Assembly: GCA_003209895.1 (NCBI GenBank)
Contig: QCOH01000001.1
Coordinates: 62,001-126,000 of the forward strand
Source: Pelagibacteraceae bacterium AG-430-I06
Lineage (GTDB): Bacteria; Pseudomonadota; Alphaproteobacteria; Pelagibacterales; Pelagibacteraceae
Direction of reading: 5' to 3'
DNA: 64,000 nucleotides
In this document: positions 1 through 64,000 of the stretch, in pieces
How the letters are laid out: each line of letters starts with the position of its first letter
Numbering within the stretch: the first letter of the stretch is position 1
Made by a program: the position numbers and the translations under genes
The notes under the pieces: model-generated
The model's database searches: none
What the model saw: only the letters and a program-made list of their open reading frames with translations
What the model was told of the DNA's origin: nothing

Positions 1-1043
1 AGAATGATGTAGTTGTTTATGAAAGCAATAAAAAAACAAATTATAAAGCAAAAAATATAGTAATTGCTACAGGTTCTGAATCAACTTCACTGCCAGGTAT
101 TAAAATAGATGAAAAAGATATTGTTTCTTCTACGGGTGCTCTCTCATTAAAAAAAGTACCAAAAAAATTGATAGTTATTGGAGGTGGATACATTGGTCTT
201 GAGATGGGATCAGTTTGGTCTAGACTAGGATCTGAGGTCACAGTCATTGAATTTTTAAACCATATTACACCTGGTATGGACATGGAGATATCTAAGGAAT
301 TTCAAAAAATTTTATCTAAACAAGGAATTAAATTCCAATTAGAGAGCAAAGTAGTTTCTGTAAAAAAATCCAAAATTGGAGTCCAGGTGGACTATGTGAA
401 CAACAAAAATGGAAGTAAGGAGAAAATAGATTGCGATAAAGTTTTAGTTTCTGTTGGAAGAAAACCTTATACAGAGGGACTAAATTTATCGAAAGTAGGA
501 GTAAATAAAGACATAAAAGGTGGTATTGAGGTAAACAAAAAATTTCAAACTTCTGTGCCAAATATTTATGCAATCGGAGATGTAATTAAAGGACCAATGT
601 TAGCACATAAAGCTGAAGAAGAGGGTATAGCCGTTGCAGAGATACTTGCGGGTCAAGCAGGACATGTAAACTATGATGTTATACCGGGTGTTATTTATAC
701 TTCTCCTGAAGTTGCATATGTTGGAAAAACAGAGGAACAATTAAAAGAAAAAAAAATTCCATTTAAAGTTGGGAAATTCCCATTTTTAGCTAACTCAAGA
801 GCAAAAGTTAATAACGAACCTGAAGGATTTGTAAAAATTTTAGCTGAAATAAAAACAGATAAAATTTTAGGGGTGCATATTATTGGACCTCACTGTGGTG
901 ACATGATTGCTGAAATGGCTTTAGCTATGGAGTTTGGTGCGAGCGCCGAAGATGTAGCCAGAACTTGCCATGCGCATCCTACTCATACAGAGGCAATAAA
1001 AGAAGCCGCTTTAGCTGTTGATAAAAGACCAATTCATTTTTAA
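1..1043 (+). CDS. lpd: Dihydrolipoamide dehydrogenase (E3), C-terminal part
   Basis: Flavoprotein that reoxidises dihydrolipoyl groups of 2-oxoacid dehydrogenase complexes with NAD+. The gene enters from the left edge (reading frame begins at base 3), so the N-terminal FAD-binding part with the redox CxxxxC pair is outside. Visible are the ATGSE segment, the NAD-binding Rossmann motif IGGGYIGLE, the second FAD contact YAIGDVI, and the C-terminal dimer interface with the catalytic HAHPTHTE stretch, complete to the usual C-terminus. A TTG at 168 could be mistaken for a start but lies in mid-domain. It probably ends a 2-oxoglutarate dehydrogenase operon (inference); it is far from the aceE/aceF genes at 37.7-42 kb, so one E3 may serve several complexes. 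Confidence 0.95.
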
Positions 1044-1064
1044 AAAGTAATTTATTATTAATTG

Positions 1065-3020
1065 ATGAAAGTTCCTGTTCTTATTCCAAGACTATTTGAT
1101 TATCCACACACTTATCTATCCGGTAAGTTTCATAAATTAAAACCTGGATCGATAGTCTCTGTACCTTTTGGCAAAGATAAAGAGATAGGCGTGATTTGGG
1201 ATAAAAAAGAGGAAACTAGTAAAAACTTTAAATTAAAAACTGTTTTAGAACAAAATCATCTATCTTTTGATAAAAAATTAGTTGAATTTATAAATTGGTT
1301 TTCAATTTATAATTTGGTTCCTAAAGGAATGGTCTTAAAGATGTTTTTAGGAGATAAGACATTTCTTAAAAAAAGCTCAGAAAAATTTTCTCCTATAGAA
1401 ACAAAAAAACAAATTAAATTTAATCTTAATAAAAGTCAAAAAAAATGTTTAAAAGAAATAAATAATTTTGGAAATAGATTTAATGTTACGTTACTACAAG
1501 GAGTAACAGGCTCTGGAAAAACTTTGGTATATTTTGAAAAGATTAGAGAAAATATAAATAGAAATAGACAAAGTTTAGTTTTGATACCAGAAATATTTTT
1601 AACAAATCAGTTTAATCAAAGATTTGAAGAGTACTTTGGTTTCAAACCAGCCATTTGGCACTCAAAAATTACGAAAAAAAATAAACGAACAATTTGGCAA
1701 AATATTGCAAATGGAAAAATGAAATTAGTCTTAGGTGCAAGATCGTCATTATTTTTACCATTTAGAAATTTAGGTTTAATCGTTGTTGATGAGGAACACG
1801 ACTCTTCATATAAACAAGATGAAGGAATAAGATACAATGCAAGGGACATGGCGATATCTCGAGCATCAATCGAAGATATACCTATACTATTATCTACATC
1901 AATTCCATCGTTAGAAACATATAATAATGTAAAAATTGGAAAATATAATTTTACTAAACTGGAAAAAAGATACAAAAATTTTTCATTACCGAGAGCAGAA
2001 ATTGTTAATTTAAATTCTGAAAAAAAAAATAAAAATATCTGGATAGATAAAAAAACATTAAATTTAATTAAACAATATCTTGATAAAAACGAACAAGTAT
2101 TATTTTTTCTTAATCGAAGAGGGTATGCTCCTTTAATGATTTGTAGAGGGTGTGGGATAAAAATGGATTGCCCAAATTGTTCAATATTTTTAACTTTTCA
2201 TAAGCACCTTAACAAAGCGATATGTCACCATTGTGGATTTAAAACCGGTATTCAAAGAGAATGTAAAAAAACTAAATCGAAATGTAAGTTTCAAATGTAT
2301 GGACCTGGAGTTGAAAAAATTTTTTCTGAATTAAAGCAAATTTTTCCCGATAAAAAAATTAAAATTCTCTCTAGCGATTTTCTCTTAAAAAAAAATGAAT
2401 CTAAGAGTTTATTAGAAGAAATCGAAAATAATAAAGTGAATATTTTAGTAGGTACACAATTAATATCTAAAGGTTTTAATTTTCCAAATCTAAATTGTAT
2501 CGTGGTTGTTGATGCTGATTTTTCTGGTATGGGATTTGACTTGAGATCAACAGAGAAAAATATTCAACTTTACAATCAATTGAGTGGACGGGCCGGTAGG
2601 TTTAGCAAAAACTCACTTATCATTTATCAAACATTTGATCCATCTGGTAGAACTTTAAAGAATATTCTTGATAATAATCAAGATAAATTTCTTGAGGAAG
2701 AAACGTTATTAAGAAAAGAAAAAAACCTACCCCCATTTTCAAGACTGATAGCTATTATTATTTCATCTAAAAATGAAAATGAAAGCTATCTAGAGGCACA
2801 AAGGATTAAAAAATATTTATCACAAATTAAAAATATTGAGATTATGGGTCCAGTAAGTTCACCAATATTTAAAATCAATAATAAATTTAGAACAAGGCTT
2901 CTATTAAGATTTGATAGCAAATTATTTGTGCAAAAATTGATAAACAAAATGCTTAAAAAAATAAAAATTTCAAAAAAAATAAAACTTATGGTTGATGTAG
3001 ATCCTTTAAATTTTAGCTAA
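1065..3020 (+). CDS. priA: Primosomal protein N' (PriA) replication-restart helicase
   Basis: Superfamily 2 DNA helicase that recognises stalled forks and reloads the replisome. Walker A is GVTGSGKT (about residue 147), Walker B is DEEH, followed by SIPSLET (motif III) and the QLSGRAGR motif VI. A Cys-rich zinc-binding insert follows the helicase core: CRGC, CPNC and CHHC pairs are regular, but the last pair is spaced C-x6-C rather than the usual C-x2-C. Length of 651 residues is a little short for PriA because the N-terminal DNA-binding domain is compact. ATG at 1065 is preferred over the TTG one codon earlier. The gene follows lpd by 21 bases and reads toward the atp cluster. Confidence 0.95.
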   Translation: MKVPVLIPRLFDYPHTYLSGKFHKLKPGSIVSVPFGKDKEIGVIWDKKEETSKNFKLKTVLEQNHLSFDKKLVEFINWFSIYNLVPKGMVLKMFLGDKTFLKKSSEKFSPIETKKQIKFNLNKSQKKCLKEINNFGNRFNVTLLQGVTGSGKTLVYFEKIRENINRNRQSLVLIPEIFLTNQFNQRFEEYFGFKPAIWHSKITKKNKRTIWQNIANGKMKLVLGARSSLFLPFRNLGLIVVDEEHDSSYKQDEGIRYNARDMAISRASIEDIPILLSTSIPSLETYNNVKIGKYNFTKLEKRYKNFSLPRAEIVNLNSEKKNKNIWIDKKTLNLIKQYLDKNEQVLFFLNRRGYAPLMICRGCGIKMDCPNCSIFLTFHKHLNKAICHHCGFKTGIQRECKKTKSKCKFQMYGPGVEKIFSELKQIFPDKKIKILSSDFLLKKNESKSLLEEIENNKVNILVGTQLISKGFNFPNLNCIVVVDADFSGMGFDLRSTEKNIQLYNQLSGRAGRFSKNSLIIYQTFDPSGRTLKNILDNNQDKFLEEETLLRKEKNLPPFSRLIAIIISSKNENESYLEAQRIKKYLSQIKNIEIMGPVSSPIFKINNKFRTRLLLRFDSKLFVQKLINKMLKKIKISKKIKLMVDVDPLNFS

Positions 3021-3108
3021 TCTGCGTTCCAATCACCCTTGAACAGAACATTTTCCTATGATACGAAATCTTCTAAATTCATTAACCAATTCTAAATAAA
3101 GGAATAAA

Positions 3109-3666
3109 TTGAGCAAAAATAGAACTTTTTCATCACAAATATCTGAGAGGTATGCACTCGCACTTTATGAACTCTCAAGCGAATTGAAACAAAAAGATGA
3201 ATTTGTTTCCAATATTGTCTCATTTATGAATGTCTTAAATTCAAATAAAGAATTAAAAAATTTTATTAAAAATCCAACATATACAATTGAAAATCAAAAA
3301 ATTGTTTTCGAAAAAATTTTAAACTTAATGAATTTTAATAAAACATTAAAAAATTTCTTTTTTGTTTTAATTGCAAAAAAAAGAATTTTTTTTTTAGATG
3401 AAATTGTTGATAAATTTCTAAAATTAATTTCAGAAAAGCAGGGTGAAATCTCAGCAAGTTTAGTTTCCTCTAAACCCATTGACTCAGGTACACTCACAGA
3501 TCTTGAAAAAGAAATATCTTTAAACATAAAACGAAAAATTAAATTAAAGTCTAAAGTAGACGAAAGTTTAATAGGAGGATTAGTGCTGCAGATTGGAAGT
3601 TTAATGATAGATACATCTATTAAAAATAAGTTACAAAAATATAAAAAATTGATGATTGAGGCTTAA
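3109..3666 (+). CDS. atpH: ATP synthase F1 subunit delta
   Basis: Stator subunit that joins the F1 alpha/beta crown to the peripheral stalk of ATP synthase. 185 residues, normal for the family; the conserved C-terminal part ([25 protein letters not shown]) is present. The start is a TTG preceded by AAAGGA at 3098-3103 with five bases spacing; no better ATG lies nearby and the protein begins [21 protein letters not shown], as delta subunits do. It is first of five F1 genes; the F0 genes are not adjacent, the usual arrangement in alphaproteobacteria. The 88 bases upstream (3021-3108) should hold the operon promoter, but I cannot point to a convincing -35/-10 pair. Confidence 0.93.
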
Positions 3667-3667
3667 A

Positions 3668-5208
3668 ATGGATATAAACCCTTCAGAGATTACAAAAATA
3701 TTAAAAGAACAAATCAAAAATTTGGGAGACAAGACAGAAGTTTCTGAGATCGGAAAAGTTCTATCAGTTGGTGACGGTATCGCGAGAGTTTATGGCCTAG
3801 ATAATGTTCAAGCAGGTGAAATGGTAGAATTCAATGATGGATCAAAAGGGATGGCATTAAATCTAGAAAGTGACAACGTTGGTATTGTAATTTTTGGTGA
3901 TGATAGGTCTATCAAAGAAGGAGATACAGTAAAAAGGACCGGATCAATTGTTGATGTTCCGGTTGGAAAAGAATTACTAGGTAGAGTGGTAGATGCTTTA
4001 GGAAATCCAATTGATGGAAAAGAAGCATTAAAAAAAGGCATTAAAAGAAAAAGGGTCGAAGTAAAAGCTCCAGGAATAATTCCAAGAAAGTCAGTTAACG
4101 AACCAATGCAAACTGGATTAAAAGCTATTGATAGCCTTATTCCAATTGGAAGAGGCCAGCGTGAACTTATTATTGGCGACAGGCAAACAGGAAAAACTGC
4201 TGTAGCTATTGATACAATAATAAATCAAAAAAAAATTAATGAATCCAGTGATGAAAAAAAGAAACTTTATTGTATTTATGTTGCTATAGGGCAAAAAAGA
4301 TCAACAGTTGCCCAAATTCTTAAGACATTACAAGATGCAGGGGCAATGGAGTACACAATAATTGTTTCGGCAACAGCATCCGATCCTGCTCCTCTTCAGT
4401 TTCTAGCGCCTTATACCGGTTGTACATTTGGAGAATTTTTTAGAGATAACGGTATGCACGCATTAATTATTTATGATGATTTGTCAAAGCAAGCAGTTGC
4501 TTATAGGCAAATGTCATTATTGTTAAGAAGACCACCTGGTAGAGAAGCATATCCTGGAGACGTTTTCTATTTACATAGTAGGTTACTCGAAAGGGCAGCT
4601 AAACTTAATGACGATAATGGAGGTGGTTCTCTTACAGCTTTACCAATTATAGAGACTCAGGCAGGAGATGTTTCAGCATACATACCAACTAATGTTATAT
4701 CAATTACGGATGGTCAAATATTTTTAGGAACTGAATTATTTAATCAAGGAATAAGACCAGCAGTTAATGTTGGACTTTCAGTTTCACGAGTTGGATCTGC
4801 TGCCCAAACTAAAGCAATGAAAAAAGTTGCAGGCTCAATTAAACTTGAATTAGCTCAGTATCGTGAAATGGCAGCTTTTGCACAATTTGGATCCGACCTT
4901 GACGCTTCAACACAAAAACTTTTAAACCGAGGGTCTAAACTAACTGAATTATTAAAACAAAATCAGTACAGTCCAATGACGGTAGCAGAACAAGTAGTTG
5001 TAATATATGCGGGGGTAAAAGGTTATTTAGATAGTATTGATACAAGCGAAATTGGTCCTTTTGAAAAAGGCCTACTAGAGTTAGTTAGAAGTGAAAAACC
5101 AGAGATATTAGAGTCAATTCAAAAGAGTGGAAAAATTGAAGAAGATATAGATAAAACTTTGTCGGAAATCATTACTAATTATAAACAAACAAATTTTGAA
5201 AAAAAATA

Positions 5209-5209
<1 letters not shown>
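3668..5209 (+). CDS. atpA: ATP synthase F1 subunit alpha
   Basis: Non-catalytic nucleotide-binding subunit of the F1 hexamer. 513 residues. The N-terminal [16 protein letters not shown] helix contacts delta; Walker A is GDRQTGKT at 170-177, and the family signature region [17 protein letters not shown] is intact. ATG at 3668 follows the atpH stop by one base; an in-frame TTG at 3656 would overlap atpH and is not needed. Part of the atpHAGDC operon, translated in tight coupling with its neighbours. Confidence 0.98.
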
Positions 5210-7505
<2,296 letters not shown>

Positions 7506-7895
7506 ATGGATGAAGTTTTTGATATACAAATAATTTCACCAGAGAAAAATCTATTATCTGATAAAATTAATTCAGTTACATTACCAGGTTTCGAAGGAGA
7601 AATGACTTTATTGTTTAATCATATTCCTATTATTACTTTTTTAAGACCAGGAATTATTAAAATACAAGGAAAAAAAGATTTAAAATATTTTGTTGAAGAA
7701 GGGACTGTAGAATTCTCTAATAATAATTTGACAATACTCTCATCAACCGTGTTAGAGCTTACATCTCTTACGAAAGAAAAAATTTCAAAAATGATTGAAG
7801 AAAGTCAGAGCAAACTAAGCCAAGAAAATTTAGATGATAAATTACGTTATATATTTTCCACTAAAATAGACTGTTTATCAAAAATTAATTTATAA
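7506..7895 (+). CDS. atpC: ATP synthase F1 subunit epsilon
   Basis: Regulatory epsilon subunit that inhibits hydrolysis and couples gamma to the c-ring. 129 residues: an N-terminal beta-sandwich (IISPEKNLLSDKINSVTLPGFEGEMTLLFNHIPIITFLRPG) and a helical C-terminal hairpin. It begins directly after the atpD stop. Its last 11 bases overlap the end of the convergent rppH gene, so there is no room for a conventional terminator between the two operons. Confidence 0.95.
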   Translation: MDEVFDIQIISPEKNLLSDKINSVTLPGFEGEMTLLFNHIPIITFLRPGIIKIQGKKDLKYFVEEGTVEFSNNNLTILSSTVLELTSLTKEKISKMIEESQSKLSQENLDDKLRYIFSTKIDCLSKINL

Positions 7896-8358
7896 ATGTT
7901 TTAATTTTAATTAACAAGTTTTCATAAAGTTTTTTCTTAAAGTCTACAATAATTTCAGGCAAAACATCGGGACTTACCCATTTCCACTCAATAAATTCAG
8001 GTCGATCTGTGCCTAAATCTATCTCACTATCATCCCCGGTGAATTTTAGTATAAACCATTTTTGTTTTTGGCCTCTATATCTACCTTTCCAAATTTTTCC
8101 GATAAGGTAATTAGGCAGCTCATATTCCATCCATTCATCAATTTCTTGCAAAATTTTAAAACTTTTTATGTTGGTTTCTTCTTCCAATTCCCTTTTTAAG
8201 GCTGCTAAAATATCTTCGTCTTTATTTACTCCGCCCTGTGGCATTTGCCATCTATCATTATTTGGATTATCTCTTCTCTTTCCAACAAATATCTTATTAT
8301 CTTTATTTATAACTATTGCACCAACTCCAATTCTGAGAGGAAGTTTGTGACTTTCCAT
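7885..8358 (-). CDS. rppH: RNA 5'-pyrophosphohydrolase (Nudix)
   Basis: Nudix hydrolase that converts 5'-triphosphate mRNA ends to monophosphate and so starts RNA decay. The Nudix box is at residues 42-64 (GG..E.......RELEEE), with Asn in place of the usual Gly near its end. The preceding RRDNPNNDRWQMPQGG and following WMEYELP are characteristic of RppH rather than of other Nudix enzymes. 157 residues. It is the last gene of the obg-to-rppH minus-strand chain; its start abuts the ctpA stop. Confidence 0.9.
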   Translation of the reverse strand: MESHKLPLRIGVGAIVINKDNKIFVGKRRDNPNNDRWQMPQGGVNKDEDILAALKRELEEETNIKSFKILQEIDEWMEYELPNYLIGKIWKGRYRGQKQKWFILKFTGDDSEIDLGTDRPEFIEWKWVSPDVLPEIIVDFKKKLYENLLIKIKTFIN

Positions 8359-9491
8359 TAAATTTTAAGTAAATTAATAGCGTATTTAAGTTGATTATCT
8401 GATTGTGTATTTATTTCAAAATTTTCACCAAGCTCTTCAATGAAAATATCTGGTTCGACCCCAATTTCTGATATTGACTTTCCAGAGGGTAAATAATATT
8501 TGGAGACCGTCAGTCTTATGCCGCCACCGTCGCTCAAAGGTATTATGGACTGAACCGAACCTTTTCCGTAAGTTTTCTCTCCCAATATAATTGCTCTTTT
8601 GTGATCTTTTAAAGCACCCGCTACTATTTCAGAAGCAGAAGCAGATCCATTATTAATTAAAACTATCAATGGTTTACCGCTAACCTTATCTCCTTTATTT
8701 GCAAAGAAACGCCTATTTTCCATTGATCTTCTACCTTTTGTTGAAACTATTTCCCCATCATCTAAAAAAAAGTCAGTTACGTTAATTGCTTTTGTTAGTA
8801 ACCCTCCAGGATTATTTCTTAAATCCAATATATATCCATGAGGTTTTTCAACTTTTTCAAAACTACTTATTTTCTTCATTAATTGATCATCACTATTTTC
8901 ATTAAAAGACTTCAATCTTAGATAACCAATCTTTTCTTTTAGAATTTTTGCTTCAACAGATTTAATTACTATGACTTCCCGCTTAATTTTTTTTACCAGT
9001 GCTTTTCTCTCTCCTTTTCTTCTAATTGTAAGTTCTATTGATGATCCGATAGGTCCTCTCATTAATTTGACCGCTTCCATAAGAGATTTACCTTGAACCT
9101 GTGTATCTCCAATTTTAACTATATAGTCCCCAGCCTTTATTCCAGCTTTGTATGCTGGCGTATCATCCATTGGAGATATAACTTTAACAACACCTGCTTC
9201 CATGCCAATCTCTATTCCCAAACCCCCAAATTTACCACGAGTATCAGTTTGAAGAGTTTTAAATAGTTCTGGATTCATGTACGCAGAGTAAGGGTCCAAA
9301 GATTGTAAAACTCCATTAATTGCCGAGTCCATTACTTCTGACTGATCAACATCATCTACGTATTCTTTTTTTATTTTTTGTAATACCTCACCAAACAGGT
9401 CTATCTTTTTGTATAAATCTACTTTTTCCTTAGCATAGGAACTTCCTATGAATAAAATAAAAATAATAACAAAATGTAATATTTTTATCAC
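8358..9491 (-). CDS. ctpA: Carboxy-terminal processing protease (S41)
   Basis: Periplasmic Ser/Lys-dyad protease of the CtpA/Prc family. From the GTG at 9491 the product is 377 residues, beginning with a signal peptide (VIKILHFVIIFILFIGSSYA). A PDZ domain follows at about 90-165 and the tail-specific protease domain after it, with the Ser in NGSASASE (about 285) and Lys in GEKTYGKG (about 310). The GTG overlaps the rsfS stop as GTGA, a coupling junction, so I prefer it to an upstream GTG at 9527 that would put charged residues before the signal peptide and overlap rsfS by 40 bases. Likely roles are cell-wall enzyme or envelope protein processing (family inference). Confidence 0.9.
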   Translation of the reverse strand: MIKILHFVIIFILFIGSSYAKEKVDLYKKIDLFGEVLQKIKKEYVDDVDQSEVMDSAINGVLQSLDPYSAYMNPELFKTLQTDTRGKFGGLGIEIGMEAGVVKVISPMDDTPAYKAGIKAGDYIVKIGDTQVQGKSLMEAVKLMRGPIGSSIELTIRRKGERKALVKKIKREVIVIKSVEAKILKEKIGYLRLKSFNENSDDQLMKKISSFEKVEKPHGYILDLRNNPGGLLTKAINVTDFFLDDGEIVSTKGRRSMENRRFFANKGDKVSGKPLIVLINNGSASASEIVAGALKDHKRAIILGEKTYGKGSVQSIIPLSDGGGIRLTVSKYYLPSGKSISEIGVEPDIFIEELGENFEINTQSDNQLKYAINLLKI

Positions 9492-9835
9492 AAATTTATG
9501 CTTTCGTTTAAATGAGGCTCTGACCACATTTTTTCTAAGTCGTAAAATTTTCTTTTATCCGGATGAAAAATATGAATTATAATATCCATTGCGTCTATTA
9601 ATTTCCAACCATCGCTTGTTTGACCCTCAATCTTGAATTTGCCTATACCTTTTTTGTCTAAAGTTGATAACAATATCTCTGATAGTGATTGTATATGTCT
9701 TGATGATGTTCCCGAGGCAATTATCATATAATCTGCTATATATGATTTCCCTTTTAAATTAATTGATATAATTTTCTCTGCTTTATTACTGCTTAATGTA
9801 TTTTCAACTAGTTTTTTAATTTTCGAAATATCCAT
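9488..9835 (-). CDS. rsfS: Ribosomal silencing factor RsfS (Iojap family)
   Basis: Binds ribosomal protein L14 and blocks subunit joining when nutrients are short. 115 residues, the usual size. The core matches the family: DYMIIASGTSSRHIQSL, then EGQTSDGWKLIDAMDIIIHIFHPDKRKFYDLEKMW. It lies between nadD and ctpA, the standard neighbourhood in alphaproteobacteria. Confidence 0.93.
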   Translation of the reverse strand: MDISKIKKLVENTLSSNKAEKIISINLKGKSYIADYMIIASGTSSRHIQSLSEILLSTLDKKGIGKFKIEGQTSDGWKLIDAMDIIIHIFHPDKRKFYDLEKMWSEPHLNESINL

Positions 9836-9842
9836 TTTAAAC

Positions 9843-10367
9843 CTATCTTAAATAATTTTTTCTAATTTTTGAAGAAGAAATATTGTACATTTTTGATTTA
9901 AGAAATAAAAAATTATGTTTTCCAAGAGTTTTTAACGCTCTAGATTGCATTGATTTTGCAACAAAACCTTTTCTTGGAAAAACTGTGATTTGACATAATT
10001 TTGAAATTTTTAACCAATTTCTCCATTTATGCAATGTTATAAGATTATCAGATCCTATTAAAAAAAAGTAATTAGTTTTATTATCTTTATTTTTCAAATA
10101 TTTGATCAAGTTTATAGTTGCAGATGATCTAATTTTTTTATCAAAGCTTTTAATTATTATTTTTTTAGTAGATTTTGTAATCTTTTTTGAAAGCAATATC
10201 CTTTTATTCAATAAAATCATTGGTTTCTTTTTTAAAGGATTTTTTTTTGTCACAGCCCATATAATTAAATCTAATTTTAATTTTTTAATTGCAAGCTTAG
10301 AAATTTCTAGATGCCCTTTATGCGGTGGATCAAAACTACCTCCTAAAATACCAATTCTTCTATACAT
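9843..10367 (-). CDS. nadD: Nicotinate-nucleotide adenylyltransferase
   Basis: Adenylates nicotinate mononucleotide in NAD synthesis. The nucleotidyltransferase signature GSFDPPHKGH is at residues 10-19, and the C-terminal SSSKIR (the ISSTxIR equivalent) binds the ATP phosphates. 174 residues, slightly short. The gene is Lys- and Ile-rich even for this genome. It is separated from proA by 17 bases and from rsfS by 7. Confidence 0.92.
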   Translation of the reverse strand: MYRRIGILGGSFDPPHKGHLEISKLAIKKLKLDLIIWAVTKKNPLKKKPMILLNKRILLSKKITKSTKKIIIKSFDKKIRSSATINLIKYLKNKDNKTNYFFLIGSDNLITLHKWRNWLKISKLCQITVFPRKGFVAKSMQSRALKTLGKHNFLFLKSKMYNISSSKIRKNYLR

Positions 10368-10384
10368 ATTTTTATAAAAAATAA

Positions 10385-11635
10385 TTACGATCTAATACTT
10401 CCTCTGCCTTTAACAATATATTTGTAAGAAGTAAGTTGATTCAGACCAACAGGACCTCTAGGTGGCATTTTATTTGTAGATATCCCAATTTCTCCACCAA
10501 AACCGAATTCCCCACCATCTGCAAATTGTGTTGAAGCATTGTGCATAGCTATTGCACTATTAATTTGATTTAAGAAAAACTCTGCTGTTTTTTTATTATC
10601 AGTAATTATCGAGTCAGTATGCATCGTTCCGTATTTTATTACATGTGAAACTGCATCTTTAACTCCGTTAACTGACTTAACAGAAATTTTTGGTTTTAAA
10701 TATTCTGTTTTCCAATCAACTTCTTTTGCTAATTTTAATTTATTTCTAAATAAACTATTGATCTTACTATCTACAACAATTTCACAACCAGAAATTAATA
10801 AATTTTGGATTATAGGATAACCGTGAGATTTTAAACACTTTACATCAATAAGAAGTGTTTCTGCAGCCCCGCAAATGGAAGTTCTTCTCATTTTTGCATT
10901 GAGGACAATTTTTTTTGCCATATCTAAATTAGCATCTTTATCAACATAGACATGACAATTTCCCTCTAAGTGACCAATTACATTTACTTTTGACAAATTT
11001 TTAACTTTTTTAACGAGATTTTTTCCCCCTCTAGGAACGATAACGTCGATATAGTCTGACATTTTAGATAAAAGTTGGTCAACTATTTTTCTATTTTTGT
11101 TTTCTATAAATTGAATACAATTTTTATTTACATTATTTTTAGTTAAGGAATCTCTAAATAAATCTGCTAAAATTTTGTTTGAACGAAATGCCTCAGTTCC
11201 ACCTCTTAGTATCGCTACATTTCCAGATTTTAAACATATAGAGGAAACATCACACGTCACATTAGGACGACTTTCATAAATAATGCCAATTACTCCTAAT
11301 GGCACAGTTACTCTGCTTATTGTAAGTTTACTTTTGGGCATATTCCACTTTTCAATTGTTTGTCCCAAAGGATCTTTAAATCTAACTATTTTATAAATAG
11401 AACTTCTAATTTCATTAATTTTTTTTTCATTAAGTATTAACCGATCAACTAAGTCCTTTCTTTTACAAGATTTAATATCTTTTATATTTTCTTTGATAAT
11501 TTTTTTCTTATTTTTTGAAAGTTCTTTTATATAAGTTTCAAGAACTTTATTTCTTTTTTTAATATTTATTTGGCTAAGACTGTTAAAAGCAATCTTTGAT
11601 TTTATTCCTATGTCTCTCAAATATTTTTTAATCAT
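10385..11635 (-). CDS. proA: Gamma-glutamyl phosphate reductase
   Basis: Second step of proline synthesis: NADPH-dependent reduction of gamma-glutamyl phosphate to the semialdehyde. 416 residues, an aldehyde-dehydrogenase fold with the catalytic Cys at about 255 (RTSICGAAETLL). ESRPNVTCDV and the C-terminal GEIGISTNKMPPRGPVGLNQLTSYKY are family hallmarks. The start overlaps the proB stop as ATGA. Confidence 0.95.
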   Translation of the reverse strand: MIKKYLRDIGIKSKIAFNSLSQINIKKRNKVLETYIKELSKNKKKIIKENIKDIKSCKRKDLVDRLILNEKKINEIRSSIYKIVRFKDPLGQTIEKWNMPKSKLTISRVTVPLGVIGIIYESRPNVTCDVSSICLKSGNVAILRGGTEAFRSNKILADLFRDSLTKNNVNKNCIQFIENKNRKIVDQLLSKMSDYIDVIVPRGGKNLVKKVKNLSKVNVIGHLEGNCHVYVDKDANLDMAKKIVLNAKMRRTSICGAAETLLIDVKCLKSHGYPIIQNLLISGCEIVVDSKINSLFRNKLKLAKEVDWKTEYLKPKISVKSVNGVKDAVSHVIKYGTMHTDSIITDNKKTAEFFLNQINSAIAMHNASTQFADGGEFGFGGEIGISTNKMPPRGPVGLNQLTSYKYIVKGRGSIRS

Positions 11636-12726
11636 AGTTTTACCATATCATCTCTATGTATAATCTCAGATTTACTGGAGTACCCTAAAATATTTTCAAT
11701 TTCTTCACTTTTTAGTCCTTTAATTTTTTTAATTTCATTTGATGAAAAAGATGTAAGACCTCTTGCTACAGATTTTCCAGCATCGTCAACAATTAAAATA
11801 TTTTCACCTTTTAGAAAGTTGCCTTCAACTTTTGTGATACCTGCAGGTAAAAGGCTTTTTCCATTTTCAAGAGCTTTTGCTGCTCCATAATCTATGTATA
11901 TTTTACCATTCGATCCTATAGAACTTACTATCCATTTTTTTCTTGCATCAAGGCTCGAAACTTTAGGTAAAAACCACGTACAAACATTTGAATTTATTAA
12001 TTTAGCAAGTGGATTTATATGTTTACCATTTGCAATAGCCATGTAACAACCGGAGCTCATACAAATTCTTGCAGCTTCCAATTTGGTAGACATACCTCCA
12101 GATCCATAAGAATTTTTTTTATAATCAACAAATGAATAAATTTCATCGTTTATATTTTTTACTTCTTTTATTATTTTTTTATTTTTTTTTGAGTTATACA
12201 AACCATCTACATCGGAAAAATTAATTAAAACATTAGCGCTAATTATCTGAGCAACGCGTGCTGCTAGTCGATCATTGTCACCGTATTTAATCTCTGAGGT
12301 TGCGGTTGTGTCGTTCTCGTTAACTATGGGTATAGCACCTAATTTAAAAAGGTTTTCAAAAGTTCTTTTAATATTTATTGCCCTTCTTCTTTGCTCGGTA
12401 TCATCTGGAGATATTAAAATTTGTCCAATTTTAATTTTATTTTTATCAAACATTTTTCTATAAATATTTGTTAAATATATTTGACCAATAGATGCTAATG
12501 CTTGGCTCATTTCAATTTTTAATTTTTTTTTCTTAACTTTAAGGTAGTTTTGTCCCAAGGCTATGGCCCCTGAAGAAACAATAACAAAATATTTACCTTT
12601 TTTTTTAAAATTTTTAATATCTTTTACAAAGCTTTTCAGCCATTTTTCTTTAAGTTTTCCTTTGCCATCCACAAGATTTGAAGAGCCGATTTTTACAACG
12701 ATAATTTTGGCTTTATTTATATACAT
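11632..12726 (-). CDS. proB: Glutamate 5-kinase
   Basis: First and regulated step of proline synthesis. 364 residues: amino acid kinase domain ([12 protein letters not shown] near the N-terminus, [35 protein letters not shown]) followed by a C-terminal PUA domain (about 275-360), the long form found in most proteobacteria. It overlaps obg by 10 bases and proA by 4, giving an obg-proB-proA translational chain. Confidence 0.95.
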
Positions 12727-13700
12727 TTTTTAAAAATAATTTTTTTCACCTTCCCTAAATTTTCATTTGTTACTAATGATATTTTTTCAAAATCCTTTTT
12801 AACTTTTTTTTTAAAATTTTGTAGTTTTTTTTCAATTTCCTCTTTTTTAATTAAATCTAGTTTATTAAAAATTATAATTTCTTTTTTTTTCAACATACTT
12901 TTATCATATTTTGACAATTCATTTCTAACTTTCAAATAATTCTCATGAATATCTTTTTCAGATAAATCTATTAAATGGATCAATGTCTTACATCTCTCAA
13001 CATGCCTCAAAAACTTATCTCCAAGACCTATACCCTTATGCGAACCTTCTATCAAACCAGGAATATCTGCTAAAATAATCTCTTTATGATTAATATTAAG
13101 TACACCTAAATTAGGATTAATAGTTGTAAAAGGGTAATTTGCAATTTTAGGTTTTGCACGTGTACAACTTGATAAAAAACTTGATTTACCGGAATTAGGA
13201 AGACCGATTATACCAGCATCAGCAATAACCTTTAATTGAAACCAAATCCAAAACTCTTCACCCTTTTGCCCACCTGTCTTTTTTCTTGGCGCTCTATTGG
13301 TAGAACTTTTAAATTTGGTATTTCCTATTCCACCTTCACCTCCAGTAGCAACAATAAATTTTTCATTATTTTTAGTGAAATCATAAATCAAAGAATTATT
13401 ATCCTCTTCATATACTTGTGTTCCGACAGGAATTTTTAAAATTAAATCTCTACCAGAGGATCCAGTTTTATTTTTTTTACTTCCAGGTCTACCGTTTTCT
13501 GCTTTAAAATGCTGCCTATATCTAAAATCAATTAATGTATTTAAATTTCTTTCAGATTCTAAAATAATAGAGCCTCCATTCCCCCCGTCTCCTCCATCAG
13601 GTCCTCCAAATTCAACGTATTTTTCTCTCCTGAAACTAGATGCACCCGATCCTCCATTTCCAGCTTTAATATAAATCTTTGCTTGATCTAAAAATTTCAT
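12717..13700 (-). CDS. obgE: GTPase Obg/CgtA
   Basis: Essential GTPase for assembly of the large ribosomal subunit. The glycine-rich Obg fold occupies about 1-158, followed by the G domain with G1 GLPNSGKS at 166-173, DIPGLIEG (G3) and NKLD (G4). It ends right after the G domain at 327 residues, so it lacks the longer C-terminal extension some Obg proteins have. It follows rplU and rpmA in the classic L21-L27-Obg order. Confidence 0.96.
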
Positions 13701-13731
13701 TTTGAAATGTAATTATGTTTATTAATTAAAT

Positions 13732-13986
13732 TTATTTGGGAACTACAGAAACAAGAGTTCTATTTGATTTGGATTTTTTAAACTTAACTTTCCCACTAAT
13801 TAAAGAAAAAATTGAATGATCTTTACCCATACCTACATTATTTCCAGGATGTATTTTGGTTCCTCTTTGTCGAACAATTATATTGCCAGGCTTTACTAAT
13901 TGTTCCCCATATCTTTTTACACCTAAACGTCGGCCGGCACTATCTCGGCCATTTTTGGATGATCCACCTGCTTTTTTTGTTGCCAT
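13732..13986 (-). CDS. rpmA: 50S ribosomal protein L27
   Basis: 84 residues. The flexible N-terminus [20 protein letters not shown] that reaches the peptidyl-transferase centre is present without the cleavable extension seen in Firmicutes. The rest ([39 protein letters not shown]) is typical. Five bases after rplU. Confidence 0.97.
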
Positions 13987-13991
13987 ATTTT

Positions 13992-14453
13992 TTATTTTTT
14001 ATTTTTTGTTTTAATTGTTGTCTTTTTTTCAGCAGTACTCTTTAAATTTTTATCTTTTTTAGCAACGGACTTTTTATCTGTTTTTAACTCATTTGACAAT
14101 TTCGTTTTACTCTCTTTTATTTCAGACACTAATTTTCCACCTTTAAATATTTTGGTTATCTGAATTTTAGAGAGCAATTGTCTATGTCCGTATCTTTTTC
14201 TTGAATTTTGCCTTCTTCTTTTTTTGAATACTATTATTTTTTTATCTTTTATGTTTTCTAGTAAAAGCCCTTCTACTTTAGCATCACTTAATGTTGGATT
14301 TCCTACCTCAGTCGTCTTATCATCATTTACAAGTAATACTTTTTTGAATTCAACTTTTTCTCCTTTGTTGATATTTAATCTTTCAACTTTAAGAATATTA
14401 CTAGCTGATACTTTGTACTGTTTTCCACCTGTTTCAATTATTGCAAATGACAT
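13992..14453 (-). CDS. rplU: 50S ribosomal protein L21 with Lys-rich tail
   Basis: The first about 103 residues form a standard L21 ([16 protein letters not shown]..., [22 protein letters not shown]). A further about 50 residues rich in Lys, Ser and Thr follow, taking the length to 153; such tails occur in alphaproteobacterial L21 and are probably disordered. An AGGAA ribosome site lies 7 bases before the ATG, and a good promoter lies at 14481-14508. Confidence 0.96.
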
Positions 14454-14480
14454 AAAATAATTCCTGTTAAAATTAAAGGC

Positions 14481-14508
14481 AATATAACCTGGTGCTTAAT
14501 CAAGTCAA
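14481..14508 (-). promoter_or_regulatory. Promoter of the rplU-rpmA-obg chain
   Basis: On the minus strand a TTGACT box (14503-14508) is followed after 16 bases by TATATT (14481-14486). It lies 27 bases before the rplU start in the only gap available, so it probably drives L21/L27/Obg and perhaps the whole chain to rppH. Confidence 0.65.
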
Positions 14509-14519
14509 GATGAATGATA

Positions 14520-15284
14520 CTAAAATTGATCTTTTAAATTCCTTAACTTTGTAAAAACTTCAAGTTTAGAGCTATTATTCATTTTAAGATTACGTTTAAT
14601 TTTTTCATTATCACATCTCAAAAATATATTTGTTTCTAATTCATCATCTAAACTTACTGGAATAGTAGGACTATTTTTTTTTAATTTTTTTTTAATTTTA
14701 TCAATTTTTTTTAAAAGTTTATTATTTTCTCTATCAATACTTAGACAAAACTTCCCATTATTTAATGTATATTCGTGACCACAGTATATTAAAGTATCCT
14801 TAGGTAAATTTTTGATTTTTTCTATTGATGCAAACATTTGTTCATAAGTACCTTCAAAAACTCTACCGCACCCTAATGAAAATAATGTGTCTCCTGTAAA
14901 AATTGCTTTAGCTTCATCGCAAAAGAACGAAATATGATCCAGAGTATGGCCCGGTATATGCATCACTTTAAAATTTAGGTTTCCAAATTTAAATAAATCA
15001 TCATCCTTTTTCTTTATATCCGCACCCGGAATTTGCTTTTGACTATAACTTGAACATACAATTTTTGAGTTATATTTTTTTTTTAAACCGAGATTCCCCC
15101 CTGTATGATCGTTATGATGATGGGTATTTAATATAAAATCTAATTTTTTATATTTTTTTTCAATTTCTATATCAACAGCTTTAAATTCTGATGGATCAAC
15201 AACGCCAACAATATTAGTTTTCTTATCCTTAATCAAATATGAATAATTATCGGAGAGGCATTTAATTATTGTAATTTCAAGCAT
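14520..15284 (-). CDS. gloB: Hydroxyacylglutathione hydrolase (glyoxalase II)
   Basis: Metallo-beta-lactamase-fold enzyme that hydrolyses S-lactoylglutathione at the end of methylglyoxal detoxification. The metal motif THHHNDHTGGN is at about 54-64, followed by IPGHTLDHISF, FTGDTLFSLGCGR and GHEYTLNN. 254 residues including the GloB C-terminal domain. One base separates its start from the metW stop, so it belongs to the metX-metW transcript and would fall under SAM control. Confidence 0.92.
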   Translation of the reverse strand: MLEITIIKCLSDNYSYLIKDKKTNIVGVVDPSEFKAVDIEIEKKYKKLDFILNTHHHNDHTGGNLGLKKKYNSKIVCSSYSQKQIPGADIKKKDDDLFKFGNLNFKVMHIPGHTLDHISFFCDEAKAIFTGDTLFSLGCGRVFEGTYEQMFASIEKIKNLPKDTLIYCGHEYTLNNGKFCLSIDRENNKLLKKIDKIKKKLKKNSPTIPVSLDDELETNIFLRCDNEKIKRNLKMNNSSKLEVFTKLRNLKDQF

Positions 15285-15285
15285 C

Positions 15286-15879
15286 CTAGCCTAACCAAAA
15301 TATTCCAATTTTAGAAAATAAATTTTTTATTTCTAGATTACTTTTCTTTATTTCCGATGTTTTATTTTCATTGAGGCCTATAATTTTATTTATTTTAATT
15401 TTTTTATCAGAACAAAAATTAAAAAGATCTTTTATAGTACACATATGAAGATTCGGTGTATTATACCAAGTATTCGGAAGAGTTTTTGTTACTGGCATTT
15501 TCCCAAAAAATAGTAAATTTGTTCTTACTTTCCAGTATCCAAAATTTGGTATTGATACGATTGCATATTTACCGACTCTTAGTAAATCTTTTAAAACTTT
15601 TTCGGGATTATAAAATGCTTGAAGCGTTTGACTTAAAATAACAAAATCGAAAGATTGATTTGGAAATTGATTAAGTTCTGTTTCAGCATCACCTTCTATA
15701 ACAGATAGTCCTTTGCTAATACATTTTGTTACATGTTCCTCTTTTATCTCCAGACCTCTAACTTTTATTTTTTTTTCCTTTATCAACAAATTCATCAGTG
15801 ACCCATCTCCACAGCCAACGTCAAGAACGGTAACATTCTTTGGTAAAAGATCAGCGATTGCTTTAAACTCTTTTTTCAT
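15286..15879 (-). CDS. metW: Methionine biosynthesis protein MetW
   Basis: Class I methyltransferase-fold partner of MetX. The SAM-binding glycine motif is LDVGCGDGSLMN near residue 20, followed by EGDAETEL, FDFVILSQTLQAFYNPEKVL and the MetW-specific SIPNFGYWKVR and TLPNTWYNTPNLHMCTIKDL. 197 residues. It overlaps the end of metX by 17 bases, so the two are made together. MetW has been linked to activating MetX (known of the family). Confidence 0.93.
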   Translation of the reverse strand: MKKEFKAIADLLPKNVTVLDVGCGDGSLMNLLIKEKKIKVRGLEIKEEHVTKCISKGLSVIEGDAETELNQFPNQSFDFVILSQTLQAFYNPEKVLKDLLRVGKYAIVSIPNFGYWKVRTNLLFFGKMPVTKTLPNTWYNTPNLHMCTIKDLFNFCSDKKIKINKIIGLNENKTSEIKKSNLEIKNLFSKIGIFWLG

Positions 15880-17002
15880 TTTTAAATTTTGTGTGCATAG
15901 AGTCTATAAAACCTTTCATAGTTTTTAAAAACTCAGGTTCATTTACTAAAAAGGAGTCATGACCTTTATCTGTTTTGATTTCAGCGAAGGAAACATCAGC
16001 TCCAGCTGCATTGAGTGCAATTACAGTCTCTTTATTTTCTTTTGTGGTATATAGCCAGTCAGAAGAAAAAGAAATAACCAAAAATTTGGTTTGTTGATTT
16101 TTAAAAGCCTCAACAAGACCGCCATCAAACTGTCTAGACAAATCAAAGTAATCCATAGCCCTAGTGATATACAAAATTGAATTTGCATCAAATCTTTCAA
16201 CAAATGTGTAACCTTGATGTCTTAAGTAACTCTCAACTTGAAAATCAGCATTAAAACTAAACTCATAATCTGCTTTCTCTTGTAATTTTCTTCCAAATTT
16301 TTCCTGCATTCCTTTTTCGGATAAATAACTTATATGTCCAACCATTCTGGCTACAGCTAATCCATTTTTAGGTTGAACATTTTTTTTTAAATATTCACCA
16401 TTATCCCAAACAGGATCAGCCATTACAGCTTGCCTTGCCAATTCATTTAAAGCAATATTTTGTGCACTATGACTTGTACTGCAAGCAATAGGAATTGCCG
16501 AAAAAGCTCTATTAGGAAAAGTTACACAGAATTGAAGTGCTTGCATACCGCCCATTGACCCTCCCGTTGCACAAAGGAGTTTTTTTATTCCCAAATGCTC
16601 CAGAAGAGTTTCTTGAGATTTAACAATATCTTTAATTGTTATAACCGGAAAATTTAGTCCATAAGGTTCATTGTTTTTTTTATTTATTTCTTTAGGACCC
16701 CATGAACCCATACATCCACCAATTACATTCGCACAAATAACAAAATATTTGTTTGTATCAATAGCTTTGTTTGGTCCAACTGCAGCATTCCACCATCCCT
16801 CTTTTTTAGTTACGGGGTTTATCCCGCTGACAAATTGATCTCCGGTAAGAGCATGAAAAACTAATATGGCATTATCTTTATTTTCATTTAATTTTCCGTA
16901 AGTTTCATAGGCCAAAGGAAAATTAGAAACCGTTTGCTTACAATCTAGCAAAAGAGGTTTCGTAATATTTAATTTTTTAATATTTTCTAATTTATCGTTC
17001 AT
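15863..17002 (-). CDS. metX: Homoserine O-acetyltransferase
   Basis: Alpha/beta hydrolase-fold enzyme that activates homoserine with an acyl group for methionine synthesis. Nucleophile elbow GGSMGG, late Asp region FSSDWLYT, and His in TDKGHDSFLVNEPEF. 379 residues from the ATG at 17002. That ATG lies two bases beyond the U-tract of the leader terminator, so there is no Shine-Dalgarno sequence. An in-frame ATG at 17053, inside the riboswitch, would add 17 residues that do not resemble MetX and is disfavoured but not excluded. Some members use succinyl-CoA instead of acetyl-CoA; the sequence alone does not settle this here. Confidence 0.93.
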   Translation of the reverse strand: MNDKLENIKKLNITKPLLLDCKQTVSNFPLAYETYGKLNENKDNAILVFHALTGDQFVSGINPVTKKEGWWNAAVGPNKAIDTNKYFVICANVIGGCMGSWGPKEINKKNNEPYGLNFPVITIKDIVKSQETLLEHLGIKKLLCATGGSMGGMQALQFCVTFPNRAFSAIPIACSTSHSAQNIALNELARQAVMADPVWDNGEYLKKNVQPKNGLAVARMVGHISYLSEKGMQEKFGRKLQEKADYEFSFNADFQVESYLRHQGYTFVERFDANSILYITRAMDYFDLSRQFDGGLVEAFKNQQTKFLVISFSSDWLYTTKENKETVIALNAAGADVSFAEIKTDKGHDSFLVNEPEFLKTMKGFIDSMHTKFKNEKRV

Positions 17003-17004
17003 AT

Positions 17005-17030
17005 AAAAAAAAAGCCCAGCTAGACTGGGC
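17005..17030 (-). terminator. Riboswitch-controlled intrinsic terminator of metX
   Basis: GCCCAG (17030-17025), loop TCTAG, CTGGGC (17019-17014), then nine U residues, ending two bases before the metX ATG. It begins seven bases after the aptamer. The GGG that closes the aptamer could alternatively pair with the CCC of this stem, giving the off/on switch (inference). Confidence 0.9.
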
Positions 17031-17036
17031 ACAAGA

Positions 17037-17090
17037 ACCCTGTTTAGCTGCATTTACTTAGCGCTCGCAATTCGGTTAAATCAGCGCTAG
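17037..17090 (-). promoter_or_regulatory. SAM-II riboswitch aptamer
   Basis: Read on the minus strand, this segment matches the SAM-II consensus over its full length: P1 strand AGCGCU (17088-17083), the loop GAUUUAACCG, the second P1 strand AGCGCU (17065-17060), then AAGUAAAUGCAGCUAAACAGGG, ending in the pseudoknot-forming GGG. I recognise it as close to the environmental metX SAM-II RNA whose structure is known. Ligand S-adenosylmethionine would repress metX, metW and gloB through the terminator just downstream. Confidence 0.95.
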
Positions 17091-17095
17091 GCGGA

Positions 17096-17124
17096 TATAT
17101 ACTAAATCGCCACAAACATGTCAA
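17096..17124 (-). promoter_or_regulatory. Promoter of metX-metW-gloB
   Basis: Minus-strand TTGACA (17119-17124), 17-base spacer, TATATA (17096-17101). Transcription would start about five bases before the SAM-II P1 stem. This is the best sigma-70 consensus match I saw in the window. Confidence 0.85.
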
Positions 17125-17192
17125 TTTATTCAAATAAATTTATTTCCATTATACAAATGGATACACTTTTTATATAAGACAATAAAAATATT

Positions 17193-18275
17193 ATGAAATT
17201 ACCAAAACCTAGAAAAATTATAGCGGAAAAATATGTTGCTGGATTAAGTCTATTCAAAAGCAGAAGGAGTCCAATAAAATTATCGGCAAATGAGTCTGCA
17301 TTAGGTCCAAGTCCAAAAGCAGTGAAATCTTATAGTTCAATCGGCAAAGGTTTTGTAAGATATCCAGACTCAGACGGGACTTTTTTTAGAAAAGTTCTTG
17401 CTAAAAAATTTAGATTAAAAAAGGACAGAATAATTCTGGGATCAGGGTCTGATCAAATATTTGAGTTAGTATGTAAACTTTTTTTAAATAAAGGCGATGA
17501 AGTTATTGTACCAGAATATAGTTTTATTATTTATAGGATCTACAGTAGAATGTTTGGAGCAAAGGTTAGATACGCTAAAGAGGAAAATTTTAAACCATCT
17601 GTTCAGTCAATTTTAGATAAAGTTAGTAGAAAAACTAAAATAGTTTTTTTGGCTAATCCAAATAATCCTACGGGCACTTATCTTGATAAATTCGAAATAT
17701 TAAAACTTAGAAAAAAATTAAGAAGTGATATTTTATTAGTCATCGATGATGCATACTACGAGTATATCAATGATCAAAATTATTCTTCTGGAATTCAATT
17801 ATTTTCTAAATCAAAAAATGTTATTGTAACAAGAACATTTTCCAAAATCTATGGTTTAGCTGGATTAAGAATAGGCTGGGCTTATGGATCTAAAGAAATA
17901 ATTAAAAAATTATATGAAATAAAGCCTCCTTTCAATGTTAGTAGACCCGCTCTATTTGCTGCTACTCAGGCTATACAAGATTCAAAATGGTTAAACAAAG
18001 CAATTAATCATAATAATTTTTGGGCAGAGAAGATATTTGAAACATTGGATGAAATAGGTATTGCAACTAACAAGACTAATGTGAATTTTTTTCTTTTAAA
18101 TTTTGATTTTGTTAATCAATCTGCCAATCAAGTCTTTAATAAATTGGCAAATTCTGGAATACTGGTTAGACAAATGGATGTATATAATATTAAGAATTCA
18201 TTAAGAGTAACAATTGGTAATAGTGAAGAAAATAAAAAATTTATTTCTGTTTTGAGGAAAATTTTTAATGTTTGA
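17193..18275 (+). CDS. hisC: Histidinol-phosphate / aromatic aminotransferase
   Basis: PLP-dependent fold-type I aminotransferase. PLP contacts: NPNNPTGTY, DDAYYEY, and the Schiff-base lysine in TRTFSKIYGLAGLRIGW. 360 residues. It overlaps tyrA by 8 bases, so it may transaminate prephenate or aromatic oxoacids as well as, or instead of, imidazole-acetol phosphate; the sequence cannot separate these. It is divergent from metX. The 17125-17192 gap contains TATATA at 17171 but no clear -35. Confidence 0.88.
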   Translation: MKLPKPRKIIAEKYVAGLSLFKSRRSPIKLSANESALGPSPKAVKSYSSIGKGFVRYPDSDGTFFRKVLAKKFRLKKDRIILGSGSDQIFELVCKLFLNKGDEVIVPEYSFIIYRIYSRMFGAKVRYAKEENFKPSVQSILDKVSRKTKIVFLANPNNPTGTYLDKFEILKLRKKLRSDILLVIDDAYYEYINDQNYSSGIQLFSKSKNVIVTRTFSKIYGLAGLRIGWAYGSKEIIKKLYEIKPPFNVSRPALFAATQAIQDSKWLNKAINHNNFWAEKIFETLDEIGIATNKTNVNFFLLNFDFVNQSANQVFNKLANSGILVRQMDVYNIKNSLRVTIGNSEENKKFISVLRKIFNV

Positions 18276-19167
18276 TCAAGTCTCAATAATAGGTTGTGGT
18301 TTAATTGGCTCTTCAGTTTTAAGAAGAATAAATAAGAATAAATCAGTAAAAAAATTAGTATGCTACGATAATAATAAATCTGTTTGTGAGATTATAAAAA
18401 AAAAAAATCTTTCAAACAATTTGGCTACAAGCCCTGTTGAGGCAGTAAAAAACTCCGATCTAATTTTAATTTCAATACCTCTTAGCAGTTTTGAAAATCT
18501 AATTAATTCCATCAAAGATAATCTTAAGCCAGGTTCAATACTTATGGATACTTGTTCTGTAAAAACAGGTGTTGATAATATTGTTAAAAAATTAAAAATA
18601 AAAAATTCTACCTGGATTCCCGGTCATCCAGTAGCAGGAACTGAAAATAGTGGACCAAATGCAGGTTTTTCAGATTTATTCCAAGATAGGTGGACAATAC
18701 TTACTCCTGATAAAAATGTTAAAGACTCAGAAATTAAAAAAGCTACTCTTTTTTGGGAGTCAATGGGTAGTAAAGTTAAAATTATGTCTGTACAAGATCA
18801 TGATAAAATCATATCTCTTACTAGTCATCTCCCACATGTGATAGCTTACAATATTGTAAAAACAGTGATGTCTAGCGACGATAAAACTAAAAATGACATT
18901 GTCAGATATAGTGCTGGTGGACTCAGAGATTTTACCAGAATTGCGGCATCAGACCCTATAATGTGGAAAGATATATTTATAGACAATAGTAGTTTAATTA
19001 TTGATGCTATTGACAGATTTAGTGAAAGTTTGAGTCAGTTCAAAAAAGCTATTGAGGAGAAGAACAGTGAAAAGTTATTACAGATTTTTGAAAAATCGAA
19101 AGAATTTAGAAAATCAATAATAAAAGCAGGTCAGGACACTGACAAACCAGACTTTGGAAGAAAATAA
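18268..19167 (+). CDS. tyrA: Prephenate / arogenate dehydrogenase
   Basis: NAD(P)-dependent oxidative decarboxylation leading to tyrosine. N-terminal Rossmann motif IIGCGLIGSSVLRR, then DTCSVKTGV, IPGHPVAGTENSGP (substrate site) and SLTSHLPHVIAY. 299 residues, with no fused chorismate mutase or ACT domain. Translationally coupled to the aminotransferase. Confidence 0.92.
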   Translation: MFDQVSIIGCGLIGSSVLRRINKNKSVKKLVCYDNNKSVCEIIKKKNLSNNLATSPVEAVKNSDLILISIPLSSFENLINSIKDNLKPGSILMDTCSVKTGVDNIVKKLKIKNSTWIPGHPVAGTENSGPNAGFSDLFQDRWTILTPDKNVKDSEIKKATLFWESMGSKVKIMSVQDHDKIISLTSHLPHVIAYNIVKTVMSSDDKTKNDIVRYSAGGLRDFTRIAASDPIMWKDIFIDNSSLIIDAIDRFSESLSQFKKAIEEKNSEKLLQIFEKSKEFRKSIIKAGQDTDKPDFGRK

Positions 19168-19875
19168 CTAGTCTATCAGATCTATTTCTTTGTAAATTTC
19201 TAATTGAAGCTTTTTTAAAAACTCATTTTTTTCAAGACCAGGTTGAATAGGTTTAAGAAAAGATATTGTTATATTACCAGGATATTTATTGAAACTATTT
19301 TTTGGCCAAACTTTTCCAGTATTTAACGCCACTGGTATACAAGGTAGTTTTATAGCATCATATATTCTTGAAACTCCCTTTTTAAAATCTGGACGATCTT
19401 TATAGGCAACTCTTGTACCTTGTGGAAAAATTAGTAATGGCCTATTACTTTTACTAGTCTTATCTAAAATTTTGTCAAAAAAACTCAAATTTTCTTTCGT
19501 TGCAGTTTCTCTAACAATATCAATTGCACCAATTTTTTTTAAACACCAACCAAAAATTGGGATTTTCATTAATTCTTTTTTTAATATAAAAATAGGTCCC
19601 GGTAAGACTGTTTGCAAGGCGAATGTTTCAAACATAGATTGGTGAGCAGATGCAACAAAATATTTTTTTTGTTTTTTTAAATTTTCAAGACCTTTAAATT
19701 CTATATTTGTATTTAAAAAAATTTTTAACAAATATACAATATAATCAGAAAGAACTTTACCAGCACATACCATATACTTATCTTTTACTAGCAAAAAAGG
19801 TATGGAAATAATACATGCTGACACTATTCCAGCATACAATAAAATATTGAAAAAAAATGATCTTAAAAATATCAT
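19168..19875 (-). CDS. plsC: 1-acyl-sn-glycerol-3-phosphate acyltransferase
   Basis: Membrane enzyme adding the second acyl chain to phosphatidic acid. An N-terminal hydrophobic segment (about 5-30) precedes the catalytic block. The HX4D box appears as HQSMFE, with Glu for Asp, a variant known from some alphaproteobacterial PlsC proteins. The second box is FPQGTR (usually FPEGTR). KKELMKIPIFGWCLKKIGAIDIVR is block II. 235 residues. Its ATG overlaps no neighbour but directly follows the lysA stop. Confidence 0.88.
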   Translation of the reverse strand: MIFLRSFFFNILLYAGIVSACIISIPFLLVKDKYMVCAGKVLSDYIVYLLKIFLNTNIEFKGLENLKKQKKYFVASAHQSMFETFALQTVLPGPIFILKKELMKIPIFGWCLKKIGAIDIVRETATKENLSFFDKILDKTSKSNRPLLIFPQGTRVAYKDRPDFKKGVSRIYDAIKLPCIPVALNTGKVWPKNSFNKYPGNITISFLKPIQPGLEKNEFLKKLQLEIYKEIDLID

Positions 19876-21096
19876 TTAAATAATTTCAGAAATCTTTTGT
19901 CTTCTCCTGATAATTTTTACTTTTCCTTTTTTTATCAAAATTTCAGATGCTAAAGGTCTAGTGTTATAATTTGACGAAAGAGACGATCCATATGCTCCAA
20001 CATCTGAAATTGCAACAAGATTATTTTCATTTAAAATTGAATAATTTTTGTATTTAATAAAACTATCTGTACTTTCACAGATCGGTCCAACAAATTCAAC
20101 ATTGCCAATTAATTTTTTTTTCAATTTTAGTACTGGAAGAATATTATGCTTAGCATTGTATAAAGCTGGTCTCATAAAATCATTCATTCCTGCATCTAAA
20201 ATAATAAAGTTTTTATTTCCATTTTTTTTAATATAAATAATTTTAGAAATCAATGCTCCCACATTACCTACAACGAACCTTCCTGGCTCAAAAATTATTT
20301 TACAATTAAGTTTTTTCTGAAATTTATCAACTAATCTTGAATAATTTTTAATATCAATTTTTTTTTCTTTATCTTGATATGAAATTCCAAACCCTCCCCC
20401 GAGGTCAACATATTCAAAATTAATTCGACTTAATTTAATTATTTTGTATAAAGTATTTAAAGTTTTTCTATAGGGGCCAACCGATGTAATCTGACTCCCA
20501 ATATGAACACTCACTGCTTTTATTTTTAAATTTTTAAATTTTTTTATATTTTTACAAAAACTCAAAAAATTTGATTTTGGTAATCCAAACTTACTATCTG
20601 TTTTACCTGTAGATATTTTAGAGAGTGTGTTAGCATCTACTCCTGGATTAATTCTAATTCCTATATTAGTTATTTTTCTCATTTTTTTAGATATTTTATT
20701 AATCAATTTTGCTTCACTCTCTGATTCAATATTAATTAATAGAACTCCAGTTTTAATAGCTTTTGTGAGTTCTTGTTCTGTTTTTCCAATTCCAGAAAAA
20801 ACAATTTTGTTTGGTTTAATATTTGCTTTTATAGCTTTCCTAAGCTCTCCTTCCGAAACAACATCTGCACCAGATCCTAGTTTACCCAATTCCGATATAA
20901 GAGATACATTAGAATTTGATTTTACTGAAAAGCAAATTAAAGGATTTATTTTTTTAAAATAATTATAGAAAGTTTGATAGTTATTTCTCATTTTATTATA
21001 GGAATAAACATAAAATGGAGTAATATTTTTTTTTGCAATACTTTTAATAGGTGTACTATCTATATACAGGTTTTGGCCTTTATAAACTAAGCTCAT
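19876..21096 (-). CDS. lysA: Diaminopimelate decarboxylase
   Basis: PLP enzyme of the alanine-racemase fold that makes lysine from meso-diaminopimelate. The PLP lysine is in CFSVKSNSN (about 58). SVHIGSQITS, the glycine loop DLGGGFGISY, FEPGRFVVGNVG and the active-site Cys of VGPICESTD are present. 406 residues. It follows the small lipoprotein gene by three bases. Confidence 0.96.
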   Translation of the reverse strand: MSLVYKGQNLYIDSTPIKSIAKKNITPFYVYSYNKMRNNYQTFYNYFKKINPLICFSVKSNSNVSLISELGKLGSGADVVSEGELRKAIKANIKPNKIVFSGIGKTEQELTKAIKTGVLLINIESESEAKLINKISKKMRKITNIGIRINPGVDANTLSKISTGKTDSKFGLPKSNFLSFCKNIKKFKNLKIKAVSVHIGSQITSVGPYRKTLNTLYKIIKLSRINFEYVDLGGGFGISYQDKEKKIDIKNYSRLVDKFQKKLNCKIIFEPGRFVVGNVGALISKIIYIKKNGNKNFIILDAGMNDFMRPALYNAKHNILPVLKLKKKLIGNVEFVGPICESTDSFIKYKNYSILNENNLVAISDVGAYGSSLSSNYNTRPLASEILIKKGKVKIIRRRQKISEII

Positions 21097-21099
21097 GTT

Positions 21100-21213
21100 T
21101 TAAGAAATTTTAATATCCTCAATATGATTTTTAGATTTAAAAACGGGTGCTGATTTTTTTCCGCAATTAAATAAAAATAAACAAAATAACAAAATAAAGA
21201 TTACTTTTTTCAT
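21100..21213 (-). CDS. lptM: Small LptM/YifL-like lipoprotein
   Basis: A 37-residue open frame, ATG at 21213 and TAA at 21100. The product has a basic start (MKK), a hydrophobic stretch (VIFILLFCLFLF) and a lipobox-like FNCGKKSAP, then a short polar tail. The ATG overlaps the argH stop as ATGA, and lysA starts three bases after its stop. The CGxKxP start of the mature part and its place beside lysA match LptM (formerly YifL), the small lipoprotein that assists LptD maturation in E. coli. The identification rests on size, lipobox and synteny; the symbol is tentative. Confidence 0.75.
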   Translation of the reverse strand: MKKVIFILLFCLFLFNCGKKSAPVFKSKNHIEDIKIS

Positions 21214-22595
21214 TTAAGATCTTTTCTGTATTTAATGATCATTTTTTTAACATTTTTTGTCGATGTACCTCCAAAAGATGTTTTGGAATTCATAGAATTC
21301 ACTACATCAAACATTTTCGGTATATCTATATCAACTTTAACAAATTTATTTATTTCACCTTTTGAAAGCTGGTCTAATCTAATTTTCTTTTTCTCAGCAT
21401 AATTGACTAACTTTGATGAAATATAATATCCTTTTCTAAAAGGAAACTTTTTTTTCATTGAAAGAAAATCAGCAAAATCAGTAGCCGTTGTATAACCTTT
21501 TTGGGCCATCTGTTTCATATTATTTTTTTTTGTGTTTAAATTTTGTATTAATTCAATAGCCATCAGCAAGCTATCTTTAAGAGTATCATAGCTATCAAAT
21601 ACTAATTCTTTATCATCTTGCAAATCCTTATAATAAGATATTGGCAAACCTTTCATTATTGTTAACATAGAATTTAAATTACCATAATTAATAGCTGTTC
21701 TTCCTCTTATTAATTCGGCAGGGTCTGGGTTCTTTTTTTGGGGCATAATCGATGATCCAGTTAAAACTTTATCTCTAAATTCTACAAATCCAAATGCTTC
21801 TGAATTAAAAATTATAAAATCTTCGGCTAATCTTGACAAGTGCATCGCGCAAGTTGCTGCAGCAGATAAAAAATCAATTGCAAAATCTCTGTCAGAAACC
21901 GAGTCGATAGAATTATTTGTAGGTTTTTTAAAACCAAGTTTTTTTGCTGTAAATTTTCTATCAATCTTAAATGCTGTTCCAGCTAGTGCAGCTGACCCAA
22001 GCGGACATTCATCAATTAAAATAATATTGTTTAAAAATCTCTTTTTATCTCTAATAAGCATTTCAACATAAGCGAGCAAATAATGCGCAAAAGAAACAGG
22101 TTGAGCATTTTTTAAATGGGTAAACCCCGGCATCACTGTATTTATATTATTTTCAGATTTATTCAAAATACTTCTGATAAGGTTATCTAAAAATTTGATA
22201 ATATCTTCTGTTGAGTGTTTTACCCAAATCTTAAAATCGGTAACTACTTGATCATTTCTTGATCTAGCTGTGTGTAGGAAGCCTGCAGACTCGCCAATGA
22301 TTTGGAATAATCTTTTTTCAATATTTTGATGAATATCTTCAAACTGTTCTTTAAATTTGAATTTATTTTTATCTATCTCTTTTTCTATCTTTTTCAGGCC
22401 TTTAATTATTCTCAATCCATCTTTTTTAGGTATAATTTTTTGTTTTATTAGCATATGAGTATGCACAATCGAAGCTAAAATATCTTCTTTGTAAAGTCTT
22501 TTATCGACATTTATAGACGAACCTATTCTTTGGAAATTTTTTGAATTTCCTTTTGATAGTCTATTTGACCAAACTGTTCTATTTTTTTTCATCAT
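21210..22595 (-). CDS. argH: Argininosuccinate lyase
   Basis: Last step of arginine synthesis, releasing fumarate. Fumarase/aspartase superfamily signature GSSIMPQKKNPDPAELIRGR, with TARSRNDQV and PGFTHLKNAQPVSFAHYLLAY upstream. 461 residues. Two adjacent ATG codons (22595, 22592) are possible starts. It heads the argH-lptM-lysA-plsC chain. Only 22 bases separate it from the divergent esterase gene. Confidence 0.96.
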   Translation of the reverse strand: MMKKNRTVWSNRLSKGNSKNFQRIGSSINVDKRLYKEDILASIVHTHMLIKQKIIPKKDGLRIIKGLKKIEKEIDKNKFKFKEQFEDIHQNIEKRLFQIIGESAGFLHTARSRNDQVVTDFKIWVKHSTEDIIKFLDNLIRSILNKSENNINTVMPGFTHLKNAQPVSFAHYLLAYVEMLIRDKKRFLNNIILIDECPLGSAALAGTAFKIDRKFTAKKLGFKKPTNNSIDSVSDRDFAIDFLSAAATCAMHLSRLAEDFIIFNSEAFGFVEFRDKVLTGSSIMPQKKNPDPAELIRGRTAINYGNLNSMLTIMKGLPISYYKDLQDDKELVFDSYDTLKDSLLMAIELIQNLNTKKNNMKQMAQKGYTTATDFADFLSMKKKFPFRKGYYISSKLVNYAEKKKIRLDQLSKGEINKFVKVDIDIPKMFDVVNSMNSKTSFGGTSTKNVKKMIIKYRKDLK

Positions 22596-22617
22596 TTTCT
22601 ATGTTAAATCTATTTAT

Positions 22618-23277
22618 GTGACTTATTCTTTAAATACAACCCTAATAAATCCAAGTTCAAACTCATCTCCAAAAAGTATTGTTATACTTTGTCATGGTTA
22701 TGGCGGCGATGGCAAAGATATTTCAGTTTTAGCTAATTATTGGAAAAATTTTTTACCCGAAACTCTATTTGCTTGTCCTGATGCCCCGGAGGAATGCAGG
22801 GTAAATCCAGCAGGCTTTCAATGGTTTGACCTTATGGAGCAAACTGAGGATGAAATTTTGTCTAAATCTTTACTTGCTGAAGAAAAACTTAATTTATTTA
22901 TAAATGAAATTATAAATAAAAATAAAATTGGTAATAATAAAATTGCTTTAGTTGGTTTCAGCCAAGGTTGTATGATCGCCTTACAAACAGCACTTAAAAG
23001 AAAAGATGAAGCAATCAAATGTTTAATTGGTTATTCTGGAAAAGTTTTAAATAAGGGTCATTTAGGTAAGAATATTAATTCTAGGCCTGAAATTTATTTA
23101 ATGCACGGTGATATTGACGCTGTTGTCCCTGTAGATTCCTTTTTAGAGTCTAAATATTTTTTTAAAGAGCATAAATATGAAATTTCCACTAAAATATTTG
23201 AGAAATGTGAGCACAGAATTCCTACAGAAGGCTTAAGTATAGGCTTAGAATTTTTGAAAAAAAATTTATACAAATAA
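22618..23277 (+). CDS. Carboxylesterase/phospholipase family hydrolase
   Basis: Alpha/beta hydrolase of the YpfH/phospholipase-carboxylesterase type. Oxyanion region ILCHGYGGDGKDI, nucleophile elbow GFSQG, Asp in HGDIDAVVP and His in CEHRIPTEG. 219 residues, no signal peptide, so cytoplasmic. GTG start; no ATG is available before the conserved core. The substrate is unknown. Confidence 0.85.
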   Translation: MTYSLNTTLINPSSNSSPKSIVILCHGYGGDGKDISVLANYWKNFLPETLFACPDAPEECRVNPAGFQWFDLMEQTEDEILSKSLLAEEKLNLFINEIINKNKIGNNKIALVGFSQGCMIALQTALKRKDEAIKCLIGYSGKVLNKGHLGKNINSRPEIYLMHGDIDAVVPVDSFLESKYFFKEHKYEISTKIFEKCEHRIPTEGLSIGLEFLKKNLYK

Positions 23278-23303
23278 TTAGCTTACTGTAACAAAATTAT
23301 AAC

Positions 23304-23332
23304 TTGATATTTTTTTTCTATCGCGTTAGCAT
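23304..23332 (+). promoter_or_regulatory. Possible promoter of the HNH gene
   Basis: TTGATA (23304-23309), 17 bases, TAGCAT (23327-23332). Only five bases separate the -10 from the ATG, and no Shine-Dalgarno sequence is present, so a leaderless mRNA would result if this promoter is real. Confidence 0.35.
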
Positions 23333-23337
23333 TTGTT

Positions 23338-23907
23338 ATGATCATAGGTTCATCAGAAAAAGTGCCACTAGAAAAGTGCCCAGCTTTAGTCCTAAATGCA
23401 GATTTTAGACCTTTGAGTTACTATCCATTGTCCTTATGGTGTTGGCAAGATGCTGTAAAATCAGTTTTTTTAAACAGAGTTAGCATTGTGTCAACTTATA
23501 AAAGAAAAATCCGAAGTCCATCTTTTGAAATGAGTTTGCCAAGTGTTATCGCATTAAAAAATTTTATCAAACCATCAGAACATCCGAACTTTACTAGATT
23601 CAATGTATTTCTTAGAGATAAGTTTACCTGTCAATATTGTGATGCTAAGAAAGACCTAACCTTTGACCATCTTCTTCCAAAGTCTAAGGGTGGTATTACT
23701 GATTGGGAAAATGTAGTTACAGCTTGTTCAACTTGTAATGTAAAAAAAGGTGGAAAACTTTATAGCAAATGCGATCTTAGATTAAAGCGAAAACCATTTA
23801 TTCCTACGGTCGATGATCTACACAAAAATGGCAGAAATTTTCCCCCAAATTTTCTTCACGAAAGCTGGATGGATTATTTATATTGGGATATTGAACTAGA
23901 ACCTTAA
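23338..23907 (+). CDS. HNH endonuclease domain protein
   Basis: 189 residues. Zinc pair CQYC and CSTC frame the HNH core (LTFDHLLPKSKGGITDWENVVTACSTCNVKKGG). The N-terminal part (PALVLNADFRPLSYYPLSLWCWQDAVKSVFLNRVSIVSTY) is the conserved lead of a widespread chromosomal HNH family in alphaproteobacteria with no settled function. It does not lie in a mobile element, so a housekeeping nuclease role is more likely than homing. Confidence 0.88.
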   Translation: MIIGSSEKVPLEKCPALVLNADFRPLSYYPLSLWCWQDAVKSVFLNRVSIVSTYKRKIRSPSFEMSLPSVIALKNFIKPSEHPNFTRFNVFLRDKFTCQYCDAKKDLTFDHLLPKSKGGITDWENVVTACSTCNVKKGGKLYSKCDLRLKRKPFIPTVDDLHKNGRNFPPNFLHESWMDYLYWDIELEP

Positions 23908-24441
23908 TTAAATTTTTTCAGAAACTTTTATTGCAACCTTAGAAGTATTTTGTATTATTTTATCTAATAAAAAATAAATACCACTTTTAGTTGCTCCTTC
24001 ATCGTAAGCTATATTTTTATGGTCATCTTCATCTTCTCTAAATTTTTTTATAGACCTTTTTAAATCTTTTTCATCATCACCGAGCTTATCTAGCTGATCT
24101 TTATAGTGATCGCATATAACTTCTTCAACAGAAGCCGTACATAGCATAGCAGCTTTTTGACCAAGAATAGTTGTTCCAAATCCAAGTGTAACACCAAGCA
24201 AGTCCCACAAAGGCAAAAAGATAGTTGGTTTAATATTTCTTTTTTGAATCTCTTTATCAAAGTATTCAAAATGTTCTTTTTCGTGCTCTTTCATTTCTTC
24301 GATTAACTTTTTTAATTTTTCATCTTTTTTGAAAGTGTTAAGTGCAAGTAATTGCCCTTCATAAATTTTTATTGCACCTCTCTCACCAGCGTGATCAACT
24401 CTTATTATCTCTTCTAATATTTTTTTATTAGTAATTTTCAT
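23908..24441 (-). CDS. coq7: Demethoxyubiquinone hydroxylase Coq7
   Basis: Di-iron monooxygenase hydroxylating the ubiquinone ring. The carboxylate/His ligands lie in VDHAGERGAIKIYEGQ, MKEHEKEHFEYF, ASVEEVICDHY and REDEDDHKNIA. 177 residues. It overlaps the dsbB-like gene by 14 bases. Convergent and immediately adjacent to the HNH gene. Confidence 0.94.
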   Translation of the reverse strand: MKITNKKILEEIIRVDHAGERGAIKIYEGQLLALNTFKKDEKLKKLIEEMKEHEKEHFEYFDKEIQKRNIKPTIFLPLWDLLGVTLGFGTTILGQKAAMLCTASVEEVICDHYKDQLDKLGDDEKDLKRSIKKFREDEDDHKNIAYDEGATKSGIYFLLDKIIQNTSKVAIKVSEKI

Positions 24442-24907
24442 TATTTTTAAACATTTTAAAGAATATACCCGATAATATTAAGGAAAAAATGGTATTTATT
24501 GTTGCAAGCGATAAACCAAAAACTCGAAAAGTAACAGTTTTACAGCTAATATTGTTTTTAGTAAGTTGATTTAAAATGTCTTCTTTTGATAAATTTTGAC
24601 TTAAATTTTTCGCATCACATACTAAAGACTCTATAAAGAAACCTTGCTCAATTCCAAAGTGATAAAAAGCAATTATTGATCCTAGTAAAGATACTAGGGC
24701 AAGAATTAAAAAAGAAAACTTAATATATTTTTTAAAAATTAAAATATTTAAAACTAAAAAAATTGATACAAAATATGGATATCTTTGATAAAGACAAAGT
24801 GCACAAGGTTTATGTCCAAGTCCATATTCAATAAAATACGCTAAAAAAATAGATAATACTAAAAGCGATAAAATTGATAATAATATTGTATTGAAATTTT
24901 TATCCAT
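24428..24907 (-). CDS. dsbB: Disulfide bond formation protein B
   Basis: Inner-membrane quinone reductase that reoxidises the periplasmic thiol oxidase. Four hydrophobic segments. The first active pair is C-A-L-C in HKPCALCLYQRYPY; the second pair is in the periplasmic loop, Cys at about 95 and Cys at about 117 (NNISCKTV), spaced as in DsbB. 159 residues. Its partner DsbA is not in the window. Confidence 0.88.
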   Translation of the reverse strand: MDKNFNTILLSILSLLVLSIFLAYFIEYGLGHKPCALCLYQRYPYFVSIFLVLNILIFKKYIKFSFLILALVSLLGSIIAFYHFGIEQGFFIESLVCDAKNLSQNLSKEDILNQLTKNNISCKTVTFRVFGLSLATINTIFSLILSGIFFKMFKNNENY

Positions 24908-24910
24908 TAA

Positions 24911-25507
24911 CTAATTTAATAAAAAATAAATACCTAAAGCTAATATTAAAATAAATATTGTTATAATTATTGACCACTTAGCACCTTCTTTTTCTAAAAA
25001 AGGACGAAATTTATGACCAAACTTATACGTTAAAAAAGCTACTATAAAAAATCTAGAACCTCTTGTTAATAAACAAATGATTATAAAAAAGATTAGATTA
25101 AAATTTATAAAACCACTTGAAATAGTTAAAAGTTTAAATGGCAAAGGAGTAAATCCGGCGGTAACAAGTATTCCTAGCCAAGAAAAAAAACCTCCCTTTG
25201 TTGAAAACTTATCTTTTAAAAAGTTAGGATCGCTGTAACCATACAATTCAAATATTTTTATTCCTATCTCATTAAAGAAAACGTAACCAATTAAATAACC
25301 GAAGAGCGCCCCTAAAACAGAAAAAACAGTTGCAATAAGAGCAATACTAATAAATTCATTTTTCTTTGCAATTACCATTGGAACAATCATTACATCTGGA
25401 GGTATAGGAAAAAAAGAACTTTCTATAAAAGATTCAAATGCCAAAAGTGGTTTAGCATACCTGTGACCGGCCCATGAAACACATTTATCGTATATTTTTT
25501 TTATCAT
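24911..25507 (-). CDS. DedA/YqaA-type membrane protein
   Basis: 198 residues with four or five hydrophobic segments. FESFIESSFFPIPPDVMIVPMV, followed by GALFGYLIGYVFF and LVTAGFTPLPFKLLTISSGF, matches the VTT (SNARE-associated) domain of the YqaA branch of DedA proteins, which are linked to lipid-carrier flipping and membrane homeostasis. The exact role is unknown. Confidence 0.8.
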   Translation of the reverse strand: MIKKIYDKCVSWAGHRYAKPLLAFESFIESSFFPIPPDVMIVPMVIAKKNEFISIALIATVFSVLGALFGYLIGYVFFNEIGIKIFELYGYSDPNFLKDKFSTKGGFFSWLGILVTAGFTPLPFKLLTISSGFINFNLIFFIIICLLTRGSRFFIVAFLTYKFGHKFRPFLEKEGAKWSIIITIFILILALGIYFLLN

Positions 25508-25576
25508 TTTTTTTAGTTGCGTCTTAAATTAATTCAAAACATAATGATTGTAAAAATATTAATTAAGAGGAAAAAA

Positions 25577-25663
25577 GGGCGAATGGTGGAACTGGTAGAC
25601 GCGTTGGATTCAAAATCCAATGGTAGCAATACCTTGAGAGTTCGAGTCTCTCTTCGCCCACCA
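25577..25663 (+). tRNA. tRNA-Leu(CAA)
   Basis: Acceptor GGGCGAA pairs TTCGCCC; anticodon stem TTGGA/TCCAA with loop TTCAAAA gives anticodon CAA; a long class II variable arm TGGT/TACC is present; T stem GAGAG/CTCTC; discriminator A and encoded CCA. The acyl-CoA synthetase ATG follows the CCA after only five bases. Confidence 0.97.
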
Positions 25664-25668
25664 AAAAT

Positions 25669-27351
25669 ATGCAATTATCAAAAATAAACAGTTTAGTTGA
25701 ATTATATTTTAAAAAAGCACAAGAGGTCGACGGTAAAAAACCATTCTTAAAATGGTTAAAACCAAATAAAAAAACTTATAATTGGGAAGATATAACAGAA
25801 AGAATTTATAAACTTTCACACAAAATAAAATCTTTAATAAACGAGGGAGACAGATGTTTAATTCTCTCTGAGAATAGACCTTATTGGCTAATGTCAGATA
25901 TATCTATCATGAATGCCGGAGGTATATCTGTTCCGATATTTACAACTTACTCGTCAAACGACTATGAATATATTATCAATGACTGCAAACCATCACTGAT
26001 AATTGTATCAAATGATAATCAATTTAAAAAAATTAAAAACTTTTTAAATTTTCAAACTCAAAAAATTATATCATTTGAAAAAATTGAAGCGGATAGTTTA
26101 ATAATCCAAGATATTTTTGAGGAAAAAAAATTTACTAAAAATATTAATCAAAATTTAAAAAGGGGAATGCCAGCCTGTATAATTTATACTTCTGGAACTT
26201 CGGGTAACCCCAAAGGAGTTATCTTAAGTCATGGAGGTATATTAGCAAATTGTGAGGGTGCTCTAGAATTATTAAACCCATTAGTTAAAAAAAAGGACCC
26301 GGTATTTTTAACTTGGCTACCTCTTTCACATTCATATGAACATGCTGTGCAATTTATCCAAATATTACTCGGAGCTAAAGTTTTCTACGCAGAAAGTTTA
26401 GAGAAGCTTATATCAAACATGTCAATTGCAAAACCAACAATTATGACGGCTGTCCCTAGATTTTACCAAAATTTATTTAGTAAAATAAATACAAATCTAA
26501 ACAAACAAGTTGGATTTAAAAAAACCCTTATTAACAAAACAATAAATTTAGGAAAAAAACAACTGAAAAAAGAACGCCTTAATTTACGTGAAAAAATAGT
26601 AAACTTTTTTTGCCAAATTCTGGTACGGAAAAAAATTCAAAAACAGTTTGGAGGGAATTTGCAAGCTTTTGTTTCAGGGGGCGGCGCGTTAGATAAAAAT
26701 GTTGGAGAATTCTTAAATGCAGTCGGTTTACCAACACTTCAGGGCTATGGATTGACAGAAACTTCACCTGTAGTTAGTTGTAATTTACCAGGCAATATAA
26801 AAGTTGAGACAGTGGGACCGCCTTTCAAAACAAATCAAATTAAAATTGCAGAAGATGGTGAAATTTTAGTTAAAGGTGAAAATGTTATGATTGGATATTG
26901 GAATAAAGAAAAAGAAACAAAAGAAATAATTAAAAATGGATGGTTACATACTGGAGATATTGGGGAAATTGATAAAAACGGATATTTAAAAATTACTGAC
27001 AGAAAAAAAGATATAATAGTTAATCATGGTGGAGACAATATTTCTCCAAGCAAAATAGAAAATTTTGTTTGTAATAATGAGAAAATTAAACAGTGTTTAG
27101 TTTACGGTGACAAAAAAAATTATCTAGTTGCATTAATAGTTGTAGAAAAAAAAGATAAAAATGATTCAACTATAAGAAGTATTCTAGAAAATATAAATAA
27201 AAACTTATCAATTGTTGAAAAAATAAAAAAATTTAAGTTAATTGATGAAGAATTTACAATTGATAATGGATTGATGACACCAACATTAAAGTTAAAAAGA
27301 AAAAAGATTATTGAAAAATATAAACAAGATTTAGAAAAACTTTATAATTAG
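25669..27351 (+). CDS. Long-chain acyl-CoA synthetase (AMP-binding)
   Basis: ANL-superfamily ligase that activates fatty acids via acyl-adenylate. P-loop YTSGTSGNPKGV, then GYGLTETSPVVS, GWLHTGDIG and TDRKKDIIV. 560 residues, with the order and spacing of long-chain FadD/ACSL enzymes. No other start codon lies near the N-terminus, so the ATG five bases after the tRNA-Leu CCA must be used. The mRNA would have almost no leader once the tRNA is cut out. Confidence 0.9.
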   Translation: MQLSKINSLVELYFKKAQEVDGKKPFLKWLKPNKKTYNWEDITERIYKLSHKIKSLINEGDRCLILSENRPYWLMSDISIMNAGGISVPIFTTYSSNDYEYIINDCKPSLIIVSNDNQFKKIKNFLNFQTQKIISFEKIEADSLIIQDIFEEKKFTKNINQNLKRGMPACIIYTSGTSGNPKGVILSHGGILANCEGALELLNPLVKKKDPVFLTWLPLSHSYEHAVQFIQILLGAKVFYAESLEKLISNMSIAKPTIMTAVPRFYQNLFSKINTNLNKQVGFKKTLINKTINLGKKQLKKERLNLREKIVNFFCQILVRKKIQKQFGGNLQAFVSGGGALDKNVGEFLNAVGLPTLQGYGLTETSPVVSCNLPGNIKVETVGPPFKTNQIKIAEDGEILVKGENVMIGYWNKEKETKEIIKNGWLHTGDIGEIDKNGYLKITDRKKDIIVNHGGDNISPSKIENFVCNNEKIKQCLVYGDKKNYLVALIVVEKKDKNDSTIRSILENINKNLSIVEKIKKFKLIDEEFTIDNGLMTPTLKLKRKKIIEKYKQDLEKLYN

Positions 27352-27558
27352 AAATAATTTATTTTTTTTTAAAATTTAATTAAAAACGTTGGTATTGCTT
27401 GTTTTTTTAATAAAATATTTATCAACTCATAAAAAATTAATTTTGATTAATTTTTTTAAAATTTAATAACTAATTTATGTTTGACATCTTTGTTAAAAAA
27501 CTTAAAGTTAAAATTACCAAACGAATCACTTAGATTTGTTTTTAAAAAGGGAGATAAA
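27352..27558 (+). other. AT-rich non-coding stretch before the basic peptide gene
   Basis: About 200 bases, extremely AT-rich, with no reading frame of note. It ends in the putative promoter (27481-27508) and the AGGGAG ribosome site (27548-27553) of the small gene that follows. Confidence 0.6.
27481..27508 (+). promoter_or_regulatory. Candidate promoter of the basic peptide gene
   Basis: TTGACA (27481-27486), 16 bases, TAAAGT (27503-27508), which matches four of six -10 positions. It would leave a leader of roughly 45 bases that includes the strong AAGGGAG ribosome site. Confidence 0.45.
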
Positions 27559-27627
27559 ATGGCTAAAAGACGTAAAAAGAAAAAAGGAAAGAAAAAGAAA
27601 GCTAAAAGAAGAAAAAGAAGAAGATAA
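27559..27627 (+). CDS. 22-residue Lys/Arg-rich peptide
   Basis: ATG at 27559, TAA at 27625-27627. Of 22 residues, 18 are Lys or Arg; the others are Met, two Ala and one Gly (it begins MAKRRKKKKGKKKK). An AGGGAG ribosome site is placed 5 bases before the ATG, a TTGACA box is 73 bases upstream, and a very strong terminator starts 13 bases after the stop, so this looks like a dedicated, well-expressed gene. I do not recognise a family. The composition suggests binding of rRNA, DNA or another polyanion, as in the 25-residue eukaryotic/archaeal ribosomal protein L41e, but that is analogy only. Confidence 0.75.
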   Translation: MAKRRKKKKGKKKKAKRRKRRR

Positions 27628-27640
27628 GTAGTTTTCTTAA

Positions 27641-27677
27641 AACGCCCTTTCTAAACACGGAGAAAGGGCGTTTTTTA
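27641..27677. terminator. Strong intrinsic terminator between convergent genes
   Basis: A 12-base-pair perfect stem AACGCCCTTTCT/AGAAAGGGCGTT (27641-27652 with 27661-27672), 8-base loop, then TTTTTTATT on the plus strand. It ends the basic peptide transcript. On the minus strand it overlaps the carD stop codon, and only a short A/T run lies on that side, so it mainly serves the plus strand. Confidence 0.93.
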
Positions 27678-28319
27678 TTGGACTTCTAAATCCTGATTTC
27701 TGCCGAGAGCTTTATCCATTTTCCTTTTAACATCCTCGGGGGTTGTTTTAAGCACGGCCTCAAACTCACTTTGTAATCTCTCATATGCTTTTTCAAAAAG
27801 TTGTCTTTCACTATAAGATTGGTCAGCAATAGCATTGCTATTTTTATTAAGATCTTTTACGACTTCTGCAAGTTCATAAATTTTACCAGAATTAATTTTT
27901 TGTTCGTATTCTTGCGAACGCCTACTCCACATAGTTCTTTTTATTTTTGGCTTACTTTTCAAAATTGAAACACACTTATTTATTTGATTTATAGAGGATA
28001 TAGGTCTTAAATTAGATTGTTGATTTATTGGAATTGTTAGCGTCAACTTATCCTTATCAACAAAAACCTTATAAAAATTAATATGAATGTCACCAATAAC
28101 AGCTTTTTCTACAGATAAAATTTTTCCTACGCCATGTTTTGGATAAACAACATAATCATTTACATTGTAATCTTTTTTTTCTGTCGGTTGCTTTTTAATT
28201 TTTTTTATAATTACTTTTTCATCTGTTGAATTGCTTTTATTAAATTGAACAGGTTTTTCCTTAATCTTAGAGTGTTTTTTTTTCTTAACTTTTATTGCTT
28301 TCTTTTTTCTTTTTTTCAT
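27675..28319 (-). CDS. carD: CarD/CdnL-family transcription regulator
   Basis: RNA-polymerase-binding factor that stabilises open promoter complexes. The RNAP-interacting domain starts at about residue 53 (VNDYVVYPKHGVGKILSVEKAV), followed by the helical DNA-binding part (RTMWSRRSQEYEQKINSGKIYELAEVVKDL... YSERQLFEKAYERL). It has an extra N-terminal tail of about 50 residues that is strongly Lys-rich. Length 214, longer than the usual 160-170. It is followed upstream by ferredoxin and the helicase, a common alphaproteobacterial arrangement. Confidence 0.92.
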   Translation of the reverse strand: MKKRKKKAIKVKKKKHSKIKEKPVQFNKSNSTDEKVIIKKIKKQPTEKKDYNVNDYVVYPKHGVGKILSVEKAVIGDIHINFYKVFVDKDKLTLTIPINQQSNLRPISSINQINKCVSILKSKPKIKRTMWSRRSQEYEQKINSGKIYELAEVVKDLNKNSNAIADQSYSERQLFEKAYERLQSEFEAVLKTTPEDVKRKMDKALGRNQDLEVQ

Positions 28320-28329
28320 AAACTTTTAT

Positions 28330-28671
28330 TTATTTTCCTGGTTTTTCAGAAAAAAATTTATCAACTTTATTTTTCATGTTTTTATATTTCTCGTTCTCAG
28401 GCAAAGGGTCCTTTCTTTTATTTATGTTCGGCCAGATTTTAGAATATTTTTTGTTAATTTCTAGCCATTTTTCTTTATCATTCTCCTGGTATTCCACATC
28501 CGAAGTAATTGCATCAATTGGACATTCGGGTTCACAAACTCCACAATCTATACATTCATCAGGGTTTATTACAAGCATATTTTCCCCTTCATAAAAACAA
28601 TCTACGGGGCACACCTCTACACAATCTGTGAGTTTACATTTGATACATTCGTCTTTAACAATATAAGTCAT
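28330..28671 (-). CDS. fdxA: 7Fe-type ferredoxin FdxA
   Basis: Two cluster motifs: the N-terminal [18 protein letters not shown] with the spacing of a [3Fe-4S]/[4Fe-4S] ferredoxin, and [12 protein letters not shown] for the second cluster. 113 residues, with the C-terminal extension ([15 protein letters not shown]) typical of alphaproteobacterial FdxA. The ATG shares a base with the TerB-like stop (TAATG). Confidence 0.94.
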
Positions 28672-29078
28672 TAATTTTTTTTATTTAAAACCTCTATTTT
28701 TATTTCACCAATTAATTTGTCTGAAATATAAAGCAAACCACCAATTCGTCGCATTAAAGTATTTTCATACATGTCGGAGCTGTCATCTGAGAGAATAATC
28801 TTCCATAAAATTTTAATAATTTTTTTTTTGAAATCTATTGTATTTTTTTTTATTTCTTGTGTGTATTTTAATATCTGATTAGAGTTTTCCTCATCGCTTT
28901 CAGCTTTTCTAATTATTTCTTCAAAGTTTATTTTATCATCAAAAGATTTTAAAAAATTTATAATTATTAATCTTTCTTTTTCTGAGTAGTTATCATCTAT
29001 TCTTGCAGCATGTACAAGTAGTGCAGTTATTTTAATCCAATCTTCTTTTTTCGGGTTGTTAATTTCCTTTTCAAACAT
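28671..29078 (-). CDS. TerB-like helical protein
   Basis: 135 residues, all-helical by composition. [30 protein letters not shown] resembles the TerB fold with its metal-binding acidic pattern; [20 protein letters not shown] at the C-terminus is also TerB-like. It lies between the helicase and FdxA, a slot occupied by a small S4-domain protein in many other alphaproteobacteria. No function can be assigned. Confidence 0.7.
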
Positions 29079-29085
29079 TATAAAA

Positions 29086-31554
29086 TTATTTAAAGTTTAT
29101 TGCCTCTAATTTTTTAAATGGATTATTAATTTTATTATAAGGTCTTTTTAATTTTTTGTCCTTTTTTATTCCTTTATAAATAAAAGTATCATCCATATTG
29201 TTAAATTTTTTGTAATTCATAAGGCTCATTAATTGAAAAAAACTGTCTTTCTTGCAACCTAAAAGATTGATCATATCAGAGTCAATTTGAAACTTACCAT
29301 TCTTAGTTTTTTCAATAATTTTTATGAAAAGTTTCTCAAGAATATCTACTCTTATATAAAAATTTTTAAATCTTTCATAGCCGCATAAAAGAAGAAATTT
29401 TGGATTAAAATTCTTTTTTTCATCAAATAAAAAATTCAAACCTGACTTTGGTATTTTATTATCTTTTTTTTCGCTATTAAAAAATCTCCAAAGTAAAATT
29501 CTTAAACTAACAGCTTTTGGTTTTAACATTTTTGGTAAAAATACATGATATCTTCCTATTTTTATTCCAAGATTTCTAAATTGTTTTCTCTCCACTTTGT
29601 CTATTTTTTTTATAATTTCATCAATATTATCTCTTTTTAAGACTCCGTTATTTTCATAAAGCCTAAAAGCTAATGCTCTAATATATTGACTCTTATTTTC
29701 CAATTTTATCAAGTTGATTAAATCTTCCAATTCATTTGCAACATAATCTTCAAGCCATTTATTAAAAAAAACATATAAATTTTCTCTATCTTTTACGTCG
29801 AGAGATTCTTCCGAAATAATTTCGATTTCTGGGGATAAATAATTTTTCCCTTTTTTAATTTTTGCTACGGGATTACCATTCCAGTAAATTTTAAAATTAT
29901 CTTCTAAGACTATATTTTTGTCAGCAATTATGCTTTTTACCCTTTTTTTCAATTCTTCTTCTATCCCTTGTTTTGCAGCTTTCTTTAAAGATTTAATATC
30001 TGTATCTAGTGTTTCTTTAGTGAATTCTAAATTTAGTTTAAGTCCTTTAAGCCTTCCAATTAATTGCCCGTCAATAATTACTTGATCATTTTTATTTATT
30101 TCAGTTTTTAATTTAACATCCTGCTTAAGATTTCTTGACAAAGCACTAATTCTTTTATCGATGAAACTCTTTGTTAATTCTGCGTGCAATTTATCAGAAA
30201 GACCATCTTCAATATTTTTACTCATTTGAATCCAGTAATCAGCATTTTCAACCCAATTTTTTTTATTTGCAACATAAGACCAGGTTCTCACATTAGATAT
30301 TTTATTTGATATCATATCAATGTTACCACGGTATTTATCTAAACCCTTAAGTTGATTTTTCATATATTCATTTGGTATTCTGCCTTTTTTTGAATTTAAA
30401 AAATTAAAAACTTTTGTAACAACATCTATATGGGTATAGGCTTTCTTTTGAAAATCAGGAATTTGGCAACATTCCCATAGTAAACCTAATTTATCACTTG
30501 AAACTTTAGTTTTTTGGTCTCTAACAAGATATTTAAGAACGTTTTCATCAATCGAGTCAGAAATTTTATAAAACTTGTTGCTCGTGGGCTTTTTTTCAAG
30601 TGATCGTATCAAATCTTCAGGACTACTAAAGTCTAAGTTTGAATTACGCCAAAATAAAAATTTTATATTATCAAGTTTGTGACTTTCAATTCTTTCAATT
30701 TCATCAGGTTGAAGATTTTCGCATCCTCCAGTAACTCCAAAACAACCGTCAACCTTATATCTTCCTGCCCTTCCAGCTATTTGTGAAATTTCAGTTGTTC
30801 TTAATCTTCTTGTTTTTTTTCCATCAAATTTTTTAAGATTTGAAAAACTTATCTGCTCAATATCCATATTTAACCCCATACCAATAGCATCAGTAGCAAC
30901 TAAATAGTCTACGTCTCCTGATTGATAAATGTCTACCTGTGAGTTTCTTGTTTTTGGACTCAAAGATCCCATTACAACAGCTGCGCCACCTTTTTGTCGT
31001 CTAATTAATTCGGCAATTGCATATACTTCCTCTACTGAGAATGCGATTAAAGCAGTTTTTCTATCTAATCTCGAAATTTTTTTATGACCGTTATATGAGA
31101 GTTTAGAAAATCTTTGCTGTTCAATGAATTGTGTATTCGGGACTATTTCTGCAATAATATTTTTCATTATCTGGGAACCCAAAAACATTGTCAAAACTTC
31201 TCCTCTAGAATTCAATAGTCTATCTGTAAAAATATGACCTCTCTCTTTGTCCCCACACATTTGAATTTCATCAATAGCAACAAAATCGACTACTTTATCT
31301 TTTGGCATTGCCTCTACTGTGCAAATAAAGTATTGAGCAGAATTAGGTATGACTTTCTCTTCACCAGTTATCAATGCAACTTTTTCCCGGCCGACCTTAT
31401 CTACACATTTTTCATAGACTTCTCTTGCCAAAAGTCTTAAAGGAAAACCAAATATACCAGAATTAAATTCCAACATTTTTTCTATTGCTGTGAAAGTTTT
31501 GCCAGTATTTGTAGGACCTAGAACTGCAATTATTTTATTTTGAGAGGTTTCCAT
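29086..31554 (-). CDS. Suv3-like DExH RNA helicase
   Basis: 822 residues. Walker A GPTNTGKT at 13-20, DEIQ at 95-98, ATDAIGMGLNMD and QIAGRAGRY (motif VI) are the pattern of Suv3/MgpS helicases found in alphaproteobacteria and, as degradosome subunit, in mitochondria. The long C-terminal half (about 390-822) is Lys-rich and contains the conserved IIDGQLIGRLKGL block; it is probably an RNA-binding region. Likely role: structured RNA unwinding in decay or ribosome assembly (inference from family). Confidence 0.88.
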   Translation of the reverse strand: METSQNKIIAVLGPTNTGKTFTAIEKMLEFNSGIFGFPLRLLAREVYEKCVDKVGREKVALITGEEKVIPNSAQYFICTVEAMPKDKVVDFVAIDEIQMCGDKERGHIFTDRLLNSRGEVLTMFLGSQIMKNIIAEIVPNTQFIEQQRFSKLSYNGHKKISRLDRKTALIAFSVEEVYAIAELIRRQKGGAAVVMGSLSPKTRNSQVDIYQSGDVDYLVATDAIGMGLNMDIEQISFSNLKKFDGKKTRRLRTTEISQIAGRAGRYKVDGCFGVTGGCENLQPDEIERIESHKLDNIKFLFWRNSNLDFSSPEDLIRSLEKKPTSNKFYKISDSIDENVLKYLVRDQKTKVSSDKLGLLWECCQIPDFQKKAYTHIDVVTKVFNFLNSKKGRIPNEYMKNQLKGLDKYRGNIDMISNKISNVRTWSYVANKKNWVENADYWIQMSKNIEDGLSDKLHAELTKSFIDKRISALSRNLKQDVKLKTEINKNDQVIIDGQLIGRLKGLKLNLEFTKETLDTDIKSLKKAAKQGIEEELKKRVKSIIADKNIVLEDNFKIYWNGNPVAKIKKGKNYLSPEIEIISEESLDVKDRENLYVFFNKWLEDYVANELEDLINLIKLENKSQYIRALAFRLYENNGVLKRDNIDEIIKKIDKVERKQFRNLGIKIGRYHVFLPKMLKPKAVSLRILLWRFFNSEKKDNKIPKSGLNFLFDEKKNFNPKFLLLCGYERFKNFYIRVDILEKLFIKIIEKTKNGKFQIDSDMINLLGCKKDSFFQLMSLMNYKKFNNMDDTFIYKGIKKDKKLKRPYNKINNPFKKLEAINFK

Positions 31555-31581
31555 TTAATTGTGCTATATTTTTTTTTAAAT

Positions 31582-31609
31582 ACTATATATAGATTGCCCT
31601 AGAGAACAA
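31582..31609 (-). promoter_or_regulatory. Possible promoter of the helicase-fdxA-carD chain
   Basis: Minus-strand TTGTTC (31604-31609), 16 bases, TATAGT (31582-31587), 27 bases before the helicase ATG. A moderate match in AT-rich DNA. Confidence 0.35.
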
Positions 31610-31637
31610 AAGAAGATTAAAGCATGACCGAATCACT

Positions 31638-31667
31638 TTGTCAAACGTTCTATTTTCGCCATATATC
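31638..31667 (+). promoter_or_regulatory. Possible promoter of the aminotransferase gene
   Basis: TTGTCA (31638-31643), 18 bases, TATATC (31662-31667), 35 bases before the ATG at 31703. Found in the 148-base divergent gap between helicase and aminotransferase. Confidence 0.45.
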
Positions 31668-31702
31668 TTTAGTTAAATTAATTTTGTTTTAATATCTAAC
31701 CA

Positions 31703-32938
31703 ATGACTGATTATACAAAAAAAAATATTAAATCTTTAAAACCCTCGGCCACACTGGCAATCAACGAGAAATCAAAAACATTAATTTCTGAAGGAAAAAA
31801 AATTTATAAATTTGGTTTTGGACAATCTCCTTTTCCAGTTCCTAGTAAAATTGTTGATACATTAAAAAAAAATGCACATCAAAAAAATTATATGCCCATA
31901 CAAGGCTCGCTTCATTTAAGAACTTCAATTTCAAAATATATTAACAAAAGAACAAATAATTCTTTTTCACCAGAAGACATTATTGTAAGTCCAGGCTCTA
32001 AAGAAATGATGTTTTTACTTCATCTTGGTTTTGACGGTGATGTGATTTTACCTGCACCTAGTTGGGTATCTTATGAACCTCACACTATTATCGGGAATAA
32101 TAATTTACATTGGATTGAAACCAAAAGAGAGAATAATTGGTTTCCAACAACAAAACAATTAGAAGAGAAATTAAAAAATTTAAAAAATAAAAATACTTTT
32201 TTAATCTTAAACTCACCAAATAATCCATCAGGTTCAAATTGTAGAAATCTTCAAGATATTGCGGCAGTTGCTAAAAAATATAAATTGATAATTCTTTCTG
32301 ATGAGATTTATACAGAATTAGCTTTTAATGGGGAATATAATTCTATCTCAAAATATTATCCTGAAGGTACAATTATAAGTAGCGGTTTGAGTAAATGGTG
32401 CGGTGCTGGAGGGTGGAGATTAGGATTTTTTGCAATTCCAAAAGAGTTAAAATCAATTTTGTCTATGCTTAAAGTTTTAGCAAGTGAGTCCTTCACGGCA
32501 GTAAGTACCCCTATTCAATATGCTGCAATAGAAGCATTCGAGGGAGACCACTCCGAATATTTAAAAAAAACAAATAACATATTAAGTGCGGTGGGAAATT
32601 ATGTTTATGAAAATTTAAAATCAAACAAAGTTTTGATACAAAAACCTGAGGGAGGATTTTATTTAATGCCAGAATTTTTAAATTCAAAATTTAGTTCATC
32701 TGGCGAAATGTGTAATAATATTCTCGATAAATCAGGTGTAGCACTTTTGCCTGGATCTGACTTTGGTTTTAATCCGAATAAAATGTTAGCAAGATTAAGT
32801 TTCACTGATTTCAATGGGGAAATATTTTTAAAAAATATCAAAAATGGTAAAAAACCAAATACAGATGAAATCAAAAAATTTGCACCAAATATTGTAGAAG
32901 GAACAAAAAGATTGGTTGATTGGTCTAAAAGTCTGTGA
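31703..32938 (+). CDS. Class I/II PLP aminotransferase
   Basis: 411 residues of the aspartate aminotransferase fold. NSPNNPSGS, SDEIYTELAF and the PLP lysine in SSGLSKWCGAGGWRLGF are present; KFGFGQSPFPVP near the N-terminus is the substrate-loop region. An amino acid:2-oxoacid transaminase is sure, but the substrate is not. It precedes a TAXI-TRAP uptake system by 104 bases with a separate promoter, so a link to the imported substrate is only possible. Confidence 0.85.
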   Translation: MTDYTKKNIKSLKPSATLAINEKSKTLISEGKKIYKFGFGQSPFPVPSKIVDTLKKNAHQKNYMPIQGSLHLRTSISKYINKRTNNSFSPEDIIVSPGSKEMMFLLHLGFDGDVILPAPSWVSYEPHTIIGNNNLHWIETKRENNWFPTTKQLEEKLKNLKNKNTFLILNSPNNPSGSNCRNLQDIAAVAKKYKLIILSDEIYTELAFNGEYNSISKYYPEGTIISSGLSKWCGAGGWRLGFFAIPKELKSILSMLKVLASESFTAVSTPIQYAAIEAFEGDHSEYLKKTNNILSAVGNYVYENLKSNKVLIQKPEGGFYLMPEFLNSKFSSSGEMCNNILDKSGVALLPGSDFGFNPNKMLARLSFTDFNGEIFLKNIKNGKKPNTDEIKKFAPNIVEGTKRLVDWSKSL

Positions 32939-32997
32939 TTCAACTAAAAATTAAACGTCCAATTTAAGCTATTTACTCTTACATTAACTGATCTGAA

Positions 32998-33027
32998 TTG
33001 ATACGATTTTAACATTAGTTATATAAT
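32998..33027 (+). promoter_or_regulatory. Promoter of the TAXI transporter genes
   Basis: TTGATA (32998-33003), 18 bases, TATAAT (33022-33027), followed by a near-perfect GGAGGGA ribosome site at 33031-33037 and ATG at 33043. The closeness of the -10 to the ribosome site gives a very short leader. Confidence 0.7.
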
Positions 33028-33042
33028 TAAGGAGGGAAGGTT

Positions 33043-34038
33043 ATGAAAAAAATAATCTCAACAATTTCTGGAGCGTTGTTTTTATTTGCAATCAGTTTGC
33101 CTACTTCAATAGCAAAATCTGCTGAATTCTTTTCAATAGGAACAGGCGGACCAACTGGAGTTTACTTCCAAGTGGGAAATGCTATATGCAAAATGGTAGC
33201 AAAAATTCAATCTGCAGAACATGGTAGAAAAAAGGGGACAGCTAAAGCTTTACGTTGCTCAGCTCCTTCAACAGGTGGTTCGACTTATAATATAGGTCAA
33301 ATCATGCAAGGAGAGTTACAGTTTGGTGTTGCACAGTCTGACTGGCAGTATCATGCTTATAATGGAACTAGACCTGATAAAGTAAAACCTTTTAATGGTC
33401 TAAGAGCAGTTTTTTCAGCTCATCCTGAACCATTTCAAATTATAACAAGAAAGGGTTCTAAAATAAAAGATTGGAAAAGTTTGAAGGGTAAAAAAGTTAA
33501 TATAGGAAACCCCGGTTCTGGTCAAAGAGGTACTTTTGAAGTTCTAATGGAGGCACATGGAGTAGATACAGGATATTTTGGTTCTACATCTGAATTAACT
33601 TCTTCAGAACAATCAGGGGCTCTTTGTGACAAGAAAATCGATGCTTTTGGATACACAGTAGGTGTTCCAAACGCAGGTGTTGCACAATCAACAGATGGAT
33701 GTGGAGCAAGCATAATTAATTTAAATACAGATGCTGTTAAAAAATTAGTTGCTGACAATCCTTTTTATGCATTTGCAACAATTCCAAAAGGTACTTACAA
33801 AACTTCCAAGAAAGATGTAACTACTTTTGGTGTTATGGCTTCAGTAGTAACAAGTGAAGATGTGTCAGAGGACTTAGTATATTCTGTGGTTAAAGCAGTT
33901 TTTGAAAATTTAGATGATTTTAAAAAACAACACCCAGCATTTGCTAATCTCGATCCTAAGAAAATGATCGTAGATGGTTTATCTGCACCATTACACCCGG
34001 GAGCAGTAAAATATTATAAAGAAAAAGGCTTAATGTAA
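33043..34038 (+). CDS. TAXI-family TRAP transporter solute-binding protein
   Basis: Periplasmic receptor for a TRAP uptake system. Signal peptide MKKIISTISGALFLFAISLPTSIAKSA, then the TAXI hallmark FFSIGTGGPTGVYFQVGNAICKMV. 331 residues. RCSAPSTGGSTYNIGQIMQGELQFGVAQSDW and GKKVNIGNPGSGQRGTFEVLM are the ligand-binding regions. TAXI proteins often bind glutamate or other dicarboxylates, but the ligand cannot be read here. A terminator right after the gene would keep the receptor in excess over the permease. Confidence 0.93.
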   Translation: MKKIISTISGALFLFAISLPTSIAKSAEFFSIGTGGPTGVYFQVGNAICKMVAKIQSAEHGRKKGTAKALRCSAPSTGGSTYNIGQIMQGELQFGVAQSDWQYHAYNGTRPDKVKPFNGLRAVFSAHPEPFQIITRKGSKIKDWKSLKGKKVNIGNPGSGQRGTFEVLMEAHGVDTGYFGSTSELTSSEQSGALCDKKIDAFGYTVGVPNAGVAQSTDGCGASIINLNTDAVKKLVADNPFYAFATIPKGTYKTSKKDVTTFGVMASVVTSEDVSEDLVYSVVKAVFENLDDFKKQHPAFANLDPKKMIVDGLSAPLHPGAVKYYKEKGLM

Positions 34039-34048
34039 GCTATTTATT

Positions 34049-34085
34049 AAAAAGGCCCAGTTGATTAACTGGGCCTTTTTTTTTA
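34049..34085 (+). terminator. Terminator between TAXI receptor and permease
   Basis: AAGGCCCAGTT (34052-34062), loop GATT, AACTGGGCCTT (34067-34077), then a run of T. It lies 11 bases before the permease ATG and must be partly read through for permease expression unless that gene has its own promoter. Confidence 0.9.
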
Positions 34086-34095
34086 TTCTCTTAAA

Positions 34096-36456
34096 ATGAG
34101 TTCAGCACCAGACCAAAACAAACCAAATTTTTTTGAGAGATTTGATGAAGAAGGTGGTTCTAGAAGAAAATTAAAAAGTTGGAATTTAAAAATCGTAGCA
34201 GCAATTGCAATTTCATGGTCATTATTTCAGCTTTGGTACGCATCTCCATTACCATTCATATTAGATTTTGGAAAAATAATTGATGTTCCCGCTAGATCAG
34301 TACATCTTGCATTTGGATTGGCGTTATGTTTTTTAGCCTATCCAGGTTTAAAAAAAAATAGAGATAAACCAATATCTATATTTGACATTTTCTTAGTAAT
34401 TATAGGTATAGCGGCAACATTATATATATTCTTTGATTATGAAGGTTTGGTTTATCGCCAGGGAATAATGGCCAAAACAAATTTATTTGGTCTTGTTATA
34501 CCTTACGAAGTTATATTAGGATCTTTAGGAATTATTCTTTTATTAGAGGCTACAAGAAGGGCTATTGGAATTCCATTAGTAATTATTGCATTAATTTTTT
34601 TACTTTTTTCAATATTTGGACAATCCATGCCAGATCTAATTTCTCATCAAGGATTATCTTTAACAAGATTAGTGGGCTATCATTGGTTTGGGGGAGAAGC
34701 AATATTTGGGATACCAATTAGTGTTTCAGTGAGTTTTATATTTTTATTTGTATTATTTGGAGCAATTTTGGATGTTGCTGGAGGTGGAAAATATTTTTTA
34801 AATCTTGCGTTTGCTTTAGTTGGAAAAATGAGAGGTGGTCCAGCAAAAGCTGCAATTTTAGCTTCAGGATTAACAGGTCTGATTTCTGGTTCGTCGGTTG
34901 CAAATACAGTAACAACTGGAACATTTACAATACCAATTATGAAAAAAACTGGATTGCCGCCAGTTAAGGCCGGAGCTGTTGAGGTAGCTGCTTCCGTAAA
35001 CGGGCAAATTATGCCACCAATTATGGGAGCCGCAGCTTTTGTAATGGCAGAGCTTTTAGGCATATCATATTTTACTGTTATTACTCATGCATTTTTACCA
35101 GCAGTTATTTCTTATATTGCTTTATTTTATATTTCACATTTAGAGTCTGTAAAATTAAATATTAAAGGATTACCTGAAAGCGAAATTCCTAAATTAGGAA
35201 AAACTTTTTTAGGAGGAATTCACTTTTTAATCCCAATTTTTATTCTTATTTATTTGCTATTAGTTGAAAGATGGACAGCCGCTTCATCTGTATTTTATTC
35301 AATATTATCATTAATGGTAATAATTTTTGTAAAAGAGATGTTAGACGCAAAGAAAAATCATATCACTTTATTTAATGCACTTAAAGTGGGTTTTAACAAA
35401 GTTGTTGGCGGTCTTGAAAAAGGAGCAATCAATATGATCAGTGTTTCAATTGCAATAGCAACTGCAGGAATAATAGTGGGGGCAGTAGCTTCAACTGGTT
35501 TAAGTAATAATTTAATAGTTATTGTAGAAGCCATTTCTGGAGGAAATATAATTACTTTATTATTACTCACTGCTTTGCTTTGTATTATCTTAGGTATGGG
35601 TTTGCCAACAACCGCAAATTATTTAGTTGTTGCCGCTTTGATGGCGCAGGTAGTTGTAGAGGTTGGAAATGCTTCTGGGTATATATTTCCATTAATTGCA
35701 ATTCATTTATATGTTTTTTATTATGGATTAATGGCTGACGTCACACCCCCTGTTGGTTTGGCATCTTATGCAGCAGCAGCAATTTCACGTGCAGATCCAA
35801 TTAAAACAGGAATACAAGCTTTTTGGTATAGTTTAAGAACCGGGATACTTCCTATAGTATTTATATTTAATAACGAATTACTTCTAATAGGTATAGAAAG
35901 TTTATGGCATGGATTTTTAGTTGTCACAACTTCACTGATTGCAATTTTGGTATTTACTTCAGCAACTCAAGGATGGTTTATAAATAAACTTAGATGGTAT
36001 GAAATCATTATCTTTATAATAATAGCAATGTCATTGTTTAGACCTGGATATATTTTAGACAAATTTTCTCCAAAATTCGAAAATAAGGTACTTAGTGTTG
36101 AGAAAATTAGTCTGATTGAGTTTGAACCCAATAGAGATGTTCATATTAAAGTAACAAGAAGAACAGAGTATGGAGATCGTTATAGACTTTTCGTAATAGA
36201 TAAAAAAAGTTTTGAAAATCAATATTCTCTAGAGGATGCAGGTATAACTTTAAAAAATATAGATGGGAGAATTACAGTTGACAATTTGAAATGGAATGGA
36301 ATAGCAAAAAAAATGGGAGTAGAAACAGGAGATGTAATTAGTGAGTTTAAAATTGAAAACTTAGATAGACCAAATAAAGCAATTATTTATCCATTTTCAA
36401 TAATAACTTTATTAATCTTTGGATATTTTAATTATAGAAGACCCAAAGTTAGTTGA
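34096..36456 (+). CDS. TRAP transporter fused permease (4TM-12TM)
   Basis: 786 residues. The small DctQ-like part (about 20-180) is fused to the large DctM-like permease (about 180-660), the form that pairs with TAXI receptors. GLISGSSVANTVTTGTFTIPIMKKTGLPPVKAGAVEVAASVNGQIMPPIMGAAAFVMAE is the conserved transport core. A C-terminal soluble domain (about 680-765) followed by a last hydrophobic segment matches the DUF3394-type tail of this family. Driven by an ion gradient, probably Na+. Confidence 0.93.
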   Translation: MSSAPDQNKPNFFERFDEEGGSRRKLKSWNLKIVAAIAISWSLFQLWYASPLPFILDFGKIIDVPARSVHLAFGLALCFLAYPGLKKNRDKPISIFDIFLVIIGIAATLYIFFDYEGLVYRQGIMAKTNLFGLVIPYEVILGSLGIILLLEATRRAIGIPLVIIALIFLLFSIFGQSMPDLISHQGLSLTRLVGYHWFGGEAIFGIPISVSVSFIFLFVLFGAILDVAGGGKYFLNLAFALVGKMRGGPAKAAILASGLTGLISGSSVANTVTTGTFTIPIMKKTGLPPVKAGAVEVAASVNGQIMPPIMGAAAFVMAELLGISYFTVITHAFLPAVISYIALFYISHLESVKLNIKGLPESEIPKLGKTFLGGIHFLIPIFILIYLLLVERWTAASSVFYSILSLMVIIFVKEMLDAKKNHITLFNALKVGFNKVVGGLEKGAINMISVSIAIATAGIIVGAVASTGLSNNLIVIVEAISGGNIITLLLLTALLCIILGMGLPTTANYLVVAALMAQVVVEVGNASGYIFPLIAIHLYVFYYGLMADVTPPVGLASYAAAAISRADPIKTGIQAFWYSLRTGILPIVFIFNNELLLIGIESLWHGFLVVTTSLIAILVFTSATQGWFINKLRWYEIIIFIIIAMSLFRPGYILDKFSPKFENKVLSVEKISLIEFEPNRDVHIKVTRRTEYGDRYRLFVIDKKSFENQYSLEDAGITLKNIDGRITVDNLKWNGIAKKMGVETGDVISEFKIENLDRPNKAIIYPFSIITLLIFGYFNYRRPKVS

Positions 36457-36457
36457 T

Positions 36458-36859
36458 TTATTTATCAACTTTCAAAATTTTCCATACCCCAGAAGTAATA
36501 GCAACTATACCTTGTGAGTTAATAATCTCACAAGTTAAAAATACTAACGTATTAGTTTTCTTTTGGACTTTAACCTTTGCTAAGAGTTTATCACCTAATT
36601 TACCTGCAGATATAAATTTTATTTCTAAAGAAATTGTTACACATCTTTTGTTGTCAGCTACTTGATGTGCGGCATTACCCATACCAGTATCTGCAATAAA
36701 AGTAAGAAATCCGCCATGAGCCATTCCAGCCGTGTTTAGATGCATTTCTTTTACTTCTGTTTCGTATTCAAAAAGAGAATTATCGATTTTTCTACCTTTT
36801 AGTCCCCCAACATGTTTGGAATAACCTGAATTAGTTTCGTCCATATTTTCTTTTATCAT
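36458..36859 (-). CDS. PaaI-type hotdog thioesterase
   Basis: 133 residues of the 4HBT/PaaI fold. NTAGMAHGGFLTFIADTGMGNAAHQV holds the conserved HGG and catalytic Asp region. Substrate acyl-CoA unknown. The start is either 36859 (overlapping the EamA gene by 29 bases) or the ATG at 36844. It ends the aceE-aceF-eamA chain. Confidence 0.82.
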   Translation of the reverse strand: MIKENMDETNSGYSKHVGGLKGRKIDNSLFEYETEVKEMHLNTAGMAHGGFLTFIADTGMGNAAHQVADNKRCVTISLEIKFISAGKLGDKLLAKVKVQKKTNTLVFLTCEIINSQGIVAITSGVWKILKVDK

Positions 36860-37733
36860 ACAAAGGAGCCAGTTGTGAGAAAATAACAGCTGATAAAATA
36901 ATTATAATTCCTAAGATTTTATATTCATTAAGAAATTGGTCTAATATAATCCATGCAGCCACTGAACCAAATACGCCCTCTAAAGAAAAAATAATTGCTG
37001 CAGGAGCAGGAGATATATTTTGTAAAGCTAAAATTTGAAGCATAAACGCAATTCCACTAGATAAAACTCCGGCATAAAGTAATTCAGCTGCTTCAAGTGA
37101 TAAAACTTTAAATGAAACATATTCGTAAGCGAACATTGGAACGGAAGAAAATAATGCTGCAGCAAGACATTGAAATGAAGCAATTGTTATTGGAAAGTTG
37201 AAAACTTTCAAAAATTTAGAAATATAAACTATATGAAAGGCCCAGAAGAAAGCACCAATTACAACCAAAGTGTCACCAAATCTCACTCTTAAATTTCCTA
37301 ATTCACTTAAAAGAAAACCACCAAGCAAACACATCATTACTGATGGCCAAACAGATTTATGAATTTTTTTTGAAAAAAGAAAAAATGCAATAATTGGAAC
37401 TATAACCACATACAAAACTGTAAATACCGCAGAATTTGCTACATCAGTATAAATTAGAGAAATTTGTTGTAAAATGTTTCCTCCAGCAAGCAAAAAGCCT
37501 AAAAAAATTATGTAGCCTATAACAAATTTAAAATTTAATTTTGTTTCTTTGATTTTTTTAAACTCAAAAATAAAAAAAAAAGGTAATAGAGCTAAAAAGC
37601 CTAAAATTAATCGTGCAGCAGAAAATGTCCAAGGGCCGATGTAATCCATACCCATATCTTGAGCCACAAAAGCCGTACCCCATAAAAATGAGCAACCTAC
37701 CGCACAAATTAATGAAAATATTTTTTTATCCAT
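36831..37733 (-). CDS. EamA/DMT-family transporter
   Basis: 300 residues with ten hydrophobic segments in two EamA repeats (CSFLWGTAFVAQDMGMDYIGPWTFSAARL and its C-terminal counterpart SGIAFMLQILALQNISPAPAAIIFSLEGVFGSVAAWIIL). A drug/metabolite exporter of unknown substrate. Its start follows the aceF stop directly, suggesting co-transcription with pyruvate dehydrogenase. Confidence 0.88.
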   Translation of the reverse strand: MDKKIFSLICAVGCSFLWGTAFVAQDMGMDYIGPWTFSAARLILGFLALLPFFFIFEFKKIKETKLNFKFVIGYIIFLGFLLAGGNILQQISLIYTDVANSAVFTVLYVVIVPIIAFFLFSKKIHKSVWPSVMMCLLGGFLLSELGNLRVRFGDTLVVIGAFFWAFHIVYISKFLKVFNFPITIASFQCLAAALFSSVPMFAYEYVSFKVLSLEAAELLYAGVLSSGIAFMLQILALQNISPAPAAIIFSLEGVFGSVAAWIILDQFLNEYKILGIIIILSAVIFSQLAPLYDKRKYGRN

Positions 37734-38987
37734 TTAAAGTGCTAATTTGAATGCAAAATCTTTACCTAAACTCTTTGATAAATGAACACAAAATCTTGCA
37801 CCCTCTGCACCATCAATTACTCTATGATCATAAGAAAGAGAAATTGGAAGTATCTTTCTTACGATCAATTGTCCGTTTACTTTTTTTATCTTATCTAAAG
37901 TTTTACCAACACCCAGAATAGCAACTTCAGGAGGATTTATAATTGGTGTGAAAAAATTTCCCCCAATACCTCCTAAGCTTGAAATTGTCATTGAACCACC
38001 AAAAAATTCTTTTTTATCAATTTTTAGCTCCTTGCATAATTTACTTACTCTTTTAAGTTCTTCATAAATTTCTTTTAAACCCATTTGATCAACATTTCTC
38101 ATTTTTGGAACCATCAAACCATGTGGTGTATCTACGGCAAAACCAACATGATAATATTTTTTAAATATTAATTTGTTAGTTACAGTATCTATAGACGAAT
38201 TAAAATTAGGATATTCTTTCAATGCATTAACTACAGCTCTAGTTATAAATGCTAATGGACTTATCCTTATTCTATCACCAGAATAATTATCGATTAAAGT
38301 TGTTCTAAACTGTTCCATTTCAGTTATATCTATCTCATCATGTTGAGTAACGTGAGGAATCTCAGTCCAAGATCTAACAAGTTGAGGCCCAGATAACTTT
38401 TTCACTCTGGGAAGATCTTTTTTTTCTACTTCTCCGAATGCTTCATGTGGATATTCATCCTTGTAAACTTTTTTTTCAACCTTTCCTTCATTAACTGACA
38501 CCTGGGATCTTACAAATTTTTTCACATCATCTTCGGTAACTCTGCCAGCTCTCTGTGATCCAGGTATCTGAACGATATCAGCACCTAATTCTCTTGCAAA
38601 TTTTCTTACCTTTGGACTTGCAGATGATACGCCATCTTTACTTAATTTTTTTACTACAGGGGCTATTTCTTTTGGAGTTTCAGTTATTATTTTCTTTTCA
38701 GGAATATTTTCTTTTACCTCAACTGTTTTTTTACTTTCTTTTTTTTTACTAATAGAGTCTAATGATAATATTTCACTTCCTTCTGAAACTTTGTCACCAA
38801 CTTTAACAATAATCTCATTGATTTTTCCTTCATCAGTTGCAGGAACTTCTACACTTGATTTATCACTTTCTAACGTTATTAAGGGATCATTTTTTTTGAT
38901 CTGTTGTCCTGACTTAACTAATACTTCAATCACTTCAACATTTTTAAAATCTCCGATATTTGGAACTAATAATTTTTTTTCAGACAT
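37734..38987 (-). CDS. aceF: Pyruvate dehydrogenase E2 (dihydrolipoyl acetyltransferase)
   Basis: 417 residues in three parts: one lipoyl domain (1-78, lipoyl Lys 43 in ESDKSSVE), a peripheral subunit-binding domain (about 122-158, SPKVRKFARELGAD...RAGRVTEDDVKKF), and the acyltransferase core with HRVIDG near the C-terminus. Only one lipoyl domain remains here, while aceE carries a second, very similar one. Six bases separate it from aceE. Confidence 0.95.
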   Translation of the reverse strand: MSEKKLLVPNIGDFKNVEVIEVLVKSGQQIKKNDPLITLESDKSSVEVPATDEGKINEIIVKVGDKVSEGSEILSLDSISKKKESKKTVEVKENIPEKKIITETPKEIAPVVKKLSKDGVSSASPKVRKFARELGADIVQIPGSQRAGRVTEDDVKKFVRSQVSVNEGKVEKKVYKDEYPHEAFGEVEKKDLPRVKKLSGPQLVRSWTEIPHVTQHDEIDITEMEQFRTTLIDNYSGDRIRISPLAFITRAVVNALKEYPNFNSSIDTVTNKLIFKKYYHVGFAVDTPHGLMVPKMRNVDQMGLKEIYEELKRVSKLCKELKIDKKEFFGGSMTISSLGGIGGNFFTPIINPPEVAILGVGKTLDKIKKVNGQLIVRKILPISLSYDHRVIDGAEGARFCVHLSKSLGKDFAFKLAL

Positions 38988-38993
38988 TAAGTT

Positions 38994-41990
38994 TTATAAT
39001 TTTGTTGGAAATACCTTTTCTTGATCTATATCGTATTTCTTAATCGCTTTTTCTGCATGTTTACTTTCTAGTAATTGCTCTTTTGCCAAAGCACTTAAAG
39101 TGTATGTAACAATATGTTTTTTATCAACCTCAAAAAATTTTCTTAATTCTTTTCTCGTATCACTTCTTCCAAAACCATCAGTTCCTAATGTGTAAAAAGG
39201 TTTGTTCGTATAAGGTCTTATTTGATCAGCATGGGATCTAATATAGTCAGATGCCGCAAATATAATACCCTCTTGTGAGTCTAAACATTTTTGCACATAA
39301 CTTTTTTTAGGCTTCTCTCTTGGATTTAATAAATTTCTTCTTTCAACTTCCATACCATCTTTCTTTAATTCATTGAAACTAGTAGCACTCCAAACATTAC
39401 AATCTATCCCGTAATCTTTTGATAAAGTCTCAGCAGCTTTAATAACTTCTCTTAAAATTGATCCTGAACCAAGCATTTGAACTTTAGCTTTACCTTTTCC
39501 TTTATAGTTTTTAAATAAATACATTCCTTTTAAAATTCCCTGATCTGAACCAGCAGGTTTTTCTGGATGAGTATAATTTTCGTTCATTGCAGTTATATAG
39601 TAGTAAATATTTTCTTTTTTCTCATGCATTCTTTTTAATCCGTCTCTAAAAATAACTGCCATCTCATACGAAAAAGTAGGGTCATAACTTACGCAGTTAG
39701 GTATTGCGGATGCCATGAGAAGACTGTGTCCATCTTGGTGTTGTAAACCTTCTCCTGCTAAAGTTGTTTTTCCAGATGTTGCTCCAATCAAAAAACCTCT
39801 GGTCTGAGAATCTGCAGCAGCCCATGCTAAATCTCCAATTCTTTGAAAACCAAACATTGAATAAAACAAATATATGGGAATCATTTCTAAATCATGATTT
39901 GTGTAAGAGGTTCCAGCAGCAATCCATGATGACATTGCTCCTGCTTCTGTAATACCTTCTTGTAAAACTTGTCCGCTCTTATCTTCTCTGTAAGAACTTA
40001 ATTGCTCAGAGTCTACAGGTTCATATTTTTGACCTTCGTGTGCATAAATACCAATTTTTTGAAAAAAACCCTCCATACCAAAAGTTCTTGCCTCATCTGC
40101 AATGATTGGTACCAGTCTTGGTGCAACATTTTTGTCTCTAAGTAAATTTGCAAGCATTCTTACCAGAGCCATGGTAGTAGACATCTCTTTATCACCTGTA
40201 GATTTCATAAAACTTTCAAAGATATCTTGAGGCGGTGTTTTAACTGGTTTTGCAAAAGTAGTTCTCTCAGGAATATGTCCACCAAGCTTAACTCTGCAAT
40301 TTTTTAAATACTTTATTTCTGGTGAATTTTCTGCTGGTTTGTAATATTCAATATTTTTAACCTGTTTATCGGTTAGTGGCACATTAAATCTATCTCTGTA
40401 AAATAATAAATCTTCCTCGTCTAATTTTTTTTGTTGGTGTGTTGTATTTATACTCTCGCCAGATTTGCCCATTCCATAACCTTTAATTGTTTTAGCTATT
40501 ATGACAGTTGGCTTACCTTTGCATTGAATAGCAGCATTATAAGCTGAGTAAACTTTATGAGGATCGTGTCCGCCTCTATTTAATTTCCAAATATCTGCGT
40601 CAGTCATATTTGCCACCAAGTCTTTTAATTCGGGATATTTACCAAAAAATTTTTCTCTTACGTAAGCTCCACCCTTCGCTTTGAAAGCTTGGTATTCACC
40701 GTCAACAGCCTCGTTCATTCTTTTAACTAGTAAACCAGTTTTATCTTTAGATAAAAGCTGATCCCAATAAGATCCCCAAATAACTTTGATTACATTCCAC
40801 CCTGATCCTCGAAATCTACCTTCAAGTTCTTGAATAATTTTTCCATTTCCTCTTACAGGTCCATCTAACCTTTGAAGGTTACAATTAATAACAAAAATTA
40901 AATTATCTAGTTTCTCTCTTGCTGCTAGTCCTACAGCTCCAAAACTTTCAGGTTCATCCATTTCACCATCACCCAAGTGACACCAAATTTTTCTATCCTG
41001 ATCTTTTAAAAGACCTCTGTTAATTAAATACTTTGTAAACCTTGCTTGATAAATTGCCATCATTGGACCAAGCCCCATAGATACGGTTGGGAACTGCCAA
41101 AATTTTGGCATAAGCCAAGGATGAGGGTAAGAGGATAAACCACCTTGCTCAACCTCTTGTCTAAATTTATCTAATTGTTTTTCTGAAATTCTTCCCTCTA
41201 AAAAGGCCCTTGCGTACATACCTGGAGCACTATGACCTTGAAAATAAACTAAATCACCACCAAATTTATTATTTTTTGCTCTCCAAAAATGATTCATTCC
41301 AACATCGTATAAAGTTGCTGCAGAAGCAAAAGTTCCAATATGGCCACCAAGTTCTGGATTTTTTTTATTTGCTTTTACTACCATTGCAGCAGCATTCCAT
41401 CTTATATACGCCCTTATTTTTCTCTCAATATTTTGATCTCCAGTAGACCTCACATCAGCAGAGGCCGGTATAGTGTTTATGTAAGGAGTTGTTCTTGTAT
41501 CAGGTAATACTAAACCTTGAGAGTATGCTTCATCTATAACTTTTTTAAGAAGATAGCCTGCTCTAGATGATCCATCAGTTTTTACAACAGCTTTAAGCGA
41601 GTCTAGCCATTCTTGCGTTTCAGCAGGATCAATATCATCTTTTGAAATTGGCTGAGCATAAATTTTTTGTTTTCCATTTTTTAAACCATTTGATGGCTGT
41701 ATCTCTTTTTTTTCTTCTTTTTTAAAAATTTTTTTTGATTGGGCTTCTTTTTCTATCTCACCTTCTAAAGTAGCTAAAATACTACCTTCAGATACTCTAT
41801 CACCGATTTTTACTCTCAATTCAGAAATTTTTCCTTCAAATGGCGATGGAACTTCAACGCTTGATTTATCACTTTCCAAAGTAACAATAGGGTCATTTTT
41901 TTTTATATTATCACCAGGTTTAACTAGAACTTCAATTATTTCTACATCTTTAAAATCGCCAATATCTGGAACTGAGATATTTTTAACCAT
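38994..41990 (-). CDS. aceE: Pyruvate dehydrogenase E1 (AceE type) with fused N-terminal lipoyl domain
   Basis: 998 residues, about 100 more than AceE. Residues 1-78 form a lipoyl domain (VPDIGDFKDVEIIEVLVKPG..., lipoyl Lys 42 in ESDKSSVEV) that closely resembles the lipoyl domain of the neighbouring aceF product. A Lys-rich linker (about 80-110) leads into a complete homodimeric E1: GDGEMDEPES and NCNLQRLDG for thiamine diphosphate, YAHEGQKYEP, TSGKTTLAGEGLQHQDGHS. The reading frame is continuous with no second start needed, so this is a real fusion, not two genes. The ATG lacks a Shine-Dalgarno sequence and lies five bases after a TATAAT. Confidence 0.93.
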   Translation of the reverse strand: MVKNISVPDIGDFKDVEIIEVLVKPGDNIKKNDPIVTLESDKSSVEVPSPFEGKISELRVKIGDRVSEGSILATLEGEIEKEAQSKKIFKKEEKKEIQPSNGLKNGKQKIYAQPISKDDIDPAETQEWLDSLKAVVKTDGSSRAGYLLKKVIDEAYSQGLVLPDTRTTPYINTIPASADVRSTGDQNIERKIRAYIRWNAAAMVVKANKKNPELGGHIGTFASAATLYDVGMNHFWRAKNNKFGGDLVYFQGHSAPGMYARAFLEGRISEKQLDKFRQEVEQGGLSSYPHPWLMPKFWQFPTVSMGLGPMMAIYQARFTKYLINRGLLKDQDRKIWCHLGDGEMDEPESFGAVGLAAREKLDNLIFVINCNLQRLDGPVRGNGKIIQELEGRFRGSGWNVIKVIWGSYWDQLLSKDKTGLLVKRMNEAVDGEYQAFKAKGGAYVREKFFGKYPELKDLVANMTDADIWKLNRGGHDPHKVYSAYNAAIQCKGKPTVIIAKTIKGYGMGKSGESINTTHQQKKLDEEDLLFYRDRFNVPLTDKQVKNIEYYKPAENSPEIKYLKNCRVKLGGHIPERTTFAKPVKTPPQDIFESFMKSTGDKEMSTTMALVRMLANLLRDKNVAPRLVPIIADEARTFGMEGFFQKIGIYAHEGQKYEPVDSEQLSSYREDKSGQVLQEGITEAGAMSSWIAAGTSYTNHDLEMIPIYLFYSMFGFQRIGDLAWAAADSQTRGFLIGATSGKTTLAGEGLQHQDGHSLLMASAIPNCVSYDPTFSYEMAVIFRDGLKRMHEKKENIYYYITAMNENYTHPEKPAGSDQGILKGMYLFKNYKGKGKAKVQMLGSGSILREVIKAAETLSKDYGIDCNVWSATSFNELKKDGMEVERRNLLNPREKPKKSYVQKCLDSQEGIIFAASDYIRSHADQIRPYTNKPFYTLGTDGFGRSDTRKELRKFFEVDKKHIVTYTLSALAKEQLLESKHAEKAIKKYDIDQEKVFPTKL

Positions 41991-41995
41991 TAAAC

Positions 41996-42001
41996 ATTAT
42001 A
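41996..42001 (-). promoter_or_regulatory. TATAAT box directly before aceE
   Basis: A perfect minus-strand TATAAT ends five bases before the aceE ATG, so the start site would fall on or next to the ATG and give a leaderless mRNA. No good -35 is visible at 16-18 bases; the repeated TTTTTTGACAC elements occupy that place. Confidence 0.45.
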
Positions 42002-42005
42002 CACA

Positions 42006-42038
42006 TTTTTTGACACATTTTGTCCGCTTTTTTGACAC
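42006..42038. repeat. Two TTTTTTGACAC direct repeats upstream of aceE
   Basis: Identical 11-base elements at 42006-42016 and 42028-42038, spaced 22 bases start to start, i.e. two helical turns. They sit just upstream of the aceE TATAAT and could be an activator or repressor site. The second copy plus TAAAAT at 42054-42059 also looks like a plus-strand promoter with a 19-base spacer. Confidence 0.5.
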
Positions 42039-42134
42039 TTGAATTTTGCAATGTAAAATATGCAATTTTTAAGACTTATTTTTAAAAGGAAAAGGCCAGA
42101 GATTGATTCTCAGCTATTAATTCAAAAAATTTTA

Positions 42135-42287
42135 TTAAGAAAATACTTGGCTAAAACCAATTAGCAAAACAACTAGGATTATTGCTCCATAATAGTATTG
42201 GTAACCTCTAACAGTAAAGGGCATTTTCTTTACTACTCTATTCTTTAAGTTTTTTCTTGGTTTAAAAAAATGTTTATTAAGTTTCAT
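42135..42287 (-). CDS. 50-residue single-pass membrane protein
   Basis: ATG at 42287, TAA at 42135. A basic N-terminal half (MKLNKHFFKPRKNLKNRVVKK) precedes one transmembrane helix (YYGAIILVVLLIGFSQVF). The ATG overlaps the thiolase stop as ATGA, and a GAGAG ribosome site is in place, so translation is coupled to the thiolase. I recognise no family. The arrangement (positive-inside tail, short helix) suggests an inner-membrane protein with N-terminus in the cytoplasm. Confidence 0.65.
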   Translation of the reverse strand: MKLNKHFFKPRKNLKNRVVKKMPFTVRGYQYYYGAIILVVLLIGFSQVFS

Positions 42288-43468
42288 GTTCTCTCTATAC
42301 ACATAGCTATACCCATTCCTCCGCCAATACACAATGTGGCCAATCCTTTTTTTGAGTCTCTTTTTAGCATTTCGTGAATGAGTGTGACAAAAACCCTCGT
42401 ACCTGATGCACCAATTGGGTGTCCCAAAGCTATAGCTCCACCATTTACGTTTACTTTTTCCATAGGCAAACCTAACTCCTTTACTACCGCACAACTTTGC
42501 GCAGCAAATGCCTCATTGGCTTCAATTAAATCTAAATCTTTAGAAGTCCAACCAGCAATTTCTAATGCTTTATTTGAAGAGGGTATAGGACCAGTTCCCA
42601 TAACAGAGGGATCGACACCACATGACGCCCATGATCTAATTTCCGCAAGTGGTTTAATGCCTCTTTTTTCAGCTTCACTTTTTAACATAAGCACTACTGC
42701 AGCCGCACCGTCGTTAATACCTGAGGCATTTCCAGCGGTAACTGTTCCATCTTTTTGAAAAACTGTTTTAAGCTTTTCTAACACGTTCAGTGATATCCCG
42801 TCTCTTGGATGCTCATCTTTTTTAAAAATAGAACTTCCTTTTTTTGACTTAATTTCATAGGGAACAATTTCATCATCAAATTTATTTTCCTTTTGGGCTT
42901 TTAAAGCTTTATTTTGAGAGTCAAAAGAAAATTTATCTTGATCCTTTCTTGTTATTTGAAATTTTTGAGCAACATTTTCTGCTGTATTACCCATATGGTA
43001 ACCATTAAAAGCATCCCACAATCCATCTTTTATCATAGAGTCTACAAGTTCTGTATCACCTAATTTTTTTCCATTTCTAAGATGAACAACATGTGGAGCC
43101 AGAGACATACTTTCCTGACCCCCCGCAACTACAATTTTTGAATCATTAGATAAAATTGATTGAAAACCTGATGCAATAGATCTTAATCCAGAACCACAAA
43201 CTTGATTAACCACATAAGATGGTATTTCTTTTGGAATACCAGAATTCATTGCTGACTGTCTAGCTGGATTTTGGCCAGCTCCACCAGTTAAAACTTGTCC
43301 CATAATCACTTCGCTTACATCAGAGGGTTTTAAATTAGATTTTTTTATAGCACTCGATATAGCTGTTGATCCCAATTTATATGCAGGAATATTTTTAAGA
43401 GTTCCTCCTAGCGATCCTATTGCTGTTCTCACTGCCGATGTAATTACTACTGTTTTTTCTTTAGTCAT
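42284..43468 (-). CDS. phaA: Acetyl-CoA acetyltransferase (thiolase)
   Basis: Condenses or cleaves acetoacetyl-CoA. Active-site Cys at 91 (VNQVCGSGLRS), NEAFAAQ, GGAIALGHPIGASGTR with the catalytic His, and the C-terminal CIGGGMGIAMCIE with the second Cys. 394 residues, the biosynthetic thiolase length. AAGGAT ribosome site. No phaB or other polyhydroxyalkanoate gene is near, so the pathway context is open (atoB would fit as well). Confidence 0.93.
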   Translation of the reverse strand: MTKEKTVVITSAVRTAIGSLGGTLKNIPAYKLGSTAISSAIKKSNLKPSDVSEVIMGQVLTGGAGQNPARQSAMNSGIPKEIPSYVVNQVCGSGLRSIASGFQSILSNDSKIVVAGGQESMSLAPHVVHLRNGKKLGDTELVDSMIKDGLWDAFNGYHMGNTAENVAQKFQITRKDQDKFSFDSQNKALKAQKENKFDDEIVPYEIKSKKGSSIFKKDEHPRDGISLNVLEKLKTVFQKDGTVTAGNASGINDGAAAVVLMLKSEAEKRGIKPLAEIRSWASCGVDPSVMGTGPIPSSNKALEIAGWTSKDLDLIEANEAFAAQSCAVVKELGLPMEKVNVNGGAIALGHPIGASGTRVFVTLIHEMLKRDSKKGLATLCIGGGMGIAMCIERT

Positions 43469-43558
43469 ACATCCTTTTAATTATATTCTAATTCAACAAA
43501 TGGCAATAAGGATAAAATAGCTTTATAAAGCCTGTTTTCTTTGATATTTTGGCTATGT

Positions 43559-43636
43559 GGTCCCATAGCTCAATTGGATTAGAGCGTCTCGCTACGGACG
43601 AGAAGGTTGAGGGTTCAAATCCTTCTGGGACCTCCA
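43559..43636 (+). tRNA. tRNA-Arg(ACG)
   Basis: Acceptor GGTCCCA/TGGGACC, anticodon stem TCTCG/CGAGA with loop CTACGGA giving anticodon ACG (read as ICG), T stem GAGGG/CCTTC, discriminator T, encoded CCA. It lies in the gap between thiolase and uppP. Confidence 0.97.
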
Positions 43637-43646
43637 TAGGAAAACA

Positions 43647-43742
43647 ATGAATTTTTTAAAAAATTTATCTTTGCAAAATGCCGTAATAGTTTTTTTTGTA
43701 GTAACATTGATTTTAATTTTAATTTTATCAATGATATTATAA
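43647..43742 (+). CDS. 31-residue membrane peptide
   Basis: ATG at 43647, TAA at 43740-43742, with TAGGA placed 6 bases before the ATG. The product starts MNFLKNLSLQNA and continues as one hydrophobic helix of about 19 residues. It follows tRNA-Arg by 10 bases, so it would be transcribed with the tRNA; its stop overlaps the end of the convergent uppP gene. Supported only by the ribosome site and the membrane-helix pattern, in DNA where AT-rich codons readily encode hydrophobic runs. Confidence 0.45.
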   Translation: MNFLKNLSLQNAVIVFFVVTLILILILSMIL

Positions 43743-44504
43743 ATAAATGAAAGATAATATTACCATTCCAAGAATTATCCTATAACCAACAATCAAATTG
43801 AAGCTAAATTTTCTAAGATAAATTAAAAGATATTTCATAGATAGGTATGAAAAAATAAATGATAAAAAAATAGTTAATATTGAGCTAAAAGTTATTACTG
43901 AATAATTTTGTGAAATTAGAACAAAAGAACCAAATAAACCAGTTCCTGCCAAGGCCGGTATAGACAATAAAAAAGAAATTTTAGCTGCATCTTCTCTTTT
44001 AAAATTTAGCATTCTTGCACCAGTCATAACTATTCCTGATCGACTAACACCAGGTATTAGTGCTAAAACTTGACAAAAACCAAGAATAATCGCGTTTTTT
44101 GTATTAAAATTCTTCTTAATGCTAAGTCTTGTTTTTAATTTATCTACTAAGTAAAGAATTATACCAAATAAAATAGTTGTCCAACCTATGATTTTGTAGG
44201 TCCTCAGCTCAGGAACAAGATTATAATTTACAACAAGATAGCCAAAAAAGAATAAAGGCATAGAAGCCAAAATTACCCTAATAAATAATTTTTTATTTTT
44301 CCCAAAGTTAATGATTTCATATTTAAAGAAAAAAACTACCGCAAATAAAGATCCTATATGTGCACTTATGTTTATTAATAATTCATCCTCTTTGAAACCA
44401 AATAAGTTTGATAGTAAATTTAAATGCGCGGATGAACTGACTGGGAGAAATTCAGTTATACCTTGTACAACTGATATAACTAAGACCTGAAAAAAATTTT
44501 CCAT
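43737..44504 (-). CDS. uppP: Undecaprenyl-diphosphatase
   Basis: Integral membrane phosphatase that recycles the peptidoglycan lipid carrier (BacA family). Motif 1 VVQGITEFLPVSSSAHLNL near the N-terminus and motif 2 PGVSRSGIVMTGARML at about 160 carry the catalytic residues. 255 residues with about eight hydrophobic segments, at the short end of the family. Confidence 0.95.
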   Translation of the reverse strand: MENFFQVLVISVVQGITEFLPVSSSAHLNLLSNLFGFKEDELLINISAHIGSLFAVVFFFKYEIINFGKNKKLFIRVILASMPLFFFGYLVVNYNLVPELRTYKIIGWTTILFGIILYLVDKLKTRLSIKKNFNTKNAIILGFCQVLALIPGVSRSGIVMTGARMLNFKREDAAKISFLLSIPALAGTGLFGSFVLISQNYSVITFSSILTIFLSFIFSYLSMKYLLIYLRKFSFNLIVGYRIILGMVILSFIYL

Positions 44505-44675
44505 TATTAATCATTTACTTATATTTTGTTCAATTAATGAGATCATACAAAATATAACATAGCTGATATGCGTTATTGAAACGCAAGAAAAATAGGGGTT
44601 TTTTGATACTAAGGTAAGTATTGCTGACTTAAATACACTTCATTTTTTATTAAATTTGATCTAACAATAGTGAAT
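44505..44675 (+). other. Leader region of gltDB with small hairpins
   Basis: 171 bases between uppP and gltD. A perfect TGCGTT/AACGCA hairpin with loop ATTGA lies at 44569-44585 and a second smaller one ATACT/AGTAT at about 44606-44621. TATAAC near 44554 could be a -10 with a weak -35 (TTCAAT) 18 bases upstream. If so, the gltD mRNA has a structured leader of about 100 bases. No known riboswitch consensus was recognised. Confidence 0.4.
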
Positions 44676-46115
44676 ATGTCAGAAAAAATGCTCAAGTTTG
44701 TTAAAATAGGTCAGCAAACCCCACCTAAAAGATCTGTGGAAAATAGGAGCCAAGATTTTAACGAAATATATAAAGAATTTATAAATAATAAAGCAACAGA
44801 ACAATCAAGCAGGTGTTCACAGTGTGGAGTTCCCTTTTGCCAAGTTCATTGTCCGTTACAGAACAATATTCCCGACTGGCTTAAATTAACTGCGGAAGGC
44901 CGATTAAAGGATGCTTACGAATTAGCACAAAGCACAAATAACATGCCGGAAGTATGCGGCCGTATATGTCCTCAAGATAGACTATGCGAAGGGAATTGTG
45001 TAATTGAACAATCTGGACACGGAACTGTAACTATTGGCTCAGTTGAAAAATATATTACTGATACGGCATGGGAAAAAGGTTGGGTAAAGCCAATTGATAT
45101 TAAAAAAGAAAAGAATCAATCTGTAGCCATAATTGGCGCAGGACCCGCAGGCTTAGCTTGTGCTGAGGAGTTAAGAAAATCAGGTTATAAGATTAGCATT
45201 TACGATAGATATGACAGACCAGGTGGATTACTTATTTATGGAATACCAAATTTTAAATTAGAAAAATTTGTTGTTGAGAGAAGAACAAAACTTCTTAAGG
45301 ACTCTGGGATAAAGTTTATTCAAAATTTTGAAGTAGGAAAAAATGCATCATTAAATGAATTAAAAAAAAAGCACGACGCTATATTAATAGCAACTGGAGT
45401 TTATAAGGCTAGAAATATTGATATTGAAGGAAGTGATCTTAAAAATATTTTTCCTGCAATGGATTTTCTAACAGCATCAAATCGTAAAGGTTTAGGAGAT
45501 AAAGTTAAACTATTTGATGATGGCACGCTTAACGCAGAGAATAAAAAAATAGTTGTTGTAGGTGGCGGCGATACTGCTATGGATTGTGTGAGAACAGCAA
45601 TCAGGCAGAAAGCAAAATCAGTAAAATGTCTTTATAGGCGTGATAAAGAGAATATGCCCGGCTCAGCAAGAGAAGTGGGTAATGCGATTGAAGAGGGAGT
45701 AGAGTTTTTGTGGCTTTCAAGTCCAAATAAATTTAATGGAAATCAAAAAGTACAATCTGTTGAGGTACAAAAAATGGAATTAGGTGAACCAGATTCGTCA
45801 GGCAGAAGAAAGCCTGTAAAAATTGAAAATGAAATCTATAAACTGGAAGCAGACATGGTAATCAAAGCTTTGGGTTTTGACCCAGAAAACATTCCAAAGC
45901 TTTTTAATGTAGAGGAGTTATCAGTATCTAAATGGGGAACAATCAAAATTAATTTGAAAACCATGGAAACTAATCTGCCAGGGGTTTTCGCTGCTGGGGA
46001 CATCGTTAGAGGAGCCTCCTTAGTTGTTTGGGCAATTAGAGATGGTAGAGACGCTGCAAAGGAAATTGAAAAATATCTGAGAGCTATTCAATCTCAAAAA
46101 GGACAAGCGGCATGA
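44676..46115 (+). CDS. gltD: Glutamate synthase small subunit
   Basis: Flavoprotein that passes NADPH electrons to the large subunit. N-terminal Fe-S cysteines CSQCGVPFCQVHCP and CGRICPQDRLCEGNC, FAD motif IIGAGPAGLACAEEL, NADPH motif VVGGGDTAMDCVR, and FAAGDIVRGASLVVWAIRDGRDAA. 479 residues from ATG 44676; a GTG two codons earlier is possible. Coupled to gltB by ATGA. Confidence 0.95.
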   Translation: MSEKMLKFVKIGQQTPPKRSVENRSQDFNEIYKEFINNKATEQSSRCSQCGVPFCQVHCPLQNNIPDWLKLTAEGRLKDAYELAQSTNNMPEVCGRICPQDRLCEGNCVIEQSGHGTVTIGSVEKYITDTAWEKGWVKPIDIKKEKNQSVAIIGAGPAGLACAEELRKSGYKISIYDRYDRPGGLLIYGIPNFKLEKFVVERRTKLLKDSGIKFIQNFEVGKNASLNELKKKHDAILIATGVYKARNIDIEGSDLKNIFPAMDFLTASNRKGLGDKVKLFDDGTLNAENKKIVVVGGGDTAMDCVRTAIRQKAKSVKCLYRRDKENMPGSAREVGNAIEEGVEFLWLSSPNKFNGNQKVQSVEVQKMELGEPDSSGRRKPVKIENEIYKLEADMVIKALGFDPENIPKLFNVEELSVSKWGTIKINLKTMETNLPGVFAAGDIVRGASLVVWAIRDGRDAAKEIEKYLRAIQSQKGQAA

Positions 46116-49100
46116 GTTTGTATATTAGAAATAGAAAATTATTAGAGACCAACCATTCCTACCATAAGTCTCTCGAACATGATGCTTGTGGGGTTGGATT
46201 AATAACATCTTTAGATGGAAAAAAAAGAAGGGATGTGGTCGAATATGGTATACAATCATTAAAAGCAGTTTGGCACCGAGGTGCAGTTGATGCTGATGGA
46301 AAATCAGGAGATGGCGCAGGAATCTGCGTTGAAATCCCAAAAGAATTTTTTTTAGAAAAAATAAAAGATACCGGACACAATCATAAGGGAGAGGAAGAAA
46401 TATGTGTTGGCATGATTTTTCTACCAAAAACAGAATATTCTGACCAAGAGAGATCAAAAACAATAGTCGAGCAGGTTTTAATTGAAAATGATTTTTATAT
46501 TTATGGTTGGAGGCAAGTCCCAGTTAATCCAAAAGTTTTAGGGAAAACAGCTGACTCAAATAGACCAGAAATTACTCAAGTGATCTTTAAAAGTAATAAA
46601 AAAATTGAAAGGAATGATTTAGAGAGATCATTATTTGTAGCAAGAAAAAAAATATTAAAAATTACAAGAAAACAGCAAATAAATGATTTTTATATTTGTT
46701 CTCTAAGTTCAAGATCTATTATTTATAAAGGCATGTTTTTAGCTGAATCTTTATCTGATTTTTATCCAGATTTAAATGACAAAAGATTTATTTCAAGATT
46801 TGCAATTTTCCATCAGAGATTTTCAACAAACACTTTTCCAAGCTGGAAGTTAGCGCAACCATTTAGATGTCTTGCACACAATGGTGAGATAAATACTCTA
46901 AAAGGAAATATAAATTGGATGAAAATTCATGAGCAGGATATGTCGAGCGAACGGTTTAAAGATGTGGAAGATTTAAAACCGGTAATCACACCTGGCAATT
47001 CTGACTCGGCTGCTTTGGATAATGTTTTTGAACTTTTAATACATTCAGGTAAACCAGTTCCATTAATTAAATTAATGATGATGCCTGATGCATGGTCTAA
47101 AAGAAATAAAGTTTTACCTAGATCGCACCAACAACTTTTTGATGTTTTAAATAGTACTATTGAACCATGGGACGGCCCAGCAGCGATTTGCGCTACTGAT
47201 AGTAAATGGGCCATTGCTGCAACAGATAGAAATGGTTTAAGACCTCTAAGATACTCTATAACATCCGATAAAATATTCTGTGCAGGATCTGAAACTGGAA
47301 TGGTTGAAATTCCTGAGAATAAAATAATTTCAAAAGGAAGACTTGGACCTGGCCAACTTATAGCAGTAAATTTAAAAAAAGGTCAAATATATAAAGATAA
47401 AGAAATAAAAGATTATTTATCTAAAGATTATAAAAAATTTCATAAACAAATTGTTCATCTAGATAAAAAAATAACTACTGAAAAAGAATTTATAAATTTT
47501 TCAAAGGATAACCTAAGAAGAAGACAGTATCTCTCAGGGTACAGTATTGAAGATTTAGAATTGATACTTCATCCTATGGTAGAAGACGCAAAAGAGGCTA
47601 CAGGATCAATGGGAGACGATACTCCGGTTGCAGTATTGTCAAATCACTACAGACCTATCTCACATTATTTTAGACAAAATTTTAGTCAAGTAACAAATCC
47701 GCCAATTGATTCTTTAAGAGAAAATAAAGTTATGAGCCTAAAAACAAGATTTGGTAATTTAGGAAACATTTTAGATTTTGAAAATTTAACTAAGGAAAAT
47801 ATTTATGTTTTAGATAGCCCTATATTAACAAACTCCCAACTCAAAAAATTTAAAACTTTATTTTCAAAAAAAGTTAGAATTATTGATTGCACTTTTGATC
47901 TTAAAGATAATTTACGAAATAGAATTGAACAAATAAGAGAAGAAGCTGAAATCGCTGTAAGAGGAGGCGCAAATCATCTTATTCTTTCAGACCAAAATAT
48001 TTCAAAAGAGAGAGCAGTAGTACCAATGATTTTAGCAGTAGGCGCTATTCACTCATACTTAGTTAAATTGAGTCTGAGGGGTTATGCTTCAATAAATGTT
48101 CAAACCGCTGAAGCAATGGACACTCACTCCTTTGCTGTTCTCATAGGTGTTGGAGCAACTACGATTAATCCTTATCTTTCAATAGACAGCATTTATCAAA
48201 GGTACGAAAAAAAATTATTTGGAAAATTAGATTTTGAAAACTGTGTTGAAAGATTTAAAAAATCAATAAATGCTGGATTGTTAAAAATAATGTCAAAAAT
48301 GGGTATTTCGGTTTTAAGCTCTTATAGAGGAGGATGTAATTTTGAGGCGGTAGGTTTAAGCAGAGGGTTAGTCGCTGATTATTTTCCTGGAATGATATCT
48401 AGAATATCAGGTATTGGAATATCTGGAATTGAAAATAAAATAAGAGATCTTCATTTTAAAACATTTCAAAAAAACGTAATTATGCTTCCTATTGGAGGAC
48501 TTTATAAGTACAGAAAAACTGGTGAAGACCACCAATTTCAAGGAAATCTTATTCACTTGCTACAACACTCTGTCGGAAAGAAATCTTATGAACTATTTAA
48601 AAAGTATTCGGAGAGAATTAATAGTTTAAACCCAACAAATCTGAGGGATCTTCTTGAGTTTAGAAAAATTAATAAATCAATTGATATAAGCCAAGTAGAA
48701 CCTATCGAAAAGATTACCCCAAGGTTTGGTAGCGGAAGTATGTCCCATGGAGCATTGTCTTCAGAAGCTCATGAAACTTTAGCTGTTGGAATGAACAGAA
48801 TCAAAGGATCTTCATGCAGTGGAGAGGGCGGAGAAGACGAGAAAAGATTCAAAATTTTGGAAAATGGAGACTCATCAAATTCAAAAGTAAAACAAGTAGC
48901 CTCAGCTAGATTTGGAGTAACAGTAAAGTATTTAAATAATTGTAAAGAAATAGAAATTAAAATCGCACAAGGTGCAAAACCTGGAGAGGGAGGACAATTA
49001 CCAGGATTTAAAGTAACAAAAGAAATTGCAAAACTTAGACACTCTACACCAGGCGTAACACTAATTTCTCCTCCTCCACATCATGATATCTATTCTATAG

Positions 49101-50611
49101 AGGATCTAGCGCAACTAATTTATGATTTAAAACAAGTCAATCCAAAAGCAAGAATTGGAGTAAAGTTAGTTGCTTCAACTGGTATAGGTACTATTGCGGC
49201 TGGAGTAGCTAAAGCTAAAGCGGACGTAATTTTAATTTCAGGACATTCTGGTGGAACCGGTGCAAGTCCACAAACAAGTGTAAAGTATGCCGGTATTCCA
49301 TGGGAAATGGGATTAACAGAGGCAAATCAAATTTTAACGCTAAACCAATTAAGGCATAAAGTAACTTTAAGAACAGATGGAGGAATAAAAACAGGTAGAG
49401 ATGTTGTTATTGCTGCTATGATGGGCGCAGAAGAATTTGGAATGGGGACCTCCTCTTTAATAGCAATGGGATGCATTATGGTAAGGCAGTGCCATTCAAA
49501 TACATGTCCAGTTGGAGTTTGTACACAAGATGAAAAACTTAGAGAAAAATTTTCCGGAACCCCAGAGAAAGTAGTGAACTTTTTTACTTTCGTTGCAATG
49601 GAGGTAAGAGAAATTCTGGCTTCTTTAGGCTTTAAATCTTTAGAAGAAATAATTGGAAGAACTGATTTACTTCATCAGGTAAGCAGAGGTTCTCCCAATC
49701 TTGACGATTTAGATCTAAACCCATTGCTTGTGCAAACAGACCCTGGAAAAAATAATAGATTTTCAAGAAATGATCTTATTAATGAAGTTCCAGATAATAG
49801 CATTGATGAAAAAATTTGGACAGAAATTAAAAATAAAATAAATGAAAATGAAAAAATTACTTATGAACTAAAAGTTAAAAATACGGATAGAACAGTGGGA
49901 ACAAAACTGTCTCATTACATTTTCAACAAGTTTGGTGAAAATTTTACAAAAAATATTTTGAACATTGGTCTGACTGGCTCAGCTGGACAGTCACTTGGAG
50001 CATTTCTCTCAAAAAGCATTAAAATTAAATTATTTGGTGACGCAAATGATTATGTTGCAAAAGGTTTGTCAGGAGGAACGATTATAGTAAGACCATCTGA
50101 GGAAAATAACTTTAAAACAAATGAAAATACTATTGTTGGAAATACAGTCTTGTATGGAGCTACATCAGGAAAATTATTTGCTTCTGGAAAAGCTGGAGAA
50201 AGATTTGCAGTAAGAAATTCTGGAGCCATATCTGTAGTCGAAGGGTGCGATGCCAATGGATGTGAATATATGACCGGTGGAGAAATAGTAATACTTGGTA
50301 AAGTAGGTGACAATTTTGGTGCCGGTATGACAGGCGGAATGGCTTTCGTTTATGACCCTGAAAACACTTTTGAAAATTATGTTAACCCCGCCTCTATTAC
50401 ATGGCAAAAACTCGAAACCAATTTTTGGAAAGATAAACTCAAAAAATTATTAGAGGAATATACAGTTGAAACTAAATCAGAAATATCAAAAAATATTTTA
50501 AATAATTTTTCAAAAGAAATCACAAATTTTAAACAAATATGTCCAATAGAAATGTTAGATAAACTCGAAAATCCTATAAGTTTAAAAAATAAAATTTCTA
50601 AAGCTATCTAG
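46112..50611 (+). CDS. gltB: Glutamate synthase large subunit
   Basis: Makes two glutamates from glutamine and 2-oxoglutarate. The nucleophile Cys at about 26 (HDACGVGLI) would be exposed after removal of a 25-residue propeptide. Order: class II amidotransferase, central domain, FMN synthase domain (GSGSMSHGALSSEAHETLA, GEGGQLPG, SGHSGGTGASP, 3Fe-4S Cys in CIMVRQCHSNTCPVGVCTQ), and the C-terminal GXGXG beta-helix. 1499 residues, full length. With glutamine synthetase this is the main ammonia assimilation route. Its last 30 bases overlap the end of the convergent hydrolase gene. Confidence 0.97.
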   Translation: MSLYIRNRKLLETNHSYHKSLEHDACGVGLITSLDGKKRRDVVEYGIQSLKAVWHRGAVDADGKSGDGAGICVEIPKEFFLEKIKDTGHNHKGEEEICVGMIFLPKTEYSDQERSKTIVEQVLIENDFYIYGWRQVPVNPKVLGKTADSNRPEITQVIFKSNKKIERNDLERSLFVARKKILKITRKQQINDFYICSLSSRSIIYKGMFLAESLSDFYPDLNDKRFISRFAIFHQRFSTNTFPSWKLAQPFRCLAHNGEINTLKGNINWMKIHEQDMSSERFKDVEDLKPVITPGNSDSAALDNVFELLIHSGKPVPLIKLMMMPDAWSKRNKVLPRSHQQLFDVLNSTIEPWDGPAAICATDSKWAIAATDRNGLRPLRYSITSDKIFCAGSETGMVEIPENKIISKGRLGPGQLIAVNLKKGQIYKDKEIKDYLSKDYKKFHKQIVHLDKKITTEKEFINFSKDNLRRRQYLSGYSIEDLELILHPMVEDAKEATGSMGDDTPVAVLSNHYRPISHYFRQNFSQVTNPPIDSLRENKVMSLKTRFGNLGNILDFENLTKENIYVLDSPILTNSQLKKFKTLFSKKVRIIDCTFDLKDNLRNRIEQIREEAEIAVRGGANHLILSDQNISKERAVVPMILAVGAIHSYLVKLSLRGYASINVQTAEAMDTHSFAVLIGVGATTINPYLSIDSIYQRYEKKLFGKLDFENCVERFKKSINAGLLKIMSKMGISVLSSYRGGCNFEAVGLSRGLVADYFPGMISRISGIGISGIENKIRDLHFKTFQKNVIMLPIGGLYKYRKTGEDHQFQGNLIHLLQHSVGKKSYELFKKYSERINSLNPTNLRDLLEFRKINKSIDISQVEPIEKITPRFGSGSMSHGALSSEAHETLAVGMNRIKGSSCSGEGGEDEKRFKILENGDSSNSKVKQVASARFGVTVKYLNNCKEIEIKIAQGAKPGEGGQLPGFKVTKEIAKLRHSTPGVTLISPPPHHDIYSIEDLAQLIYDLKQVNPKARIGVKLVASTGIGTIAAGVAKAKADVILISGHSGGTGASPQTSVKYAGIPWEMGLTEANQILTLNQLRHKVTLRTDGGIKTGRDVVIAAMMGAEEFGMGTSSLIAMGCIMVRQCHSNTCPVGVCTQDEKLREKFSGTPEKVVNFFTFVAMEVREILASLGFKSLEEIIGRTDLLHQVSRGSPNLDDLDLNPLLVQTDPGKNNRFSRNDLINEVPDNSIDEKIWTEIKNKINENEKITYELKVKNTDRTVGTKLSHYIFNKFGENFTKNILNIGLTGSAGQSLGAFLSKSIKIKLFGDANDYVAKGLSGGTIIVRPSEENNFKTNENTIVGNTVLYGATSGKLFASGKAGERFAVRNSGAISVVEGCDANGCEYMTGGEIVILGKVGDNFGAGMTGGMAFVYDPENTFENYVNPASITWQKLETNFWKDKLKKLLEEYTVETKSEISKNILNNFSKEITNFKQICPIEMLDKLENPISLKNKISKAI

Positions 50612-51337
50612 CTCTTCAAAGATCTTTTTAATATTATTTTTACTAGACAAGCTGTGATCACCATTTTTGATAATAAAAAGCTTTTTCTTTGCGCCGACAA
50701 ATAATTTTAAAACTCTCCTAGAAAATAAAATAGGAACCACAGTGTCTTTCTGACCATGAAACATTGTTACGTTTATTTTAGATTTAATTTTTTTTGATAA
50801 AACTTTATTTTTTCTTCCGTCTTTAATTAACTGATAGGTAATAGGATATTCATAACCATCACTCTTAATTAAGCTTTTACCTTCTTTCCTAATTTCTGCC
50901 TTTATCTTCTTTGTAAATTTTTTCCACATTAATCTATCTAAAAATTCAGGAGCTGACCCAATACCAATAAAACCTTTTATTTGATTTTTAAAGTATTTAA
51001 ATTGTTTCAAAGAAATCCATGCCCCCATACTGGATCCAATTAAAATAAAATCATTTCTTTTAACAATTTTTTTAATTAATTTTTTTGTATCATTCGACCA
51101 CTCGGTAATATTACTTTTTGTAAATTGGCCTGATGATTTACCATGACCAGTATATTCTAAAGCGAGAAAACCTAACTTATTTCTAACAGCATATTTTCTA
51201 AATTCGGTAGGTTTTTTCCCCTCTACATCTGACATAAAACCTGGTAGAAAAATTATATATAGTTTTTTTTTAAAATAATTGTCTATATATCTAAGCTTTT
51301 TAGTCTTCGATATTTTTAAGTATTTAAATTTTTTCAT
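50582..51337 (-). CDS. ABHD10-like alpha/beta hydrolase
   Basis: 251 residues. IIFLPGFMSDVEGKKPTEF, LEYTGHGKSSGQF and the nucleophile elbow GSSMGAW, with Asp in HGQKDTVVP and His in NGDHSLSS, match the bacterial/mitochondrial ABHD10 group (acyl-protein thioesterase or ester hydrolase). No signal peptide. Convergent with gltB. Confidence 0.82.
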   Translation of the reverse strand: MKKFKYLKISKTKKLRYIDNYFKKKLYIIFLPGFMSDVEGKKPTEFRKYAVRNKLGFLALEYTGHGKSSGQFTKSNITEWSNDTKKLIKKIVKRNDFILIGSSMGAWISLKQFKYFKNQIKGFIGIGSAPEFLDRLMWKKFTKKIKAEIRKEGKSLIKSDGYEYPITYQLIKDGRKNKVLSKKIKSKINVTMFHGQKDTVVPILFSRRVLKLFVGAKKKLFIIKNGDHSLSSKNNIKKIFEELDSFRNFIF

Positions 51338-51380
51338 GTAAAATTTTTCAAACTATTCTGATATTATATATCTTTATCAT

Positions 51381-52538
51381 ATGTCATCTAAAATAAAAGT
51401 TTTACAAGTTATTCCAAGGTTAGGTTATGGCGGTGCGGAAACAGGCTGTTATGACTTAGCACATTTTTTAGCTGAGAAAGATTGTAAATCTTATATCGTT
51501 ACTAGCGGAGGACCACTACTTAAATTTATAAAAAAAAACAAAGTAAAAATTATAAGATTGCCTGTACAATCGAAGAATCCAATTTTAATTCTAATCAATT
51601 CGATCTTATTAAGTTTGATTATATTGTTTTTAAAAATCAATGTTGTACATGCAAGAAGTAGAGCGCCTGCATGGTCATGTTTATTTTCTTGTTTTTTAAC
51701 TGGCAGAAAATTTGTTACAACCTTTCATGGAACGTATAATTTTAGTAATAAAATTAAAAAATTTTACAATTCAGTTATGGTGAGGTCCGATCTTGTAATT
51801 GCTGGGTCAAATTTTATTTTTGATCATATTAATAAAAATTATAATGAACTACTTAAATCGGGAAAACGTGTTCTCGTAATCTTCAGGGGAATAAATACAG
51901 AATATTTTAGTAACTCAATTGTTACGAATGAAAAAATTAGTAAGCTTAATTTAGACTTAAATTTAAAAACTGAATCTTTCAAAATATTATTACCTGGTAG
52001 ATTAACAAAATGGAAAGGACAGGAAATGTTTATTGAGTCTTTATACTTACTAAAAAATAAATATGGTAAAAATAATTTTCAAAGTATTATTTTAGGAGAT
52101 CACCAAGGTAGAAAAGTATATTTAAAAAAATTAGTTGCTTTAACTGAAAAATATCAACTTTCAAAAAATATAACTTTTCTATCTAATTATAAAGAAATGC
52201 CAATTATTTATTATGTATCAAATTTAGTTGTATCGTCGTCTATTGAACCGGAGGCATTTGGAAGAGTTGCAGTCGAGGCTCAATCTATGCAAAAAGTAAT
52301 AATAGCAAGTGATTTAGGAGGTTCTCGCGAAACAATTATTGACGGCAAAACCGGCTTTTTGTTTAAAAACGGTAAGCCAGAATCCTTAGCAGAATTTCTG
52401 AACAAAGTTATTGAAATGGATAAAGACAAGTTGCAATCGATTGGAAATGAAGGTAGGAAAAACGTATTACTTAAATTTGATGTAGAAAAAATGTGTCAAA
52501 GCACTTTTACAGAATACAAAAAATTGTTAAAAGAATAA
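51381..52538 (+). CDS. GT4-type glycosyltransferase
   Basis: 385 residues, GT-B fold. LGYGGAETGCYDLAHFLAE at the N-terminus and the C-terminal nucleotide-sugar site SSIEPEAFGRVAVEAQSMQKVIIASDLGG are typical of family 4. Two-domain layout with LLPGRLTKWKGQEMFIES starting the second domain. Probably acts on lipopolysaccharide or another envelope glycan. It abuts thrS with no gap, and is unrelated to it in function. Confidence 0.87.
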   Translation: MSSKIKVLQVIPRLGYGGAETGCYDLAHFLAEKDCKSYIVTSGGPLLKFIKKNKVKIIRLPVQSKNPILILINSILLSLIILFLKINVVHARSRAPAWSCLFSCFLTGRKFVTTFHGTYNFSNKIKKFYNSVMVRSDLVIAGSNFIFDHINKNYNELLKSGKRVLVIFRGINTEYFSNSIVTNEKISKLNLDLNLKTESFKILLPGRLTKWKGQEMFIESLYLLKNKYGKNNFQSIILGDHQGRKVYLKKLVALTEKYQLSKNITFLSNYKEMPIIYYVSNLVVSSSIEPEAFGRVAVEAQSMQKVIIASDLGGSRETIIDGKTGFLFKNGKPESLAEFLNKVIEMDKDKLQSIGNEGRKNVLLKFDVEKMCQSTFTEYKKLLKE

Positions 52539-54455
52539 ATGCCTCAAATTCAACTTTTAGATGGTAAACAGATAAAATTTTCTAAATCAATCAATGGTTT
52601 TGATTTAGTAAAAAAAATAAGTAAATCACTTGAAAAATCTGCTTTAATTATGGAGGTCAATGGTGAACTAAAGGATTTGAGTTTTGAAATTAAAAAAGAT
52701 TCTAAAGTTAAAATAATAACCGAAAAAGATAAAGAAGGTCTTGATGTTATAAGGCATGATGCTGCACATATAATGGCAATGTCTGTTCAAGAGCTATTTC
52801 CTGGAACTCAAGTGACTATAGGTCCTGTAATCGAAAATGGTTTTTATTATGATTTTTCTAGAAAAGAACCTTTCACAACAGACGATTTAAAGAAAATTGA
52901 GAAAAGAATGTCAGAAATAATTGATAGAGATGTAAAAACTAAGAGAGAGGTGTGGGAGAGAAATAAAGCTATAGGTCATTTTAAAAAGATTGGAGAAAAA
53001 TATAAAGCTGAAATAATTAAAAGTATTCCCGAAAAAGAGGAGCTTTCAATTTATCATCACGGAGACACCTGGCATGATTTATGTAGAGGACCACACCTAG
53101 CCTCATCAAAAAAAATTGGAAAAGCTTTTAAACTAACCAAAGTATCGGGAGCATATTGGAGAGGGGACTCTAATAATGAAATGTTGCAACGTATTTATGG
53201 GACATGTTGGAGTTCTAAAAAAGAATTAGATGCTTATCTACATAGACTAGATGAAGCTGAAAAAAGAGATCATAGGAAGCTTGGCAAAGAAATGGATTTG
53301 TTTCATTTCAGAGAAGAAAGTCCAGGATCAGTATTTTGGCATGAAAAAGGTTGGAATTTATTTCAGAGATTAATCGAGTACATGAGACTAAAACAAAGAA
53401 ATGCAGGTTATCGTGAAATAAATACACCTGAACTATTAGATAAAAGCTTATGGGAAAAATCTGGACATTGGGACAAATTTGGAGACTTAATGTTTACATC
53501 TGAAACTCCTGATGAAAAAACTTTTGCTATAAAACCTATGAATTGTCCTGGATGTGTTCAGGTTTTTAATCAAGGTCTAAAAAGTTATCGTGATTTACCT
53601 TTGAAACTCTCTGAGTTTGGCAAAGTACATAGGTATGAACCATCGGGAGCATTACATGGTCTACTTAGAGTTAGAGCTTTCACACAAGATGATGCCCATA
53701 TATTTTGTACCGAAGAACAAATAACAGAGGAGTGTATTACTGTTACTAATTTAATTTTAGATATTTATAGAGATTTAGGTTTTAAAAAAGTATTTTTAAA
53801 ATATTCTGATAGGCCTAAAAAACGAGTTGGTGATGACAATATATGGGACAAATCTGAAAAAGCTTTATTAGCAGCAATTAAAAAAACAAATTTAGATTAC
53901 GAAACTAATAAAGGCGAGGGTGCTTTTTACGGTCCCAAAATAGAATTTGTTTTAAGAGATGCCATTGGAAGAGATTGGCAGTGCGGAACTTTGCAAGTTG
54001 ATCTTAATTTACCCAGCAGACTCGGGGCAACCTTTGTAGATAAAGATGGAACAAAAAAAACTCCCGTTATGCTTCATAGAGCTTTATTTGGATCTTTAGA
54101 GAGATTTATCGGTATATTAATTGAAAATTATGCTGGCAAACTTCCATTTTGGCTTAATCCAACACAAGTTGTTGTGTTACCCATATCCGAAGAACACAAT
54201 AAATATGCAAAAAAAATATTTGAAGAGATCTTTAAAGAGGGTATAAATTGCGAAGTGGATTTAAGAAATCAAAAAATTAATTACAAAATAAGAGAACATT
54301 CTTTGGCAAAAGTTCCTCTTCTATTTATATGTGGAGATAAAGAAATAAAAGAGGAGAGTGTGACCATAAGAAAACTTGGTTCAGAAGAACAAGAAAAAAT
54401 AAAATTAGCTCAAGCAAAAAGTAAAATTATGCTTTTAAACAAATTACCAATCTAA
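52539..54455 (+). CDS. thrS: Threonyl-tRNA synthetase
   Basis: 638 residues: N-terminal TGS domain (1-60), editing domain with the HDAAHIM and CRGPH zinc-like motifs, class II catalytic core (PMNCPGCVQVFNQGLKSYRDLPLKLSEFGKVHRYEPSGALHGLLRVR, FYGPKIEF, MLHRALFGSLERFIG) and the anticodon-binding domain (last 110). First gene of the thrS-infC-rpmI-rplT-pheST-lepA block. Confidence 0.98.
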   Translation: MPQIQLLDGKQIKFSKSINGFDLVKKISKSLEKSALIMEVNGELKDLSFEIKKDSKVKIITEKDKEGLDVIRHDAAHIMAMSVQELFPGTQVTIGPVIENGFYYDFSRKEPFTTDDLKKIEKRMSEIIDRDVKTKREVWERNKAIGHFKKIGEKYKAEIIKSIPEKEELSIYHHGDTWHDLCRGPHLASSKKIGKAFKLTKVSGAYWRGDSNNEMLQRIYGTCWSSKKELDAYLHRLDEAEKRDHRKLGKEMDLFHFREESPGSVFWHEKGWNLFQRLIEYMRLKQRNAGYREINTPELLDKSLWEKSGHWDKFGDLMFTSETPDEKTFAIKPMNCPGCVQVFNQGLKSYRDLPLKLSEFGKVHRYEPSGALHGLLRVRAFTQDDAHIFCTEEQITEECITVTNLILDIYRDLGFKKVFLKYSDRPKKRVGDDNIWDKSEKALLAAIKKTNLDYETNKGEGAFYGPKIEFVLRDAIGRDWQCGTLQVDLNLPSRLGATFVDKDGTKKTPVMLHRALFGSLERFIGILIENYAGKLPFWLNPTQVVVLPISEEHNKYAKKIFEEIFKEGINCEVDLRNQKINYKIREHSLAKVPLLFICGDKEIKEESVTIRKLGSEEQEKIKLAQAKSKIMLLNKLPI

Positions 54456-54458
54456 TAA

Positions 54459-55004
54459 GTGCAGAAAACAAATTCATATTTTTTTCGAAGAAAACCTAAA
54501 GTTGATATACCAAGGACAAATCACAGAATAAAAAGTCTTGATGTTCAAGTTATAAATAGTTCAGGGGAAAATTTGGGTATCCTTCCGATAAAGAAAGCAG
54601 TTGAAATTGCAAAGGGAGAAAACCTTGACCTTATAGAAATTTCTCCAAATGCTAATCCTCCAGTCTGCAAGATAATGGACATAGGAAAATATAAATATGA
54701 TATGCAAAAAAAAGCAAGCAAGGCAAAAAAAAATCAAAAGACCGCAGCATTAAAAGAACTTAAATTAAGACCAGGTACAGAGATCCATGATTATAATTTT
54801 AAAATAAAGAATGCAAAAAAATTCTTAACAAAAGGTGATAAAGTAAAATTTACAGTAAAGTTTAAAGGTAGGGAGATGCAATTCACCCAACAAGGTAGAG
54901 ACTTGATGGACAGAATTATAAAAGATACTAAAGATTTAGGAAAAGTTGAACTAAATCCTAAATTTGAGGGAAAACAAATGATAATGATTATTCAGCCTAA
55001 CTAA
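54459..55004 (+). CDS. infC: Translation initiation factor IF-3
   Basis: 181 residues with the N domain (NHRIKSLDVQVINSSGENLGILPIKKAVEIA), linker (YDMQKKASKAKKNQK) and C domain (KELKLRPGTEIHDYNFKIKNAKKFL). The start is a GTG at 54459, three bases after the thrS stop. No ATG lies in frame upstream of the conserved part; use of a non-ATG start is common for infC, where IF-3 itself discriminates against such codons and thus limits its own synthesis. Confidence 0.95.
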   Translation: MQKTNSYFFRRKPKVDIPRTNHRIKSLDVQVINSSGENLGILPIKKAVEIAKGENLDLIEISPNANPPVCKIMDIGKYKYDMQKKASKAKKNQKTAALKELKLRPGTEIHDYNFKIKNAKKFLTKGDKVKFTVKFKGREMQFTQQGRDLMDRIIKDTKDLGKVELNPKFEGKQMIMIIQPN

Positions 55005-55060
55005 TTATTTTTTGTTTGATCTTGTAAACTAAAATCAAAGTATATATAAATCCGTTACTT

Positions 55061-55267
55061 ATGCCAAAATTAAAAACAAAAAGTTCAGCAAAAAAAAGAT
55101 TTAGAATTACCAAGTCAGGTAAAGTGAAGATGCCTCAAGCAAATAAAAGACACGGTATGATTAAAAGAACAAATTCGCAAATAAGAAAACAAAGAGGGTC
55201 TACTATTATGTCTAAACCAGACTCAAAAATTGTTAAATCTTATATGCCTTATAATTTAAGAGGATAA
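55061..55267 (+). CDS. rpmI: 50S ribosomal protein L35
   Basis: 68 residues, starting [23 protein letters not shown], which is diagnostic. It lies in the canonical infC-rpmI-rplT order. The 56 bases upstream have TATATA at 55041-55046. Confidence 0.97.
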
Positions 55268-55268
55268 T

Positions 55269-55625
55269 ATGGCGAGAACTAAAAGAGGAGTACAAAGTAA
55301 GGCAAGACACAAAAAAGTTTTTAAAGCTGTCAAAGGACAGTTTGGTAGAAGAAAAAATACTATTCGTATTGCTCGACAAGCTATGGAGAAAGCTTTGCAG
55401 TATGCTTACAGAGATAGACGAAATAAAAAGAGAGAATTCAGATCATTATGGATACAAAGAATAAACGCTGGAGTACGTTCAGAAGGTTTGACATATTCTA
55501 AATTTATAAACGGCCTAAATAAGTCGAAAATTAAATTAGATAGAAAAGTTTTAGCTGATTTGGCCTATAATAATCCAGAAGCTTTTAAATCACTCGTCAA
55601 AAAAGTTCAGTTATCAATAAAATAA
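55269..55625 (+). CDS. rplT: 50S ribosomal protein L20
   Basis: 118 residues, [68 protein letters not shown]. Starts one base after the L35 stop, in the usual order. Confidence 0.98.
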
Positions 55626-55666
55626 ACTTGTTTTTTCTTTTATCAAGTTAGAGTAAAAACTAACTA

Positions 55667-56722
55667 ATGGTAGATTTACGAGAATTAATACAAAAAGTAT
55701 TGCAAGCTAAAGACAAGTCAGAACTGCAAAGTCTAAAAACTGATTTTTTAGGAAAAAATAGTCAGATTAATCAGGAGTTTAAAAAACTTGGCTCTTTACC
55801 AGAAGATCAAAGAAAAGTTAGAGCATCTTCCTTGAATAATGAAAAACAAAAAATTTCTGAAGCAATTAATAATAGATATAAAGAATTAGAAAAATTAGAA
55901 ATAAATCAAAAACTTCAAAAAAATAAAGTTGACGTTACGTTACCAGCTAGAGATCGACCAAATGGAAAAATTCATCCTGTTTCCCAAGTTATCGATGAGA
56001 TTTCATCTATATTTTCTGAAATAGGCTTTTCTGTTGCAGAAGGGCCTGATGTAGAAAGTGAGTATAACAACTTCACAGCCTTGAATACTCCTGAGGATCA
56101 TCCGGCTAGAGATATGCATGATACTTTTTACCTGGATAGTAATAAAAAAATTTTATTAAGGACACATACATCTCCAGTGCAAATCAGAACAATGTTAAAT
56201 GGTAAAGCACCATTTAAAATTATTGTACCAGGCAGAACGTATCGATGTGATAGCGACCAAACTCACGCTCCAATGTTTCATCAACTTGAAGGGTTACATA
56301 TAGACAAAGATATTACCATGGGGCACCTGAAAGGGTGTTTGGATTATTTCGTAAAAGAATTTTTTGAAGTTAAAAAAATCCAAATGAGATTTAGACCAAG
56401 TCATTTTCCATTTACAGAGCCCTCAGCAGAAGTTGATATTGGTTATAGATTAGAAAATGGAAGAATTATTGTTGGGGAAGGGGATAAATGGCTTGAGGTA
56501 CTTGGTTGTGGAATGGTTCATCCAAATGTTTTAAAAAATGCTAAAGTAGATCCAAAAAAATTTCAAGGTTATGCATTTGGAATGGGAATAGATAGGCTTG
56601 CAATGCTTAAATATGGAATAAATGATCTTAGATCTTTTTTCGAGACTGACTTCAGGTGGTTAAATTATTTTGGTTTTGATCCTTTAGATGTACCAACAAA
56701 CTATAGAGGCTTGAGCAGATGA
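55667..56722 (+). CDS. pheS: Phenylalanyl-tRNA synthetase alpha subunit
   Basis: 351 residues: an N-terminal coiled coil (1-90) that binds tRNA, then the class II core ([102 protein letters not shown]-like end). Overlaps pheT as ATGA. Confidence 0.97.
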
Positions 56723-59121
56723 TAATAACTTTATCCTGGTTAAAAGATCATTTAAGTACAAGTGCAAATTTAGAAAAAATAATAAATAAACTCACGGGAA
56801 TCGGTCTTGAAGTAGAGGGCATAAAAGATAGCCAAGGCGGACTCTCTGATTTCAAAATAGCAAAAGTTTTAAAAACTGAAAAGCACCCTAATGCAGACAA
56901 GCTAAAACTTTGCGATGTCAGTCTTGGCAACAGCAAAACTATAAAAGTAGTCTGTGGTGCTGCGAATGCAAGAAATGGACTAGTCAGTGTATACGCCCCA
57001 CCAGGCTCAGTCATTCCAAAAACAAAATTGAAATTAAAGGTAGTCAAAATAAGGGGTGTTGAATCACATGGTATGCTTTGCTCTGAGAGTGAGCTCAACC
57101 TTTCAGATGAAAGTGACGGAATAATCGAACTAAAGAGTAGAGAAAAGGATATTGGAAAAAATTATTTTAAAAGCAAAGGAGAGAAATCTATTGATATATC
57201 AATTACACCTAATAGACCTGATTGCTTAGGAGTTCGCGGAATAGCCAGAGATTTAGCCTCTGCAGGGTTGGGAAGACTTTCTAATTTAAAAAAAATAAAA
57301 ATTAAACAGAATTTTTCTCAACCTATAAAGATTTCTATTACAAATGAAAAAAATCAAGGATGTATGTCATTTGGCGCATGTTATATAAGAAATATTAAAA
57401 ATAAAGAAAGTCCAGCGTGGTTAAAAGAAAAAATAATTTCGCTAGGTTTAAAACCAATATCTGCAGTAGTAGATATTACCAATTATGTAATGTTAGATCT
57501 TAATAGACCATTACACGCATATGATGCTGATAAAATAGATAAAGAGATCATAGTAAGAAATTCTAAACCAGAGGAAAGCTTTGAAGCACTAGACAGCAAA
57601 CAATATAAACTTAAAAAAAATATGTGTGTTATTTCTGATAGATCAGGCGCATTGGGACTTGGAGGAATTATTGGAGGGACTCGTTCAGGAACCGAATTCG
57701 ATACAAAGAATATATTACTTGAGTCAGCATATTTTTATCCAGCCTCGGTTAGGAAAACCGCAAATTCTCTAGATATTGATACAGATGCAAAATATAGATT
57801 TGAAAGGGGTATAGATCCAAACTCAATTATAGAAGGTCTTGAATTAGCTACTGATTTAATTATTAAAATTTGCGGTGGACAAGCAAGTAAATTTTCTATT
57901 ACCGGCAAGTCAAAAGTAAAAAAAAAAGTTATTGAAATTGACAATAACAAATTCAAAAAAGTTGTAGGAATTCCAATTTCGTCTGCTGAGGCTAAAAAAA
58001 TCCTTACTTCATTAGGATTTAGAGTCAAAACTTCAAAAATGATTTTAAAAGTTGAAATCCCATCTTGGAGACCAGATGTAAAACAAGACATAGATATTAT
58101 TGAGGAGTTAATAAGAATAAAAGGTTTTGACAAAATATCATTAATAGATCCTGAAAGGAAAAGAACAAAAGATACTTTAAACTTTAAACAAAAACTATTT
58201 CACCTTTCTCAAAGAGCCGTAGCTAACAAAGGGTATTTGGAAGCAGTAACTTGGTCATTCACCGACTCACGTATAGATAAACAGTTTTCAAAAGGAAAAA
58301 AAGAAATAGAAATCACAAATCCAATTTCTAGCGATCTGAATGTTTTGAGAAGATCAATATTTACAAATTTAATAATTTACCTTAAAAAAAATCAGGACAG
58401 AGGTTATCCAGATATTTCTTTATTTGAAATTGGCCCAATTTTTTCTGGCAACAAACCAGGAGAACAACAAGTAGTGTTAGGAGGTTTAAAATCTGGCGTC
58501 GCAAATAGAAAAAGCTGGGATACGCAAGCTCGGAATATAGATGTGTTTGATGTCAAAGCAGATGCTATAAAAACATTGATTGAGCTTGGTGTCGAAGAAA
58601 GGGATCTTCATATAAGCAATCAAACTCAAGATTATTATAATCCTGTTAGGTCTGGCTCAGTAAACTTTAAATCTGAAAACGGTCCTCAATTAGGTTTTTT
58701 TGGAGAAATACACCCGGCAATAGTTTCAAATATAGATTTAAAAGAGCAAAATGTTTGTGGATTTGAAATTTTTATAAAAAATATACCTGAACCACAAAAA
58801 AAACATAGGCTAATCAAAAGAAACTACTCAGTATCAGAATTTCAAAAATCTGAAAGAGATTTTGCTTTTATAATTGATAAAAATTATAAAGCAGGAGATG
58901 TTAAAAAAATAATTAGTGAAGTTGACAAGAGTCTAATAAAAAAAATTTTAATATTTGATGTTTTCGAAGGCGGCAATATGCCTGAAGGAAAAAAATCTAT
59001 AGCTATTAATGTAACTATACAATCAATGGACAAAACTCTTTCTGAAAAAGATATTAACGATGTAAGTCAAAAAATTATAAATATTGTCAAAGCCAAGACT
59101 GGTGGAACAATAAGATCCTAA
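56719..59121 (+). CDS. pheT: Phenylalanyl-tRNA synthetase beta subunit
   Basis: 800 residues: tRNA-binding OB fold (about 40-150, [15 protein letters not shown]), B3/B4 editing domain, B5 domain, core-like domain and the C-terminal FDX-ACB anticodon-binding domain (last 95, [17 protein letters not shown]). Coupled to pheS and, by TAATG, to lepA. Confidence 0.97.
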
Positions 59122-60929
59122 TGTCAGATATCAACAACGTAAGAAACTTTGCGATTATCGCACATATTGATCATGGAAAGTCAACAATTGCTGACAGAAT
59201 GATCCAAATTTGTGGAGGCCTTTCTGAAAGAGAGATGAAAGAACAAGTTTTAGACTCCATGGATATTGAAAGGGAAAGAGGGATTACTATTAAAGCACAA
59301 ACGGTAAAGTTAAATTATAAATCAAAAGACGGCAAAGAGTATATATTAAATATTATTGATACTCCCGGACATGTAGATTTTAGTTACGAGGTAAGTCGAT
59401 CTCTTCTTGCTTGTGAAGGTTCTGTATTGATTGTAGATAGTTCTCAAGGGGTTGAAGCTCAAACTTTAGCAAATGTATATCAGGCTCTAGATTCAAATCA
59501 TCACATTATTCCAGTGCTTAATAAGATAGATCTTCCAGCATCAGATATAGAAAAAGTAAAAAAACAGATCGAAGATGTAATTGGTATTGATACATCCAAA
59601 GCTATTTGTTGTTCTGGTAAAACAGGAGAAGGAGTCGAGGAAATTTTAGAAGCAATTGTAAAAGATCTCCCAACTCCCAAAGGAGATCAGTCATCCAAGC
59701 TTAAAGCTTTACTTGTAGATAGTTGGTACGATAGTTATTTAGGTGTCGTAATATTAGTTCGTATTCTTGACGGAAAAATAAAAAAAGGGATGAAGGTTAA
59801 ACTCATGTCAACAAATCAGGACTATGAAATAGAAAAAGTTGGTGTTTTCACCCCTAAAGCTAAAGATATAGGAGAATTAGGCACAGGTGAAATTGGATTT
59901 ATTATAACCGGAATTAAAAGCTTATCAGAAACTAAAGTTGGAGATACCATATGCGATCCTAACCACCCGTTAGAGAAACCTTTGCCTGGTTTCAAGCCTA
60001 GCAAACCAGTTGTATTTTGTGGTTTATTTCCAGTGGATAGTTCTGAATATCAAAAACTAAAAGACGGTCTGGCAAAACTTAAACTAAACGACTCTAGTTT
60101 TTCTTTTGAACCTGAGTCTTCTAGTGCTCTTGGCTTAGGATTTAGATGTGGTTTTTTAGGTTTACTTCATTTAGAGATAATCACACAAAGATTGGAAAGA
60201 GAATTTGATATTAATTTAATAACTACAACCCCAGGCGTTGTATATAAGGTTAATAAAATTAATAATGAAATTGTTGACCTTCAAAACCCAACAACTATGC
60301 CTGACCCATCCCAAATTAAATTTATTGAAGAACCATGGATAAACGCGACTATTATAACACCTGATGAATATCTAGGAGCAATAATTAAAATATGTCAGGA
60401 CAAAAGAGGCATTCAGAAAGACTTGTCTTATTCAGGAAATAGAGCTGTTTTGGTTTACGAACTCCCGCTAAATGAAGTCGTTTTTGATTTTTATGATAGA
60501 TTAAAATCTATTACAAGTGGATACGCTAGTTTTGATTATGAAATTACTGATTATAAAGAGGGCAATTTAGTTAAGTTAGGTATTTTAGTTAATAATGAGT
60601 CCGTAGATGCTTTATCAATGATCATCCACAAAGAGTTTGCTCAAAAACAAGGTAGACTAGTATGTGAAAAGTTAAAAGATTTGATACCAAGGCATAATTT
60701 TATGATTCCCATACAAGCAGCCATTGGTGGAAAAGTTATTGCAAGGGAAAGTATAAAAGGATTTAAAAAAGATGTATTAACAAAAATTCACGGAGGAGGA
60801 GCAAGAGATCGAAAAAGAAAGTTGCTTGAAAAACAAAAAAAAGGAAAAGCTCGAGCCAAACAATTTGGAAGAGTCGAGATACCTCAAGAAGCTTTTATTG
60901 GAGTGTTAAAAATTAACAAAGAAACCTAG
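59121..60929 (+). CDS. lepA: Elongation factor 4 (LepA)
   Basis: Ribosome-associated GTPase. 602 residues. G1 [10 protein letters not shown]3 DTPGHVDF, G4 NKID, then domains II, III, V and the LepA-specific C-terminal domain ([59 protein letters not shown]). The last base of its TAG stop is the first base of tRNA-Ser, so the tRNA can be made from the same transcript. Confidence 0.98.
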
Positions 60930-61018
60930 GAGAGATGGCTGAGCGGTTTAAAGCGCACGCTTGGAAAGTGTGTAAACGGGAAACCGTTTCGTGGGTTCGA
61001 ATCCCACTCTCTCCGCCA
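60929..61018 (+). tRNA. tRNA-Ser(GGA)
   Basis: Acceptor GGAGAGA/TCTCTCC, anticodon stem CACGC/GTGTG with loop TTGGAAA giving GGA, class II variable arm AACGG/CCGTT, T stem GTGGG/CCCAC, discriminator G, encoded CCA. Starts on the last base of the lepA stop. Its 3' 69 bases are repeated in altered form at 61485-61553. Confidence 0.97.
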
Positions 61019-61062
61019 TTTTTAAATACTTTTCACAACTAATAATATACGTTAAGATTATT

Positions 61063-61415
61063 TCTGCCGTCGCTGTGCCGTCGGTAGCTATGAAAAAATT
61101 TTTATTATTATCAACAATATCATCGCTTGTATTTTCATGCTCAGGTTCTGATAAAGTAGTATCTTGTAACGGGGTGAATACTCCGAATGAAACTTTTGTT
61201 ATTCAGGGTGGAAAGATATTTTTAAGTGATGGCTTTGTTTTTAAAATTACATCAAATTCAGAATCTAAGGTAAAAGGTAAGGCAAAAACATACAGTTCTA
61301 AAGTAAGACTAGTTATGAATTTAAGAAGCGGTGATGCTCAAATAATTACAACTGATGATAACGGAGTATATGTCAGAAATTATAATAATTGTTCATGACT
61401 CCGCTCTGCCGTCGC
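61063..61415 (+). repeat. TCTGCCGTCGC direct repeat around the lipoprotein gene
   Basis: Identical 11-base GC-rich copies at 61063-61073 and 61405-61415, on either side of the lipoprotein gene; a third partial copy (TGCCGTCG) is at 61076-61083. In DNA this AT-rich such repeats are unlikely by chance. They may mark insertion of the gene or a local duplication. Confidence 0.45.
61090..61398 (+). CDS. Hypothetical small lipoprotein
   Basis: 102 residues from ATG 61090. Signal peptide MKKFLLLSTISSLVFS followed by Cys 17 of the lipobox (LVFSC). The mature part has two further Cys residues (VVSCNG and the C-terminal NNCS) that could pair, and is otherwise polar beta-type sequence. No family recognised. 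No obvious ribosome site. An in-frame start inside tRNA-Ser (60991) is not credible. Confidence 0.65.
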   Translation: MKKFLLLSTISSLVFSCSGSDKVVSCNGVNTPNETFVIQGGKIFLSDGFVFKITSNSESKVKGKAKTYSSKVRLVMNLRSGDAQIITTDDNGVYVRNYNNCS

Positions 61416-61484
61416 CAACTCTTAATTTCTACTTTTTTAAGAAAAATTCTTTAATGATACCAACAAAAATTTAAACCTTAGTCC

Positions 61485-61553
61485 AAAGCGCACGCTTGGA
61501 AAGTGTGTATACCTTCACGGGTATCGTGGGTTCGAATCCCACTCTCTCCGCCA
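61485..61553 (+). pseudogene. tRNA-Ser 3' fragment
   Basis: Matches tRNA-Ser(GGA) from the end of the D arm through anticodon (GGA), variable arm, T arm, discriminator and CCA. It lacks the 5' acceptor strand and D arm, so it cannot be functional. Its variable arm differs from that of the intact gene but still pairs (TACC with GGTA), so it comes from a different functional tRNA-Ser allele rather than decaying from this copy. Confidence 0.9.
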
Positions 61554-61575
61554 TAAACAAAACAAAAAAACTTTT

Positions 61576-62487
61576 TTACTTTGTGATCACTATTCGGTTT
61601 ATTGGCATTGAGAAACATCCTTGTCTTTCGAGATCTCTACTTTGTTTTGATGTAGTGAGAAGATCAGCTAGCTTTGAAAGCATTATCTTATGAATCTCTG
61701 GCGGCAAAATAAATGAAGCATAAAAAAATCCTGCAGTAGTTTCAGCCACTTTGACAACGGGGCCCTCCATGGATACCACGCTAGTCTCAATGGTTATTTT
61801 AGCATCTGGAAAAGACTCACTTAAAAGATGTTTTAATTTATCTGTACTACGTATTCTAGGATCGCCTAAATCAATCTCACCATATTTAGGTAGCTTCGAT
61901 TGTACGTATTCATAAATTAAATTGTGTACATCGCTATATCTTGGCGCTACATTCATTGGTCCGTTGACCAATGCTGCAAATCTACCACCCGATGATAGCA
62001 CACGGCTGACTTCATTTAAAACTGGAGTTATTGGGTTCATCAGTGTTAAAGCCCAATGGCACAGTACAACGTCTATTGAATTATCATCGATTGATGTCAA
62101 ATTTTGAGCCTTTAATTCAAATAGATCAACCACACCATTTGGTAGACGAGCTTTAGCAAGAGCTAGCTCTTCGGGACACATATCTACTCCTTTTAATCTC
62201 AAGTTTTTATTACTATCGTATAATATTTTTAATAACGGTCCGGATCCACAGGCGAGATCCAGCACGCGGATACCATCAATATCAGGCACAATTTCGGCTA
62301 GCCATTCATAACTATTACGTCCATTCTTATCGCGGCAGGAACTCGCACACTTTTCTGTAAAACCTGTATTATTTTGATGCACAGTTCTTAAATGTGCGAT
62401 AAGCGCTTTGCCATCTGGATGTTGATTGTTAGCAAGACTTTCAGTCCAGGTCGAGGTTAGGATCCTTTGATTATTTTTTTTTGTCAT
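61576..62487 (-). CDS. Class I SAM-dependent methyltransferase
   Basis: 303 residues. SAM motif I VLDLACGSGPLLKIL at about 75-89, acidic motif II GVDMCPEELALAKARLP, and DVVLCHWALTLMNPITPVLNEVSRVLSSGGRFAALV. An N-terminal cap (1-70) has Cys 47 and Cys 51. Substrate unknown. It overlaps the PhyH-type gene by 17 bases and both share a base composition clearly richer in GC than the core genes, so they probably arrived together. Confidence 0.85.
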   Translation of the reverse strand: MTKKNNQRILTSTWTESLANNQHPDGKALIAHLRTVHQNNTGFTEKCASSCRDKNGRNSYEWLAEIVPDIDGIRVLDLACGSGPLLKILYDSNKNLRLKGVDMCPEELALAKARLPNGVVDLFELKAQNLTSIDDNSIDVVLCHWALTLMNPITPVLNEVSRVLSSGGRFAALVNGPMNVAPRYSDVHNLIYEYVQSKLPKYGEIDLGDPRIRSTDKLKHLLSESFPDAKITIETSVVSMEGPVVKVAETTAGFFYASFILPPEIHKIMLSKLADLLTTSKQSRDLERQGCFSMPINRIVITK

Positions 62488-63472
62488 TTAATGGCCAACA
62501 AATTGGATTCAGCGGACTAGCAGCCACTTCGCCAGGATTTACATTTGGCATAAATTTTTGCCAGTCACCAGAAACCATTGTAGGATTACTTATTACCCGT
62601 GCCCCATCTCTAAAATAAGTATTAGCTAAAGCTACCCGGCTACGATTAGTCCGATTCCGCGATGCAGTGTGAAAATTTAAATTATGATGAAAGCTAACTT
62701 CTCCTAACTCAAAAGGAGTTTCATTCACAGTTACACTATTCTTTTTAAAAACTTCAGATACTCCACGGTCATAGCCAGTACCAGTCTTTTCAAATGTAAC
62801 AGCATTAACTAGCTTATGTACATCTAGCGGGTAGGCGAAAGAGAGGGGTCCCATCTCAATTGGGGTTGGCTGTGCTGGCACCCAAGCAGTAACTACATCA
62901 TTAGTATCTAATGGAAAATGATGATCGTCAAAGTGCCACGGTGTTCTTCCACAACCAGCTTGCTTTGCTAAAACATTATCATGGTAAAGTCTAACCGCAG
63001 GTACTCCAAGTAGATTTGCAGAAATTTGTCCAAGACGTGGTGACAATACGTATGCACGAAGAAATTTGTTCTTAGGCCAAATCATTTCAAGACTAAGAAA
63101 CCGGTCATGTGCTTCTTTATCAGGATCGACATTAAATTCTTTTTTTAATAGATTGATTAACTCAGCTCTAAGTTTAAGAACGACCCCAGGTGAGAATACT
63201 TTCTTGAGCTTAATAAAACCATTTTTTTTAAAGAAAAGTATTTGGTCATTTGTCAAAGGATAAGTTTCGGTCAGCTCAGAGAGAACTTCATCATCACCAG
63301 GGATTGTAACATCTGGTAAAGGCTCAGCAGCGATTATTGGATCCTTTTTAATATCATTATCTGCAAGACCAACATACCAATCCCACCAGGCTTGGTTATC
63401 TTTATCCCAAGGCTTGCTAATATCAGTGGCATCAGATGTCTTAGAAATTAATTTGTCCCGAGAAGTTTTCAT
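62471..63472 (-). CDS. PhyH-family Fe(II)/2-oxoglutarate dioxygenase
   Basis: 333 residues. The facial triad is His 180 and Asp 182 (TPWHFDDHHFP) with distal His 268 (LNFHTASRN); Arg 279 (RSRVAL) would hold 2-oxoglutarate. LTNDQILFFKKNGFIKLKKVFSP is the family's N-terminal start. Such enzymes hydroxylate lipids, osmolytes or natural products; the substrate is unknown. Pairing with a methyltransferase suggests a two-step tailoring or small-molecule pathway (inference). Confidence 0.85.
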   Translation of the reverse strand: MKTSRDKLISKTSDATDISKPWDKDNQAWWDWYVGLADNDIKKDPIIAAEPLPDVTIPGDDEVLSELTETYPLTNDQILFFKKNGFIKLKKVFSPGVVLKLRAELINLLKKEFNVDPDKEAHDRFLSLEMIWPKNKFLRAYVLSPRLGQISANLLGVPAVRLYHDNVLAKQAGCGRTPWHFDDHHFPLDTNDVVTAWVPAQPTPIEMGPLSFAYPLDVHKLVNAVTFEKTGTGYDRGVSEVFKKNSVTVNETPFELGEVSFHHNLNFHTASRNRTNRSRVALANTYFRDGARVISNPTMVSGDWQKFMPNVNPGEVAASPLNPICWPLNDKKK

Positions 63473-63550
63473 GAATTTAACTTATACTGTTTTTACACAA
63501 TAAGTAAGTACGCGTTTTGACCTTTTTTAGAAATCTTATTTTCTACTTCT

Positions 63551-64000
63551 TTAATTAAAAAAATTAATATCATTTTGGGTTAAAAAGTTTGAAAAATATG
63601 CCTCATTAGCATCACTTTTTCCATAAACAATTTTATTATAATTAAGTTCCTGAAAAAATTTATCTATTTTTTCTCTAAAATTCTCTAAATATTCTATTTG
63701 AACAAAACAATGATTTTTTTGCAATATATTTTTTGAACCATTCAATACTTCAATTTCTGTTCTTTCGACATCAATTTTGATTGCTATTTTTTCATTTTTC
63801 ATACTGAGGAAATTGTCCAATTTATCTTGACTGATATTAATTTTAAATTTTCCATTAAGATCTTTTGCATAATTAGGAGAATACGCCTCATTAACAGAAA
63901 ACTGAACATTTTTTTTCGAGCTGCCCAAAGCTGTAGAAAAAACTCTTATATTATTAAGTTTATTAATTTCTTTCATTTCTTTTAATCTTAAACAATTTTT
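63551..64000 (-). CDS. FkbM-family methyltransferase, C-terminal part
   Basis: The frame is open to the right edge, so the N-terminus with the SAM glycine motif is outside the window; the ATG at 63976 is internal. Seen are NNIRVFSTALGSSKKNVQFSV, LDNFLS..IAIKIDVERTEIEVLNGSKNILQKNHCFVQIEY, the classic FkbM pattern (usually KIDVEGxE; here Arg replaces Gly). FkbM enzymes O-methylate sugars or polyketides; in a variable region an envelope-glycan role is likely (inference). Base composition returns to AT-rich here. Confidence 0.8.
   Translation of the reverse strand, partial: KNCLRLKEMKEINKLNNIRVFSTALGSSKKNVQFSVNEAYSPNYAKDLNGKFKINISQDKLDNFLSMKNEKIAIKIDVERTEIEVLNGSKNILQKNHCFVQIEYLENFREKIDKFFQELNYNKIVYGKSDANEAYFSNFLTQNDINFFN

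Follow-up and report, generated by a model that had tools for sequence, protein, structure and literature searches.

Introduction

Sperm protamines and ScvA of Coxiella are strongly basic proteins of about 20-35 residues that are taken to bind or condense DNA. The bacterial H1-like proteins (AlgP of Pseudomonas, Hc1 and Hc2 of Chlamydia, BpH1 of Bordetella) share a low-complexity sequence rich in Lys, Ala, Pro and Thr, a length that drifts by repeats, and a repeat part free of acidic and bulky residues. In Hc2-type proteins, differences in length come from Lys-rich repeats (PMC2848022), and fragments of the KPAA-repeat tail of AlgP, which its authors likened to the H1 tail, bind DNA (PMC9239181). 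Short basic peptides are also bound to the ribosome: eL41, very basic and about 25 residues long, has a separate small gene, and bS22/mS38 is short, basic and usually unannotated.

Here we analysed a window of 64,000 nucleotides from Pelagibacteraceae bacterium AG-430-I06, in which a small gene for a polycationic peptide faces carD. No published mention of this gene was found in the openly searchable papers. The abstract and the other-motifs section of a 2009 study of SAR11 structured RNAs do not mention the region, and a small-peptide catalogue (PMC10491242) may list the peptide without a function.

Results

A small gene with its own signals encodes a polycationic peptide

The sequence-only reading had described a 22-residue ORF, 82% Lys/Arg, with expression signals of its own, and this was confirmed: MAKRRKKKKGKKKKAKRRKRRR contains 11 Lys and 7 Arg (18 of its 22 residues), and the TTGACA box, the GGGAG ribosome site and the terminator are all in place (Table 1). 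No other ORF of 18-60 codons in the window reaches 60% Lys/Arg, and 40 dinucleotide shuffles yielded none with at least 70%. We also considered a paralogue in the same genome; the candidate, a 78% match (C1:2025-2088; L002 1501-1564), was rejected as the Lys/Arg-run N-terminus of a longer ORF that continues into ordinary sequence. The terminator hairpin, which had been called one of the strongest in the window, has a predicted stability of -20.7 kcal/mol (z = -5.6) and is more stable than every shuffle, and a similar hairpin occurs in relatives; a pattern-based scan of the window region did not list it. It probably serves both the peptide gene and carD. High expression of the peptide gene, as judged from its signals, would be plausible.

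Table 1. Features of the peptide gene and its neighbours (window positions)
Feature	Position	Strand	Details
AMP-binding (acyl-CoA ligase) gene	25669-27351	+	flanks the peptide gene
Sigma-70-type promoter (predicted)	27481-27508	+	TTGACA 27481-27486, 16-nt spacer, TAAAGT 27503-27508
Stem-loop	27519-27541	+	ACGAATC...GATTTGT, 9-bp stem, 5' arm AAACGAATC; 5' end of predicted transcript
Shine-Dalgarno site	27549-27553	+	GGGAG; GGAG-type site conserved in relatives read
ORF for polycationic peptide	27559-27627	+	MAKRRKKKKGKKKKAKRRKRRR; 22 codons; start ATG at 27559; range includes the stop codon, which ends at 27627
Terminator hairpin	27639-27674		14-bp stem, between the convergent peptide gene and carD
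carD	27675-28319	-	CarD_TRCF_RID (PF02559) and CarD_C (PF21095), profile match

The gene is present at every examined carD locus of the Pelagibacteraceae

We compared carD-side DNA from 11 genus-level groups and named records, in a drawn set of genomes many of which are incomplete; a CarD search matched in 162 of 197 genomes of the family. The peptide ORF, convergent with carD, was found in 177 of the 177 Pelagibacteraceae loci that contain carD and its downstream side. These comprise 155 distinct gene copies, which encode 70 distinct peptides of 19-38 residues with 61-86% Lys/Arg. The peptides consist of K, R, A, T, G, S and P after an initial Met (Val in one case), and acidic or large hydrophobic residues are absent from all 155 copies. 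Their common layout starts with MAK[RK]RKK..., continues with a middle part of Lys and Ala and closes with an Arg-rich stretch, and most copies in g5, g7, g9 and g12 are longer (29-38 residues) and carry KKAT, KKAA or KPAKK units. In one MED817 contig (L063, L191, L208) the carD/peptide region occurs twice in inverted orientation, which probably reflects an error of assembly.

An exact-pattern scan of the genome contigs returned 80 matches, of which 72 face a carD, three lie in SAR11 loci that end before carD, and five are outside SAR11. The latter five were set aside as four Bradyrhizobium H1-like proteins and one Lys-rich Planctomycetota protein. The Bradyrhizobium proteins (L164, L166, L214, L218) are 116-124 residues long, start MAKKSKKAKKAKKA... 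and have a Pro/Ser-rich end, and the Planctomycetota protein (contig L225) is 62 residues long and reads MAKKRKKAKKAKKTTKKKATKKGKK.... No such ORF was found downstream of carD in 28 loci of other Alphaproteobacteria, outside the order. The gene pattern was absent from viruses, where a single promoter/hairpin match (L283) was discarded as unrelated sequence lacking such an ORF.

This distribution bears on whether the peptide is secreted as an antimicrobial. It is cationic, and Pelagibacter is a leading genus in a catalogue of predicted antimicrobial peptides (PMC10491242). However, it has no leader and no hydrophobic face, the adjoining genes have no transport or immunity functions, and the gene is there at every site examined, so that we regard an antimicrobial role as barely conceivable.

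A conserved promoter and hairpin precede the ORF

Promoter-like matches are no more frequent in this region than in shuffled sequence, and the evidence for the promoter is therefore its conservation, not the match itself. TTGAC lies 39-42 nt ahead of CGAATC in 146 of the 148 Pelagibacteraceae copies that have TTGAC, and at a similar spacing in a sister family of the same order (f2). At this distance, the predicted transcript opens with the hairpin.

The 5' stem-loop, which the sequence-only reading had not mentioned, has a predicted stability of -7 kcal/mol (z -1.6) in the window when folded alone. Across the family, 149 of 152 copies can form a stem of 7 or more pairs, a share that falls to about 8% with a shuffled tail. 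CGAATCA is present in 151 of the 155 distinct copies; the 3' arm reads GATTTG, with a G-U pair, in many g1 and g4 copies and GATTCG, with a G-C pair, elsewhere, and in g5, g7, g9 and g12 the stem is shifted with CGAATCA retained. We considered that the ACGAATC hairpin is instead a palindromic DNA operator, and found this less likely, since many copies keep the G-U pairing of RNA and lose perfect DNA symmetry. The simplest reading is that a hairpin at the 5' terminus would slow mRNA decay. The near invariance of the CGAATCA arm in two families goes beyond what pairing requires.

The ORF is under selection as a protein

To ask what constrains the ORF, we counted substitutions between pairs of equal-length copies differing at no more than 4 bases; the copies are related, and the counts are thus not independent. 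Codon changes were 76% synonymous, 20% Lys<->Arg and 4% other, whereas the same substitutions placed randomly on the same bases gave 29% synonymous, 28% Lys<->Arg, 40% other and 3% stops. Codon position 3 accounted for 209 of the 292 nucleotide differences. The excess of synonymous changes over the random placement is nonetheless large and indicates that the ORF encodes a protein and, judged by this pattern, it is under selection on its peptide. The proposal of a dedicated small gene is hence borne out by a frame kept at every syntenic site examined, by synonymous drift, and by the conserved promoter and terminator.

Codon choice was also unusual. AGG does not occur once among the 1029 Arg codons of the copies, 85% of the Ala codons are GCT, and AAG is used above average. 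The longest A-run averages 7.3 where 10.8 is expected, with most runs at or below 7. By comparison, A-runs of at least 8 in the longer ORFs of the window match expectation (88 vs 89), and the most basic stretch of carD has a smaller shortfall (8.5 vs 10.7 expected). A general codon bias of highly expressed genes was rejected as the cause, because the ribosomal-protein genes of the same genome show neither the GCT preference for Ala nor the avoidance of AGG. The choice of codons would instead avoid slippage on Lys runs and internal AGG resembling a ribosome site.

The transcript might instead be a small regulatory RNA made up of the 5' hairpin, a purine-rich middle and the terminator, with the ORF incidental or a by-product. 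The architecture is indeed like that of an sRNA, and the codon choice is unusual at the nucleotide level, unlike that of ribosomal-protein genes. Nevertheless, the synonymous bias (76% vs 29%) and the tolerance of Lys<->Arg changes point to the peptide, as do the conserved ribosome site and start codon, and the limits on A-runs would also be favoured by accurate translation of Lys runs. A scan against Rfam found no family matching the peptide transcript. Taken together, we consider a regulatory RNA highly improbable. The Rfam search of the window did return one match elsewhere, to the Rickettsia sRNA family Rp_sR47 (8510-8822; 67.6 bits, cut-off 60).

A longer orthologue in a sister family is H1-like

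At 15 of 15 loci of the sister family, an ORF of 80-99 residues, beginning MEELKVIFAKARKKAKKKAAPKKKRKAAKRKPAKKK..., faces carD, and the region upstream of it has the same TTGACA and a ACGAATCA...GATTC hairpin. Since position, orientation and regulatory region match, we conclude that this ORF and the Pelagibacteraceae peptide are orthologues. The longer proteins have a head of only about 11 residues, and their repeat part (MEELKVIFAKARKKAKKKAAPKKK...) is a Lys/Ala/Pro repeat that looks like the tail of a bacterial histone H1-like protein. The pattern of the head was absent from 289 genomes of the class, a sample without the sister family itself. The short form of 19-38 residues may be derived, rather than ancestral, relative to the long one.

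Searches for the 22-, 38- and 85-residue forms in Pfam (E<10) and NCBIfam gave no relevant match; profile methods are weak on such low-complexity sequence. We therefore do not assign the peptide to any curated family, and the H1-like label rests on the composition and repeat style of the longer orthologue, with the proviso that low-complexity sequences can come to resemble each other by convergence. A Lys-rich Ala/Pro/Thr repeat free of acidic residues is found in the repeat part of the sister-family proteins and in the 29-38-residue forms of g5, g7, g9 and g12, and length varies by repeat units within the Pelagibacteraceae (f1, 19-38 residues) and the sister family (80-99). The 22-residue copy of the window is only partly repeat-like, has no clear AKKK repeat and is all tail. 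It thus differs from Hc2 (165-237 residues) and AlgP (352 residues) in being short, headless and 82% Lys/Arg, with Arg concentrated towards its end, and the sister-family orthologue is the form closest to the described H1-like proteins. Protamines and ScvA resemble the peptide in size and basicity; they are Arg-dominated, while the peptide is Lys-dominated and encoded by a core gene of free-living cells.

On these grounds we favour, with moderate confidence, the reading that the peptide is a minimal H1-like disordered polycation that would coat or compact the nucleoid, with chromosomal DNA as its main ligand. The window peptide is probably a protein reduced to its essentials that coats DNA or RNA. 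Among the three roles put forward from sequence, which were a ribosome-bound peptide like L41e, a nucleoid compactor and an RNA chaperone, the nucleoid compactor fits best because the sister-family orthologue is an H1-like Lys/Ala/Pro repeat protein; the L41e-like role found no support in profile models or in the pattern of length.

We compared this reading with that of a peptide bound to the ribosome in the manner of eL41 or bS22/mS38, where a short basic helix lies within the rRNA of the small subunit. Such a peptide would agree with the size, the charge and the lack of annotation, and also with the presence of the gene at all sites examined in the family, which would hold for a core component of translation. 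bS22 and bL38 of Borrelia were unannotated until cryo-EM, and bS22 is 61% Lys/Arg (PMC10618245). However, the peptide matched neither PF05162 (eL41) nor PF08213 (COX24_C, bS22/mS38) even at E<10, while the positive controls were each recognised by their model (a 25-residue eL41 at 46.3 bits with PF05162, a 33-residue bS22 at 46.2 bits with PF08213). Likewise, a search of the PDB returned no match for the peptide, whereas bS22 found ribosomal chains. The peptide lacks the His, Leu and Gln of bS22, the longer orthologue is repeat-like, and little of the sequence is held past the start region. In a buried rRNA pocket, length and sequence would be expected to stay fixed, and the drift in length consequently argues against a fixed ribosomal site; bS22 of Borrelia varies at one residue (PMC10618245). 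A ribosomal peptide is, in our estimate, unlikely.

A further question is which polyanion would be bound. Nucleic acid binding in the cell is expected of a peptide so charged and, given its basicity, RNA would be bound no less readily than DNA. Its main partner could be RNA or polyphosphate, with the peptide serving as RNA chaperone, condensate component or counter-ion and with DNA as a minor ligand. The argument from composition is the same as for DNA, and there are precedents: the RNA-binding Hc2 represses translation (PMC2848022), and AlgP is found in association with polyphosphate granules (PMC9239181). Yet the sequence has no feature that points to RNA in particular, and the longer orthologue resembles DNA-binding tails of the H1 type. 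DNA is thus the likeliest main ligand, and we hold a predominantly RNA- or polyphosphate-directed role to be rather improbable. Binding to either nucleic acid and a place in the nucleoid are suggested by composition and orthology.

The CarD neighbour carries a basic tail

The sequence-only reading had also pointed out that the gene faces carD, whose product has a Lys-rich tail. This holds: carD is convergent, and its N-terminal tail of 49 residues (28173-28319) is 45% Lys/Arg. CarD tails in the sister family (among L106-L120) are basic and 100-143 residues long, with KKKVA repeats in two loci, and among the CarDs examined from other Alphaproteobacteria, most have a short tail.

The peptide might work together with CarD at promoters, for instance by providing the basic tail or by competing with it. 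The two genes face each other at all sites examined in the two families, and the CarD tails are basic in both, longer in the sister family. However, convergent neighbours that share a terminator may remain linked for that reason alone, and the correlation between peptide length and tail length within the family is weak (rho 0.2). We judge joint action with CarD to be very unlikely.

Discussion

We propose a model in which the gene would be driven by its own sigma-70 promoter, the mRNA would be protected by the 5' stem-loop, and transcription would end at the terminator shared with carD. The peptide would neutralise the phosphate backbone of nucleic acid, chiefly of chromosomal DNA, and might in this way assist HU in coating or compacting the nucleoid. 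SAR11 genomes encode two or three HU-family proteins each, so a compaction role is not required of the peptide. In the Pelagibacteraceae, only the charged part of a longer H1/AlgP-type protein would remain. A bolder version, which we put forward tentatively as a possibility, is that SAR11 has protamine-like chromatin, in which a separately expressed peptide of 19-38 residues coats the chromosome in growing free-living cells, an H1-like protein having shrunk to its charges.

SAR11 bacteria rank among the most abundant cells on Earth and serve as models of genome streamlining. The gene stands at every carD locus examined in the family, yet its shortness and low complexity put it beyond the profile libraries that we used, and it would thus be an overlooked core gene. 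It shows, across a whole family, how small a disordered polycation under selection can be, and its lack of AGG and paucity of long A-runs offer a natural test of how dense Lys/Arg codons are translated. If its role is to pack DNA, few known chromatin proteins would be as small, and DNA packing in such small cells could be tested with one peptide.
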